Shown here one piece after another: positions 1 through 43,905 of a stretch of 43,905 bases of DNA (position 1 is the stretch's first letter; each line of letters opens with the position of its first letter). A program made the position numbers and the translations under genes. The DNA lies in assembly GCA_013152895.1 (NCBI GenBank), contig JAADFN010000078.1:1-43905 (forward strand), in the 5' to 3' direction. Below the pieces are notes generated by a model. The model saw only the letters and a list, made by a program, of their open reading frames with translations, ran no database searches and was not told the DNA's origin. Source of the stretch: Acidobacteriota bacterium. GTDB lineage: Bacteria > Acidobacteriota > Thermoanaerobaculia > Thermoanaerobaculales > Sulfomarinibacteraceae.

Positions 1-350
1 AAGGGCCGGGCGTCCACGTGGATGTGGATGCCGCACTTCTCGTCCACCTTGGCCCCGCAGCGGCGCACCGCGCGGATGACCTCCTGGAGGGTGGGGATGT
101 CCTCGTAGGCGAGGACCGGGCTCACCACCTCGGCCCGCAGGTGGCCGGGGACGTTGATGAGCGAGCCGTCGGCCACCACCTTCCAGACGCGCCCCTGGGT
201 GTCGGTGACCTCCCAGGGGTCGAAGCAGGCCGGGCTGCCCACGTGGCGCACCTCGCCGCCCACCACCGACTGGATGGCCCGGGCCACCCGTTCGCGCCTG
301 CGCTTGACCGTCTCGATCTCGACTCCGAAACTGATTTCCCGAAGGTCCAT
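1..350 (-). CDS. Amidoligase-like protein (Amidoligase_2 / COOH-NH2 ligase type), N-terminal part, truncated by window edge
   Basis: ATG at 350 preceded by AAGGAG; read in frame as [38 protein letters not shown]...[64 protein letters not shown]. The 'FGVEIE', 'EVVSPVL' and 'CGIHIHVD' blocks are typical of the family. Not listed as such in the ORF track because it is open at the edge. Confidence 0.8.
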
Positions 351-586
351 CGTCGTCTCCTTGCCTTCTGTAAGCCGTTGCGCCGCAAGGTGTTCCGGCG
401 CGCGCTCACACACATACAGGCTTCTTTCCGAACAGAAAGCAAGGCGATTCCGCCGGTTTCTCCGAAGATAAGTCCTTTCTTTTCAACGTGTTATGTACAT
501 CTGGCCGCAACCGGCGGAAACGTCGGGGGTTGCGCGGTCCCTTGCCCGGGGCGGGTGTTCTGGAAACCTGGGAAAAAGAACAGCCC

Positions 587-1906
587 TCAGGTCCTCTTCC
601 AGTCGGTCCCGGTGAACTTCTCCCACTTCCCGCCGCCGGAGAGGTCGGTGTTGAACCACTCGTCGCCCAGGGCCGGGTTGGGGATGGCGGCGTCCCGTTC
701 GGCCTCGGACCCCCTGCCGCGCCGGACGGCGCTCCGGGGGGCGAGTCCCTGGCCCAGGTGGTCGGCGGCCAGCAGGTCCTGCCAGTCGAGGGTCTGGGCC
801 CTGAGGCGCGAGACGAAGGTGCGGTAGGAGGAGTCGTCGCGTCCCGAGCGGTAGAGCAGCAGGGAACCGTCGGCGTCCCGCACGAGGCTGGGCGTGTAGC
901 AGCGCTCGAGGAAGGGCCCGCCGCCGGCGCGGAAGACGGGATTGAAGGCGGCCTTCGTCCAGTGGATGCGGTCCCAGGACCAGGCGTAGCCGATGCCGGC
1001 GTTCCCGGCCGGGCCGCCGGAGTAGAGCATCCACCAGCGGCCGTCGGCCAGGCGCTCCACGTGGACCGCGGAGACGTAACCGTTGTCGCCCTCCCAGGGC
1101 TGGGTGTCGACCAGGCCGGAGAGGACGGGACCGTCGCCGTACAGCCGCCAGTCCAGCGCGTCGTCCGAGTACCCGAGCCCGAGGCTGTCGTTGCCGCCCG
1201 TGGTGGCGATGAAGAAGAGCGCGTAGCGCCAGGTGAATGGCCTGCCGGGGATGGACGTGGGCTCCGGGTTGTACCAGAGGAAGGATGGCCCGTAGTGCCC
1301 CCGGTTCCAGGCGGGATCGCCGCCCCCGGTGACCAGGTTCCCGGTGCAGGCCGCGTCCTCCGTGAAGGCGGCCGCGTCGGCCTTCGGGTTGCACACGGCG
1401 GTCCTCAGACCGGCCATGTTGTAGGGCTGGTCGGGGACATCCGGGTCCCAGTAGAGGATGCGCAGGCGGTCCGGGGCCTCGAGGGCGCAGACCACGTGGT
1501 AGCCGCTCTCCGCGATGCAGGAGACCTTCTTCTCGTTGTCCCAGGCGAGCCCGTCGTCGGAGAAGGCGCAGCTCATGCCGTCTCCGTCGCCGTAGTAGGC
1601 CACGAAGTCCCTGGGTCGGGTCCCGTCGTGGAAGCCGCCGGGTGCGCGGAGCACCCGCACGTAGTAGGCGCGGTCGGCCGAAAGCGGCAGCACGTGCGGG
1701 TAGCGGTGCTCGAACAGCACCGGCGGCAGCCCGGGCGGCGGCTCGGCCCCGGAAGGGACCAGCAGGAGCCCGAGGTCCACGGCCCGCACGAGTTCTTCGG
1801 TCATGGCCGGTACGGTCACGGTCTTCCCCGGCCCGAGGGTGCCCGCCAGGCCGGGCAGTTCCAGGACGGTGTCCGTGTTGCTCTGGATGGTGATGCTCAT
1901 GGTCAT
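587..1906 (-). CDS. Beta-propeller, glycosyl-hydrolase-like (GH43/GH32-fold-like) tail-tip protein
   Basis: 439 aa with repeated blade-like segments (GLGYSDDALDWRLYGDGPVLSG; WWMLYSGGPAGNAGIGYAWSWDRIHWTKAAFNPVF). Last gene of the tail module. Confidence 0.5.
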   Translation of the reverse strand: MTMSITIQSNTDTVLELPGLAGTLGPGKTVTVPAMTEELVRAVDLGLLLVPSGAEPPPGLPPVLFEHRYPHVLPLSADRAYYVRVLRAPGGFHDGTRPRDFVAYYGDGDGMSCAFSDDGLAWDNEKKVSCIAESGYHVVCALEAPDRLRILYWDPDVPDQPYNMAGLRTAVCNPKADAAAFTEDAACTGNLVTGGGDPAWNRGHYGPSFLWYNPEPTSIPGRPFTWRYALFFIATTGGNDSLGLGYSDDALDWRLYGDGPVLSGLVDTQPWEGDNGYVSAVHVERLADGRWWMLYSGGPAGNAGIGYAWSWDRIHWTKAAFNPVFRAGGGPFLERCYTPSLVRDADGSLLLYRSGRDDSSYRTFVSRLRAQTLDWQDLLAADHLGQGLAPRSAVRRGRGSEAERDAAIPNPALGDEWFNTDLSGGGKWEKFTGTDWKRT

Positions 1907-2169
1907 ACTTCCTCTCCGTGTGCTATCCCGGCGTCCATCAGCTTCCGGTTGATCCGCCGCGTCTCCTGTTCCTCGCGCCGGATGCGCGCCATGACGCCGG
2001 CGAAGGTCCTCGCGCCTTCCTGCGGCAGGCCCAGCGCCTCTTCGATGCGGCGCAGCCGGGCGTCCAGGTTGGCGAGGAGCTCGAGCGCGTGGTCGCGGAT
2101 CAGCCCCTCCCGCTTCTCACGGGGCGAGGGGATGAACTCGGTCATGCCTCCTTGTCGCCGGACGATCAT
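1903..2169 (-). CDS. Small tail-associated hypothetical protein
   Basis: 88 aa ORF overlapping the neighbouring start; compact operon context. Confidence 0.6.
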   Translation of the reverse strand: MIVRRQGGMTEFIPSPREKREGLIRDHALELLANLDARLRRIEEALGLPQEGARTFAGVMARIRREEQETRRINRKLMDAGIAHGEEV

Positions 2170-2182
2170 GCGGCTCCCTCCG

Positions 2183-5100
2183 TCAGCTCAACGTCGCCCC
2201 GAGGGTGTGGATGCGCGGGTAGACCAGGTTGTTGCCGGTCATCTCCGCCTTGTAGCGGACCTTGTTTCCCGTCGGGTCGGAGAAGGTCCGGGTCAGGGTG
2301 TACTCGGTCCATTCCTGGTCGATCTCCCGCGTGGACTCGATGGACATCGGCTCCCAGGTGGCGCCGCCGTCGTTGGAGGCGAACCAGTTGACGGTGGTGC
2401 CGCTGGGGATGTGCATCTGGGTGTAGACCTTGGTGGACTCCACGCCCTGGGTCAGCTCGTTCTCCCGTGTGATGTAGGCGCCGGTGGTGTTGTTGAGGTA
2501 GCCGACGAGGTTCACGTCCTTGTAGTTGAGGGCCGGCGAGTCGTTGACCGCGGAGCTCTCGAAGACGGCCCGCACCAGGACCTCGGCGGCCAGGTTCGGC
2601 AGGCGTTCCTCTTCGGCCGGCACGATGGCGTCCCAGGTGACGCCGCCGTCGGTGGAGTATTCCCACACGATGCCGGTCCCTTCCGGGATGGAGGAGTACT
2701 CGTCCAGGTTGAGGTCGGAGAACTGCACGCCGGTGACGGGCAGGAAGCGGACCTCGCCGGTGGGCTGGAAATCGTAGCCGTAGATCTTCATGGTGAGGTC
2801 GGAGCCGTTGAGGGGCGTCCAGGTCTCGGCGTTGGAGCTCTCCAGCAGCACGCCCGCGGCGTAGGTCTGGCGGGTGATGACGCCGTTCTGGCCCATCTGG
2901 CCAAGCGTGGCGATGCGCACGCGGTACTCGGTGCTGTTGGTCAGGAGCACCACCGCGTAGCTGGTGTTGGCCTCGGCGTAGAAGGGGTCGTCGAAGACCA
3001 CCTTGGTCTCCGCGCCCAGGTTGACCTCGTCGGGCGAGACCACCTTCTCGGCCAGGACCACCTCGTTGGGCAGGCCCGTGGTCACGCCCCGGATCTGGAC
3101 GGTGACCGGGATGGAGGCGTCCTTGCGGGTGAAGTAGATCCCGATGGCGGAGATCACCCGGTTCTCGGTGAAGCTGAAGGTCTGCGCGAGGGGGTCGCGC
3201 CTGCGGGTCCGCCAGCGCCAGCGCCAGACGGTGCGGACGACCGGCACGCGGATGATGCGCGGCGGGATGCGCTGTATGATGGTCTGCCGGCGGACGATGG
3301 TCCGGTTCACCACGATGCGCTGGATGCGGGTGATGACCAGGGGATCGTTGACCTGCAGGTTGGTCTGGGCGGAATAGGTCCCGTCGGTCACCTCGACGAT
3401 CCGGTTGCCGTTGCGGACGTTGGAGGGGATGACGAAGGACGCGGTCACCCGCCCGGCGGCGTCCGCGCTCATGCCGGAGGCGACCACCCGACCGTCGCAG
3501 CGGATGGTGATGTCCGTGGCGTTGGGCGTGAAGTTGGAGCCGGTCACCGCGATGCCGGTCTGGCCGCGGCGGCCGATGTTGGGCGTGACCTCCACCGAGG
3601 CCTCGGGCTTGTCGAAGACCGCGTAGGGGTTGATGTTCTTCTCCTCGGACCAGTCGGTCTGCTCGATGAGCACGCGCTCGGTTCCCGGCAGGAGGGCCAG
3701 GCTCCCCTTGAACAGCGCGTTGCTGGCCGCCTGGTCCACCTCCAGCACGTTGGGCGTGGAGGCGCGGTCCGGGGCCACGAACTGGCGCACGGAGTCGATG
3801 CGGGCGCTCCACTCGTCGTGGTAGATGTCCGACTGGGCGTCGTTGGAGAAGTCGTCCGAGTAGATGCCCTTCTTGGTCTGGGCGTCGCGGTTTTGCAGCT
3901 CGTTGTTCATCTGGAACTGCGCGTCGTTGTACTTCAGGTCCTCCACGTCCTTGATGATCTCGTGGATCTGGTCCATGGTGACGCGGGTCAGGCCGAAGTT
4001 CTGGACCGTCATGTCCACGGAGTTCGGCGGGCAATCGACGCTGCACAGCCCCAGGGTCCCCTCGGGCACGATGGGCAGCTTCGGGAAGTCGGACGGCGCG
4101 CCCTCCAGGCGCTTGATCTCCTTCGTGGTGGCGTAGATGACGTCCTTGCGGCCCAGGTAGTAGTCGTAGTCCACGCTGCAGTTGGAGCCGTCCACCGGCT
4201 CGTCGCCGAGCCCCGGGCGGCCGAAGTTGATGATGCTCAGGTTGTCCAGGGCGATGCTCACCTGCGACATGGACACGCCGGCGGTGGAGGACGCGGGCGG
4301 GTTGCCGCCGGTGATCTCGTCCACGCCGTCGTCCACGTAGGACGTGACGCCGGCCGGGACCTCCTTGAGCAGCTGGAAGTCCGCGCGGTCCGTGTTCTGC
4401 GTGCCGCGGTAGATGCGGTAGCCGGTGGCCCCGTTGACGGGCAGCCAGGAGAGCTTGTTGATCTCCCCGGCCAGGGTGTTGCGGGAGACGACCTGCGCGG
4501 GGTCGTACCCGGTCTCGCCGGAGCCGTCCAGGGCGGTGACCAGGTAGAAGTATTCGCCCGGCGCGGGATGGCCCGACTCGCCGAACCAGCCGCCGTCCAC
4601 GTAGTCCGTGCCCTTGATCATCTGCTTGGTGTAGGTCCAGCGCACGGTGTAGGTGGTGCCGATGGCCGGCTCGTTCCCCGAACCGAGCCAGTCCACGTAG
4701 TTGCCGGACTGCTGCCAGTCCACGCCTTCCTGGAAGACGGTGGAGCCCTGGCTCACCTCGAGGATGTCCACCACCGGGTTGGGCACGAGCAGGTCCTCGC
4801 CCCCCCCGACGGAGCCGCGGGTGATGTTGGAGACGATCTCGACGATGGCCTCGACCTGGGTGGTCTCCTTGAGGGGCGTGCTGTTGAGCGCGTAGCGCCG
4901 CTGCCCGACGTTGAAGGTCTTCTGCTCGCCGCGCACCGACTTGGTGGCGACGGACTTGGGGACCAGCGTGGTGGTGGGCAGGTCCTTCTGCAGGCGGTAG
5001 CCCTGGACGTAGGCCCGCCCGGCGTTGGTGATCACCTCCACGTTCTCCCCGTCGTTGTCGCCGATGAAGCTGTCGAGCCCCTTGACCAGGTAGCTGCCGG

Positions 5101-5776
5101 CCTGGTCGAAGGTCCGCTCGGCCAGGTTCTGCAGAAGGGAGTTGAGCCCCTCGGCGGCGGCGAAGGAGAGCTGGTCCTCGGTGATCGAGGCCACGGTGAT
5201 GCGGCTGCCGGGAAGCGTCCCCAGGAGGTCCCGCAGGTACATGTTGGACTTCTGCTGGACCGTCGGCGTGACGTCGCCGCTCTCCCGGTCGAACTTGTAG
5301 ACCGGGACCACCTTCCGCTCGGTGACGTTGTTGGGCAGCGTCTCGCCCGTGGTGTCGTGGTCCTTGAGCGAGAGGACCCACTTCTCCCGCTCGGCGGTGG
5401 GCTCGCCGGTGGCCGGGTTGATGAGCGTGGCGTCCTGGTTGTAGCCGTAGTTGTACTTGAGCAGCTCGACGTAGACGTAGTCGGCCCCCGAGGTCTTGGC
5501 CGGATCGTAGGTCAGCACCGCGCCCGGCACCTGCTCGATGTGCCCGTCGATGTAGACCACCCCCTCGGCCATGGTGAGCACGTTGTCGGCCACGGTCACG
5601 CCGAGCCCGCTGATGACCGCTCCCTCCTTGAAGAGGATGTCGGCCAGCTTCTTGCGCTCGTGGTTGATGATGTCCTGCTGCTCGTTGAGCTCCGAGTCGA
5701 GCAGGTCCCGGTCCTGGTGGTAGCGGATCCGCTTGTAGTTCTTGGCCGGGTCGAAGGTCTCGCGCGAGATGGACAT
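2183..5776 (-). CDS. DUF4815-like large tail/fibre protein
   Basis: 1197 aa; N-terminus MSISRETFDPAKNYKRIRYHQDRDLLDSELNEQQDIINHERKKLADILFKEGAVISGLGVTV and the internal RDPLAQTF block are typical of phage DUF4815 proteins. Confidence 0.8.
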   Translation of the reverse strand: MSISRETFDPAKNYKRIRYHQDRDLLDSELNEQQDIINHERKKLADILFKEGAVISGLGVTVADNVLTMAEGVVYIDGHIEQVPGAVLTYDPAKTSGADYVYVELLKYNYGYNQDATLINPATGEPTAEREKWVLSLKDHDTTGETLPNNVTERKVVPVYKFDRESGDVTPTVQQKSNMYLRDLLGTLPGSRITVASITEDQLSFAAAEGLNSLLQNLAERTFDQAGSYLVKGLDSFIGDNDGENVEVITNAGRAYVQGYRLQKDLPTTTLVPKSVATKSVRGEQKTFNVGQRRYALNSTPLKETTQVEAIVEIVSNITRGSVGGGEDLLVPNPVVDILEVSQGSTVFQEGVDWQQSGNYVDWLGSGNEPAIGTTYTVRWTYTKQMIKGTDYVDGGWFGESGHPAPGEYFYLVTALDGSGETGYDPAQVVSRNTLAGEINKLSWLPVNGATGYRIYRGTQNTDRADFQLLKEVPAGVTSYVDDGVDEITGGNPPASSTAGVSMSQVSIALDNLSIINFGRPGLGDEPVDGSNCSVDYDYYLGRKDVIYATTKEIKRLEGAPSDFPKLPIVPEGTLGLCSVDCPPNSVDMTVQNFGLTRVTMDQIHEIIKDVEDLKYNDAQFQMNNELQNRDAQTKKGIYSDDFSNDAQSDIYHDEWSARIDSVRQFVAPDRASTPNVLEVDQAASNALFKGSLALLPGTERVLIEQTDWSEEKNINPYAVFDKPEASVEVTPNIGRRGQTGIAVTGSNFTPNATDITIRCDGRVVASGMSADAAGRVTASFVIPSNVRNGNRIVEVTDGTYSAQTNLQVNDPLVITRIQRIVVNRTIVRRQTIIQRIPPRIIRVPVVRTVWRWRWRTRRRDPLAQTFSFTENRVISAIGIYFTRKDASIPVTVQIRGVTTGLPNEVVLAEKVVSPDEVNLGAETKVVFDDPFYAEANTSYAVVLLTNSTEYRVRIATLGQMGQNGVITRQTYAAGVLLESSNAETWTPLNGSDLTMKIYGYDFQPTGEVRFLPVTGVQFSDLNLDEYSSIPEGTGIVWEYSTDGGVTWDAIVPAEEERLPNLAAEVLVRAVFESSAVNDSPALNYKDVNLVGYLNNTTGAYITRENELTQGVESTKVYTQMHIPSGTTVNWFASNDGGATWEPMSIESTREIDQEWTEYTLTRTFSDPTGNKVRYKAEMTGNNLVYPRIHTLGATLS

Positions 5777-5792
5777 GGTCGTTCCCTCCTGA

Positions 5793-6326
5793 TCAGATCT
5801 TGATGACCCCGACCAGCTCCACCCGCGTGTCGGAGGTCTTGTTGAAGTCGGGGATGTTCTTCACCTCGTAGAGGTAGCCCGGGGTGAGCACCTCGCCGGT
5901 CGGGTTGGTGTCCGGGTGGTAGACGCCGTTCGCGGCGTAGTCGGAGTCCACGCCGTCCACGTACTGGACGTTGCCGCCGAAGAAGCCGTACTCGCGGATG
6001 GTGATGCCGTTGGCCTCGTTCTCCTCGAAGCGGAAGAAGACGCCGATGGTCTGGGTCTCCTCCGAGGTCTCGATGTAGTGGATGCCGTTGACGACGAGCG
6101 TCCCTTCCGGGTCCTCCTTGAGGAAGGTGCGCTTGTAGAACTTCTTGCGCGCCCGCTCGTTCTTGAGCGCGGTCTGGTCGATCTCCGGCGCGGGCGGGTT
6201 CAGGGGATCGGTGAAGGTGGCGTCACCCTCGCCGATGGCGCAATGGGTGATCCCCTCGATGGGGTCGCCCATCAGCAGCCTCGCGGTGAGGATGCGGCCG
6301 GTCTTGACGATGAGTCCAAGCGACAT
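5793..6326 (-). CDS. Tail fibre/baseplate-associated protein
   Basis: 177 aa, MSLGLIVKTGRILTARLLMGDPIEGITHCAIGEGDATFTDPLNPP..., tail-collar/fibre-like start; operon context. Confidence 0.55.
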   Translation of the reverse strand: MSLGLIVKTGRILTARLLMGDPIEGITHCAIGEGDATFTDPLNPPAPEIDQTALKNERARKKFYKRTFLKEDPEGTLVVNGIHYIETSEETQTIGVFFRFEENEANGITIREYGFFGGNVQYVDGVDSDYAANGVYHPDTNPTGEVLTPGYLYEVKNIPDFNKTSDTRVELVGVIKI

Positions 6327-6339
6327 GCGTATTCCTCCT

Positions 6340-6801
6340 TCAGGTCTGGATCTCGTGGCTCTCCCGGATCAGCACCGCGTAGACGGTCTGTCGCGCGGTG
6401 GCATCACGGTCCACCGGGTGCAGGACCCGGAGCGCGGCATCGGCCGAGCGGTCGAACCGCACGGACACCGCCTGCCGCGTGTCCCCGCGGGAGGCGAACG
6501 GCCGGTGCACCCGCAGGGCGGTGTCCCCGTCCTCCCGCACGGGCCGCGTGATCCACAGGCGCGCGTCGGGTTCCTGCGCGAGGGGCCGGACGATCCGGAT
6601 TCCCCCGTCCGCGTCGAAACCGGCGGGAGACCACACCCTCGAGGCGAGGTCCGCGTGGCGCACCACGGTCCGTTGCCCGCTGGTCGCTCCGACGGCCTCG
6701 AAGGCGGCCGCGGGAGCCGTCGGCCCCTGGGCCCGCGCCGTGGGCACCACGCGCCCCGCGAGGGGCTGCACGGCGAACTTGTTGCCGCTACGAACGGCCA
6801 C
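6340..6801 (-). CDS. Hypothetical protein in tail fibre module
   Basis: 153 aa ORF (GTG start) in a tightly packed operon. Confidence 0.5.
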   Translation of the reverse strand: MAVRSGNKFAVQPLAGRVVPTARAQGPTAPAAAFEAVGATSGQRTVVRHADLASRVWSPAGFDADGGIRIVRPLAQEPDARLWITRPVREDGDTALRVHRPFASRGDTRQAVSVRFDRSADAALRVLHPVDRDATARQTVYAVLIRESHEIQT

Positions 6802-6919
6802 GTCTCAGCCTCCCCCTGATGCGGTGGGCCGCGCCAGCGGTCCGGACCGTCCGGAACGTGGGCACGACCCGCGCCGCCTTCTTCGCTATCTCTTTCCTCT
6901 TGCCCTGCTTGACGGCCAT
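6788..6919 (-). CDS. Small basic hypothetical protein (43 aa)
   Basis: Read by hand: MAVKQGKRKEIAKKAARVVPTFRTVRTAGAAHRIRGRLRRGRS*. Fills the only gap between 6801 and 6924; overlaps the next start. Confidence 0.4.
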   Translation of the reverse strand: MAVKQGKRKEIAKKAARVVPTFRTVRTAGAAHRIRGRLRRGRS

Positions 6920-6923
6920 GTCC

Positions 6924-7910
6924 CTACTCCTTCACCGCGCACCATCCCGGTCCCGAGAGGTTGAAGACCTTGTAGGTGGCCCCGCCCAGGTCGAGGACGT
7001 CCTCGGAGTCGGCGGCGCCGCTGCCGATGGCGTAGACCTCGATCAGCTCCCCGCGCAGCTCCTTGTACGCGGCAGAAGTGTGGGCCGCGAGCCACGGGAA
7101 CATGGTGACCAGGCCGTAGCGCCGGTCCGGGTTGGAAGCGGTATGGAAGTTGGCGTGGGCGGTCCCGCAGGAACCGGCCTGACCCGAGGCGCTCGACCAT
7201 CCGTCGAACTTGTTGAGCGCGTAGAAGCTCCCCGGCGACTGGTAACGGCCGACGATGACCGGTTGCGGATCCTCGCCGATCTTCGCTCCCGCCGCGTAGC
7301 CGTTCACGAGGTTCGCCAGCGTCACCGTGTTCGGCGTGGCCGCGGTATCCACGGCCGTGACCTGGACGCGCTCGATCCCGGCGTCGTCCTTTATGAGGTA
7401 GTGCGAGCCGACCGTGAAGATCGATGCGTCGTTGACCGGCACGACCACGTCGCTTCCGGGACCGGCCGCGGCCTGGGTGACCGCCACCGCTCCGGACCAG
7501 AACCTCTTGATGAGGCCGCTGTAGTGGCCGTAGTAGGTGGTGGTGACCTTGGTCACGACGAAGACGTGGTCGAGGTCGGCGTAGAGCCAGTACAGGAACG
7601 GCGAGGCGTCCACGGTCCGGATGTAGGTGTAGCTGCCGTGGTAGGTCTCCATCACGGCGGCGTGGGTGACCGGGTCCCAGTAGAGGCAGCCGCGCACGGC
7701 GATCCGGTCGGCGTTCGCGTCGTCGATGAAGCGCAGGTAGATGTCCTCCGCCCCGGACTCGCCGCTCGACTTCAGGACGTAGTAGGGCTCCGGTTCGGCC
7801 GACCCGTCGTCGTGGAGCGTCCAGCCGACGGTGTTCACGAGGAAGTCCTTCAGCCTCGCCAGGAAGTCCACCGTGTCGTTCGCCGTGCCTGATGTGCTGT
7901 GGTACGCCAT
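6924..7910 (-). CDS. Tail/baseplate structural protein
   Basis: 328 aa, MAYHSTSGTANDTVDFLARLKDFLVNTVGWTLHDDG...; phage structural style, operon context. Confidence 0.55.
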   Translation of the reverse strand: MAYHSTSGTANDTVDFLARLKDFLVNTVGWTLHDDGSAEPEPYYVLKSSGESGAEDIYLRFIDDANADRIAVRGCLYWDPVTHAAVMETYHGSYTYIRTVDASPFLYWLYADLDHVFVVTKVTTTYYGHYSGLIKRFWSGAVAVTQAAAGPGSDVVVPVNDASIFTVGSHYLIKDDAGIERVQVTAVDTAATPNTVTLANLVNGYAAGAKIGEDPQPVIVGRYQSPGSFYALNKFDGWSSASGQAGSCGTAHANFHTASNPDRRYGLVTMFPWLAAHTSAAYKELRGELIEVYAIGSGAADSEDVLDLGGATYKVFNLSGPGWCAVKE

Positions 7911-7919
7911 TCGTTCCTC

Positions 7920-8519
7920 CTACAGGATCGGGTTCTCCGTCCCGGTGATCCGGAGCTTCAGGTCGGTCTTGTTCTGCACGGCGGTGCCCGGGGGCACGGT
8001 GCAGCGCCGCCAGAACGAGAGCGTGACGTCGTGCGGCTTGTCGCCCAGGTTGAGGGGAGCGCCCGGCGTGGCCGTGTCCAGTTCCGCCTGGGTCAGGGCC
8101 AGGCGGTACCAGTCCGACTCGTCCGAGCCCGAGACGTCCACGGGTTCCACCACGAGGCCCGTGTAGTCGTAGCCGGAGTAGACCGCGTCCCCGGCGTCGT
8201 GGGCGGCCGCCGTGGTCCCGCCGTAGCCGCGTTCCACGCCCAGCGTGGTGGTCCCGCCGCCGGATAGGACGCGCATCTGCTCCGTGCCGATGACGATGAC
8301 CTCGCCGTCGGCGAAGCGGGGCTCGCTGAGCTGCAGCGACGTCTCGCCCGAGGCCAGGGGCGCGGCCAGCGTGGTCTGCTCGTTGGCGAGGAAGAGTTCC
8401 TTGTCCTTCGTTTCCCCGTCAGTGCCGTTGTAGGTGTCGTCGTCGGGGTTGGAGAGGTCGCCCTCCGAGATCTGCTGGGTCAGCGCCGCGTCCTCGTAAA
8501 GATGAATCGCCATTCGCAC
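7920..8519 (-). CDS. Tail structural protein with Ig/beta-sandwich-like segment
   Basis: 199 aa; LASGETSLQLSEPRFADGEVIVIGTEQMRVLSGGGTTTLGVERGYGGTTAAAHDAGDAVY pattern common in phage tail proteins. Confidence 0.55.
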   Translation of the reverse strand: MRMAIHLYEDAALTQQISEGDLSNPDDDTYNGTDGETKDKELFLANEQTTLAAPLASGETSLQLSEPRFADGEVIVIGTEQMRVLSGGGTTTLGVERGYGGTTAAAHDAGDAVYSGYDYTGLVVEPVDVSGSDESDWYRLALTQAELDTATPGAPLNLGDKPHDVTLSFWRRCTVPPGTAVQNKTDLKLRITGTENPIL

Positions 8520-8522
8520 CTC

Positions 8523-10097
8523 CTACGCTGTCGGCCACCGGGTCACGGTGTAGAGGTTGGCCGCCGCCTCGAAGCCCGCCTGGACCGGCGCGTGGTCGTC
8601 ACGCTGGCGGAAGCGCCAGCGCAGGCAGGGCCGGGACGCCCGGAACCCGGCCGCGTTGAGGGGCATCATTCCCAGGCGCATGGGCCTGGTCCGGTCCACC
8701 GAGAGCCGCAGGCCGGTGTGGTTGAGCCGCCTGCGGTTCAGCAGCAGGGTCTCGATGCGCCGCCGGCGCGGGGCGCCGGTGTCGACCACGAGTTCGAAGG
8801 ACGCCCGGGCCTCGGTGACGTAGGCGTCGGTCAGTTCCGTGCCGTTGAGTCTCCTGCCGTTCAGGGAGAAGCCGGGCCGGCGTGCCCGCCACCGGTCCAC
8901 GATGTCGTAGGCCTCCTGCACCTCGGCCCACCGGGCGTCCGCGAAGGCCGCAAGGAACAGGTGCCTGCCGACCGCGGCGCCCGACACCTTGTCCATGCCG
9001 CCCAGCCGGGAATGTCCCATGCGGAACCAGTGCGAGAGCCGGGAACGCCGGCCGTAGCAGTGCAGGCGACCGTCTCCCCGCACCTCGGCCTGGGGCTGTT
9101 CCGTCTCGGAGAGCAGGTCCCTCTGCCGGAACTTGATGCGGCAGGATGGCTCCGAGCGGTTCAGGCGGGCGCGGTTCAGGTCCTGGCCGGCCAGGCGTAC
9201 GACCGGGGTCGAAGAATCCGGAGCGCGCCGCGTGTCCACGCCGCAGCAGAAGGCGAGCTTCCTCTCGCTCACCCACAGGTTGGGCAGCCTTTCCGTGTTG
9301 AGCGGCACGCTGCCCAGCCGGAACCGGGGGGTCCGTCCGTGCCAGCGCGTGACGCAGACGGCTGCGCGCTCGATGTCCTGCAGGAGCGTGGTGCCGTCCG
9401 TGATGCGCCACAGGCCCCAGGTCTTGTTCTTGCGGGTCAGGTGGTAATCGGTATTCAGGGCGTTGTGGCTCACCACGAACGTCTCGTGGAGATGGCCCAG
9501 GCACACCCGTTCGACCACCTTCTTGATGGCGGTTTCGAAGTCCGCCTCCATGGAGAGCAGCGAGTAGAGCCACTGGAGGAAGAACACCCTTGTGCCGGCC
9601 GGATGGTGCGGCACGAGCGCGGGCCGGACGCCCTGCACGATGTCGTCGCTCTCGATGCGGTAGACCCCCAGGCTGTAAATGAGCCCGGGCAGACGGGCCC
9701 GGCCGACGACCGAGCGGCGGTTCAGCCGCAGCGCCTTGCGGAAGGTCTCCTCAATGCGGCCTTCCCAGCCGATCTCCACCAGCGAGCGGCGGATCGCGGG
9801 GATGGTCCCCTTGCGCCGGTAGATCTCCACGGCCTCGCGGATGAGCCGGCGCTGGCGCGCGGCGTCTTTCAGGGGGTCGAAACGATGGCCGATCAGCTCC
9901 GCCAACAGCGGCAGGAACCGCTCCTCGCAGCGGTCCACGTCGAATATCTCGGGGAACCGGTCCGCCAGTTCCTTCAGTTCGTCGAGGCTCGCGGCCGGTA
10001 CCTTGAGGAAGGTCTCCAGGTCGCCGCTGTCGTCCCTCTCCCGGTAGAGGGGCGGCAGCAGGTCCAGGAGCTTCTTCTCGAAGTAGGATCCCGGCAT
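8523..10097 (-). CDS. Phage tail protein I-like (P2 gpI family N-terminus) with extended C-terminus
   Basis: 524 aa; DLLPPLYRERDDSGDLETFLKVPAASLDELKELADRFPEIFDVDRCEERFLPLLAELIGHRFDPLKDAARQRRLIREAVEIYRRKGTIPAIRRSL is a classic gpI pattern. Confidence 0.85.
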   Translation of the reverse strand: MPGSYFEKKLLDLLPPLYRERDDSGDLETFLKVPAASLDELKELADRFPEIFDVDRCEERFLPLLAELIGHRFDPLKDAARQRRLIREAVEIYRRKGTIPAIRRSLVEIGWEGRIEETFRKALRLNRRSVVGRARLPGLIYSLGVYRIESDDIVQGVRPALVPHHPAGTRVFFLQWLYSLLSMEADFETAIKKVVERVCLGHLHETFVVSHNALNTDYHLTRKNKTWGLWRITDGTTLLQDIERAAVCVTRWHGRTPRFRLGSVPLNTERLPNLWVSERKLAFCCGVDTRRAPDSSTPVVRLAGQDLNRARLNRSEPSCRIKFRQRDLLSETEQPQAEVRGDGRLHCYGRRSRLSHWFRMGHSRLGGMDKVSGAAVGRHLFLAAFADARWAEVQEAYDIVDRWRARRPGFSLNGRRLNGTELTDAYVTEARASFELVVDTGAPRRRRIETLLLNRRRLNHTGLRLSVDRTRPMRLGMMPLNAAGFRASRPCLRWRFRQRDDHAPVQAGFEAAANLYTVTRWPTA

Positions 10098-11506
10098 CAG
10101 GCGACCCTCCTCACATCCAGGTTCACCTGGCCGAGCACGGCGATCTCGCCGGCGCGCACCTCGATGTCCTCCTGCGGCGCGTACATGCGCACGTGGCTCA
10201 CGCCGCGGACGCCGTCGATCAGGGCCACCAGGTCGGAGAACCGGACCGCCTTGCCGAAGTCCATGCGCTCGAAGGCGAAGTGTTCGGCGAGCGCGTCCTC
10301 GACCCGGCTGCGCACCAGGTCCAGGTCCTCACCCGCGTGGGCGAACACGTCCGCATCGACGGAGACGGGCCGGTAGACCGGATCGAAGAGGTTGATCTCG
10401 ACCGTGATGACCTTGCGGGATTCCAGGAACTCCGCCAGGTCGCGCTTGAGCAGCGCGGAGGGCGGACCGCCCCCGTCGGGGGCGACCGCGAGGTTGACCT
10501 GGTAGTAGCGGATGTTCCCGCAGTCGTTGACATCGAGGATCTGCGCCTTGGCAACGCCGGGAAACCCCTCTGCCAGGGCCTTGTAGTCTTCCTTGGTGAC
10601 CGCCTTCCAGAGCGATCTCAGCTCCGCGGGCGCCTGCCGGCGGGCATGTTCCAGGGTCTCCCGGTCCGCCCCGTTGGTGGCCGGCGCCGGGTTGGTGACC
10701 GAGAGCGCCACCTGCGCGCCGTCCAGGTAGACGGCGTCCAGCACCTCGGTGACCAGGTTCGGTCCCACGTTGCCCGCAGCCCCCAGCGTCTCGAGGTATT
10801 CCACCTCCACCGGCTCACCCGGAGGAGGCACGGCGCCGTGCACGCCGTCCCCGAACACGATGGTCGTCTCGTCCAGCGCGTCGGTCTCGCTCTGGAAGTG
10901 GAGCGACCCGGCGTCGCTCTCCTGGAAGTGCGCCACCTCCGTCCATTCCCGCTCCTGGATGCGGACGCGGATGGAGCCCTGGGCGATGCTCTTGCCGGCG
11001 AGGACGAGCCGCTGTCCGGGTTCGCCGTTCCCCGTGAAGGATTCGCTTTTGCGGCGGCCCTGGCGCGCGTCCACGTCGACTTCGGTCCGACCCTTCGGGA
11101 TCACCGCGTCGAGGGCCGTCTCGAACTCCACGTCGCCGTCCTCGAGCCGGGCCCGGCAGGCGGTGCCGGCGGGGATGGTCAGGTCCTCGTCGAGGGGCGC
11201 GGCCAGGGCGAACCGCAGCATGGTGGTGGCCGCCACCGGCGTATCCAGCCGGTAGCTGATGAGCTTGCAGAGGTTGATGACGTTCTGTCGCTGGCGGGCG
11301 GTGGGCAGGAAGGCCTCGGCGGCCTGGGCGTCCAGGTAGTAGGCCAGCATGTCGCCGATGCCGCAGAAGAGCTCGAGCAGCACGACGCCCAGGTCGGACG
11401 CGTTGAAGTCGGTCCACCGGTCCGTCAACTGCGGCACCCGCGCCAGCAGTTCCCGGCGCAGGGATTCATAGTCCTTGTTGGTGTATGCGATGCTCGCTCG
11501 GCCCAT
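10097..11506 (-). CDS. Baseplate J-like protein (P2 gpJ / Mu gp47 family)
   Basis: 469 aa; TNKDYESLRRELLARVPQLTDRWTDFNASDLGVVLLELFCGIGDMLAYYLDAQAAEAFLPTARQRQNVINLCKLISYRL. Confidence 0.9.
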   Translation of the reverse strand: MGRASIAYTNKDYESLRRELLARVPQLTDRWTDFNASDLGVVLLELFCGIGDMLAYYLDAQAAEAFLPTARQRQNVINLCKLISYRLDTPVAATTMLRFALAAPLDEDLTIPAGTACRARLEDGDVEFETALDAVIPKGRTEVDVDARQGRRKSESFTGNGEPGQRLVLAGKSIAQGSIRVRIQEREWTEVAHFQESDAGSLHFQSETDALDETTIVFGDGVHGAVPPPGEPVEVEYLETLGAAGNVGPNLVTEVLDAVYLDGAQVALSVTNPAPATNGADRETLEHARRQAPAELRSLWKAVTKEDYKALAEGFPGVAKAQILDVNDCGNIRYYQVNLAVAPDGGGPPSALLKRDLAEFLESRKVITVEINLFDPVYRPVSVDADVFAHAGEDLDLVRSRVEDALAEHFAFERMDFGKAVRFSDLVALIDGVRGVSHVRMYAPQEDIEVRAGEIAVLGQVNLDVRRVA

Positions 11507-11575
11507 TCCGCCACCTGTCTATCCGGAACAAACGGTCCTCCCGCGGGCACAGGCGCCCCGGTGGGGACCCGCTTG

Positions 11576-12031
11576 TTACTTACCGGCGACGGCGCGGAAC
11601 TGTCGGGGCGGGGAAGAGCGGCGGGGTTCGCGGTAGAAGTGATAGACCAGGTTGCCTTCCACCTGGCTTTGGATGACCCGGTAGGCGATGCGCACCAGCA
11701 GCAGGTTGCGGTCGGTGTTCTGCGGCGAGTCGTCGAAGGACACCTCGGTGATGACGACCCGTTTCTCCCACCGCTTGATCGCGTCGATGACGTAATGGCG
11801 GATCAGGCCCTTGAGCACGGCGTCGTTGGGCTCGAAGACCAGGTCCTTGAGACGGGAGCCGAACTCCGGCCGCATGAACCTTTCGCCCGGGCGCGTCCCG
11901 AGGATCTGGATGATGCTCTCGTGGATGTGTTCGTGTTCCGCCGAGGTGGCGGAAGAAACCTGTGCCCCGCCGGAGCGCCGGTAGAAACTGAAGGGAAACT
12001 TGAGCCCGCGGCCGAGGAAATCGAGGTTCAT
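11576..12031 (-). CDS. gpW/gp25-like baseplate wedge protein
   Basis: 151 aa; IIQILGTRPGERFMRPEFGSRLKDLVFEPNDAVLKGLIRHYVIDAIKRWEKRVVITEVSF. Confidence 0.85.
   Translation of the reverse strand: MNLDFLGRGLKFPFSFYRRSGGAQVSSATSAEHEHIHESIIQILGTRPGERFMRPEFGSRLKDLVFEPNDAVLKGLIRHYVIDAIKRWEKRVVITEVSFDDSPQNTDRNLLLVRIAYRVIQSQVEGNLVYHFYREPRRSSPPRQFRAVAGK
11577..11607 (-). promoter_or_regulatory. Promoter-like element copy 1 (upstream of gpJ/gpI/fibre module)
   Basis: Minus strand CCCGACA-GTTCCGCGCCGTCG-CCGGTAAGTA; overlaps the 3' end of the gp25-like gene. Confidence 0.72.
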
Positions 12032-12978
12032 CGTTCACGCTCCTCGCAGATGACCGGGGGCTCTCCGCCGGGACCGGATTCTTCATCGTCTCCGGTGGAT
12101 TCCGGGAAACGAACAACGAGATCCAGGCCGTTCGCCACGGACAGATGGATCGTGCCGTCGGCTTCGATAATCCCCTTGTGGCCGCTTCCCGCGGCGGCGA
12201 AGCCCTTGGCTCCACCGGGAACCAGCCGCACCTCGATCTTCTCGCCGACGCCCTCGATACGGGTGATGGCGAGGATATCGACCGTGCCGTCGGGATTGCC
12301 GAGCACGGCCGTGCGGTCGTTGTGGGAGACATCGAGGCGGTATCCGCCCGGCAATTCCACCCGGTAACGTCCCTCGGCTGTCTGCACCGGATCAATGTCG
12401 AGCGGCAGTCCCTCGATGCCGGCCGCCTCATGGGTGACCCGCACGGCTTCGGGCTTGAGGACGAGCTCCCGTCCGTCCGGAAGCGTCACGACCCCGCCGC
12501 GGGCGGGCTCCAGCACCTCCACCGCGCCGTCCGCCGTGAGGGCCGAAAGGTTCCCCCCGGCGTCGACGCGCACGAACGAGCCGTCGGCCAGGGTGAACAG
12601 GCGGCCGCCGTCGGGCAGGTCGCGCACCGTCGTCCCGGCGGGCATGGCCACGAACGGATCGAAATCCGGCGGCTCGGGTTCTTCGACCTGCCGCACGTAC
12701 TCCTCGGCGCTCTGCGCGTGGGCCTCCAGGACGGCCTGCGCCTCGGCCCGCAACGCCTCGGAGGCGGCATGGCTCTGCTCCAGCAGCGCCCGGATCTCTT
12801 CCAGCTTGTCCCGGATCTGGAGGAGATAAGGTCCCTCGGCCGCCTCGTCTTCACAGACCCCGAGCCCGGCGGCCAGGAGCCGCACCAGGGCCATGAACTC
12901 GTAGTGCGCGGGCGCGGAACTGGTCCGCTCGATGATGAGCCCGTCGCCTTCCTCGCCGTATCCGTTCCCGAAGACCAT
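12028..12978 (-). CDS. Baseplate-module hypothetical protein with beta-rich short repeats
   Basis: 316 aa; alternating short beta-like units (DGGRLFTLADGSFVRVDAGGNLSALTADGAVEVLEPA...). Confidence 0.5.
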   Translation of the reverse strand: MVFGNGYGEEGDGLIIERTSSAPAHYEFMALVRLLAAGLGVCEDEAAEGPYLLQIRDKLEEIRALLEQSHAASEALRAEAQAVLEAHAQSAEEYVRQVEEPEPPDFDPFVAMPAGTTVRDLPDGGRLFTLADGSFVRVDAGGNLSALTADGAVEVLEPARGGVVTLPDGRELVLKPEAVRVTHEAAGIEGLPLDIDPVQTAEGRYRVELPGGYRLDVSHNDRTAVLGNPDGTVDILAITRIEGVGEKIEVRLVPGGAKGFAAAGSGHKGIIEADGTIHLSVANGLDLVVRFPESTGDDEESGPGGEPPVICEERER

Positions 12979-12981
12979 CCG

Positions 12982-13731
12982 TCACAAACCTCTCACCGGT
13001 ACGAGTTCGATGCCCGAGACGAACCAGCCCTCGAATTTCTGGAACAGGCCGTCCCGCGTGTCCCACAGGAACCGCAGCCTCACGGTCCGCCCCGTGAACA
13101 TGGAGAGGTCGACGATCTCCGTGCGTCTCGGGACGACATAGGGTTCGAGAGCCCCGCCGTTGACGTCCTCCGAAGGGTTGAAACGGCGCATGAACGACCA
13201 GTCGACGTACAGCTCCAGGGTGTCGTACCAGGGAGCGTCCACGCTCTCGATCTCGCCCCATACGTCGAAGCGCAGGAGATAGCCGCGGTCGAGGAAGACC
13301 TCGGCCGCGAGCTCGCCGGTGACCCGGATGTTGCTGCCGTCCTCGTCGTACCAGCCGGAAAAGTAGTAGAAATGCCAGGTGCCGTCCGGAAGCTGCTCCA
13401 CGTACCCGGAGGGTTGCCAGTCCAGCCCGCCGGCCCGGGTCTCCCTGACGACGTCCACCTGGATGTAGCGCCGCGAGCGCACGGCGCCCTCCCGGACGGC
13501 CTCGGCGGTGATGACCGCGGCGCCCGGCGTTCCGCCGAAATGAAGGACGCCGCCTTCCACCCGGGCCACGTCCGGGTTGGTGGAGACGAAAGATACTTCT
13601 CCGCCCGGGTCGCCGAGCACGGAGAGCCGGACCGACTCCGGCGTCTCCCGGTACGGCTCCCGCACCAGGGAAGGCGCGACGTCCCAGTAGGGGACGGCGA
13701 GGTCACTCGGGAAACTCGAAGCCGTAGCCAT
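12982..13731 (-). CDS. Ig-like (Big_2-type) plus beta-sandwich baseplate-module protein
   Basis: 249 aa; EVSFVSTNPDVARVEGGVLHFGGTPGAAVITAEAV resembles bacterial Ig-like domains. Confidence 0.55.
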   Translation of the reverse strand: MATASSFPSDLAVPYWDVAPSLVREPYRETPESVRLSVLGDPGGEVSFVSTNPDVARVEGGVLHFGGTPGAAVITAEAVREGAVRSRRYIQVDVVRETRAGGLDWQPSGYVEQLPDGTWHFYYFSGWYDEDGSNIRVTGELAAEVFLDRGYLLRFDVWGEIESVDAPWYDTLELYVDWSFMRRFNPSEDVNGGALEPYVVPRRTEIVDLSMFTGRTVRLRFLWDTRDGLFQKFEGWFVSGIELVPVRGL

Positions 13732-14032
13732 CGTAGCCTCCGCCTTCGCCGCCCTGGCCGTAGTCCACCACCTCGACCTGGATGTGGCGCACGCTCTCCC
13801 GGTCCTCGGAGTCGTAGGCCGTGATCACCGTGGCGCCCGCCTGCCAGCCGAGATTGAGCCGGCCGCTCTCGTCCACCCACGCGACGTTCGGGTCCGCACT
13901 CTCGAACTCCACCTCGCCGGCCGGTTCGCCCCGCACCGACAGGGGGACCGTCACCGGCCAGCCGGTGAGGGAGACCTTCACCGACTTGGGGAACACGTCC
14001 CAGTAGCGGACCTGCAGTTCTTCGCAATCCAT
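13703..14032 (-). CDS. Ig-like (Big_2-type) small protein, paralogous to the N-terminus of the next gene
   Basis: 109 aa; EVEFESADPNVAWVDESGRLNLGWQAGATVITAYDSEDRESVRHIQVEVVD; N-terminal 'YWDVFP' matches 'YWDVAP' of the 13731-12982 product. Confidence 0.55.
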   Translation of the reverse strand: MDCEELQVRYWDVFPKSVKVSLTGWPVTVPLSVRGEPAGEVEFESADPNVAWVDESGRLNLGWQAGATVITAYDSEDRESVRHIQVEVVDYGQGGEGGGYDGYGFEFPE

Positions 14033-14041
14033 GCGCTCTCC

Positions 14042-14308
14042 TCAGTCGTCGGTGGTATCCGGGCTCCCGGTGACGATCACCGCGCCGCAGGCGGTGATGT
14101 CGCCGACCCGCGCGTTGGGCATCCCCTCGGTCACGGTGTCCAGGCTCCCGGTCACGATGGGTGTCACGCCGTGGCCGGGTATCGGGCAGGCGTGGAGGTC
14201 TCCCATCCGCGCCGCGGGCCTGCCGTTCACCACCGTCCGCACGGCCCCGGTGACGATCACGCCCCCGTGGCTCGATATGTCGCCGAGTCTTGCCTGCGGT
14301 CTGGCCAT
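14042..14308 (-). CDS. PAAR-motif tail-spike tip protein
   Basis: Start ATG at 14308: MARPQARLGDISSHGGVIVTGAVRTVVNGRPAARMGDLHACPIPGHGVTPIVTGSLDTVTEGMPNARVGDITACGAVIVTGS; PAAR repeats. Confidence 0.9.
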   Translation of the reverse strand: MARPQARLGDISSHGGVIVTGAVRTVVNGRPAARMGDLHACPIPGHGVTPIVTGSLDTVTEGMPNARVGDITACGAVIVTGSPDTTDD

Positions 14309-14310
14309 CT

Positions 14311-14682
14311 TTATCTCCCCGCCAGCAGGTGGATCACGAACCCCACCACGCCGCCGAACACGCTTCCCAGCGTCAGGACCAGGCCGACCACCTTCCACAT
14401 GGTCTCGATGCCCAGCTTGTCGTTGAGGCCGGCATAGAGGTTCTTGATGTCGTCCGCGTGGCGGCGCAGTTCCTCGTGGATGCTCCGCGCCAGGAGGTCC
14501 ACGTTCTCCTTGTCCGACTTCTTCTCGATCTCACGCTCGATCTTCTCCAGCCGGGCCTGGATCTCGCGGCGGTGGTCCTCGAGGATGCTGCGGAACTCGG
14601 CCCGCCAGGCGTCGAAGGTGCGCACCAGGAGGCGCTCGCTCTCCGCCCAGTCCGGCGGCGTATGTGCCTGGTGTTCGGACAT
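14311..14682 (-). CDS. Coiled-coil protein with C-terminal TM segment (XhlA/holin-like candidate)
   Basis: Start ATG 14682: MSEHQAHTPPDWAESERLLVRTFDAWRAEF...MWKVVGLVLTLGSVFGGVVGFVIHLLAGR. Confidence 0.5.
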   Translation of the reverse strand: MSEHQAHTPPDWAESERLLVRTFDAWRAEFRSILEDHRREIQARLEKIEREIEKKSDKENVDLLARSIHEELRRHADDIKNLYAGLNDKLGIETMWKVVGLVLTLGSVFGGVVGFVIHLLAGR

Positions 14683-14684
14683 GC

Positions 14685-15440
14685 TCACCTCCTCTGCCGC
14701 AGCGAGAACCGGCCGCGGATCTGGACGTCCACCTCGAAGCGGTCGGCGAGTCCCCGGCGCTCGAGCGCCCGGGCGATGGCCCTGCGGGCGCATTGGATCT
14801 GCTCGACCCTCATCCTGTGGGAGACGCTCTCCCGGTGGCTGCGGTAGTAGTAGAGCGGCTTCTTCACGTGCCGCACCTCCGCGGCCTCCGAAAGGCGCAG
14901 GCACAGGTCGTAGTCCTCGGCGCACTCGAAGGACTCGTCGATGCCACCGACCCGGTCGAAGACCGAGCGCCGGATGAGGCGGAAGTGGAAGGTCATGAAG
15001 TCCAGCAGCAGCCGGTCCCTCGAATACGGGATGCGGCAGCGGCGGCCGTAGCCCCGCGCCCTGCCGGACTCGTCGATGACCACGTAGTCGGTGTAGACGA
15101 GGCCCACGTCGGGTTCCGCGTCGAGCACCGCCGCGGTCTCCTCGAGCGCCGTGGGGGCGAGCAGGTCGTCGCTGTCCACCCAGCCGAGGTAGTCGCCCGA
15201 GGTCTCCGCAATCGCCGCCTTCAGGGCCGGGGTCCGTCCCCGGTGCTCTGAGGCCGTCACGCGCACGCGGTCGTCCAGCTTGGCGTAGTCACGGGCGATC
15301 TCCACGGAGCGGTCGGTGGAACCGTCGTCCCAGATCAGCAGCTCGAAGTCCCGCCGGGTCTGCGCCAGCACGCTCTCCACGGCCCGTTCCAGGTACCGCT
15401 CCCTGTTGAAGACCGTCATGATGATCGAGATCGCCGCCAT
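14685..15440 (-). CDS. Family 2 glycosyltransferase
   Basis: MAAISIIMTVFNRERYLERAVESVLAQTRRDFELLIWDDGSTDRSVEIARDYAKLDDRVRV...DYLGWVDSDDLLAPTALEE: GT2 hallmark motifs. Confidence 0.9.
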   Translation of the reverse strand: MAAISIIMTVFNRERYLERAVESVLAQTRRDFELLIWDDGSTDRSVEIARDYAKLDDRVRVTASEHRGRTPALKAAIAETSGDYLGWVDSDDLLAPTALEETAAVLDAEPDVGLVYTDYVVIDESGRARGYGRRCRIPYSRDRLLLDFMTFHFRLIRRSVFDRVGGIDESFECAEDYDLCLRLSEAAEVRHVKKPLYYYRSHRESVSHRMRVEQIQCARRAIARALERRGLADRFEVDVQIRGRFSLRQRR

Positions 15441-15451
15441 CACGCACTCCG

Positions 15452-16501
15452 TCAGGTGTTGATCAGGACCTTGTTGGCCGAGCGGATGAGGATGTTGCCC
15501 ATCACGCCGTCCATGAGGATCACGCTGCCGGCCTTGTCGGTGGCCTGGATCCGTTCCCGGCCTGCGGCCGCGTCCATCACCACCACCTGACCGGCCTTGT
15601 CGGTCAGGCGGATCATCTCCCTGCCGGCGGTGGAGTCGATGAGGATCTCCTGGACGCCGCCCAGACCCCAGATGTGAACCTTCTCCCGGCCCCTGGTGGT
15701 GTCGATGAGGATCTTCTGCCAGCGGGCCCGGGTCTTGTCGCAGGACTGGATGTGGATCTTCTCCTTGTCCTTCCATGCCTCCCAGCGCATGAACTGGCGG
15801 CACAGGTCGGTGATCTCGATCCTGGCGCGCCGGTCCTTGACGTCGGAATCGATGTCGAGCTGGTCGCCCCGCTCGGCGTCCCTTTCACCGCGGCGCCGCG
15901 CGTTGCCCACCTGGACGTCGCGCTTGACCCGGCATTCCATGTGGAGGATCTGCCCGCCGCGGTCGATGACCTTGAGGAATTCCTCCTCGTCGCGGTCGTC
16001 CACCACGATGGTGTGGCCGGTCTCGGTCTTCAGCAGCACCTTCCGCCGCGGACAGTAGTACGGCGGATGGCCGTGGTATTTCTTGTGTTCCAGGTCGTCG
16101 TGGCGGTCGGGTCGGTGCTCGACCTTGTCCTCGCAGTCACGGCAGGTGGGATCGCTGCAGAGCCGCTTCGATTCCTCCGGTTGCTCACCAGGGTTGCTTT
16201 TCGCCAGCCACACCCCGGTCCAGATGGGATACTGGACGTTGCCTCCCTCGAACTCGGCCCAGACCGAAGCCCCTTCCTCGGGGACCAGGAACACGCCCAC
16301 GTCCTCGTTGCCGCCGTAGGGAAAGCAGGGCCAGGCCCACTCGGACCAGTTCTCCCGGCCGGTGCCGAGCACGGCCGGGATCTCCAGCCTGCACCGGCCG
16401 AGCCGTTCCGGGTCGTTGTTGTCGCGCACGAACGCCCGGTACTTCCCGTACCAGCGGTTCCTGTAGCGCTCCTCGTGCTGTCGGTCCTGGGTTTCGATCA
16501 T
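15452..16501 (-). CDS. gp5/VgrG-like baseplate spike (OB fold plus C-terminal beta-helix)
   Basis: 349 aa; YGKYRAFVRDNNDPERLGRCRLEIPAVLG...WPCFPYGGNEDVGVFLVPEEGASVWAEFEGGNVQYPIWTGVW, then repeated 'DKAGQVVVMDAAAGRERIQATDKAGSVILMD' needle. Confidence 0.9.
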   Translation of the reverse strand: MIETQDRQHEERYRNRWYGKYRAFVRDNNDPERLGRCRLEIPAVLGTGRENWSEWAWPCFPYGGNEDVGVFLVPEEGASVWAEFEGGNVQYPIWTGVWLAKSNPGEQPEESKRLCSDPTCRDCEDKVEHRPDRHDDLEHKKYHGHPPYYCPRRKVLLKTETGHTIVVDDRDEEEFLKVIDRGGQILHMECRVKRDVQVGNARRRGERDAERGDQLDIDSDVKDRRARIEITDLCRQFMRWEAWKDKEKIHIQSCDKTRARWQKILIDTTRGREKVHIWGLGGVQEILIDSTAGREMIRLTDKAGQVVVMDAAAGRERIQATDKAGSVILMDGVMGNILIRSANKVLINT

Positions 16502-16516
16502 GGGCGCGCCCCCGGA

Positions 16517-16861
16517 TCACTTCCTGGGCAACACGCCGCGCAGGACCTCGCGCACCACCCGCGTGGCGAGCCCGTCGGGCGTCTTCTTCGGGTCGGCCTT
16601 GGACACCGCGTGCCGGATGGCGTCCCTGGCCGCGGCGGGCAGTCCGGCCTCCCGGGCGGCCACGGCGCCCTTGACATCCTTGGCGCCCAGTCGCTCGATG
16701 ACCCCGATGACCGCGTCCAGGGCCTTCGCCTTGGCGCGCCCCCACGAGGTCAGCTTCACGATGGTGAGCAGGGTCACGAGGAGCGTGGCGAAGAGCTCCT
16801 TGTTCTCCAGCACGAAGATCACGATCCGCTCAAGCTGTTGCATGGTCGTTTCCTCCTTCAT
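16517..16861 (-). CDS. Holin-like small membrane protein
   Basis: 114 aa, one hydrophobic segment (RIVIFVLENKELFATLLVTLLTIVKLTSW) then a polar tail; adjacent to an M15 peptidase. Confidence 0.5.
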   Translation of the reverse strand: MKEETTMQQLERIVIFVLENKELFATLLVTLLTIVKLTSWGRAKAKALDAVIGVIERLGAKDVKGAVAAREAGLPAAARDAIRHAVSKADPKKTPDGLATRVVREVLRGVLPRK

Positions 16862-17261
16862 TCTGCAGCGCCTTCTCCAGCGCCACGTACTTTCCGTCGA
16901 GACGCGCCCAGCGGGCCCGGCCGCCCCGCACGTCCACGTGGATGAATCCCTGCTGCGGGTAGAGACCGATCCCGCCGTTCCTGAAGGCCTCCACCTGCTC
17001 GGCCAGCCGGTACATCCGCTCGGGCGTGAGTCCTTTCACCACGATGTCCGCGGCCTCGCCGAGCAGGTGCCGGCTCCTGCGCGCCCCGCCGACCTCCCGG
17101 TTGTGCTTCGCGCAACGGAACCCGCTGTTGACGCGGACCGGCACGCCGGCCAGGTCACGCAGCTCCTGGAGCGCTTCCACCAGGCGCATGTCGACATCCG
17201 CCCGGCCGCAGCACGGGCACGCGAACTCGGATCGGGAAAAGTTCCGGGTCAGGTCTCCCAT
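16830..17261 (-). CDS. Peptidase M15-family (D,D-peptidase-like) endolysin
   Basis: 143 aa; LTRNFSRSEFACPCCG...VRVNSGFRCAKHNREVGGARRSRHLLGEAADIVV...GGIGLYPQQGFIHVDVRGGRARW. Confidence 0.85.
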   Translation of the reverse strand: MGDLTRNFSRSEFACPCCGRADVDMRLVEALQELRDLAGVPVRVNSGFRCAKHNREVGGARRSRHLLGEAADIVVKGLTPERMYRLAEQVEAFRNGGIGLYPQQGFIHVDVRGGRARWARLDGKYVALEKALQNEGGNDHATA

Positions 17262-17280
17262 GGTCCGTCACCTCCTGTGG

Positions 17281-18544
17281 TCAGCGCCGTTCGCCGGTGT
17301 CGGCGTCGATGGTCACCATCGCGGGCGGTTCCTCGGCCGGTGCGGGCGGTGCTTCCTGGTCGTTCCGCTTGCCCTTGGCCTCGTCGGACTTCTCGCCCGC
17401 ACCCTTGCCCAGGGCGTTCTTCTTGAGCCGGAGTTCGCAGTGGTATCCGCCTTCGCCGATCACGTGGCGGACGGAATGGCAGTAGTAGACGCCGGAGAAC
17501 TTCCGCCCGACGCCCTTGACCTCCACGTTCTGCTTGGCCCGCAGCGTGGGGATGCCGATGGTGACCGCAACGGCCTCCACCTGGCGGAGCTCGGCCTCCT
17601 TGAACCTGCCCTCGGCGAGGTCCTGGGCCGGTTCCTGCCGCGGCTCCTCGTGGAAGCCTTCGGACCGTTCGAAGCTCGGGACGATCTGCCCCGACTCCTG
17701 CTCCTTGTAGCGGGCCTCTCCGGTGTTGCCGTCCACCAGGTAGGTGCGCCTGCCCAGCGAGGTGCGCTCCGGCGTGGTCTCGTTGCTCGCCTTGTGCTCG
17801 ACCGGTTCCTTCTTGCGCGGGTCGACGCCCACGGCCTTGGTCTCGACACCGGGCCCCTTGGCGCCCTGGGATTGGGTGGAGGGCCGGAAAGAGCGCAGGA
17901 CCCCCTTCCGGTCGGTGAAGTACTCCAGGACCACCGCCGGTTTCTGCTCGAGCTCCCGCGGGTGGAAGTGCAGCTCGTCGTCCTGGATGTAGAAGACGTA
18001 GCCGGTGACCCCGTCTCCGTCCCGGTCGCGGGCCTTGGCCGCGAGCTCCTTGAGGAACTGGGCGTCCGAGACGTTGCTCTGCACGACCCGCAGGTGGCGT
18101 CCCTTGGTGGGCGTCACCACCGGGGTGAGCCCGTTGGCGGCGGCGATCTCCTCGGCGATCTCGGAGTAGAGGATGCCGGGCGGCGGCTTCTTCCAGACCT
18201 TCTGGTTCTCCTTGCCGGCCAGCTTGAAGCCCTTGTCGTAGGCCTTGATGCGGATCGTGGGATCGCCGTTCTCGGGAAAGTCGTAGTCGATGTCCTTGAT
18301 GACCGCCTTCTTGCGCGGCGAAAGGTTGCCCACGTACCCGAAGCGGGCCACGATCTCGTTGCCCTCCTGGAATAGCGGGTCGTCCACGAACTGGAGGTTG
18401 CGGTCCGTGACGGACAGCTCCAGCACGTCCAGCTCCTCCTTTGTCCTCGAAGACGAACGAGGTGATCTCCTGCGTGATGTCCGCGGACAGGGTCCGCCCC
18501 TCGATCTGGATCAGGAACGTCGGTTTGAAGGTGTCGAGATCCAT
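17281..18544 (-). CDS. Late control gene D-like baseplate hub protein, interrupted by a one-base frame change at about 18440-18442
   Basis: Frame from ATG 18544 reads MDLDTFKPTFLIQIEGRTLSADITQEITSFVFEDK; the downstream frame (17281..18426) reads (E)ELDVLELSVTDRNLQFVDDPLFQEGNEIVARFGYVG..., the expected gpD continuation. Confidence 0.75.
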
Positions 18545-18588
18545 GCGCCGTACTCCGGTCGAGCCGCCGTCAGGCGGCACCCACCGGA

Positions 18589-18619
18589 TACTTACCGGCG
18601 CACGGACGAAGGTGTCGGG
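18589..18619 (-). promoter_or_regulatory. Promoter-like element copy 2 (upstream of gpD/lysis/spike module)
   Basis: Minus strand CCCGACA-CCTTCGTCCGTGCG-CCGGTAAGTA. Confidence 0.75.
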
Positions 18620-18679
18620 ACGGGTGGGTGGTGAGGAAGTTCAGCCCGGTAGAGGAATGCGGTCGCCAAGGGTCGCGCC

Positions 18680-18970
18680 CTACGCCAGGAGGCGCATGTA
18701 GACGTGGTCCGTGGAAGGGATGCGGAGCACCGTCCCGGGCTCGAGCTCCAGGGGGAAGAAGATGTCGTTGTAGTCGCAGATGACCCACCACAGGTCGGCC
18801 CGTCCCAGGTAACGGTGGGCGAGCAGGTCCACCCGGTCGCCTTCCACCACCGTGTGGAAACGGTCGTCCGGCCTCGGGGCGGTGTCGATGGGAGGCCGCG
18901 TTCCCAGGAACTCCTCCCTGCCGTCGGTGTAGAGGATGCAGGCGGCGTACCGCGAGGAGCGTCCGATCAT
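18680..18970 (-). CDS. LysM-domain tail protein (gpX / gp53-like)
   Basis: MIGRSSRYAACILYTDGREEFLGTRPPIDTAPRPDDRFHTVVEGDRVDLLAHRYLGRADLWWVICDYNDIFFPLELEPGTVLRIPS. Confidence 0.8.
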   Translation of the reverse strand: MIGRSSRYAACILYTDGREEFLGTRPPIDTAPRPDDRFHTVVEGDRVDLLAHRYLGRADLWWVICDYNDIFFPLELEPGTVLRIPSTDHVYMRLLA

Positions 18971-19437
18971 CCCCGCACCTCCGAGTAGTCCACGGATTCG
19001 TCGATGTATTCCTCGAGCACCAGGTCCACCTCGGCGTGCTGGGGCAGGAGGCTGTCCCGGTCGAACATGTGGAAGAACCGCGCCTTCACCTGCCGCACCA
19101 CGCAGAGCACGCCCGGGTAGAGGTCCCCGAACAGGAGCAGCACCCGGTGCGGCGCGTTCTTCAGCATGGTGCCGGCATGTTCGGGATAGAGGAGCGAGCG
19201 GAGCCAGTCCACGGACTCCTTCACCGGCCCCTTGAAGAAGACGAGCTTGAAGGTGATCTTGCGCGGACCGCCGGCCACGTACTGGTAACGGGGATGGCTC
19301 ATGCCCGGGATCTTGATGGCCGCGTAGGCGGTGCTCTTGTCGTCGAGGATGTCGTCCGGGTTGTACTGGAAGTCCAGGTAGTCCCCGGTCTCGATGTCGA
19401 CGAGGTAGGCGGTGATCTCCCTGCGGTCCCAGGCCAT
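18967..19437 (-). CDS. CIS tube-like / LysM-partner tail protein
   Basis: 156 aa; YLVDIETGDYLDFQYNPDDILDDKSTAYAAIKIPGMSHPRYQYVAGGPRKITFKLVFFKG is the typical pattern of this contractile-tail family. Confidence 0.7.
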   Translation of the reverse strand: MAWDRREITAYLVDIETGDYLDFQYNPDDILDDKSTAYAAIKIPGMSHPRYQYVAGGPRKITFKLVFFKGPVKESVDWLRSLLYPEHAGTMLKNAPHRVLLLFGDLYPGVLCVVRQVKARFFHMFDRDSLLPQHAEVDLVLEEYIDESVDYSEVRG

Positions 19438-19439
19438 GG

Positions 19440-19751
19440 TCAGAGCTCCTCGATCTCGACGACCGGCTTGCCGAGCTCGAGGGCGCGCGCCGTCTCGCGG
19501 CGCATCCCGTCGGAGATCCCGTCCCCGACGTAGACCCAGACCTCGTCGCAGGCATCCATGAAGGCCAGCCCGCAGGCGATGCCCCGGTCGCGCTCCTCCT
19601 GGCGGCGGTCATCCAGGAAACGCGGGTAGAGCAGGTGCGGCGCGAAGGGAGCGTGGCCCGCCTCGACCGCCTTCCGGCACAGCCGTTCGGCCACGGCCTC
19701 GTTGCGGGCCGTGTCCCCGGCGTACCGGCTGCATATGAATATCCGTTTCAT
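19440..19751 (-). CDS. DUF7768/DUF4406-like protein (nucleoside 2-deoxyribosyltransferase-like fold)
   Basis: MKRIFICSRYAGDTARNEAVAERLCRKAVEAGHAPFAPHLLYPRFLDDRRQEERDRGIACGLAFMDACDEVWVYVGDGISDGMRRETARALELGKPVVEIEEL. Confidence 0.75.
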   Translation of the reverse strand: MKRIFICSRYAGDTARNEAVAERLCRKAVEAGHAPFAPHLLYPRFLDDRRQEERDRGIACGLAFMDACDEVWVYVGDGISDGMRRETARALELGKPVVEIEEL

Positions 19752-19759
19752 ATCTCACC

Positions 19760-22700
19760 TCAGAGCGTCTCGTAGTTCTTGATCTTGCGCTCGCGCAGGT
19801 CGCGGTAGACGGACTGCGCGATCTGGCGGCCGTCGAGCTGCGTGGTGACCGCGATGTCGATGGGCCGCTCGGCGAGCGCATCCAGCTTGGCGAGGATCGC
19901 CTCGAGCACGGGACGCAGCTCCTCGGCCCGCACTCCAGGCCCGCCCGGGATCATCGGGCCGGGAACCGGCGCGCCGCGCGTCTCCCCCGGGAGCAGAGGC
20001 CGCTCCGGCGGCGCCTCCGGCGAGGGGGCGGGAGCCGTGGTCTCCCTCACGACCGGCATCGGGCCGCCGACGCGGGGCACTTCGGCCGCCAGAACCGGGG
20101 TCAAGGCGAGCGTGCCGGCGAGCATCGCGGGTGCGGCCACGCGCCTGCCCAGGTCGCCCATGAAGCCGAACACCCGCTCCAGCGCCTTGGCGGGAGCCTC
20201 GGCGGCCCGGGCTATCCCTCCACCGAGCGTCTCGAGCAGGGCCATGCCGCTTCGCGTGAGATCGGCAAGCGGGCCTTCCTTGGCGTCCGAGAAGGGCAGC
20301 AGGTCACGCACAAAGGAGAGCGCCGACCTGGCCGCCTCGTAGGGTGCCGACACCGCGGCCTTGATGCCTTCGCCCACGGTGGTGAGGATCGCCTTGCCGC
20401 TCTCGAAGGCGGAACCAGCCAGGTCCGCCACGGCGGTGGTCGCCGATTCCCACGCGCCGGCTGCAGCGGTCTTGACCGTCTCCCAGGCCGAGGACGCGAC
20501 CGAGGCGAGCCCCTCGAAGGGCGCCTTGATCCATTCCCACGCCGCCCCGGCCATGGACTTGAGCCCTTCCCATGCGGCGGAAGCGGCGCCGGTGATCCGG
20601 CTCCAGGCGGCCGTAGCCGCGTCCGCCACCCATGAGAACGGCGCACTCACGGCGGACCAGGCCGATTGAGCGAGGCTGCCGAGACCGCTCCAGAGTTCCG
20701 CCGCGGAGGTCCTGATCCATTCCCAGGCGCCCGCGGCCGTCTCGGCGATCCGGCGGAACGGTGCGGCCACGGCGTCGAAGGCCGCAGCACCGAGAGACTC
20801 GATCCCTTTCCATGCCGATGCGACCGCCCCGGTGACGCCCCGCCACACTCGGGCCGCCGCCTCCACGCCTTTCCGGAACGGCCAGGTCAGCGCGGAGAGG
20901 AGGCCCGCGCCGAGGTTCTTGAGCCCGTCCCAGACCCAGCGCGCCGCGGCGAGCATGCCCCTGAGCGCCATGCCGAGGACCTTGCCCGGGAGGGTGAGCA
21001 CGCCCAGCATCCCCTTGGCCAGCGTCTTCAGGACCGCGGCCCCGGAGGCGGTGAGGTCGGACAAGGGGCCCGTCTCGGCGTCGGAGAACGGCAGCAGCCT
21101 ACGCAGCCACCCGAGGGCCTTCTTGAGCAGCTCGAAGGGATAGGTGACCGCCGACCAGATGCCTTTCCCGAGCGCGACCAGGATGCGCTTGCCTGCCTCG
21201 AAGAAGGTGGTGTCGCCCGAGAGAAAGCTGCGGACCGCCCCGAACACCTCCGCCAGGGTCCGCACGAGCGGCAGGTCCATGAACGCGCCGACCACGGCGG
21301 TCGCCGCGGAGGCGAAGAACCGGCCCACGGCCGAGAAGATCCCCTTGATGAAGTCCCACACGCCCGCGATCACGTCCCGGACCCACCGGAACGGCGTGGC
21401 CAGGAAGTCGAACACGGCGGCGCCGACGGCCTTCAAGCCGTCGAGCACGGAGACCTCGCCGGTGAGCACCTGCCAGAGCGCGTAGACGACCCGGCCGACC
21501 ATACGGAAGGCCTGCACCAGGAGGCGGACGGGGAGGAAGAACTTGTAGACGAACCTGGCTGCCCCGACGAAAGCGGTGACGATCACCTTGCCCATCCACG
21601 CCGCGGCCCGGACCACCCAGGCGACCGCCTTGACCACGGCCGCGAGGTTGTAGATCACGAACTCGAGCAGGTAGGCCCCCACCTTGGCGATGATGCCGAG
21701 CACCGTGCCGAGCGTCTCCCCGAGGCCGCGGAAGGCGGATGCGTCCGCCGAGGTCGCGGCCAGGCCGAAGATCTCCAGGACGGAGGCGACAGCCCGGTAG
21801 AGCGCCCCCCAGGCCTGCATGAGCGCGCGCACCGCGGGCTCGACAATCGCCCGGATTCTGGCGAAGGCCCCCGCGAACGCCCGCCAGAGGCCGGACAGGA
21901 ACTCCCGCACCCGGTAGTAGATGCGGAAGACCGTGACCACCAGCCCCATCAGCCCGGCCTCCTCGAGCTTCCGCGCCAGCTCCGCCGACATGCGCCCCGT
22001 GCCGCCGCTGAGCGAGGTGATCAGCGCCTTGATCCCCTGGAAGACGAGCTTCACCTTCTCCCAGGCCCCGAGGACGGTGTCCCGGATACCGGCGAAGTTG
22101 GTCTCCCAGGCCCGCTTGAGCAGGTAGACCGCCAGCACCACCCCGCCGATGATCGCCGTCACCGGCAGGAAGTAGGTGGCGAACGCCGAACCCACGCCCG
22201 CGACGGCGGCGCCCATGGCCGCGAGCCCGGCCTTGATGGCCGGGAGCATAAGCCCGATGGTCCCGGCCGCGGCGATGACGCCGCCCACGACGACGAGCAC
22301 CGCGCCGAAAGCCATGCTCAATGTCAGGAGCACGCGGGTGAGCCCCGGCATGGAGCGGGCGAGTTTCTGGAAGAACAGGATCGCCCTGGAGATCCCCTGG
22401 ATCACGGGTGTCACCACCGGCAGGAGGGTCCGGCCGAGGATCTCGAAGAGGTTGCCGAGCTGCTGGCGGAGCAGCGTGAACTGCGAACCGATGTCCATGT
22501 TCATGGCCCGGGCCATCTCCTCGGTGACCGCCGTGCCGCCCTTCATGGCCCGCTCGATGGCGCGGATGTTGCCCTCCAGGGCCTCCATGCCCTGGGACAT
22601 CTGCAGCAGGAACTTGACCGCCTCGTCGGAGCCGAAGGCCTTCTTGATCTCCACCTGGGCGGCGGCCTGGGACAGGTCGGGGAAGCGGGCCTTGATCTCC

Positions 22701-23515
22701 CGGAGGATGGGCACGATCCCCTTCAGGCGGCCGGTGGAGTCCACGAAGGATAGCCCCAGCTTCTCGCCCGCCTCGGCGGCCTTCATGATGAACGCCTTGT
22801 ACAGGGTGCCGGCCTCGGAGCCGGGCATGGTGGTCTGGAGCTGGCCGAGGATGGCGAGCTGCTCCTGGAGCGGGACGTTGGAGGATGCGGCCACGGCGCC
22901 GATGTTCTTGATGGCGTCGGCCATCTGCCGCCCCGTGGTCTTGAACGAGGCCACGGTCTGGGCCATGGCGCCGGCGAAGGCGCGCGACCACTCCACGTCG
23001 GAGAACTCCGACATGATGGGCTTGAAGATGCCGTAGGCCGTGGTGAAGGTCCCCACCATCTCCTCGGTGGTGGCCTTGGTGGCCTTCGCGGTCAGCGCGG
23101 CCATCGCGGTGAAGGTGCCGACCGCCTCGTCGCTCAGGCCCGCGAGCGCCGAGCGCACGTCGTAGGCCGCGGTGATGAACTCGGCCTTGGTGGATCCGGC
23201 CCAGGTGTTGGTGAAGGACTCGGCGGCGTCCTCGATGGCCTGCAGGTCCTTGACGCCCAGCGAGGCCAGCTCTCCCAGCGCCTTCTGGGTCGCCGCGGTG
23301 GAGGCCACCAGTCCCGCCGGAACGGCCAGCAGCGCCAGCCCGGCCCCGATCATCATCGTTCCCTTCTGGATGCGGTCGAGGTTGCGGGTCATGCGCTCGC
23401 TGGCCGCGGCGACCGTGGCGTCCAGCGACTGCATGGACGACTCGATGCGGGCCGCGTTCCGCGAGAACGCGTCCTTCATCGATACGACGATGCCGAGTCC
23501 CAGGTCGCCGTTCAT
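19760..23515 (-). CDS. Tail tape measure protein
   Basis: 1251 aa; long helical protein with hydrophobic segments; N-terminal phage minor tail/TP901-type region; just downstream of the tail chaperone pair. Confidence 0.92.
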   Translation of the reverse strand: MNGDLGLGIVVSMKDAFSRNAARIESSMQSLDATVAAASERMTRNLDRIQKGTMMIGAGLALLAVPAGLVASTAATQKALGELASLGVKDLQAIEDAAESFTNTWAGSTKAEFITAAYDVRSALAGLSDEAVGTFTAMAALTAKATKATTEEMVGTFTTAYGIFKPIMSEFSDVEWSRAFAGAMAQTVASFKTTGRQMADAIKNIGAVAASSNVPLQEQLAILGQLQTTMPGSEAGTLYKAFIMKAAEAGEKLGLSFVDSTGRLKGIVPILREIKARFPDLSQAAAQVEIKKAFGSDEAVKFLLQMSQGMEALEGNIRAIERAMKGGTAVTEEMARAMNMDIGSQFTLLRQQLGNLFEILGRTLLPVVTPVIQGISRAILFFQKLARSMPGLTRVLLTLSMAFGAVLVVVGGVIAAAGTIGLMLPAIKAGLAAMGAAVAGVGSAFATYFLPVTAIIGGVVLAVYLLKRAWETNFAGIRDTVLGAWEKVKLVFQGIKALITSLSGGTGRMSAELARKLEEAGLMGLVVTVFRIYYRVREFLSGLWRAFAGAFARIRAIVEPAVRALMQAWGALYRAVASVLEIFGLAATSADASAFRGLGETLGTVLGIIAKVGAYLLEFVIYNLAAVVKAVAWVVRAAAWMGKVIVTAFVGAARFVYKFFLPVRLLVQAFRMVGRVVYALWQVLTGEVSVLDGLKAVGAAVFDFLATPFRWVRDVIAGVWDFIKGIFSAVGRFFASAATAVVGAFMDLPLVRTLAEVFGAVRSFLSGDTTFFEAGKRILVALGKGIWSAVTYPFELLKKALGWLRRLLPFSDAETGPLSDLTASGAAVLKTLAKGMLGVLTLPGKVLGMALRGMLAAARWVWDGLKNLGAGLLSALTWPFRKGVEAAARVWRGVTGAVASAWKGIESLGAAAFDAVAAPFRRIAETAAGAWEWIRTSAAELWSGLGSLAQSAWSAVSAPFSWVADAATAAWSRITGAASAAWEGLKSMAGAAWEWIKAPFEGLASVASSAWETVKTAAAGAWESATTAVADLAGSAFESGKAILTTVGEGIKAAVSAPYEAARSALSFVRDLLPFSDAKEGPLADLTRSGMALLETLGGGIARAAEAPAKALERVFGFMGDLGRRVAAPAMLAGTLALTPVLAAEVPRVGGPMPVVRETTAPAPSPEAPPERPLLPGETRGAPVPGPMIPGGPGVRAEELRPVLEAILAKLDALAERPIDIAVTTQLDGRQIAQSVYRDLRERKIKNYETL

Positions 23516-23688
23516 CTCTGCCTGCGCTCCATTTCCTCCCGCTCAAACGCAAGCTGCCGCTCCAGGGCCTCCACGAACTCGCGGCGGACCCGGAGCGGCA
23601 GCGCTTTCGTCTCGGCGTATCCCCAGTGGAGTCCGCCGTAGGCCAGGAAGAAGGCGTCCCTTACAAGCGAACTCCGGGGAACAAAAAA
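23512..23688 (-). CDS. -1 frame extension of the tail assembly chaperone (programmed frameshift product)
   Basis: After a -1 slip at TTTTTTG (minus strand 23688-23682), the frame reads FFVPRSSLVRDAFFLAYGGLHWGYAETKALPLRVRREFVEALERQLAFEREEMERRQR* and stops in ATGA overlap with the tape measure start. Confidence 0.8.
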   Translation of the reverse strand, partial: FFVPRSSLVRDAFFLAYGGLHWGYAETKALPLRVRREFVEALERQLAFEREEMERRQR

Positions 23689-24338
23689 CCCGGCTCGGCC
23701 TCCAGGCGGGTCCGGATGCGGGCGCCGCAGCTGTCGCACTCGGTCTCCACGGTGGTGTCGATGCCCGCGTCCACCCGGAGCATCTCCCGCCGCAGGGCGC
23801 TGCGGTCGCGCATGGACATCTCGGCCATGAGCTTCTTGTTGGGCGGCTTGCCGTCGATGTCGATGATCCGGATCAGCATGGCGGACGAGATGGACGGCTC
23901 CTTCAGCGCGGCCAGCCGCTTCTCCTTGTGGCCGTCCAGGTAGCCGAAGCGCACGGTGCGTTTCGAGCCGGGCAGCTCGAAGGAGAACTCCCGCTCCGGG
24001 CCGTAGGGGGTGACCTCCAGGTCCTCGAGGTCGACGGCCACGTGGTTCGTCGCGCGGCAGGCGGCGTTGGGGCAGACCAGCTCCAGCTCCACCTCGTCGC
24101 CCAGGGAGACCTGGCGAAGCTTGACCAGGATGAAGAGCCGGTCGCCGGAGAGCAGGTCGAGGACGTCCTTCATGGACGGCTCGTCGTTGTCCCCCAGGCG
24201 GACGATGCAGTTCTTGAGGACCTGGTTGACCGCGTCGCCGGTCCGGATGAGCCGCTGGTTGGTGAGCAGCTCTTCCTCGGCCCCGGTCATCTCCCGGAGT
24301 TCCACCTCGGTTCCGCTGGGAAGTTCGAACGTGTACAC
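23661..24338 (-). CDS. Tail assembly chaperone, zero-frame product
   Basis: 225 aa between tube and tape measure; paired Cys motifs (CPNAAC, CDSCG); ends just downstream of T TTT TTG. Confidence 0.75.
   Translation of the reverse strand: MYTFELPSGTEVELREMTGAEEELLTNQRLIRTGDAVNQVLKNCIVRLGDNDEPSMKDVLDLLSGDRLFILVKLRQVSLGDEVELELVCPNAACRATNHVAVDLEDLEVTPYGPEREFSFELPGSKRTVRFGYLDGHKEKRLAALKEPSISSAMLIRIIDIDGKPPNKKLMAEMSMRDRSALRREMLRVDAGIDTTVETECDSCGARIRTRLEAEPGFLFPGVRL
23682..23688 (-). promoter_or_regulatory. -1 ribosomal frameshift slippery heptamer T TTT TTG
   Basis: Zero-frame codons GGT TTT TTG TTC; -1 frame is open through to the tape measure start. Confidence 0.8.
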
Positions 24339-24354
24339 GGTTCACCTCCGCCCG

Positions 24355-24816
24355 TCAGGTCCAGTACTGGTAGCTGATGGTGATCTTCTCGATGGTGTTC
24401 TCGGTGTTGGCGCCTTCGAGTTCGTCGTACTCGAGCACCTTCACCCACGCTCCGTGCAGGGTCCATCGACGGGTCTCGTTGCCGGCCCGGTCGTAGCGGA
24501 CGATGTCGATGTCGCGCATGTAGTCGTTGGGCAGCCCGCCGACCACGGCGTTGACGTCCACCTGTTTCTTGACCCATTCCCTGGCGGCCTCGTCCGAGCC
24601 GTCCTGGAGAATGCCCTTCTCCAGGGTGATGTCCTCGAACTTCACGCGCCCGGCCACCTTCTGGTCGAACATCGAGCCCGCGGGGGCGAAGGCCACCTCC
24701 TCGAACTCGGTCTTGGGCTCCTGGCCCTTCTTGAAGAGCGCCACGTCGAACCCGTTCACCTCGATGGCGAACTGCCAGTTCTGGTAGAGGCTCTTGGGCA
24801 TGTTCCCGCTGCGCAT
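24355..24816 (-). CDS. Tail tube protein
   Basis: 153 aa directly downstream of sheath; NWQFAIEVNGFDVALFKKGQEPKTEFEEVAFAPAGSMFDQKVAGRVKFEDITLEKGI. Confidence 0.85.
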   Translation of the reverse strand: MRSGNMPKSLYQNWQFAIEVNGFDVALFKKGQEPKTEFEEVAFAPAGSMFDQKVAGRVKFEDITLEKGILQDGSDEAAREWVKKQVDVNAVVGGLPNDYMRDIDIVRYDRAGNETRRWTLHGAWVKVLEYDELEGANTENTIEKITISYQYWT

Positions 24817-24827
24817 GGGCTACCTCC

Positions 24828-26684
24828 TCACGTGGTCTTGAAGATTTCCTTGAAGTCCGCGCCGGTGGCGGTGAGCACGAAGTTGAGCTCGATGAACTCC
24901 GCGGTCTTCGTGGGCTTCACGAACACCCGCGCCACCAGCTCGTTGCGGTCGATCACCGCCGGCGTGTTGGTCTCCTCGTCGCACTGCACGGCGAAGTCGT
25001 AGAGACCGCCATTGTCCTTGATGTCCTGCAGGAAGGGGTTGATGAGCCGCAGCAGCGCCCGCCAGGTCTGCGGGTTGTTCGGCTCGAAGACCACGAACCG
25101 GGAGGACTCGGCGATGGCTTCCTCGATGTACATCATCAGCCGCCGGACGTTGACGCGGTCCAGCGCCGAGGGCTGGCTCTGGAGCGTCTTCTGGCCCCAG
25201 ATGTTGATGCCGCTGTCCGGGAAGGAGGCGATGACGTTGACGCCCTCGGGGTAGAGCACGTCCCGCTCGCCGCGGCTGGTCTTGTATCCGACCGACAGGG
25301 CGTTGAAGATGCGGCCGCGGTCGATACCCGCGGGCGCGTACCAGACGTGGGCCTTGCGGTCGTTGCGGGCGAAACAGCCCGCCACCGCCCCGGTGGGCGG
25401 CACGAGCTTCCTCTTCCCGGTGACCGGATCGTTGATCTCCAGCCAGGGGTAGTAGAGGGCCGCGTAGGAGGAGTTGAAGGCGGCATGGGAGTACATCCCC
25501 TGTCCCTTGCGGAAGTCCACCGCCTCCAGCGGCTCCAGGTGGATCGGCACGTCGGCGAGGAAGATCAGGTCCTTGCGGTTCTCGGCGTAGGCGATCCCGG
25601 CATGGATCACGGCGGCCGTGGTCACGCCCGGGGCCATGAGCATGTTCAGGGCGTCGATCTCGTCGAAGGCGTAGAAGCCGGTGTGCTGGGACGGATCGCC
25701 CGTGTAGTCAGCGTCGTCGAGGCCCGTCAGCCCGTCGTCTCCACCGGAAAGCGCCGCACGGCCCGTGGCCGGACGGTCCTCCGGCAGGGCCGAGGCGGGC
25801 CTCAGGTCCTCCACGGCGATGAACTCCGAGCGCTCGTTGATCGCCAGCTCGACGTGGTTCTTCGCGGCCTCGTCCATGGAGAGGTCCTTGAAGACCTCGA
25901 CGACCTCGCCCTTGTAGCGGACGATCAGGTTGAAACCGCTCGCGGGATCGAGCGAGCCGTCTTCGACCTCCACCTCGAGGCGGTCCCCCCAGACGCCCTC
26001 GTTCACGGCGAAGACACGGAGGGTGTCCTGGGCGTCCTGGCCGCCGGTGAGGTTCGCGGCGGCGGCAGGCTGGACGACACCGCCGTCCGTGGTTGAGGCC
26101 TGCACCAGGGAGGAGGCCGCGGCGTCGGCGTTGACGGCGGCCGCGACCTGGTCGGCGGTGCTCACCGGGTCACCTGCGCCGTCCGTGGCCAGGTTCACCG
26201 TGATCGCCTGGCCGGAGACCTCGACCGAGAGCGGCGTGTCCGTCCCGGAAGCCGCCAGCGCGATGCTGATGCCGTTGCCGGCCGAACCCGCCGCCCGTGC
26301 CGTCCAGGTGATGCGGTCCGTTCCGGCGGCGCCCGTCTCCAGCATCGCGGCGACGGCGCGCCGGTCCTTGAGCGTCACCGAGGACTTCACGGCGGTGAGG
26401 CTGTTCCGGTCGGTGGGGTCGGCGAGGTGGGCGATCCGGTTGACGTAGAGCACCGAGCCGCCGTTGTCGAAGAAGGCCCGTGCCGCGTAGGCCAGGTAGC
26501 CGGCCTGCACGTAGGAGCCGAACTTGTTGATGAACTGCTCCCAGCTGGTGACCAGGACGGGCTTGTTGATCGGGCCGCGTTCGGCCACGCCCACCATGGC
26601 GCAGGACGAGGTCGAGATCTGCTTGACGTAGAAACTGAAATCGGTCTCGCGCGTGTAGACGCCGGGGGAAAGGTAGGTCGCCAT
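24828..26684 (-). CDS. Contractile tail sheath protein
   Basis: 618 aa; YLSPGVYTRETDFSFYVKQISTSSCAMVGVAERGPINKPVLVTSWEQFINKFG; C-terminal sheath motifs (NVRRLMMYIEEAIAESSRFVVFEPNNPQTW). Confidence 0.95.
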   Translation of the reverse strand: MATYLSPGVYTRETDFSFYVKQISTSSCAMVGVAERGPINKPVLVTSWEQFINKFGSYVQAGYLAYAARAFFDNGGSVLYVNRIAHLADPTDRNSLTAVKSSVTLKDRRAVAAMLETGAAGTDRITWTARAAGSAGNGISIALAASGTDTPLSVEVSGQAITVNLATDGAGDPVSTADQVAAAVNADAAASSLVQASTTDGGVVQPAAAANLTGGQDAQDTLRVFAVNEGVWGDRLEVEVEDGSLDPASGFNLIVRYKGEVVEVFKDLSMDEAAKNHVELAINERSEFIAVEDLRPASALPEDRPATGRAALSGGDDGLTGLDDADYTGDPSQHTGFYAFDEIDALNMLMAPGVTTAAVIHAGIAYAENRKDLIFLADVPIHLEPLEAVDFRKGQGMYSHAAFNSSYAALYYPWLEINDPVTGKRKLVPPTGAVAGCFARNDRKAHVWYAPAGIDRGRIFNALSVGYKTSRGERDVLYPEGVNVIASFPDSGINIWGQKTLQSQPSALDRVNVRRLMMYIEEAIAESSRFVVFEPNNPQTWRALLRLINPFLQDIKDNGGLYDFAVQCDEETNTPAVIDRNELVARVFVKPTKTAEFIELNFVLTATGADFKEIFKTT

Positions 26685-26687
26685 GGC

Positions 26688-26966
26688 TTACCTCCGCTTG
26701 CGGCGGCGGGAGGCGGAAGCCCCGCCGCTCCTGGGCTCGTCCTTGGATGCGCCGGCGCCGGCAGGCTCGGCCGGTTCCGGTGAGGCAGCGGCCTCGGGCG
26801 CCGCGCTCAGGGAGACCAGCCCGCGCCTGGCCGCGGCCTCGATCTCCGGGGAGACGTCCTCCTCGCGGACCCTCCGGCGCTCGCGTGGATTCAGATGGAT
26901 GCCCCGGCCGCCACCCGCCAGGTGGAAGGTGAGCGGCTGGAAGAGCAGGTTCCTGATCTCGATCAC
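26688..26966 (-). CDS. Small hypothetical protein upstream of sheath
   Basis: GTG start 26966 with AGGAGG upstream: MIEIRNLLFQPLTFHLAGGGRGIHLNPRERRRVREEDVSPEIEAAARRG... Confidence 0.6.
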   Translation of the reverse strand: MIEIRNLLFQPLTFHLAGGGRGIHLNPRERRRVREEDVSPEIEAAARRGLVSLSAAPEAAASPEPAEPAGAGASKDEPRSGGASASRRRKRR

Positions 26967-26983
26967 TTGCGTTCCTCCTCTTC

Positions 26984-27571
26984 TCATGGCGTGTAGGTCC
27001 GGTCCTCCTCGACCCCGTCGCGGAACTCGAACTTCCGGTCCCTGATCAGCGGGCCCGTCTCCACCAGCCCGTCGTAGACGGGACAGTCCTCGATCCGGCA
27101 GCGCCCGGAGCTCTGGCGCAGGTCGGAGAGGTTCACCCGGCGCAGCCCGCCGAGGGGCACCAGCTCCGTGATGTTCAGGGTCCCGCGGTCTTCCACCTCC
27201 AGGACCGGGTGGACCTGGTAGAAGCGGGCGACCTTCTCCTGGAGGTCCAGCAGCTCCGCCTCGCGGGCGGCGGTCACGATCACGTCGAAGTCGAGGTGAT
27301 AGAGCCGGGGGTGCCGCCACCGCTCGTAGGTCAGGTTCGGGATGTCCTTCTCCACGAGGTGCGCCTGGGTCCTGCGGTCGCCGTCCTCGACGAGGGTCGG
27401 GCCCTGCAGGATCAGGCTGGGCGTCCGCGGCACCTCGAACACGTCGTCCGCGGCCACGAGCACCGCCTCGGGGTCGATTTCCGCCTTCACCAGGCGGATG
27501 AAGCTCTCGACTACTGTTCGAACGGTTTCCAAGCTCATGTCTCCGACGGCCGGCGGCCGCGTCGCGTACAC
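26984..27571 (-). CDS. Tail terminator/neck-to-tail completion-like protein
   Basis: About 185-195 aa immediately before the sheath module; MSLETVRTVVESFIRLVKAEIDPEAVLVAADDVFEVPRTPSLILQGP; start probably the ATG at about 27538. Confidence 0.6.
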   Translation of the reverse strand: MYATRPPAVGDMSLETVRTVVESFIRLVKAEIDPEAVLVAADDVFEVPRTPSLILQGPTLVEDGDRRTQAHLVEKDIPNLTYERWRHPRLYHLDFDVIVTAAREAELLDLQEKVARFYQVHPVLEVEDRGTLNITELVPLGGLRRVNLSDLRQSSGRCRIEDCPVYDGLVETGPLIRDRKFEFRDGVEEDRTYTP

Positions 27572-27601
27572 GACGGCGCGCCGGCGGATACTCCTGGCTG
27601 T

Positions 27602-27632
27602 TATCTACCGGAGCGGTTGCGGAAGTGTCGGG
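27602..27632 (-). promoter_or_regulatory. Promoter-like element copy 3 (upstream of tail terminator/sheath module)
   Basis: Minus strand CCCGACA-CTTCCGCAACCGCT-CCGGTAGATA. Confidence 0.75.
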
Positions 27633-27708
27633 CGGTGTTGCAAAGTCGAGTTTTGTTGTTGTGGGTTCACTTCCGTTATGTAAGATATATGCTAGGAGGA
27701 AATAGGCT

Positions 27709-29013
27709 TTGAACGATAGCAAGATTACACTACTTCTTGGGGCAGGAGCATCGATACCATTCCTTTGTCGAGACGATGCGCGTTTAACCACAGACTACTT
27801 AACGAAAGCCTTGCTCGATAAGAATAATTGGGATGCTATTGTTCAGGAGCATAACCAGTATAAGAAAGATCCAAACGTAATAGATAAACTAGACGCTCAA
27901 GACTGTTCGTTTGTTGTCCTGAGAATAGAGCAATATCTTAGACAGAACTCTCGTTTTCAGAGTGTGAACTTCGAATACATTATTCATCTTCTAGACAAGA
28001 TATCGGACTACCTATCAGCAAATGGGCCTTATGAATATAGCAACATCGATGAGATCCTAATAAACTTCTTTGGAGAAAGTGATTCCATGCTACAGGAGTA
28101 CGCTTTTAGAAACTCAGATAAAGGTGGTTGGAGATATGCGCCGTTCTTGGCCCGCGAGGTAATATGCAGGGCCATCTTGAACTTGTGGGATTCCAAAAGA
28201 GCACAAAAAGGCATAAACTCAACAGTGTCGTTTATTTCTAATCTGCTAGCACGCTTTCGCTCTGTAAATATCTATTCCTTGAATTACGATCCGTTGGTAT
28301 ACGAGGCAATTAAAAACAATAGAACAATCACAACTGGGTTTGACCAAAACAAGGGATTCCTCCCAGAATTTTTCTACGGTAGCCAGAGCGTGGTGGCTTT
28401 TGTTCACGGCCATGTGGGTTTTATTCCTCTAGGCAAGAAAATGCGACTGAGCGATGACTATACTGGTGCTCAAGCAGAAAGGATGCGGGGTGTCTTTAAT
28501 AACTCTGTAAACTCTACAAGATATTTCGATATAGGCGCCAAAGGACTTCATTATAATACTTACTTGGTAACAGGGCTGGATAAGATTGACAGTTTCGCGG
28601 AGAACCCCTTCGCCAGCTATCTTCATAGGTTCGGAAAGGACATAATTGAGAGCAATTGCATCATCATGGTTGGCTTGTCTCTCGGTGACCATCATCTCAA
28701 TGCTTTCATGACAAACGCAACGCTCATATCCGACAAAAAACTATTATTTGTCACAAAGACCGACGTTGCCACGATAAAGAACTACTTTCAAGTCCCTTCT
28801 CCAAACGGAAACATTATTTTCAGGTTGTGGACTCTTTTCAGAGATTCGATAACAGTTACCCCGAGACAAGGGAGCGATCCCTTTCAAGAGCATTTGGAGA
28901 GCCTATACGATTCCCTATCAAGCAAGGGATATGGCAAGCTTACAAATCATATCCTCCTTTACATCAAGGGAACAGAAGAATTTTATAAGGAGGATATCAA
29001 AAGTTTGCTGTAA
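27709..29013 (+). CDS. SIR2-like (SIR2_2-type) NAD-binding protein, candidate antiphage/moron gene
   Basis: TTG start with AGGAGG upstream; 434 aa with LLLGAGAS near the N-terminus, SLNYDPL, FVHGHVGF and IIMVGLSLGDHHL. Visibly AT-rich compared with both flanks and on the opposite strand. Confidence 0.85.
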   Translation: MNDSKITLLLGAGASIPFLCRDDARLTTDYLTKALLDKNNWDAIVQEHNQYKKDPNVIDKLDAQDCSFVVLRIEQYLRQNSRFQSVNFEYIIHLLDKISDYLSANGPYEYSNIDEILINFFGESDSMLQEYAFRNSDKGGWRYAPFLAREVICRAILNLWDSKRAQKGINSTVSFISNLLARFRSVNIYSLNYDPLVYEAIKNNRTITTGFDQNKGFLPEFFYGSQSVVAFVHGHVGFIPLGKKMRLSDDYTGAQAERMRGVFNNSVNSTRYFDIGAKGLHYNTYLVTGLDKIDSFAENPFASYLHRFGKDIIESNCIIMVGLSLGDHHLNAFMTNATLISDKKLLFVTKTDVATIKNYFQVPSPNGNIIFRLWTLFRDSITVTPRQGSDPFQEHLESLYDSLSSKGYGKLTNHILLYIKGTEEFYKEDIKSLL

Positions 29014-29042
29014 TCTACCTGAGAGAGCTGATCTTGTTCTCA

Positions 29043-29531
29043 TCATTTTAACCCACACTTAACAGCAACTCGGTAGTTCTCGAGCACCTGGTCGCGGTAC
29101 TTCTCCATGACGGGGTGCAGAAAGGGACGCGGCGGTATGACGATCACCGCCCCGTTCGGATGATGGATGGTGGCGCCGTACTCCATGACCGCCCCGATGT
29201 TGACCAGGTCCTCGCCGTCCTTGTTCACGGTGCCGCGCAGCAGCCCCACGAAGGCCTTGTCGGCCAGGATGCGTTGCGTGATGGCGTTGACCAGGAACCC
29301 GGTATCGATCAGCGCCTTGCTGGAGCCCTTGCGCCGGATGGTGCTCTCGGCCAGCTTCACGAACGGTTTGCCGCCCGGGGCCTGGCTGCGGATGCCCCGC
29401 TTGATTTCGCGCACGAGCAGGAGGGCGTTCTTGATGGTGGCCTGCCGGAGGGCCAGCGCCAGGCGTGCGGCCGTGTTCCCCGTGAGCCTCGAGCGGGCCT
29501 CGTCCCAGTCTCCGAACCGCCTAACTCCCAT
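29043..29531 (-). CDS. HK97-gp10-like / virion morphogenesis neck protein
   Basis: 162 aa; LVREIKRGIRSQAPGGKPFVKLAESTIRRKGSSKALIDTGFLVNAITQRI...PPRPFLHPVMEKYRDQVLENYR. Confidence 0.75.
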   Translation of the reverse strand: MGVRRFGDWDEARSRLTGNTAARLALALRQATIKNALLLVREIKRGIRSQAPGGKPFVKLAESTIRRKGSSKALIDTGFLVNAITQRILADKAFVGLLRGTVNKDGEDLVNIGAVMEYGATIHHPNGAVIVIPPRPFLHPVMEKYRDQVLENYRVAVKCGLK

Positions 29532-29883
29532 GGAGGCGCACCAGCTTCAATACCTTGTGGGTCACCACGCCGAAGAGCCGTTCTTCCTCTACGGTCTGGA
29601 CGCGGAACTCCCCGCCGTCCGCGCGCACGTGGTCCTCGGGACGGACGTCCGCGTCCGGGAGGACGCAGGCCACGGCGTCGATCTTGTTGTTCAGGTCCTC
29701 CGGCGGGGTCTCGACGAACTCCAGCGGGATGGTCCCGACCTCGGCGTAGGACGCGTCGTCGGATCCGTACAACCGTTCGCCGGGGACGGCGCGCAGGAGG
29801 AGCGCTTCCTGTCCGGACGAGAGGATGAGCGCCCGCACGTCCTCCGCGGCACGGATCTTCTCCGGGTCGGTCAGCAGGCTCAC
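29521..29883 (-). CDS. Head-tail connector/neck protein
   Basis: 120 aa in conserved neck position. Confidence 0.55.
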   Translation of the reverse strand: MSLLTDPEKIRAAEDVRALILSSGQEALLLRAVPGERLYGSDDASYAEVGTIPLEFVETPPEDLNNKIDAVACVLPDADVRPEDHVRADGGEFRVQTVEEERLFGVVTHKVLKLVRLHGS

Positions 29884-30332
29884 AGGTCGCTTCCCTGTTC
29901 GTAGATGACCGGCTTGAGGTCGGAGGGCGAGATGATGTAGTCCTCGGGACTCGCCGACGCCCCCGGCTTGATCTCGCCCAGGCGCTGCTTGTAGACGGCC
30001 TTCAGGTCCTCCTCGAGCTTCGCCCAGTGCTCAGGCTGCTTGCTCTTGTCGACCCGCTTGTCGCCGCTGGAGAAGGAGAAGGCGTTCGCCGTCGCCGCCC
30101 GCATCACCTGGCAGGCGTGGATCTGCCCCAGGATGAGCAGCAACTCGCGGGTCTCGCCTTCCGGCTCCGGCGACACCTCGCCGTCCACGACTGACAGCGT
30201 GATGTCGAGGTCACGGGCCAGCCGGTAGACGCCCTTCAGGATGCACCGCCCCAGGACCTCGTCGGTGAACAGATCGCCGCCGGGGTCGGACAGGTCGGTG
30301 CGAAGCGTTGCGACGAGATCAGCGAGCGCCAC
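29880..30332 (-). CDS. Head completion/adaptor protein
   Basis: 150 aa; MALADLVATLRTDLSDPGGDLFTDEVLGRCILKGVYRLARDLDI, typical adaptor start. Confidence 0.6.
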   Translation of the reverse strand: MALADLVATLRTDLSDPGGDLFTDEVLGRCILKGVYRLARDLDITLSVVDGEVSPEPEGETRELLLILGQIHACQVMRAATANAFSFSSGDKRVDKSKQPEHWAKLEEDLKAVYKQRLGEIKPGASASPEDYIISPSDLKPVIYEQGSDL

Positions 30333-30690
30333 CTTCCACCTCCGCCAGCCGCTTCTTCAGCGCGTCGATGACCGTGCGCCGTTTCTCGGTGGCGAGGTGG
30401 GCCTTGAGCCTGGCGGCGTCATCCTCGGACCCGACGCGCGAGATGGCCTCCGCCGCGGGGAGCTTCGAGAGGTCCGCATCGTCCGGCTCCGCCCGTCCGC
30501 CGCCGTTCGTCTCCGGGGGAGCGGCGCCGTTCCCTTCCGCCTTGTCCACGCGCGCGAGGCGGCCTTCGGCGATGCCCCGTTCCATCTGGGCGGTGAGCGA
30601 TTCGATCTCCACCACCTGCCCGGGCGCCAGGCGCAGTCCCGCATCGGCCACGATCAACACTCCGGGGCGGACGTTCTTCAGCTTGATCAT
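30319..30690 (-). CDS. Hypothetical protein downstream of capsid
   Basis: 123 aa; MIKLKNVRPGVLIVADAGLRLAPGQVVEIESLTAQMERGIAEGRLARVD. Confidence 0.6.
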   Translation of the reverse strand: MIKLKNVRPGVLIVADAGLRLAPGQVVEIESLTAQMERGIAEGRLARVDKAEGNGAAPPETNGGGRAEPDDADLSKLPAAEAISRVGSEDDAARLKAHLATEKRRTVIDALKKRLAEVEGGAR

Positions 30691-30705
30691 CTGGGTCCAC
30701 CTCCA

Positions 30706-31569
30706 TCAGCCGAGCACCTTGATCTTGGCCAGGATGTCCGGGCGGGTGATCCCCTGGCCCAGCTCGGACCACACCAGCCAGCCGGTCTTGAAGCGGGTCT
30801 TCTGCTCGATGGCCTCGGTCTTGAGGTTCTCCCGCACGGGCATCTTGCCCACTTCCTCGTCGGGAATGAGCAGGATCTCGTCCATGGCCGCGGCCGCGGT
30901 CAGCAGGATGCCGCCGGTGCCGTAGTTCTTGATCACGCCCTTGGCGCGCAGCTCGGCCTTGGTCTGGGGGTCCAGGTTCCAGCTGCGCAGATCGTTGAAC
31001 CTCCGGCCGCGCATCACGATGTACTTCACCGACAGCTCCAGGTCCTCGATGATGGAGACCGCCTCGTTGAGCGCCTCCTCGGTCAGGGTGGTGCCGGTGA
31101 CCTCCACCGTGTTGGCCGCGGGGACCGCGGCGGAGATCACGGTGATGGTCCGCTTGTCGATCTCCTTGCGGATCTCGTCGGCCGCGGAGGTCTGGATGTC
31201 CATGAGCGTCCCGATGTTCCCGTTCTTGAGCACCGAGACGTCCACCATGGGCGCGGAGTGGATGCGATGGGTGGGGAACTCCACCTCTTCCTTGCCCAGC
31301 TCCTGCTCCTGGGCCTCGCCCTCGTTGCTGATCCAGTAGGCCTTGACCTTGGGCTTCTTCTGGTAGATGGGCCGCTCGCCCTTGGGCAGGGTGTGCCGGG
31401 TCAGGAGCAGCGAGGAGATCTCCTTGCGCTTGATCTCCTGCTCGATGGGCGCCGCGATGGCGGCGGCCAGCGCCCGCATCCCCTCGGGGGACTCGAGCGC
31501 CTCGCTCATCAGGCGCGCCATGGTCTCCATGTATTCCTGGCTGTGCACGTTCACCTGGGTCGTCTCCAT
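30706..31569 (-). CDS. Major capsid protein
   Basis: 287 aa, downstream of scaffold and decoration genes; ISSLLLTRHTLPKGERPIYQKKPKVKAYWISNEGEAQEQELGKEEVEFPTHRIHSAPMVDVSVLKNG... Confidence 0.75.
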   Translation of the reverse strand: METTQVNVHSQEYMETMARLMSEALESPEGMRALAAAIAAPIEQEIKRKEISSLLLTRHTLPKGERPIYQKKPKVKAYWISNEGEAQEQELGKEEVEFPTHRIHSAPMVDVSVLKNGNIGTLMDIQTSAADEIRKEIDKRTITVISAAVPAANTVEVTGTTLTEEALNEAVSIIEDLELSVKYIVMRGRRFNDLRSWNLDPQTKAELRAKGVIKNYGTGGILLTAAAAMDEILLIPDEEVGKMPVRENLKTEAIEQKTRFKTGWLVWSELGQGITRPDILAKIKVLG

Positions 31570-31588
31570 GTCGGTCTCCTCCCGTGTC

Positions 31589-31951
31589 TCAGATCAACAG
31601 GCGGAACTTGAGCGTCCCGCCGGAGACGGAGATGGCCCGGGCGATGACTTCTTCGCCGGCCTGCACGCCCGCCGTGAGCTTGCCGTTGGCCGAGACCTTC
31701 AGGTCGTCGCCGGGATTGACGGTCCCCTCGAAGACGTCGGTCTCGTACACGCCGCCCATGCAGTAGATGCCGGGCATCTCTCCGTTCTTGTAGTCCTTGA
31801 TCAGGATGCCGAAGGACTTGACCGTCGGATCGGTGTTCACAGCGAACAGGTCGTTGCCGACGAGCGTGACCACCTGCCCGAGCTGGCCGTCCCCCTGCAT
31901 GTAGCCGTCGCCGTAGGCGAGGCCTCGATGGTTCGGGTTGATGTAAGGCAT
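31589..31951 (-). CDS. Capsid decoration-like protein
   Basis: 120 aa small beta-rich protein between scaffold and capsid; DDLKVSANGKLTAGVQAGEEVIARAISVSGGTLKFRLLI. Confidence 0.6.
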   Translation of the reverse strand: MPYINPNHRGLAYGDGYMQGDGQLGQVVTLVGNDLFAVNTDPTVKSFGILIKDYKNGEMPGIYCMGGVYETDVFEGTVNPGDDLKVSANGKLTAGVQAGEEVIARAISVSGGTLKFRLLI

Positions 31952-31967
31952 GACTCTTCCTCCTTGC

Positions 31968-32549
31968 TCAGTTGGTCTGGACCGGCTCGCCGGTCGCCAG
32001 GGCTACGCGGTGGCGGTACGCGGCCATGAAGCCCTGCCGCAGCCGCTCCTCGAGGCCCGTCTTCCGGTCGTCCACGTCCCTGGGGCGCACGCCGGCGTCG
32101 CTGCGCATCGGGGGGTCTTCGTCCGCCGCCTTGGCCTTTCCCTTGTCCGGTCCGCCGCCCGGGTCCTCTTCCTCCTTCCCCGCCGCGGCGCGGACCCGAG
32201 CCATCCGCTCGTAGGCCGCCTCGGTGGCCGCGAAGGCGTCGTCGGAAAGCCCGGCCAGCCGGGCCAGCTCCTTCTCCCGCTCCTCGTCGCTGCCGAAGGA
32301 GACACCCTGCTTCTCCAGCCTGCGCAGCAGCTTCTGGGCACGGGCGCGGCTGGCCGCGGCCTTGCGTTCCGCCTCCAGCTCTTCCACCCGCTTCTGCAGG
32401 GCCAGAACCTGCTGCTTGAGCTCCTTGTTCTCCTTCTCCAGCTCCTTGACGCGGGTCTTGTCGTCCGCGGCGTCGCCGCCGCCCCCGCCGTCCTTCTTCT
32501 TGGCGGCCTCGACCGCCTGTTCCTCTTGCTCTTTCCGCTTCTCATCCAT
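31968..32549 (-). CDS. Nested in-frame scaffold protein from internal start
   Basis: ATG at 32549 (MDEKRKEQEEQAVEAAKKKDGG...) preceded by AAGGAGGT with a 6-nt spacer; the region is a coiled-coil scaffold-like segment. Confidence 0.65.
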   Translation of the reverse strand: MDEKRKEQEEQAVEAAKKKDGGGGGDAADDKTRVKELEKENKELKQQVLALQKRVEELEAERKAAASRARAQKLLRRLEKQGVSFGSDEEREKELARLAGLSDDAFAATEAAYERMARVRAAAGKEEEDPGGGPDKGKAKAADEDPPMRSDAGVRPRDVDDRKTGLEERLRQGFMAAYRHRVALATGEPVQTN

Positions 32550-35500
32550 CTGTGGACCTCCTTCGTCTTGGGTTGCCGAAACCGTCTCCCGCGCCGCCGC
32601 GACCTGGGTGATGCGCGCGTTCTCGTCGGCGCCCTTGCGGTCGAGCAGGCCGAGGCCGGTGAACGTCACGCCGTGCAGGATCTCGAAGACGGGCTTGCCC
32701 TGGAACGTGCCGCCCTTGTACTTGCGCAGGTGGATGCAGTAGTCATTCTTCGACGTCACCCGCCTGCCGCAGATGGAGCATTCGCCCTCCTCGTAGTCGC
32801 ACTCCATCGAGACCTGGGTGATGATGCCCTTGCGGATCAGCTTGTACGCCAGCTGAGCGTGCGGACTGTCCGACACGTAGAGCTCGCCGACGCACTCGAT
32901 GCGGCCGCCGCTGTCGTCCTCGATAAAGTCCGCGGCCACGATCCCGCCGACGATGTCCGTGAAATCCTGTGAGTGCTTGAGGTCGATCTTCTTGTTGACC
33001 GCGGTCATGTAACGCGCCGCCAGCTCCTCCGGCGTGAAGTGGTCGCCGTTCTTGTTGGTGCCGGCGCGGCACAGGATGAAACCGAACTGGGGGTCGCCCG
33101 CGTCCCGGGCCGGGTCGGCCGCCTCCGCGCACAGCTCGCCGTCCTGCGCGAACTTCAGCTCCACCGGGATCGAGGTGTGGCAGCCCGTGGCGAGCGAGGC
33201 CGCCGCCTTGGACCTGGGCGTGCTCCGCGCCCGGGAGGCGATGAAGAGCAGTTCCCGTGCGTGCTTGCCCTCCCGCCCGATGTCCTTGGCGATGTTGTAG
33301 TCCACCTCCATGCCTCGGACCCGGACCTGGCCGAAATGCTCGGAGAAGATCTCCCGGATGCCGTCCTCGCGGGGATAGGCGCGGTCACGGTAGGAAAGGA
33401 TCACGGTGCCGTACCTGCCGCGCGACCCGGAGGCGAGGGACTCCATCAGGGCCTTGATCGACTCCTTGGTGTAGCGGGTCCGGGAAGGAAAGTTGCGTCG
33501 TGGCGTGGGCTTGATCTCCTTGTCCGCCCAGCGGGTCATGAGCCCCTCGACGAAGTGGAGCGAGTCTTCGTAGTCGTTCGAGCCGAACTCGGTCACGTAG
33601 GGCGGATCGAGGTAGAGCACGTCGGCGCCGAACCGCCGGACGGCCTCCACGGCGTCCAGGTTGAAGGCCTTGCACTCCTGGCCGTTGTCGAACACCAGGC
33701 TGTTGAGCTGGCGTACCGAACGGCGGAAAGACTCGATGAACTTGGAGAGCGGCGGGTTGGAGAGCTGCGACTGCTCCAGGCTCGCCTCCGCCTCCAGCCC
33801 GGCCTTGCGATGCATCTTCGAGCGCGAGAACTGCCCGAAAGCACTCTTGGCTTTGACGGTGTTCCCCAGCGCCGCCAGCGCCAGGTCCTTCTTGTACCCG
33901 GGCAGCTTCTGGATGTTGGCCCAGACCTGGTCCAGCCACCGCAGCACGGGCTTGGTGTAGTAGTAACCGTGGAAGTGGTCCACGATGAAGGTCCCCGCGT
34001 CCGGGTTCGGCGCGAGGATCCCTTCCACGTCCTCCTCGGTGAGCTTCTCGTGGGAGTTCTCGACCACGGCTCGCGCCAGGTGGTACGGGAACCGCAACAG
34101 GTCGTTGGCGATGACCTTGAATCCCTTGCGCTTGAAGTGATAGGCCACGTTCGCGCCGCCCGAGAAGGCGTCCAGGATGCTCCGCGCGTCCTTGGGCACG
34201 TGGCGTTCGATCCATCCCAGCATCAGGTACTTGCTGCCCATGAACCCGGTGACGCGCACCGCGTCCACCTTGCCGGCCTGGCAGGTGAGGAGGTCCACGG
34301 CCTCGCCGAGGGGCGCGTCGGCCAGGGCCTGCATGTTGGTCTCGACGCGCAGGGCGGCCTCGACGGCCGCGGAGGCCTCGTGCTCCTTGATCCATTCCTT
34401 GGCCCGCTCCATGGTCCAGCCGTCCGGGTTGCGCTCGGTCTTGCGGGCGAACCGGTAGGCCTGAAGCACCATGGCGCGGGGATCGTGTCCCTCCGGCACG
34501 AACTCCTTCTTGAGCCTGCCGATGATGATGGAGACCCCATCGACGCCCTCGAGCTTCTTGCGCCGGAAGCTGTCCGGCTCGAACTCGTCGGGGTCGCGCA
34601 CCCGGTAGCGGATCTCGTTCTCCGTCTCCTCCCAGATGGCCCGGGAGGTCATGGCTCCGGCGGCCTGTGCGGCTTCCGCAGCGGCCGTCCGGCCCTTGGC
34701 CTGCCGGCAGATGAAGAGGCGCTCCTTGGCGTGGGATGCGTCGCCGTGGCGCGAGGTGATGGCGTAATGGTGATCGTGGGAGCGCATGGACGACTCCCGG
34801 CCCAGCGAGGCGATGATCTTCCGCATCTGCTGTTCGCTGGGGTGGGCGTGGTCCCGGTAGGAGATGAGCCAGTACGGGATGTGCCGGGCGTTGCCGAGGA
34901 AGGTCTCGAAGAACTCCCCGGCGTTGGCCCGGGTCACGGTCCTGTGGTCCGTCTCGTAATGCCGGGTCTTGGAGTCCTCGACGAGCTTCAGTCCCTTCCA
35001 GTAGGTCATCAACCCTTCTACGAAGTGGTAGGCCTTCTCGTAGTTGGTGGTCGAGAACTCCGTGGCGTAGGGCGGATCGAAGTAGGCCAGATCCGCCTTC
35101 ACCTCCGGCAGGAACTCGTTCACGTCCTTCCGGCAGGCCTTGCACTCCTTGCCGTTGTCGAAGACCAGCGCGTTGATGCGGGCCACGTTCTTGCGGAACC
35201 GCTCCCTGAACTCCTCCGGCGTGTCCTCGCGCTTGCCGTACCGGGTGGACGAGGAGAAGTGCCCGAAACCGCCCTTGCCGGACATGCAGGTCTTGCCCAG
35301 GGCGAAGAGGGCGATGTCCTTCTTGTAACCCTCGAGCTTGTCGATGTTGGCGCGGATGGTGTCGATCAGCCCGTGGACGCCCTTGGCGAAGAAGATGCCC
35401 TTGAAGTTGTCCCGGACGAAGGTGCCCGCCTTGGGGTTGTCGGCGAGCAGCATCTCCAGGTCGTCGTCGGTGAGGCGGACGTTGCGGTTCTCGATGATGG

Positions 35501-35846
35501 CCCGGGCGGCGTGGTAGCAGTAGCGCAGCCGGTCGTTGGCCAGGACCTGCAGGCCCTTGGTCTTGTACATGTAGGCCACTACGCCCGAGCCCGAGAAGGC
35601 GTCGACGACCGACTCCACGTCCTCCGGCGTGTGCTTCCAGATCCAGTCGACCAGCTTCTGCTTCGACCCGATGTAGTTGGTGATGTACTTCGGCCGCTTG
35701 TCCGGCGGCAGTTCCTCGGTGACGAGCTCCCCGGCCCGGGCTTCAAGGGCCTCGAAGTCCAGGTCCAGGGTGGCGTCCGTCTCCAGGAGGAACGCCAGCC
35801 TTTCGCGGTCGGTGGCGAAAAGTTCCATCCGGCTCTCCGGTCTCAT
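31968..35846 (-). CDS. Fusion protein: D12-class adenine methyltransferase, linker, second D12-class methyltransferase, prohead protease-like domain, scaffold
   Basis: Single 1292-codon ORF with two sets of methyltransferase motifs (YIGSK/DAFSGSG/DPPYATEFS and FMGSK/DAFSGG/DPPYVTEFG), then GTNKNGDHFTPEELAARYM...LKHSQDFTDIVGGIVAADF...ITQVSMECDY, then a coiled-coil Glu/Lys-rich scaffold-like tail. Confidence 0.85.
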   Translation of the reverse strand: MRPESRMELFATDRERLAFLLETDATLDLDFEALEARAGELVTEELPPDKRPKYITNYIGSKQKLVDWIWKHTPEDVESVVDAFSGSGVVAYMYKTKGLQVLANDRLRYCYHAARAIIENRNVRLTDDDLEMLLADNPKAGTFVRDNFKGIFFAKGVHGLIDTIRANIDKLEGYKKDIALFALGKTCMSGKGGFGHFSSSTRYGKREDTPEEFRERFRKNVARINALVFDNGKECKACRKDVNEFLPEVKADLAYFDPPYATEFSTTNYEKAYHFVEGLMTYWKGLKLVEDSKTRHYETDHRTVTRANAGEFFETFLGNARHIPYWLISYRDHAHPSEQQMRKIIASLGRESSMRSHDHHYAITSRHGDASHAKERLFICRQAKGRTAAAEAAQAAGAMTSRAIWEETENEIRYRVRDPDEFEPDSFRRKKLEGVDGVSIIIGRLKKEFVPEGHDPRAMVLQAYRFARKTERNPDGWTMERAKEWIKEHEASAAVEAALRVETNMQALADAPLGEAVDLLTCQAGKVDAVRVTGFMGSKYLMLGWIERHVPKDARSILDAFSGGANVAYHFKRKGFKVIANDLLRFPYHLARAVVENSHEKLTEEDVEGILAPNPDAGTFIVDHFHGYYYTKPVLRWLDQVWANIQKLPGYKKDLALAALGNTVKAKSAFGQFSRSKMHRKAGLEAEASLEQSQLSNPPLSKFIESFRRSVRQLNSLVFDNGQECKAFNLDAVEAVRRFGADVLYLDPPYVTEFGSNDYEDSLHFVEGLMTRWADKEIKPTPRRNFPSRTRYTKESIKALMESLASGSRGRYGTVILSYRDRAYPREDGIREIFSEHFGQVRVRGMEVDYNIAKDIGREGKHARELLFIASRARSTPRSKAAASLATGCHTSIPVELKFAQDGELCAEAADPARDAGDPQFGFILCRAGTNKNGDHFTPEELAARYMTAVNKKIDLKHSQDFTDIVGGIVAADFIEDDSGGRIECVGELYVSDSPHAQLAYKLIRKGIITQVSMECDYEEGECSICGRRVTSKNDYCIHLRKYKGGTFQGKPVFEILHGVTFTGLGLLDRKGADENARITQVAAARETVSATQDEGGPQMDEKRKEQEEQAVEAAKKKDGGGGGDAADDKTRVKELEKENKELKQQVLALQKRVEELEAERKAAASRARAQKLLRRLEKQGVSFGSDEEREKELARLAGLSDDAFAATEAAYERMARVRAAAGKEEEDPGGGPDKGKAKAADEDPPMRSDAGVRPRDVDDRKTGLEERLRQGFMAAYRHRVALATGEPVQTN

Positions 35847-35906
35847 GTCATGACATGGCCGCCCTCGTGACCGCCTCGCGGCGGACAGAGGGATGCCGTC
35901 GGTGGA

Positions 35907-35937
35907 TACCTACCGGAGGCCGCTGAAAAGTGTCGGG
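35907..35937 (-). promoter_or_regulatory. Promoter-like element copy 4 (upstream of methyltransferase-protease gene)
   Basis: Minus strand CCCGACA-CTTTTCAGCGGCCT-CCGGTAGGTA. Confidence 0.75.
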
Positions 35938-35944
35938 AAGGGAG

Positions 35945-36295
35945 TCAGGAGATCCGGCCGGAAAGGATCTTGTCGAGGACGGCGCGGGCGCAGGCCTCGG
36001 CCGAGGGGTACTCGTCGGTCTCGACCACGGGGGCGCGCATGCCGCGGTACGGGGAAAGGGTGGCCTGATGGTAGGCCAGGAAGTCGTCCGGGAGGGTCCT
36101 GACCTCGTTTTCCACCAGGCGGTTGACGATCCACTCGGCTTCCTCGCGGGCCTCGGTTTTCCCGGGCAGGAACTCGATCACGAGATCCAGGCCGGGCCCC
36201 GGACCCTGGACCCAGACGCCGACGGGCTCGTAGCGCGGCTCCCGGATGCGGTCGCGCAGGGCGTACTCGACCATGTAGCGCAGCTTCATTCCCAT
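35945..36295 (-). CDS. Small hypothetical protein
   Basis: ATG at 36295: MGMKLRYMVEYALRDRIREPRYEPVGVWVQGPGPGLDLVIEFLPGKTEAREEAEWIVNRLVENEVRTL...; overlaps the upstream gene end. Confidence 0.6.
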   Translation of the reverse strand: MGMKLRYMVEYALRDRIREPRYEPVGVWVQGPGPGLDLVIEFLPGKTEAREEAEWIVNRLVENEVRTLPDDFLAYHQATLSPYRGMRAPVVETDEYPSAEACARAVLDKILSGRIS

Positions 36296-36756
36296 TCCTC
36301 CGCGATCCTCACGTGCTCGGCCAGGAGGTCCGCGTCGATCCGCTCGAACCGGTCCCGGTTCTCCGACTTGTATCGCCGCCAGCGTCTCCAGTCGGCGGCC
36401 AGGTCCGGTTCCTGGTCGGGGAACACGAGCTCCACGTGAAAACGCCGGCCCCGGTCGTCCGTGAGGTCGATGAGATAGGTGTCCTCCTGGGACCAGCGGA
36501 CCACCTTGACGGTGTGCGCGTGCTGGAAGCCTTCGTCGTAGCCGACCGCCTTGAAGAGGAGCCAGAAGTCCACCCGCTTGACCTCGCCCCCGGCATCGAA
36601 GTGCGGCGCCACGCGGGTCACCGTGTAGCCGTCGATGAGTCCCAGGCGGACCGGCTCCCGGCCGGGCTCGATCAGTGCCATCCACGAGCCGCCCTCGTTG
36701 AACGGCTCGAAGAGCGCCTGCAGCCTCGCCTTCTCTTTCTCGATGAATTCCTTCAT
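36286..36756 (-). CDS. Small hypothetical protein
   Basis: ATG at 36756, just after the MuF gene: MKEFIEKEKARLQALFEPFNEGGSWMALIEPGREPVRLGLIDGYTVTRVAPHF... Confidence 0.65.
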   Translation of the reverse strand: MKEFIEKEKARLQALFEPFNEGGSWMALIEPGREPVRLGLIDGYTVTRVAPHFDAGGEVKRVDFWLLFKAVGYDEGFQHAHTVKVVRWSQEDTYLIDLTDDRGRRFHVELVFPDQEPDLAADWRRWRRYKSENRDRFERIDADLLAEHVRIAEEWE

Positions 36757-36758
36757 GG

Positions 36759-39700
36759 TCACCTCACCAGGATGATGTCCTCGACCTTCCGGCCGTCGGG
36801 CAGCCTGGATATCCTGCGCTTCCGGAACACATCCAGCAGCCGCCGCCTCTCCCGCTCGCTCCCCACGACGATCACGTCGATGTTGTCGAGCAGGGTGACC
36901 GAGTACTTGAAGATCGTCTCGTTGCTGCTCCGCCTTGCGAACTTCTTCCACTCCGCCGGCGTGCTCCCGCGGTGGTTGGAGACGTAGCCGTCACGCACCC
37001 GGCCGAAGGCGTCGTGGTCGTAACTGATGGCGTCCATGCGGCGCAGGAGCCGCTTCTTGAAGTAGAGCCCGGTCTCCCGCGATCCCCCGGCGGTGGGGAG
37101 CTTCCGGATGCGGGTGAAGAAGTAGGTGGCCCCGCCGGTGTCCATGTCCGCCTCCGGCGACATGCCCCCGACGGGGATGCCGGCGCGCAGCTTCTCCACC
37201 GTGCTCACCATCGCGCCGTTGTTCTCCAGCACCGTGTCGATGAAGGACGGCAGGTCGTCGCCGTTGGTAAGCCGGTGGTAGAGGCCGTAGCCCTTCATCT
37301 GTCTCTCCAGATCCTCGTCCGAGATGTCGAAACGGTACTGGTGCCTGTAACCGGCCCGCTTCCCCGGATCCTTGAAGGCCAGCTGGTACTCGCCCATGGG
37401 GTTGTAGCCTGGCATCCGGGTCAGGTCCTTCACGCCGAGGCGCCGCTCCCAGAAACCGCGCATCTCCCGGATGCGCTCCTCCTTGCTCGCCGCGCGGCGG
37501 TCCAGCTCCTTGATCAGGCGCCTGTACTCCGGATCCTGGTCCACCTTGGTCAGATAGGCCTGCTTGTGGAGATAGAGCAGCTCCGCGTCCTGCGGTGTGG
37601 CCGCCCCGGCCTTGAGGCCGAGGGATTCCATGTGATCCAGGGCCCGCTCGAGGCTCTTGGCGTCGGGACGGTCCGGGAGGATCAGCTCGAACTCGCCCCG
37701 CTGGGCGTAGAGGTTCTTCTCCGACCAGGGGCGGTAGACCGCGCGCACTCCGTCGCCGAAGTCGATCTCGTACTGCTCGCCGGCCTTCATGCTGCGCCCG
37801 CGGAAGAGGGCCGAGTTGTCCGCCGCCTCGTCCACCACGACGAGTTCGCCGCCCCTGAGTTCCCTCCTGGGCTGGAGCACCTTCGTGCGCCGCACGGTGA
37901 ACGGGACGTCCTTCGGCTTCCTCTTGCGGGTGGCGCGCTTCTTCAGGTAGGTCTCGAAACGCTCGTCGATGGGCTTCTTGTCGCGGGCCGCCTGCTGGAC
38001 CTTCTCGATCCACTCGATGTAGGTCTGCGCCATCTCCCGCACGTCCGGGTCGTCCGACCCGCTCAACCGCCTGAGGGCCTTCAGGTGGTCCGCGGCCTTC
38101 TTGAGGGTCGCCTGGTTATACTTGTGGTCCTGGGCGTGGTGGTTGACGGTCTTCACCGCGGCGAGGATGTCGTTTGCGAAGAGGTCCTCCGGGAGCGGCT
38201 CGCCCACCCGCGCCGCCGCCGTGTCGATGCCCGCCTTGCGCAGGGCGGCGAGCAGTTTCTCCTCCGCCTCGGGCCGGACCTTCATCTTCACCACCGTGCG
38301 CTTGCGGCCCTTGAAGGTCTCCACGAAGACCAGGGCGTTCTGGTCCTCGATGTCGTCCTCGTCGAAGGGCAGCACCTTGCCTTGCCACCCGAGCGAACGC
38401 ACCTCCTCGAGGAGCGCTTCCTCGGCCGGACCCAGCTTCCCCTTGGGAACGGCCTCCAGGACGTCCTCGAAGCGGAAGTCCTTCCTGCCCAGGACGTCCG
38501 CGTAGAAGGCCTCGAAATCCCGCCGCAGGTTGCGCTTGCGCGCCAGGGCCGTCTCGTAGAAGGCCTGCTTGCGCGCCTCGTCCCGGCCGAAACGGCCTTC
38601 CGCGTAGGGTCGCAGGATGGCCAGGTAGTCCTCGTCCGGGATCTTCTCGACCTCGCGGATGTAGCGCAGCGTCACCGAGGGGTCGACCTCGACCTTGCCC
38701 TCTTTGACGGCGCGGAAGAGCGTGTTGTAGAAGGGCTCCTGCTCGCCGTAGCGGGCGTTCGGGTGGTAGTCGATGGAGAGGCGGTCCTCGCCCAGGTACT
38801 TGAAGAGCTGCCCCTTGTCGATGCCGTAGACCTTCCCGTCCCTGGCCCGCAGGAACTGCTTCGCGTGACCGTCGTGGTTCGAGATCAGCCAGTCGATCAC
38901 GTGCTCCCGCTGGATCTGCTCGATCTCGAGCGTGGTGAGGTCGACCGGGTCAACGCCGGCGAAATCGAACCGGCTCTTCAGGTCGGTCCGCCACCTCTGG
39001 ATGGAGCCCAGCCGGCCGTTCAGCCGGATGGTGCGGACCTCGATGGCGTCCGGATCGATGAGCCGTCCGATCTTGTAGGCCGCCTCCTCACCGTGGGCGA
39101 TGAACTCGTCCCCGGACCGCTCGACCGGCTTGAACAACCACCTGGCGCCGGTCTCGTCGGTCCAGAACTCCTTGGCGTGCGCTCCGCCCACCTGGGCCTT
39201 GCCGGCGAACTTGAAGTTCTCCGGCTTTCCTTTCTCGCGCCACGCGGCGTCCACCGCCTCGAACTCCGACCCCTTCTTGGCGAAGACGGGTTCCGGGGCC
39301 GACGGCGGTTCCGGGGGCGGAGGCTGTTTCTTCGCCGGCTTGGGCTTCGGAGCCTTCTTCTTGCCGCCGTGTTTCTCCAGCCACGCCGCGTGCTTCTTCT
39401 CGATGCCGGCCTTGGCCGCCTCCACCTTGGCCGGGTCGGTCTCGGTGAAGAGGGTGACCAGCTCGTCCTTGTTCGCCCATTGCCAGTGCTTGAGCTTGGT
39501 CTCCTTGGCCAGGGTCTTGAGGTCGCCGACCTTCATGGCCGCGACCTGGTCGTGGAAGAGCTTCTTCTTGAGGGCGATCTCCTTGGCGTGGGCCTCGAGG
39601 AGTTCCTGGGGCAGTCCGGCTCCCCCGGCGAGCGTCGATTCCGCCTCCTTGACGGCGGACAGGAAGTCGGCGTATCCCGCCGGCGACTCGGGCACGACCA

Positions 39701-41336
39701 CCTTCGCGGCCGCCTGCTCGAGGGTGTCTTTCGCCTTCTTGAGCGCTTCTTTCTTGGCGGCCTCGACCGCTTCCTGCTTGGCCTTCTCGGCCAGTTCCTC
39801 GCCGGCGGCCTTCTGCAGGGCCTTGATGAGTTGCTGCTTGTTCTTGAGGGGGCCGATGTGGTGTTTCTTCTTGGCCGCGATGAGGGCCTTGCCCTTCAGG
39901 CCCGAGTGGTCCACGCCCGGCTCCAGCTCGTCCAGCAGCTCGATCACGTCCTGCTTGGTCATGTTGAGGGAGATGCCCTTGGCCTTGGCCATCTCCTTGA
40001 GCTCGGCCACCGTCAGGTCCTGCAGCCCGCCCGGCGCCGGGACCTTCTTCAACTGCTCCGCCAGCTGCTGGGCCTGTTTCAGGGAGGCCTGCTTCTCCGC
40101 CAGGAGCTTGACCAGCTCGTCCTTGGAGCGGAGGAGGCCGATCTTGTGCTGCTTGAGCTTCGCCTTGAGCGCCGCGCCCGAGAGGGTCGAGTGGTCCACC
40201 CCGGGCTCGACCTGGTCCAGCAGCTTGATGAATTCGGCCTTCGTGCGGGCGATGGAGACGCCGTTCTGCTTGGCCAGCGTCTGGAGCTGTTTCACGGTGA
40301 GGGTGTTCAGGTCCGCGATCTGGCCGCTCTCGAAGGCGGCCTTGAGCTTGGCATCCTCCTCGGCCTTCGCCTTCGCCTGCTCTTCGATGGCCTGGGGCGG
40401 AAGGATGCACACCGCTGGTTCGGCCGCCGCCTTGGCCCCCAGCTCTCCGCCGCATATCACCAGGGGCCAGGCCACGACGCTGGTGCAGCGGCAGTTGGGA
40501 TGCGCGGGCTGCGGGGGGAAGCGGTCGGTGTCGAAGACCTTGCCGTCCAGCGGGCCGCACACCGGGCAGACCCGCTCGTCCTCCATGGTCATCCATTCGA
40601 GCTTCCGGACCCCGACCCGACGGTGGAACTTGATCCGTCCCTGGTTGTGGGCGCGCAGCACCTCGGTGCGGGCGATGACCTCCATCCGGTACTGCGCCTT
40701 GCTGAACACCCTGGAACCCGCGTGCCGGAAGGACTCCGGATCCTTCACGACGCGGCCGAGATCCCTGACGATGTCCTCGACGCCCTTGCCGGTGGCGATC
40801 CCGGAGAACACGGCGCGCTTGATGCCGTCGGCCAGTTCCCGGTGGACGTCACCGGCCAGCACCAGGTTGTAGTTGGCCATGAAGTCCAGGGCGTCGGTGT
40901 CCACCAGGGTGAACACGCGGGTGGCGAGCTTGTCGATGCCCTCCGGGGTGAGGTCCCGGTAGAAGGGCATCCGGGCCAGGGCGAGCTCGTCGATGCCGCG
41001 GCGGATGCCGAGACGGAACGCCTCCCGGGCCGTCCTGCGGAACGTCAGCGTCTGCTCCCGGCGGAGCGTGCGCATGATCTCCCGCAACTCGGCGTCGAGC
41101 TTCCTGAGCCCTTCCAGAGCGGCGAGCTTGTTGTCCGGGAGGGAGCCGAGGCTCTTGTAGTGGAGGATGGCCCGGCGGACCTGCTCCTCGGCTTCGGCGA
41201 GCGCACGGGTCAGTTCGGCCACCACCTGTTCGGTGTAAAGGTTGCGGGCGCGGACGCTCCGTTCCGTGGCGCGCCGGATGGCCTCGGCCTGGGAGAGGGG
41301 TTTCCGTGCAGCCAGCGCCCCGATCACGACCCGCAC
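36759..41336 (-). CDS. Giant MuF-type minor head protein with SAP/Rho-N-like repeats, HipA/PI-kinase-like domain and unknown C-terminal domain
   Basis: Probable GTG start 41336 overlapping the portal end. MuF block: FSKAQYRMEVIARTEVLRAHNQGRIKFHRRVGVRKLEWMTMEDERVCPVCGPLDGKVFDTDRFPPQPAHPNCRC. Kinase-like: GARWLFKP ... LISNHDGHAKQFLRARDGKVYGIDKGQ. Confidence 0.8.
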   Translation of the reverse strand: MRVVIGALAARKPLSQAEAIRRATERSVRARNLYTEQVVAELTRALAEAEEQVRRAILHYKSLGSLPDNKLAALEGLRKLDAELREIMRTLRREQTLTFRRTAREAFRLGIRRGIDELALARMPFYRDLTPEGIDKLATRVFTLVDTDALDFMANYNLVLAGDVHRELADGIKRAVFSGIATGKGVEDIVRDLGRVVKDPESFRHAGSRVFSKAQYRMEVIARTEVLRAHNQGRIKFHRRVGVRKLEWMTMEDERVCPVCGPLDGKVFDTDRFPPQPAHPNCRCTSVVAWPLVICGGELGAKAAAEPAVCILPPQAIEEQAKAKAEEDAKLKAAFESGQIADLNTLTVKQLQTLAKQNGVSIARTKAEFIKLLDQVEPGVDHSTLSGAALKAKLKQHKIGLLRSKDELVKLLAEKQASLKQAQQLAEQLKKVPAPGGLQDLTVAELKEMAKAKGISLNMTKQDVIELLDELEPGVDHSGLKGKALIAAKKKHHIGPLKNKQQLIKALQKAAGEELAEKAKQEAVEAAKKEALKKAKDTLEQAAAKVVVPESPAGYADFLSAVKEAESTLAGGAGLPQELLEAHAKEIALKKKLFHDQVAAMKVGDLKTLAKETKLKHWQWANKDELVTLFTETDPAKVEAAKAGIEKKHAAWLEKHGGKKKAPKPKPAKKQPPPPEPPSAPEPVFAKKGSEFEAVDAAWREKGKPENFKFAGKAQVGGAHAKEFWTDETGARWLFKPVERSGDEFIAHGEEAAYKIGRLIDPDAIEVRTIRLNGRLGSIQRWRTDLKSRFDFAGVDPVDLTTLEIEQIQREHVIDWLISNHDGHAKQFLRARDGKVYGIDKGQLFKYLGEDRLSIDYHPNARYGEQEPFYNTLFRAVKEGKVEVDPSVTLRYIREVEKIPDEDYLAILRPYAEGRFGRDEARKQAFYETALARKRNLRRDFEAFYADVLGRKDFRFEDVLEAVPKGKLGPAEEALLEEVRSLGWQGKVLPFDEDDIEDQNALVFVETFKGRKRTVVKMKVRPEAEEKLLAALRKAGIDTAAARVGEPLPEDLFANDILAAVKTVNHHAQDHKYNQATLKKAADHLKALRRLSGSDDPDVREMAQTYIEWIEKVQQAARDKKPIDERFETYLKKRATRKRKPKDVPFTVRRTKVLQPRRELRGGELVVVDEAADNSALFRGRSMKAGEQYEIDFGDGVRAVYRPWSEKNLYAQRGEFELILPDRPDAKSLERALDHMESLGLKAGAATPQDAELLYLHKQAYLTKVDQDPEYRRLIKELDRRAASKEERIREMRGFWERRLGVKDLTRMPGYNPMGEYQLAFKDPGKRAGYRHQYRFDISDEDLERQMKGYGLYHRLTNGDDLPSFIDTVLENNGAMVSTVEKLRAGIPVGGMSPEADMDTGGATYFFTRIRKLPTAGGSRETGLYFKKRLLRRMDAISYDHDAFGRVRDGYVSNHRGSTPAEWKKFARRSSNETIFKYSVTLLDNIDVIVVGSERERRRLLDVFRKRRISRLPDGRKVEDIILVR

Positions 41337-42964
41337 TCCCGGCACGGAGCCGAAGCCACGCTGCCGGGTGCGGGGGATGCGGCCGGGGTGTCGCCGCCGC
41401 CGGCCTCTTCCGGAGACACCTGGGCGGGCGTCCTCGGGTCGAAGAACCGGCAGACGGACGAGTCGAAGGTCGTCTCCGCCCGGTGCACGCGGCAGAAGTT
41501 CCGTGCCTCGTCGAAATGGATGCAGGCGTCGCAAACCTCGTCCGCCGTGTCCGCCCTGGCGAACGGGCCGCCCCACGAACCTTCCGCGCGGCCGGCACCG
41601 GAGCGGTTCTTCTCCCGGTCCAGCCCCAGCATCTCCTGGGCGGTCTCCACGCTCATGATGCCGGCCATGACCATGTCCACGATGGGCTTGACCTGCTTCT
41701 CATCGAGCAGGTCCACCGACTTGCGCTCGTTCTCACGGTTGGCCGCCTCGATGTCGGGGTCGAGGTCCATCTTGAGCTGGAGGCTGGAGCGGCTGATGAG
41801 CTTGCGGTCGTACAGCTCGATGAGCAGGCGCTTGAAGTCCACCGCGTCCGACGGGTCGAGGTCGTTGAAGAGGAACTGGAGCGTCTTGTCCTTGTAGCCC
41901 TTGAGCTCCAGCCAGTCGTCGAAGACCCAGGCGAGGATGTCGCGGGCGGCCTGCTTAATCTCCCGGATCATCACCAGCATCTTCTGCAGGCTCACCGAGG
42001 CGGTGGCGAAGTTCGGCCCGTCGCCGGTGACCAGGGAACGCGAGAGCCCCAAGGCGACGACGATGTCCTCCTTCACCTCCTTGACCTTGTCCTCGACGTT
42101 GAGGACCTGGCCCTCGGTGCCGTGGGTCTCCACCGTGACGTAGAAGGGCACGACCAGGCCGCTCTTGAGGTCCATCTTGTTGACCATGTCGCGGACCTGC
42201 TCGAGCATCTTCTGGTCGGGCATGACCATCTTCTGGCCGAAGGCCCCGCCCACCTTGAGCAGGCGGAACGGGGTGGCCCAGCGCTTGGCGATGGCCTGCT
42301 CGGCGCGGCGGTAGTCCCGGAGCAGCTCGATGGACTGGAACGCGGGCAGGACCAGCGAGTTGCCCCGCGGGGAGAAGGCGGGCGCATCCCACTTGAGGTG
42401 GAGCACCTGGTCGACCGGCAGGTCCAGTCCTTCGCCGCCCCCGTCGTCCGGGTACTGCCGCGCCTCGACCAGCTGGCCCTGGGCGTACTTCACCTTCACC
42501 GAGACGGGGTTGACGCAGATGACCTCCTCGATGTCTTTGCCGTCCTTGGTGTAGCGCTTGAAACCGACGGCATCGCCCTTGACCAGCAGCTGGAGGATCA
42601 TGTCCTTGACGAAGGCGGAGACGCCGAGCCGATCGGCGAGTGCTATCGCCTCCCACTTCACGTCCTCGTCGTCGCTGGTGATCTTGATCTCGTCGCCCAC
42701 GGCGAAGGTGCGCCAGGAGTTGACGCAGTTCTTCACCAGCGGCTCCTCGACGTAGTACTCCCACGCCTTTCGGGCACGCTCCTCCCAGGTCGAGGGGATG
42801 GCCTCGGTGGCGTTCACCCGGCTGAAGACGGAGGGGTCCAGGGCCGCGGCCGCCGCCAGCGGGACGACGACCACGCCCTGGGTCTGCGTATCCTGCAGCC
42901 CGGCGGCCCCGCCCGTCGCGGCGGGCGGTTCTTCCGGATGAGGGGGATTGCCTTGTCTTTCCAC
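41324..42964 (-). CDS. Portal protein with C-terminal Cys-rich motif
   Basis: About 545-559 aa (start at 42964 GTG or 43003 ATG not resolved); RRAEQAIAKRWATPFRLLKVGG...EDIVVALGLSRSLVTGDGPNFATASVSLQKMLVMIREIKQ; between terminase and MuF protein. Confidence 0.88.
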   Translation of the reverse strand: MERQGNPPHPEEPPAATGGAAGLQDTQTQGVVVVPLAAAAALDPSVFSRVNATEAIPSTWEERARKAWEYYVEEPLVKNCVNSWRTFAVGDEIKITSDDEDVKWEAIALADRLGVSAFVKDMILQLLVKGDAVGFKRYTKDGKDIEEVICVNPVSVKVKYAQGQLVEARQYPDDGGGEGLDLPVDQVLHLKWDAPAFSPRGNSLVLPAFQSIELLRDYRRAEQAIAKRWATPFRLLKVGGAFGQKMVMPDQKMLEQVRDMVNKMDLKSGLVVPFYVTVETHGTEGQVLNVEDKVKEVKEDIVVALGLSRSLVTGDGPNFATASVSLQKMLVMIREIKQAARDILAWVFDDWLELKGYKDKTLQFLFNDLDPSDAVDFKRLLIELYDRKLISRSSLQLKMDLDPDIEAANRENERKSVDLLDEKQVKPIVDMVMAGIMSVETAQEMLGLDREKNRSGAGRAEGSWGGPFARADTADEVCDACIHFDEARNFCRVHRAETTFDSSVCRFFDPRTPAQVSPEEAGGGDTPAASPAPGSVASAPCRECGS

Positions 42965-43038
42965 CGGTGACCTCGCGGTTTTCTGGCCGTGAGAGCGCCA
43001 CATTCGCGCCGTGTGCGCTAAAGCCGCGCCCTACGGGT

Positions 43039-43069
43039 CATTTACCGGAGGCGCCGGAGAATCGTCGGA
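43039..43069 (-). promoter_or_regulatory. Promoter-like element copy 5 (upstream of portal)
   Basis: Minus strand TCCGACG-N14-CCGGTAAATG; same spacing as the other four copies. Confidence 0.65.
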
Positions 43070-43094
43070 GACGGGGGGAACGCGGCCGACGTGC

Positions 43095-43905
43095 TCAGAT
43101 GAAGACCGGGTCCGTGACGAGCGGGGTGAGGCAGACCGTCTCTTCGCCCACCTGGTCGAGGCGCCCCTGCTCGCGGACCAGGATGGCGCAGCGGACCGCG
43201 TCGATGATGTGGTCGTTGCCCTTCGAGTAGACCACCCGGCCGTCGTGCAGGGTGTAGGTGTGCGTCGTGAACTGGTCCTCGATCTCCAAGTCGTCCACCG
43301 GGAAGACGATCTGCCGTCTCTGCAGGGCGCCGTTGATGAGGCTGGTCATGAGCTCCTTGGTGCGCTTCTTCACCTCGCGGCCGTCGCGCACCGCCAGGGT
43401 CGTCATCCCGCCGAAATCGTAGCCCCGCAGCCGCCCCTCGAGCTGGAGGGGCTTGTACTTGTCCAGCGTCAGGAGCTCCTGCACCACCGCCAGGCCGTTG
43501 CCGCCGTTGTCCACGCCGATGCCGGTCGGGGTGAAGTAGCGTTCGAGCAGGGCGATGGCCTGGGCGATGTGCGGGTAGGCCACGCGCTCCATGTGGATCC
43601 GCAGGACCATTCTCAGGACCGGGCGCTCCCCGACTTCCTGCTCGCGGAAGACCACGATCTCCGTGGGATCGTTGGTGTAGCCCAGGTCGCCCCCGATCCA
43701 GAACACGCCGGTCTGCGGCGTGAGGTTGAGCAGCATCTCCAGGCGGTCGTGGGCTTCCTCCTCGGTGCCGCAGTCGCGCATCTCCTCGCCGGTGATGACC
43801 ACCTTCTGGTACTCGAGCACCTCCTGCCGGCAGAGGTTCAGGTGTTCGACGTTGAAGGCGCCGTAGGAGGGTTTCCCGTGCTCGCCGGCGACCTCGTGCT
43901 GCCAG
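43095..43905 (-). CDS. Terminase large subunit, C-terminal nuclease part, truncated by window edge
   Basis: Open at the edge (frame continues upstream as WQHEVAGEHGKPSYGAFNVEHLNLCRQEVLEYQ); WIGGDLGYTNDPTEIVVF, GIGVDNGGNGLAVVQEL, HIIDAVRCAIL typical of TerL nuclease domains. Confidence 0.88.
   Translation of the reverse strand, partial: WQHEVAGEHGKPSYGAFNVEHLNLCRQEVLEYQKVVITGEEMRDCGTEEEAHDRLEMLLNLTPQTGVFWIGGDLGYTNDPTEIVVFREQEVGERPVLRMVLRIHMERVAYPHIAQAIALLERYFTPTGIGVDNGGNGLAVVQELLTLDKYKPLQLEGRLRGYDFGGMTTLAVRDGREVKKRTKELMTSLINGALQRRQIVFPVDDLEIEDQFTTHTYTLHDGRVVYSKGNDHIIDAVRCAILVREQGRLDQVGEETVCLTPLVTDPVFI

Follow-up and report, generated by a model that had tools for sequence, protein, structure and literature searches.

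In phage lambda (C/Nu3), phage Mu (I/Z) and the herpesviruses (UL26/UL26.5), a protease gene and a nested scaffold gene share a C-terminal scaffold. To our knowledge the Mu I/Z, KS10 and lambda C proteases carry no methyltransferase (MTase), unlike the gene described here, which lies in a 43,905-nt stretch of DNA (the window). In Mu I/Z, KS10 gp28/gp29 and lambda C/Nu3, as in this gene, the 3' part of the protease gene encodes the scaffold in the same frame, and the nested gene lies ahead of the capsid gene. In-frame embedded scaffolds occur in KS10 and many other phages (PMC2628397).

The P1 virion contains about 40 copies of DarB, and 30 DarB residues suffice to package a reporter (PMC9024508). 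The fusion protein can be likened to DarB of the Dar system, a large head-packaged MTase protein thought to be injected for anti-restriction. However, DarB joins a gamma-class MTase to an SNF2 helicase, whereas the fusion has D12 MTases and no helicase was matched in it by Pfam or PHROG profile search. DarB is also directed to the capsid by a signal at its N-terminus and, unlike in the fusion, the P1 prohead protease is a separate gene. In the multi-domain polyvalent phage proteins, conflict enzymes occur together with an assemblin-like peptidase at the C-terminus, and most of the MTases are of the DarB type (Iyer et al. 2017, PMC5512222). Like them, the fusion unites a conflict enzyme with domains of the virion in a single chain, but their peptidase is always C-terminal, whereas here a nested scaffold follows the protease, and the MTases here are of the D12 class rather than DarB-like. 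Tandem type IIS MTases encoded beside AlwI-family endonucleases (phi1605, L203) are related to both modules of the fusion. They differ in that both phage modules resemble the same half, are joined to capsid-assembly domains and have no restriction enzyme with them.

PHROG 27806 (798 aa, labelled 'DNA methyltransferase') has the same MTase-protease-scaffold order as the fusion. The window protein matches it with 1380 bits, the best stretch being residues 532-1288, and the protease and scaffold pieces each match it alone. The profile has one MTase and its label mentions no protease, scaffold or nested start, an annotation that the present analysis corrects. Already known are the one-MTase form in this family, polyvalent proteins with C-terminal assemblin, and MTases that are packaged, P1 DarB among them. 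The sequence-only reading, which knew of no such arrangement, is only partly sustained, and to call the fusion without any precedent would go too far; still, the open-licence PMC papers searched included none that describes a prohead protease with a nested scaffold joined to D12 MTases.

The fused gene occupies the Mu I/Z slot

A single uninterrupted minus-strand ORF at 31968-35846 encodes 1292 aa, as seen in the ORF list and its translation and as had been read from the sequence before. The frame stands, but its start probably lies further in. The likely full-length start is M7 at 35828; the relatives begin here with M(E/Q)LFATD, and GGAG lies six bases upstream of the start codon, so that the whole fused gene runs from 31968 to 35828 (minus strand, as do all features below unless noted). 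At this start only a 4-base Shine-Dalgarno (SD) sequence such as GGAG is usual (66/89 sequences). An N-terminal segment beginning M(E/Q)LFATD (residues 7-54; 35685-35828) is conserved in the alignment of relatives.

Directly downstream are a cement/decoration-like protein (31589-31951), recognized by conserved synteny, and the major capsid protein (MCP; 30706-31569), recognized by profile search and synteny. The upstream neighbor is a MuF minor head protein (36759-41576; profile search and synteny), and a Mu-like portal protein lies at 41324-43003 (profile search). Among relatives, cement or MCP directly follows the fusion gene in 106/114 loci, and MuF or its neighbors precede it in 88/114. 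The fusion gene thus occupies the protease/scaffold place between MuF and cement/MCP that Mu I/Z occupies. No second gene for a protease or a scaffold was noticed in the window. Locus synteny and the scans bear out the earlier view that MTases, protease and scaffold are linked covalently, and the gene for this polypeptide sits where procapsid proteins are encoded. The neighbors of the fusion are head and tail genes, with no cognate restriction endonuclease beside it, and in this the locus does not resemble a type IIS restriction-modification system.

Several other genes of the window deserve mention. The MuF protein, which may be as long as 1605 aa, contains repeated SAP/Rho_N-like segments, matches a HipA-like kinase weakly and itself looks like a polyvalent head protein. 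A 1641-aa open frame on the opposite strand (36972-41897, plus) is probably a by-product of GC-rich codon use. A plus-strand gene at 27709-29013, amid minus-strand tail and neck genes, has a weak SIR2-like match (PADLOC Aga_SIR2, E=8.6e-12) and is a possible prophage-borne defense gene. A GtrB-like glycosyltransferase is encoded in the tail-end region (14685-15803, minus).

Methyltransferase, protease and scaffold domains

Pfam MethyltransfD12 (PF02086) matches the protein twice (E=6.8e-46 overall; 157.5 bits against a gathering cut-off of 22), with 94.9 and 67 bits for the modules taken separately. Module 1 (residues 55-395; 34662-35684) has GSK, DAFSGSG and DPPY; module 2 (residues 506-880; 33207-34331) has GSK, DAFSGGA and DPPY, its motif I being an FSGGAN variant. 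The modules are 41% identical to each other. The GSK, DAFSG and DPPY motifs are thus kept in both, and the prior description of two D12-class modules bearing them agrees with the Pfam matches. By score and by SAM-binding and DPPY motifs, both are predicted to be D12-class N6-adenine DNA MTases. Among relatives DPPY is found in all MTase modules save one cut by a contig end, and GSK/GNK with DPPY is conserved in nearly all complete modules. PADLOC labels both modules type II MTases, and both are about 31-35% identical to the C-terminal half of two-domain D12 type IIS MTases of the AlwI family. Because this identity is 31-35%, any target specificity would be a guess. Solved structures searched by sequence gave no match for either MTase.

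Between the MTases is a further domain of about 95 aa, LINK (residues 399-492; 34371-34652); the earlier domain list holds for the two MTases, protease and scaffold but had left it out. Alone, LINK has no Pfam or PHROG match. Its predicted fold is weakly similar to parts of two long viral proteins and of one that is named prohead protease. Its conserved motifs are IWEETENEIRYRV and GWTxExAKEWI, and the family databases searched do not contain the domain.

The protease domain (residues 889-1090; 32577-33182) was assigned to the assemblin/S78 type by fold, alignment and gene position. The candidate catalytic residues singled out in the sequence-only reading, His958 in LKHSQDF (32973-32975) and the candidate nucleophile Ser1013 in TQVSMEC (32808-32810), are invariant in an alignment of 30 diverse relatives. 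The same alignment contains a C-x2-C...C-x-H Cys/His set resembling a zinc knuckle, which is putative. Profile scores fall below the cut-offs both for Pfam S78 (PF04586; 14.8 bits against 21) and for TIGR01543 (14.4 against 59; 18.9 for relative L097), and the protease profile searched against solved structures by sequence returned only zinc fingers and noise. The AlphaFold2 model (pLDDT 86) nevertheless matches phage G gp19 in BFVD at E=2.8e-17, along with many annotated prohead proteases; the best solved structure in the PDB is pseudorabies virus pUL26N, a marginal match (E=3.7e-3, TM 0.39). Of the checks proposed earlier, then, the Pfam D12 search and the structural model succeeded, while the prohead-protease profile search fell short and the predicted fold made the assignment. 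The conserved His and Ser in an assemblin-type predicted fold are as expected of an S78/assemblin prohead protease, and this protease is divergent in sequence. Phage G gp19 is 300 aa without MTase, encoded a few genes after the portal, and therefore the protease family exists unfused outside this lineage. The linker between MTase and protease is variable in length and Ala/Ser-rich.

The scaffold is a nested gene of 193 aa with a coiled coil, beginning at Met1100 (31968-32549) with an internal SD and start codon. The sequence reads AAGGAGG-7 nt-ATG, with the SD at 32557-32563 and the ATG at 32549-32547. A C-terminal coiled-coil scaffold had been described correctly, but a conserved internal start had been missed, which opens the scaffold, not the protease. 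An SD and start codon are present at the scaffold column in 97/110 sequences, the codon varying among ATG, GTG and TTG, and in several of the most divergent sequences, too, a strong start lies some 193-196 residues before the C-terminus. The Gly codon within the internal SD is GGA in 97/97, compared with 14% of Gly codons overall in these genes. This bias is a constraint on the nucleotide sequence for which there is no need at the protein level. Judged by SD, the full-length start is weaker than the internal one. An in-frame SD start opening a coiled-coil scaffold, as found here, is the mark of a putative nested protease/scaffold gene. The protease, as had been stated, lacks a conserved start of its own after module 2: with SD strength scored by a simple motif list, a scan of 101 loci found any candidate start ahead of it in 14 and a strong one in 3, none conserved.

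Distribution and inheritance of the fusion

Whole-protein scans gave 79 viral and 45 genome loci. The MTase is in the same ORF in 101/110 sequences having protease and scaffold (window included), although the counted loci are related, some nearly identical, and the counts overstate independent evidence. The remaining sequences are mostly at contig ends or have frame breaks. When IMG/VR was scanned with the protease alone, MTase-fused ORFs were again found wherever the upstream region was intact. The search for homologous fusions that had been suggested thus recovered the same MTase-protease-scaffold fusion in about 100 loci, and the search for relatives with the domains as separate genes revealed no such group, nor any intact split version, among the loci scanned. 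L063, L069, L189 and L093 were considered as true split relatives and rejected, since one or more frame breaks explain each.

The architectures observed were MT1-LINK-MT2-protease-scaffold (about 1290 aa), MT1-MT2-protease-scaffold (about 1180 aa), forms with an extra insert ahead of the protease (about 1310 aa), MT1-LINK-protease-scaffold (L066) and MT-protease-scaffold with one MTase (about 800 aa). Intact fusions are present in the complete chromosomes of three species, Desulfosarcina alkanivorans, D. widdelii and Sulfidibacter corallicola; other hosts are drafts or MAGs from several other phyla. Isolates of Desulfobulbus rhabdoformis and Ectothiorhodospira shaposhnikovii also have a prophage with the gene. 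The protease is rare: a sample of 297 genomes from the phylum of the host contains it in a single case, the genome from which the window comes. The D. alkanivorans chromosome (L090, L097) contains two related prophage head modules less than 100 kb apart, one with two MTases and the other with a single MTase.

One MTase-less locus, L118, was considered as the ancestral form. Of LINK it retains only the second half, followed by protease and scaffold, and the DNA ahead of these bears no relation to the other loci. L118 is therefore read as a truncated or rearranged locus rather than an ancestral one. Directly upstream of this truncated gene, in a Hydrogenedentes MAG, is a TOTE-type primase-like ORF (L118:1970-5521).

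In a tree of MTase modules all second modules form one clade (100/100), and the whole phage set forms one clade apart from restriction-modification relatives. The latter are mostly C-terminal halves of tandem D12 enzymes, and the phage phi1605 tandem relative adjoins an AlwI-family endonuclease. MT1 identity tracks MCP identity (r=0.84); the corresponding MT2 comparison was left unused as it is meaningless for one-MTase loci. The dN/dS of the MTase modules is about 0.02-0.12, close to protease values (MT1, 0.025-0.118; MT2, 0.03-0.10, taken from two-MTase pairs as the MT2 output for single-MTase pairs repeats the same module). With r=0.84 and dN/dS this low, the MTase has therefore been inherited with the head genes under purifying selection. 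The fusion is old, widespread and conserved in a Mu-like phage lineage.

Proposed role of the methyltransferases in the head

We propose that the head-maturation protease of a Mu-like phage lineage gained one or two N-terminal type II adenine-MTase modules. One frame would then give two products: the strong internal start would yield the 193-aa scaffold, presumably in abundance, and the weak upstream start the full-length MTase-protease-scaffold in smaller amounts. Because its C-terminal scaffold is shared with the abundant free scaffold, the full-length protein would co-assemble through this common tail and be carried into the procapsid; by analogy with lambda C/Nu3, Mu I/Z and herpesvirus UL26/UL26.5, this is where the MTase should be placed. 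There the protease would cleave the scaffold and probably also the linkers of its own chain, after which the MTase would stay in the head or close to it. The MTase would most likely serve anti-restriction by traveling with the DNA and methylating it on entry to the next host, following a DarB-like logic, or alternatively by methylating DNA just before or during packaging. Two points favor anti-restriction: the likeness of the MTases to restriction-modification enzymes, and the packaging of DarB by P1. The resemblance of the modules to type IIS MTases likewise suggests anti-restriction, most likely by an enzyme that is packaged. We place the probability of this reading, a procapsid-carried maturation protease/scaffold gene with N-terminal type II MTases most likely serving anti-restriction, at about 0.6. 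A further proposal, to which we give slightly less than an even chance, is that modification is built into head assembly: the procapsid-borne MTase would either methylate the genome while it is packaged or be freed by the protease for injection. If so, capsid maturation and anti-restriction would be one machine.

Attachment of an enzyme to the protease-scaffold suggests a general route for loading enzymes into capsids by means of the scaffold tail. Confirmation would tie restriction evasion directly to head maturation, add a class of enzymes located inside the virions of phages that infect sulfate reducers and hosts from several other phyla, and provide a natural model for designs that package proteins in capsids.

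It is unlikely, although worth keeping in mind, that the MTase instead methylates phage DNA ahead of packaging, either in the cytoplasm late in infection or once it has been cut from the protein prior to assembly, in which case the fusion would serve only late, coordinated expression. Dam-type phage MTases usually act on replicating DNA, and the variable Ala/Ser-rich linker is compatible with early cleavage. However, genes can be co-expressed without being joined covalently, the fusion has been kept over deep divergence and the loci scanned include no intact split version, and co-assembly is what the C-terminal scaffold leads one to expect. Methylation coupled to packaging, in which the MTase would work inside the procapsid on incoming DNA, is more improbable still. 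The same fused anatomy would allow it and protease-scaffold proteins sit inside procapsids before DNA entry, but MTase turnover is probably slow compared with packaging, with few copies facing many sites. That the modules are structural or regulatory leftovers without catalysis is very doubtful: the FSGGAN variant in module 2 would fit, but the DPPY and GSK/GNK conservation and dN/dS of about 0.03-0.1 argue for retained catalysis. Finally, an assembly error or local accident joining neighboring genes can be dismissed, for although the source is a MAG contig and a few relatives have frame breaks (L063, L069, L189), the fusion is intact in complete isolate chromosomes (L090, L091, L097, L117) as well as in those roughly 100 loci; it is real, neither chance nor assembly error.

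A 965-aa open frame lies antisense to the fusion (32973-35870, plus) and is probably a by-product of GC-rich codon use.
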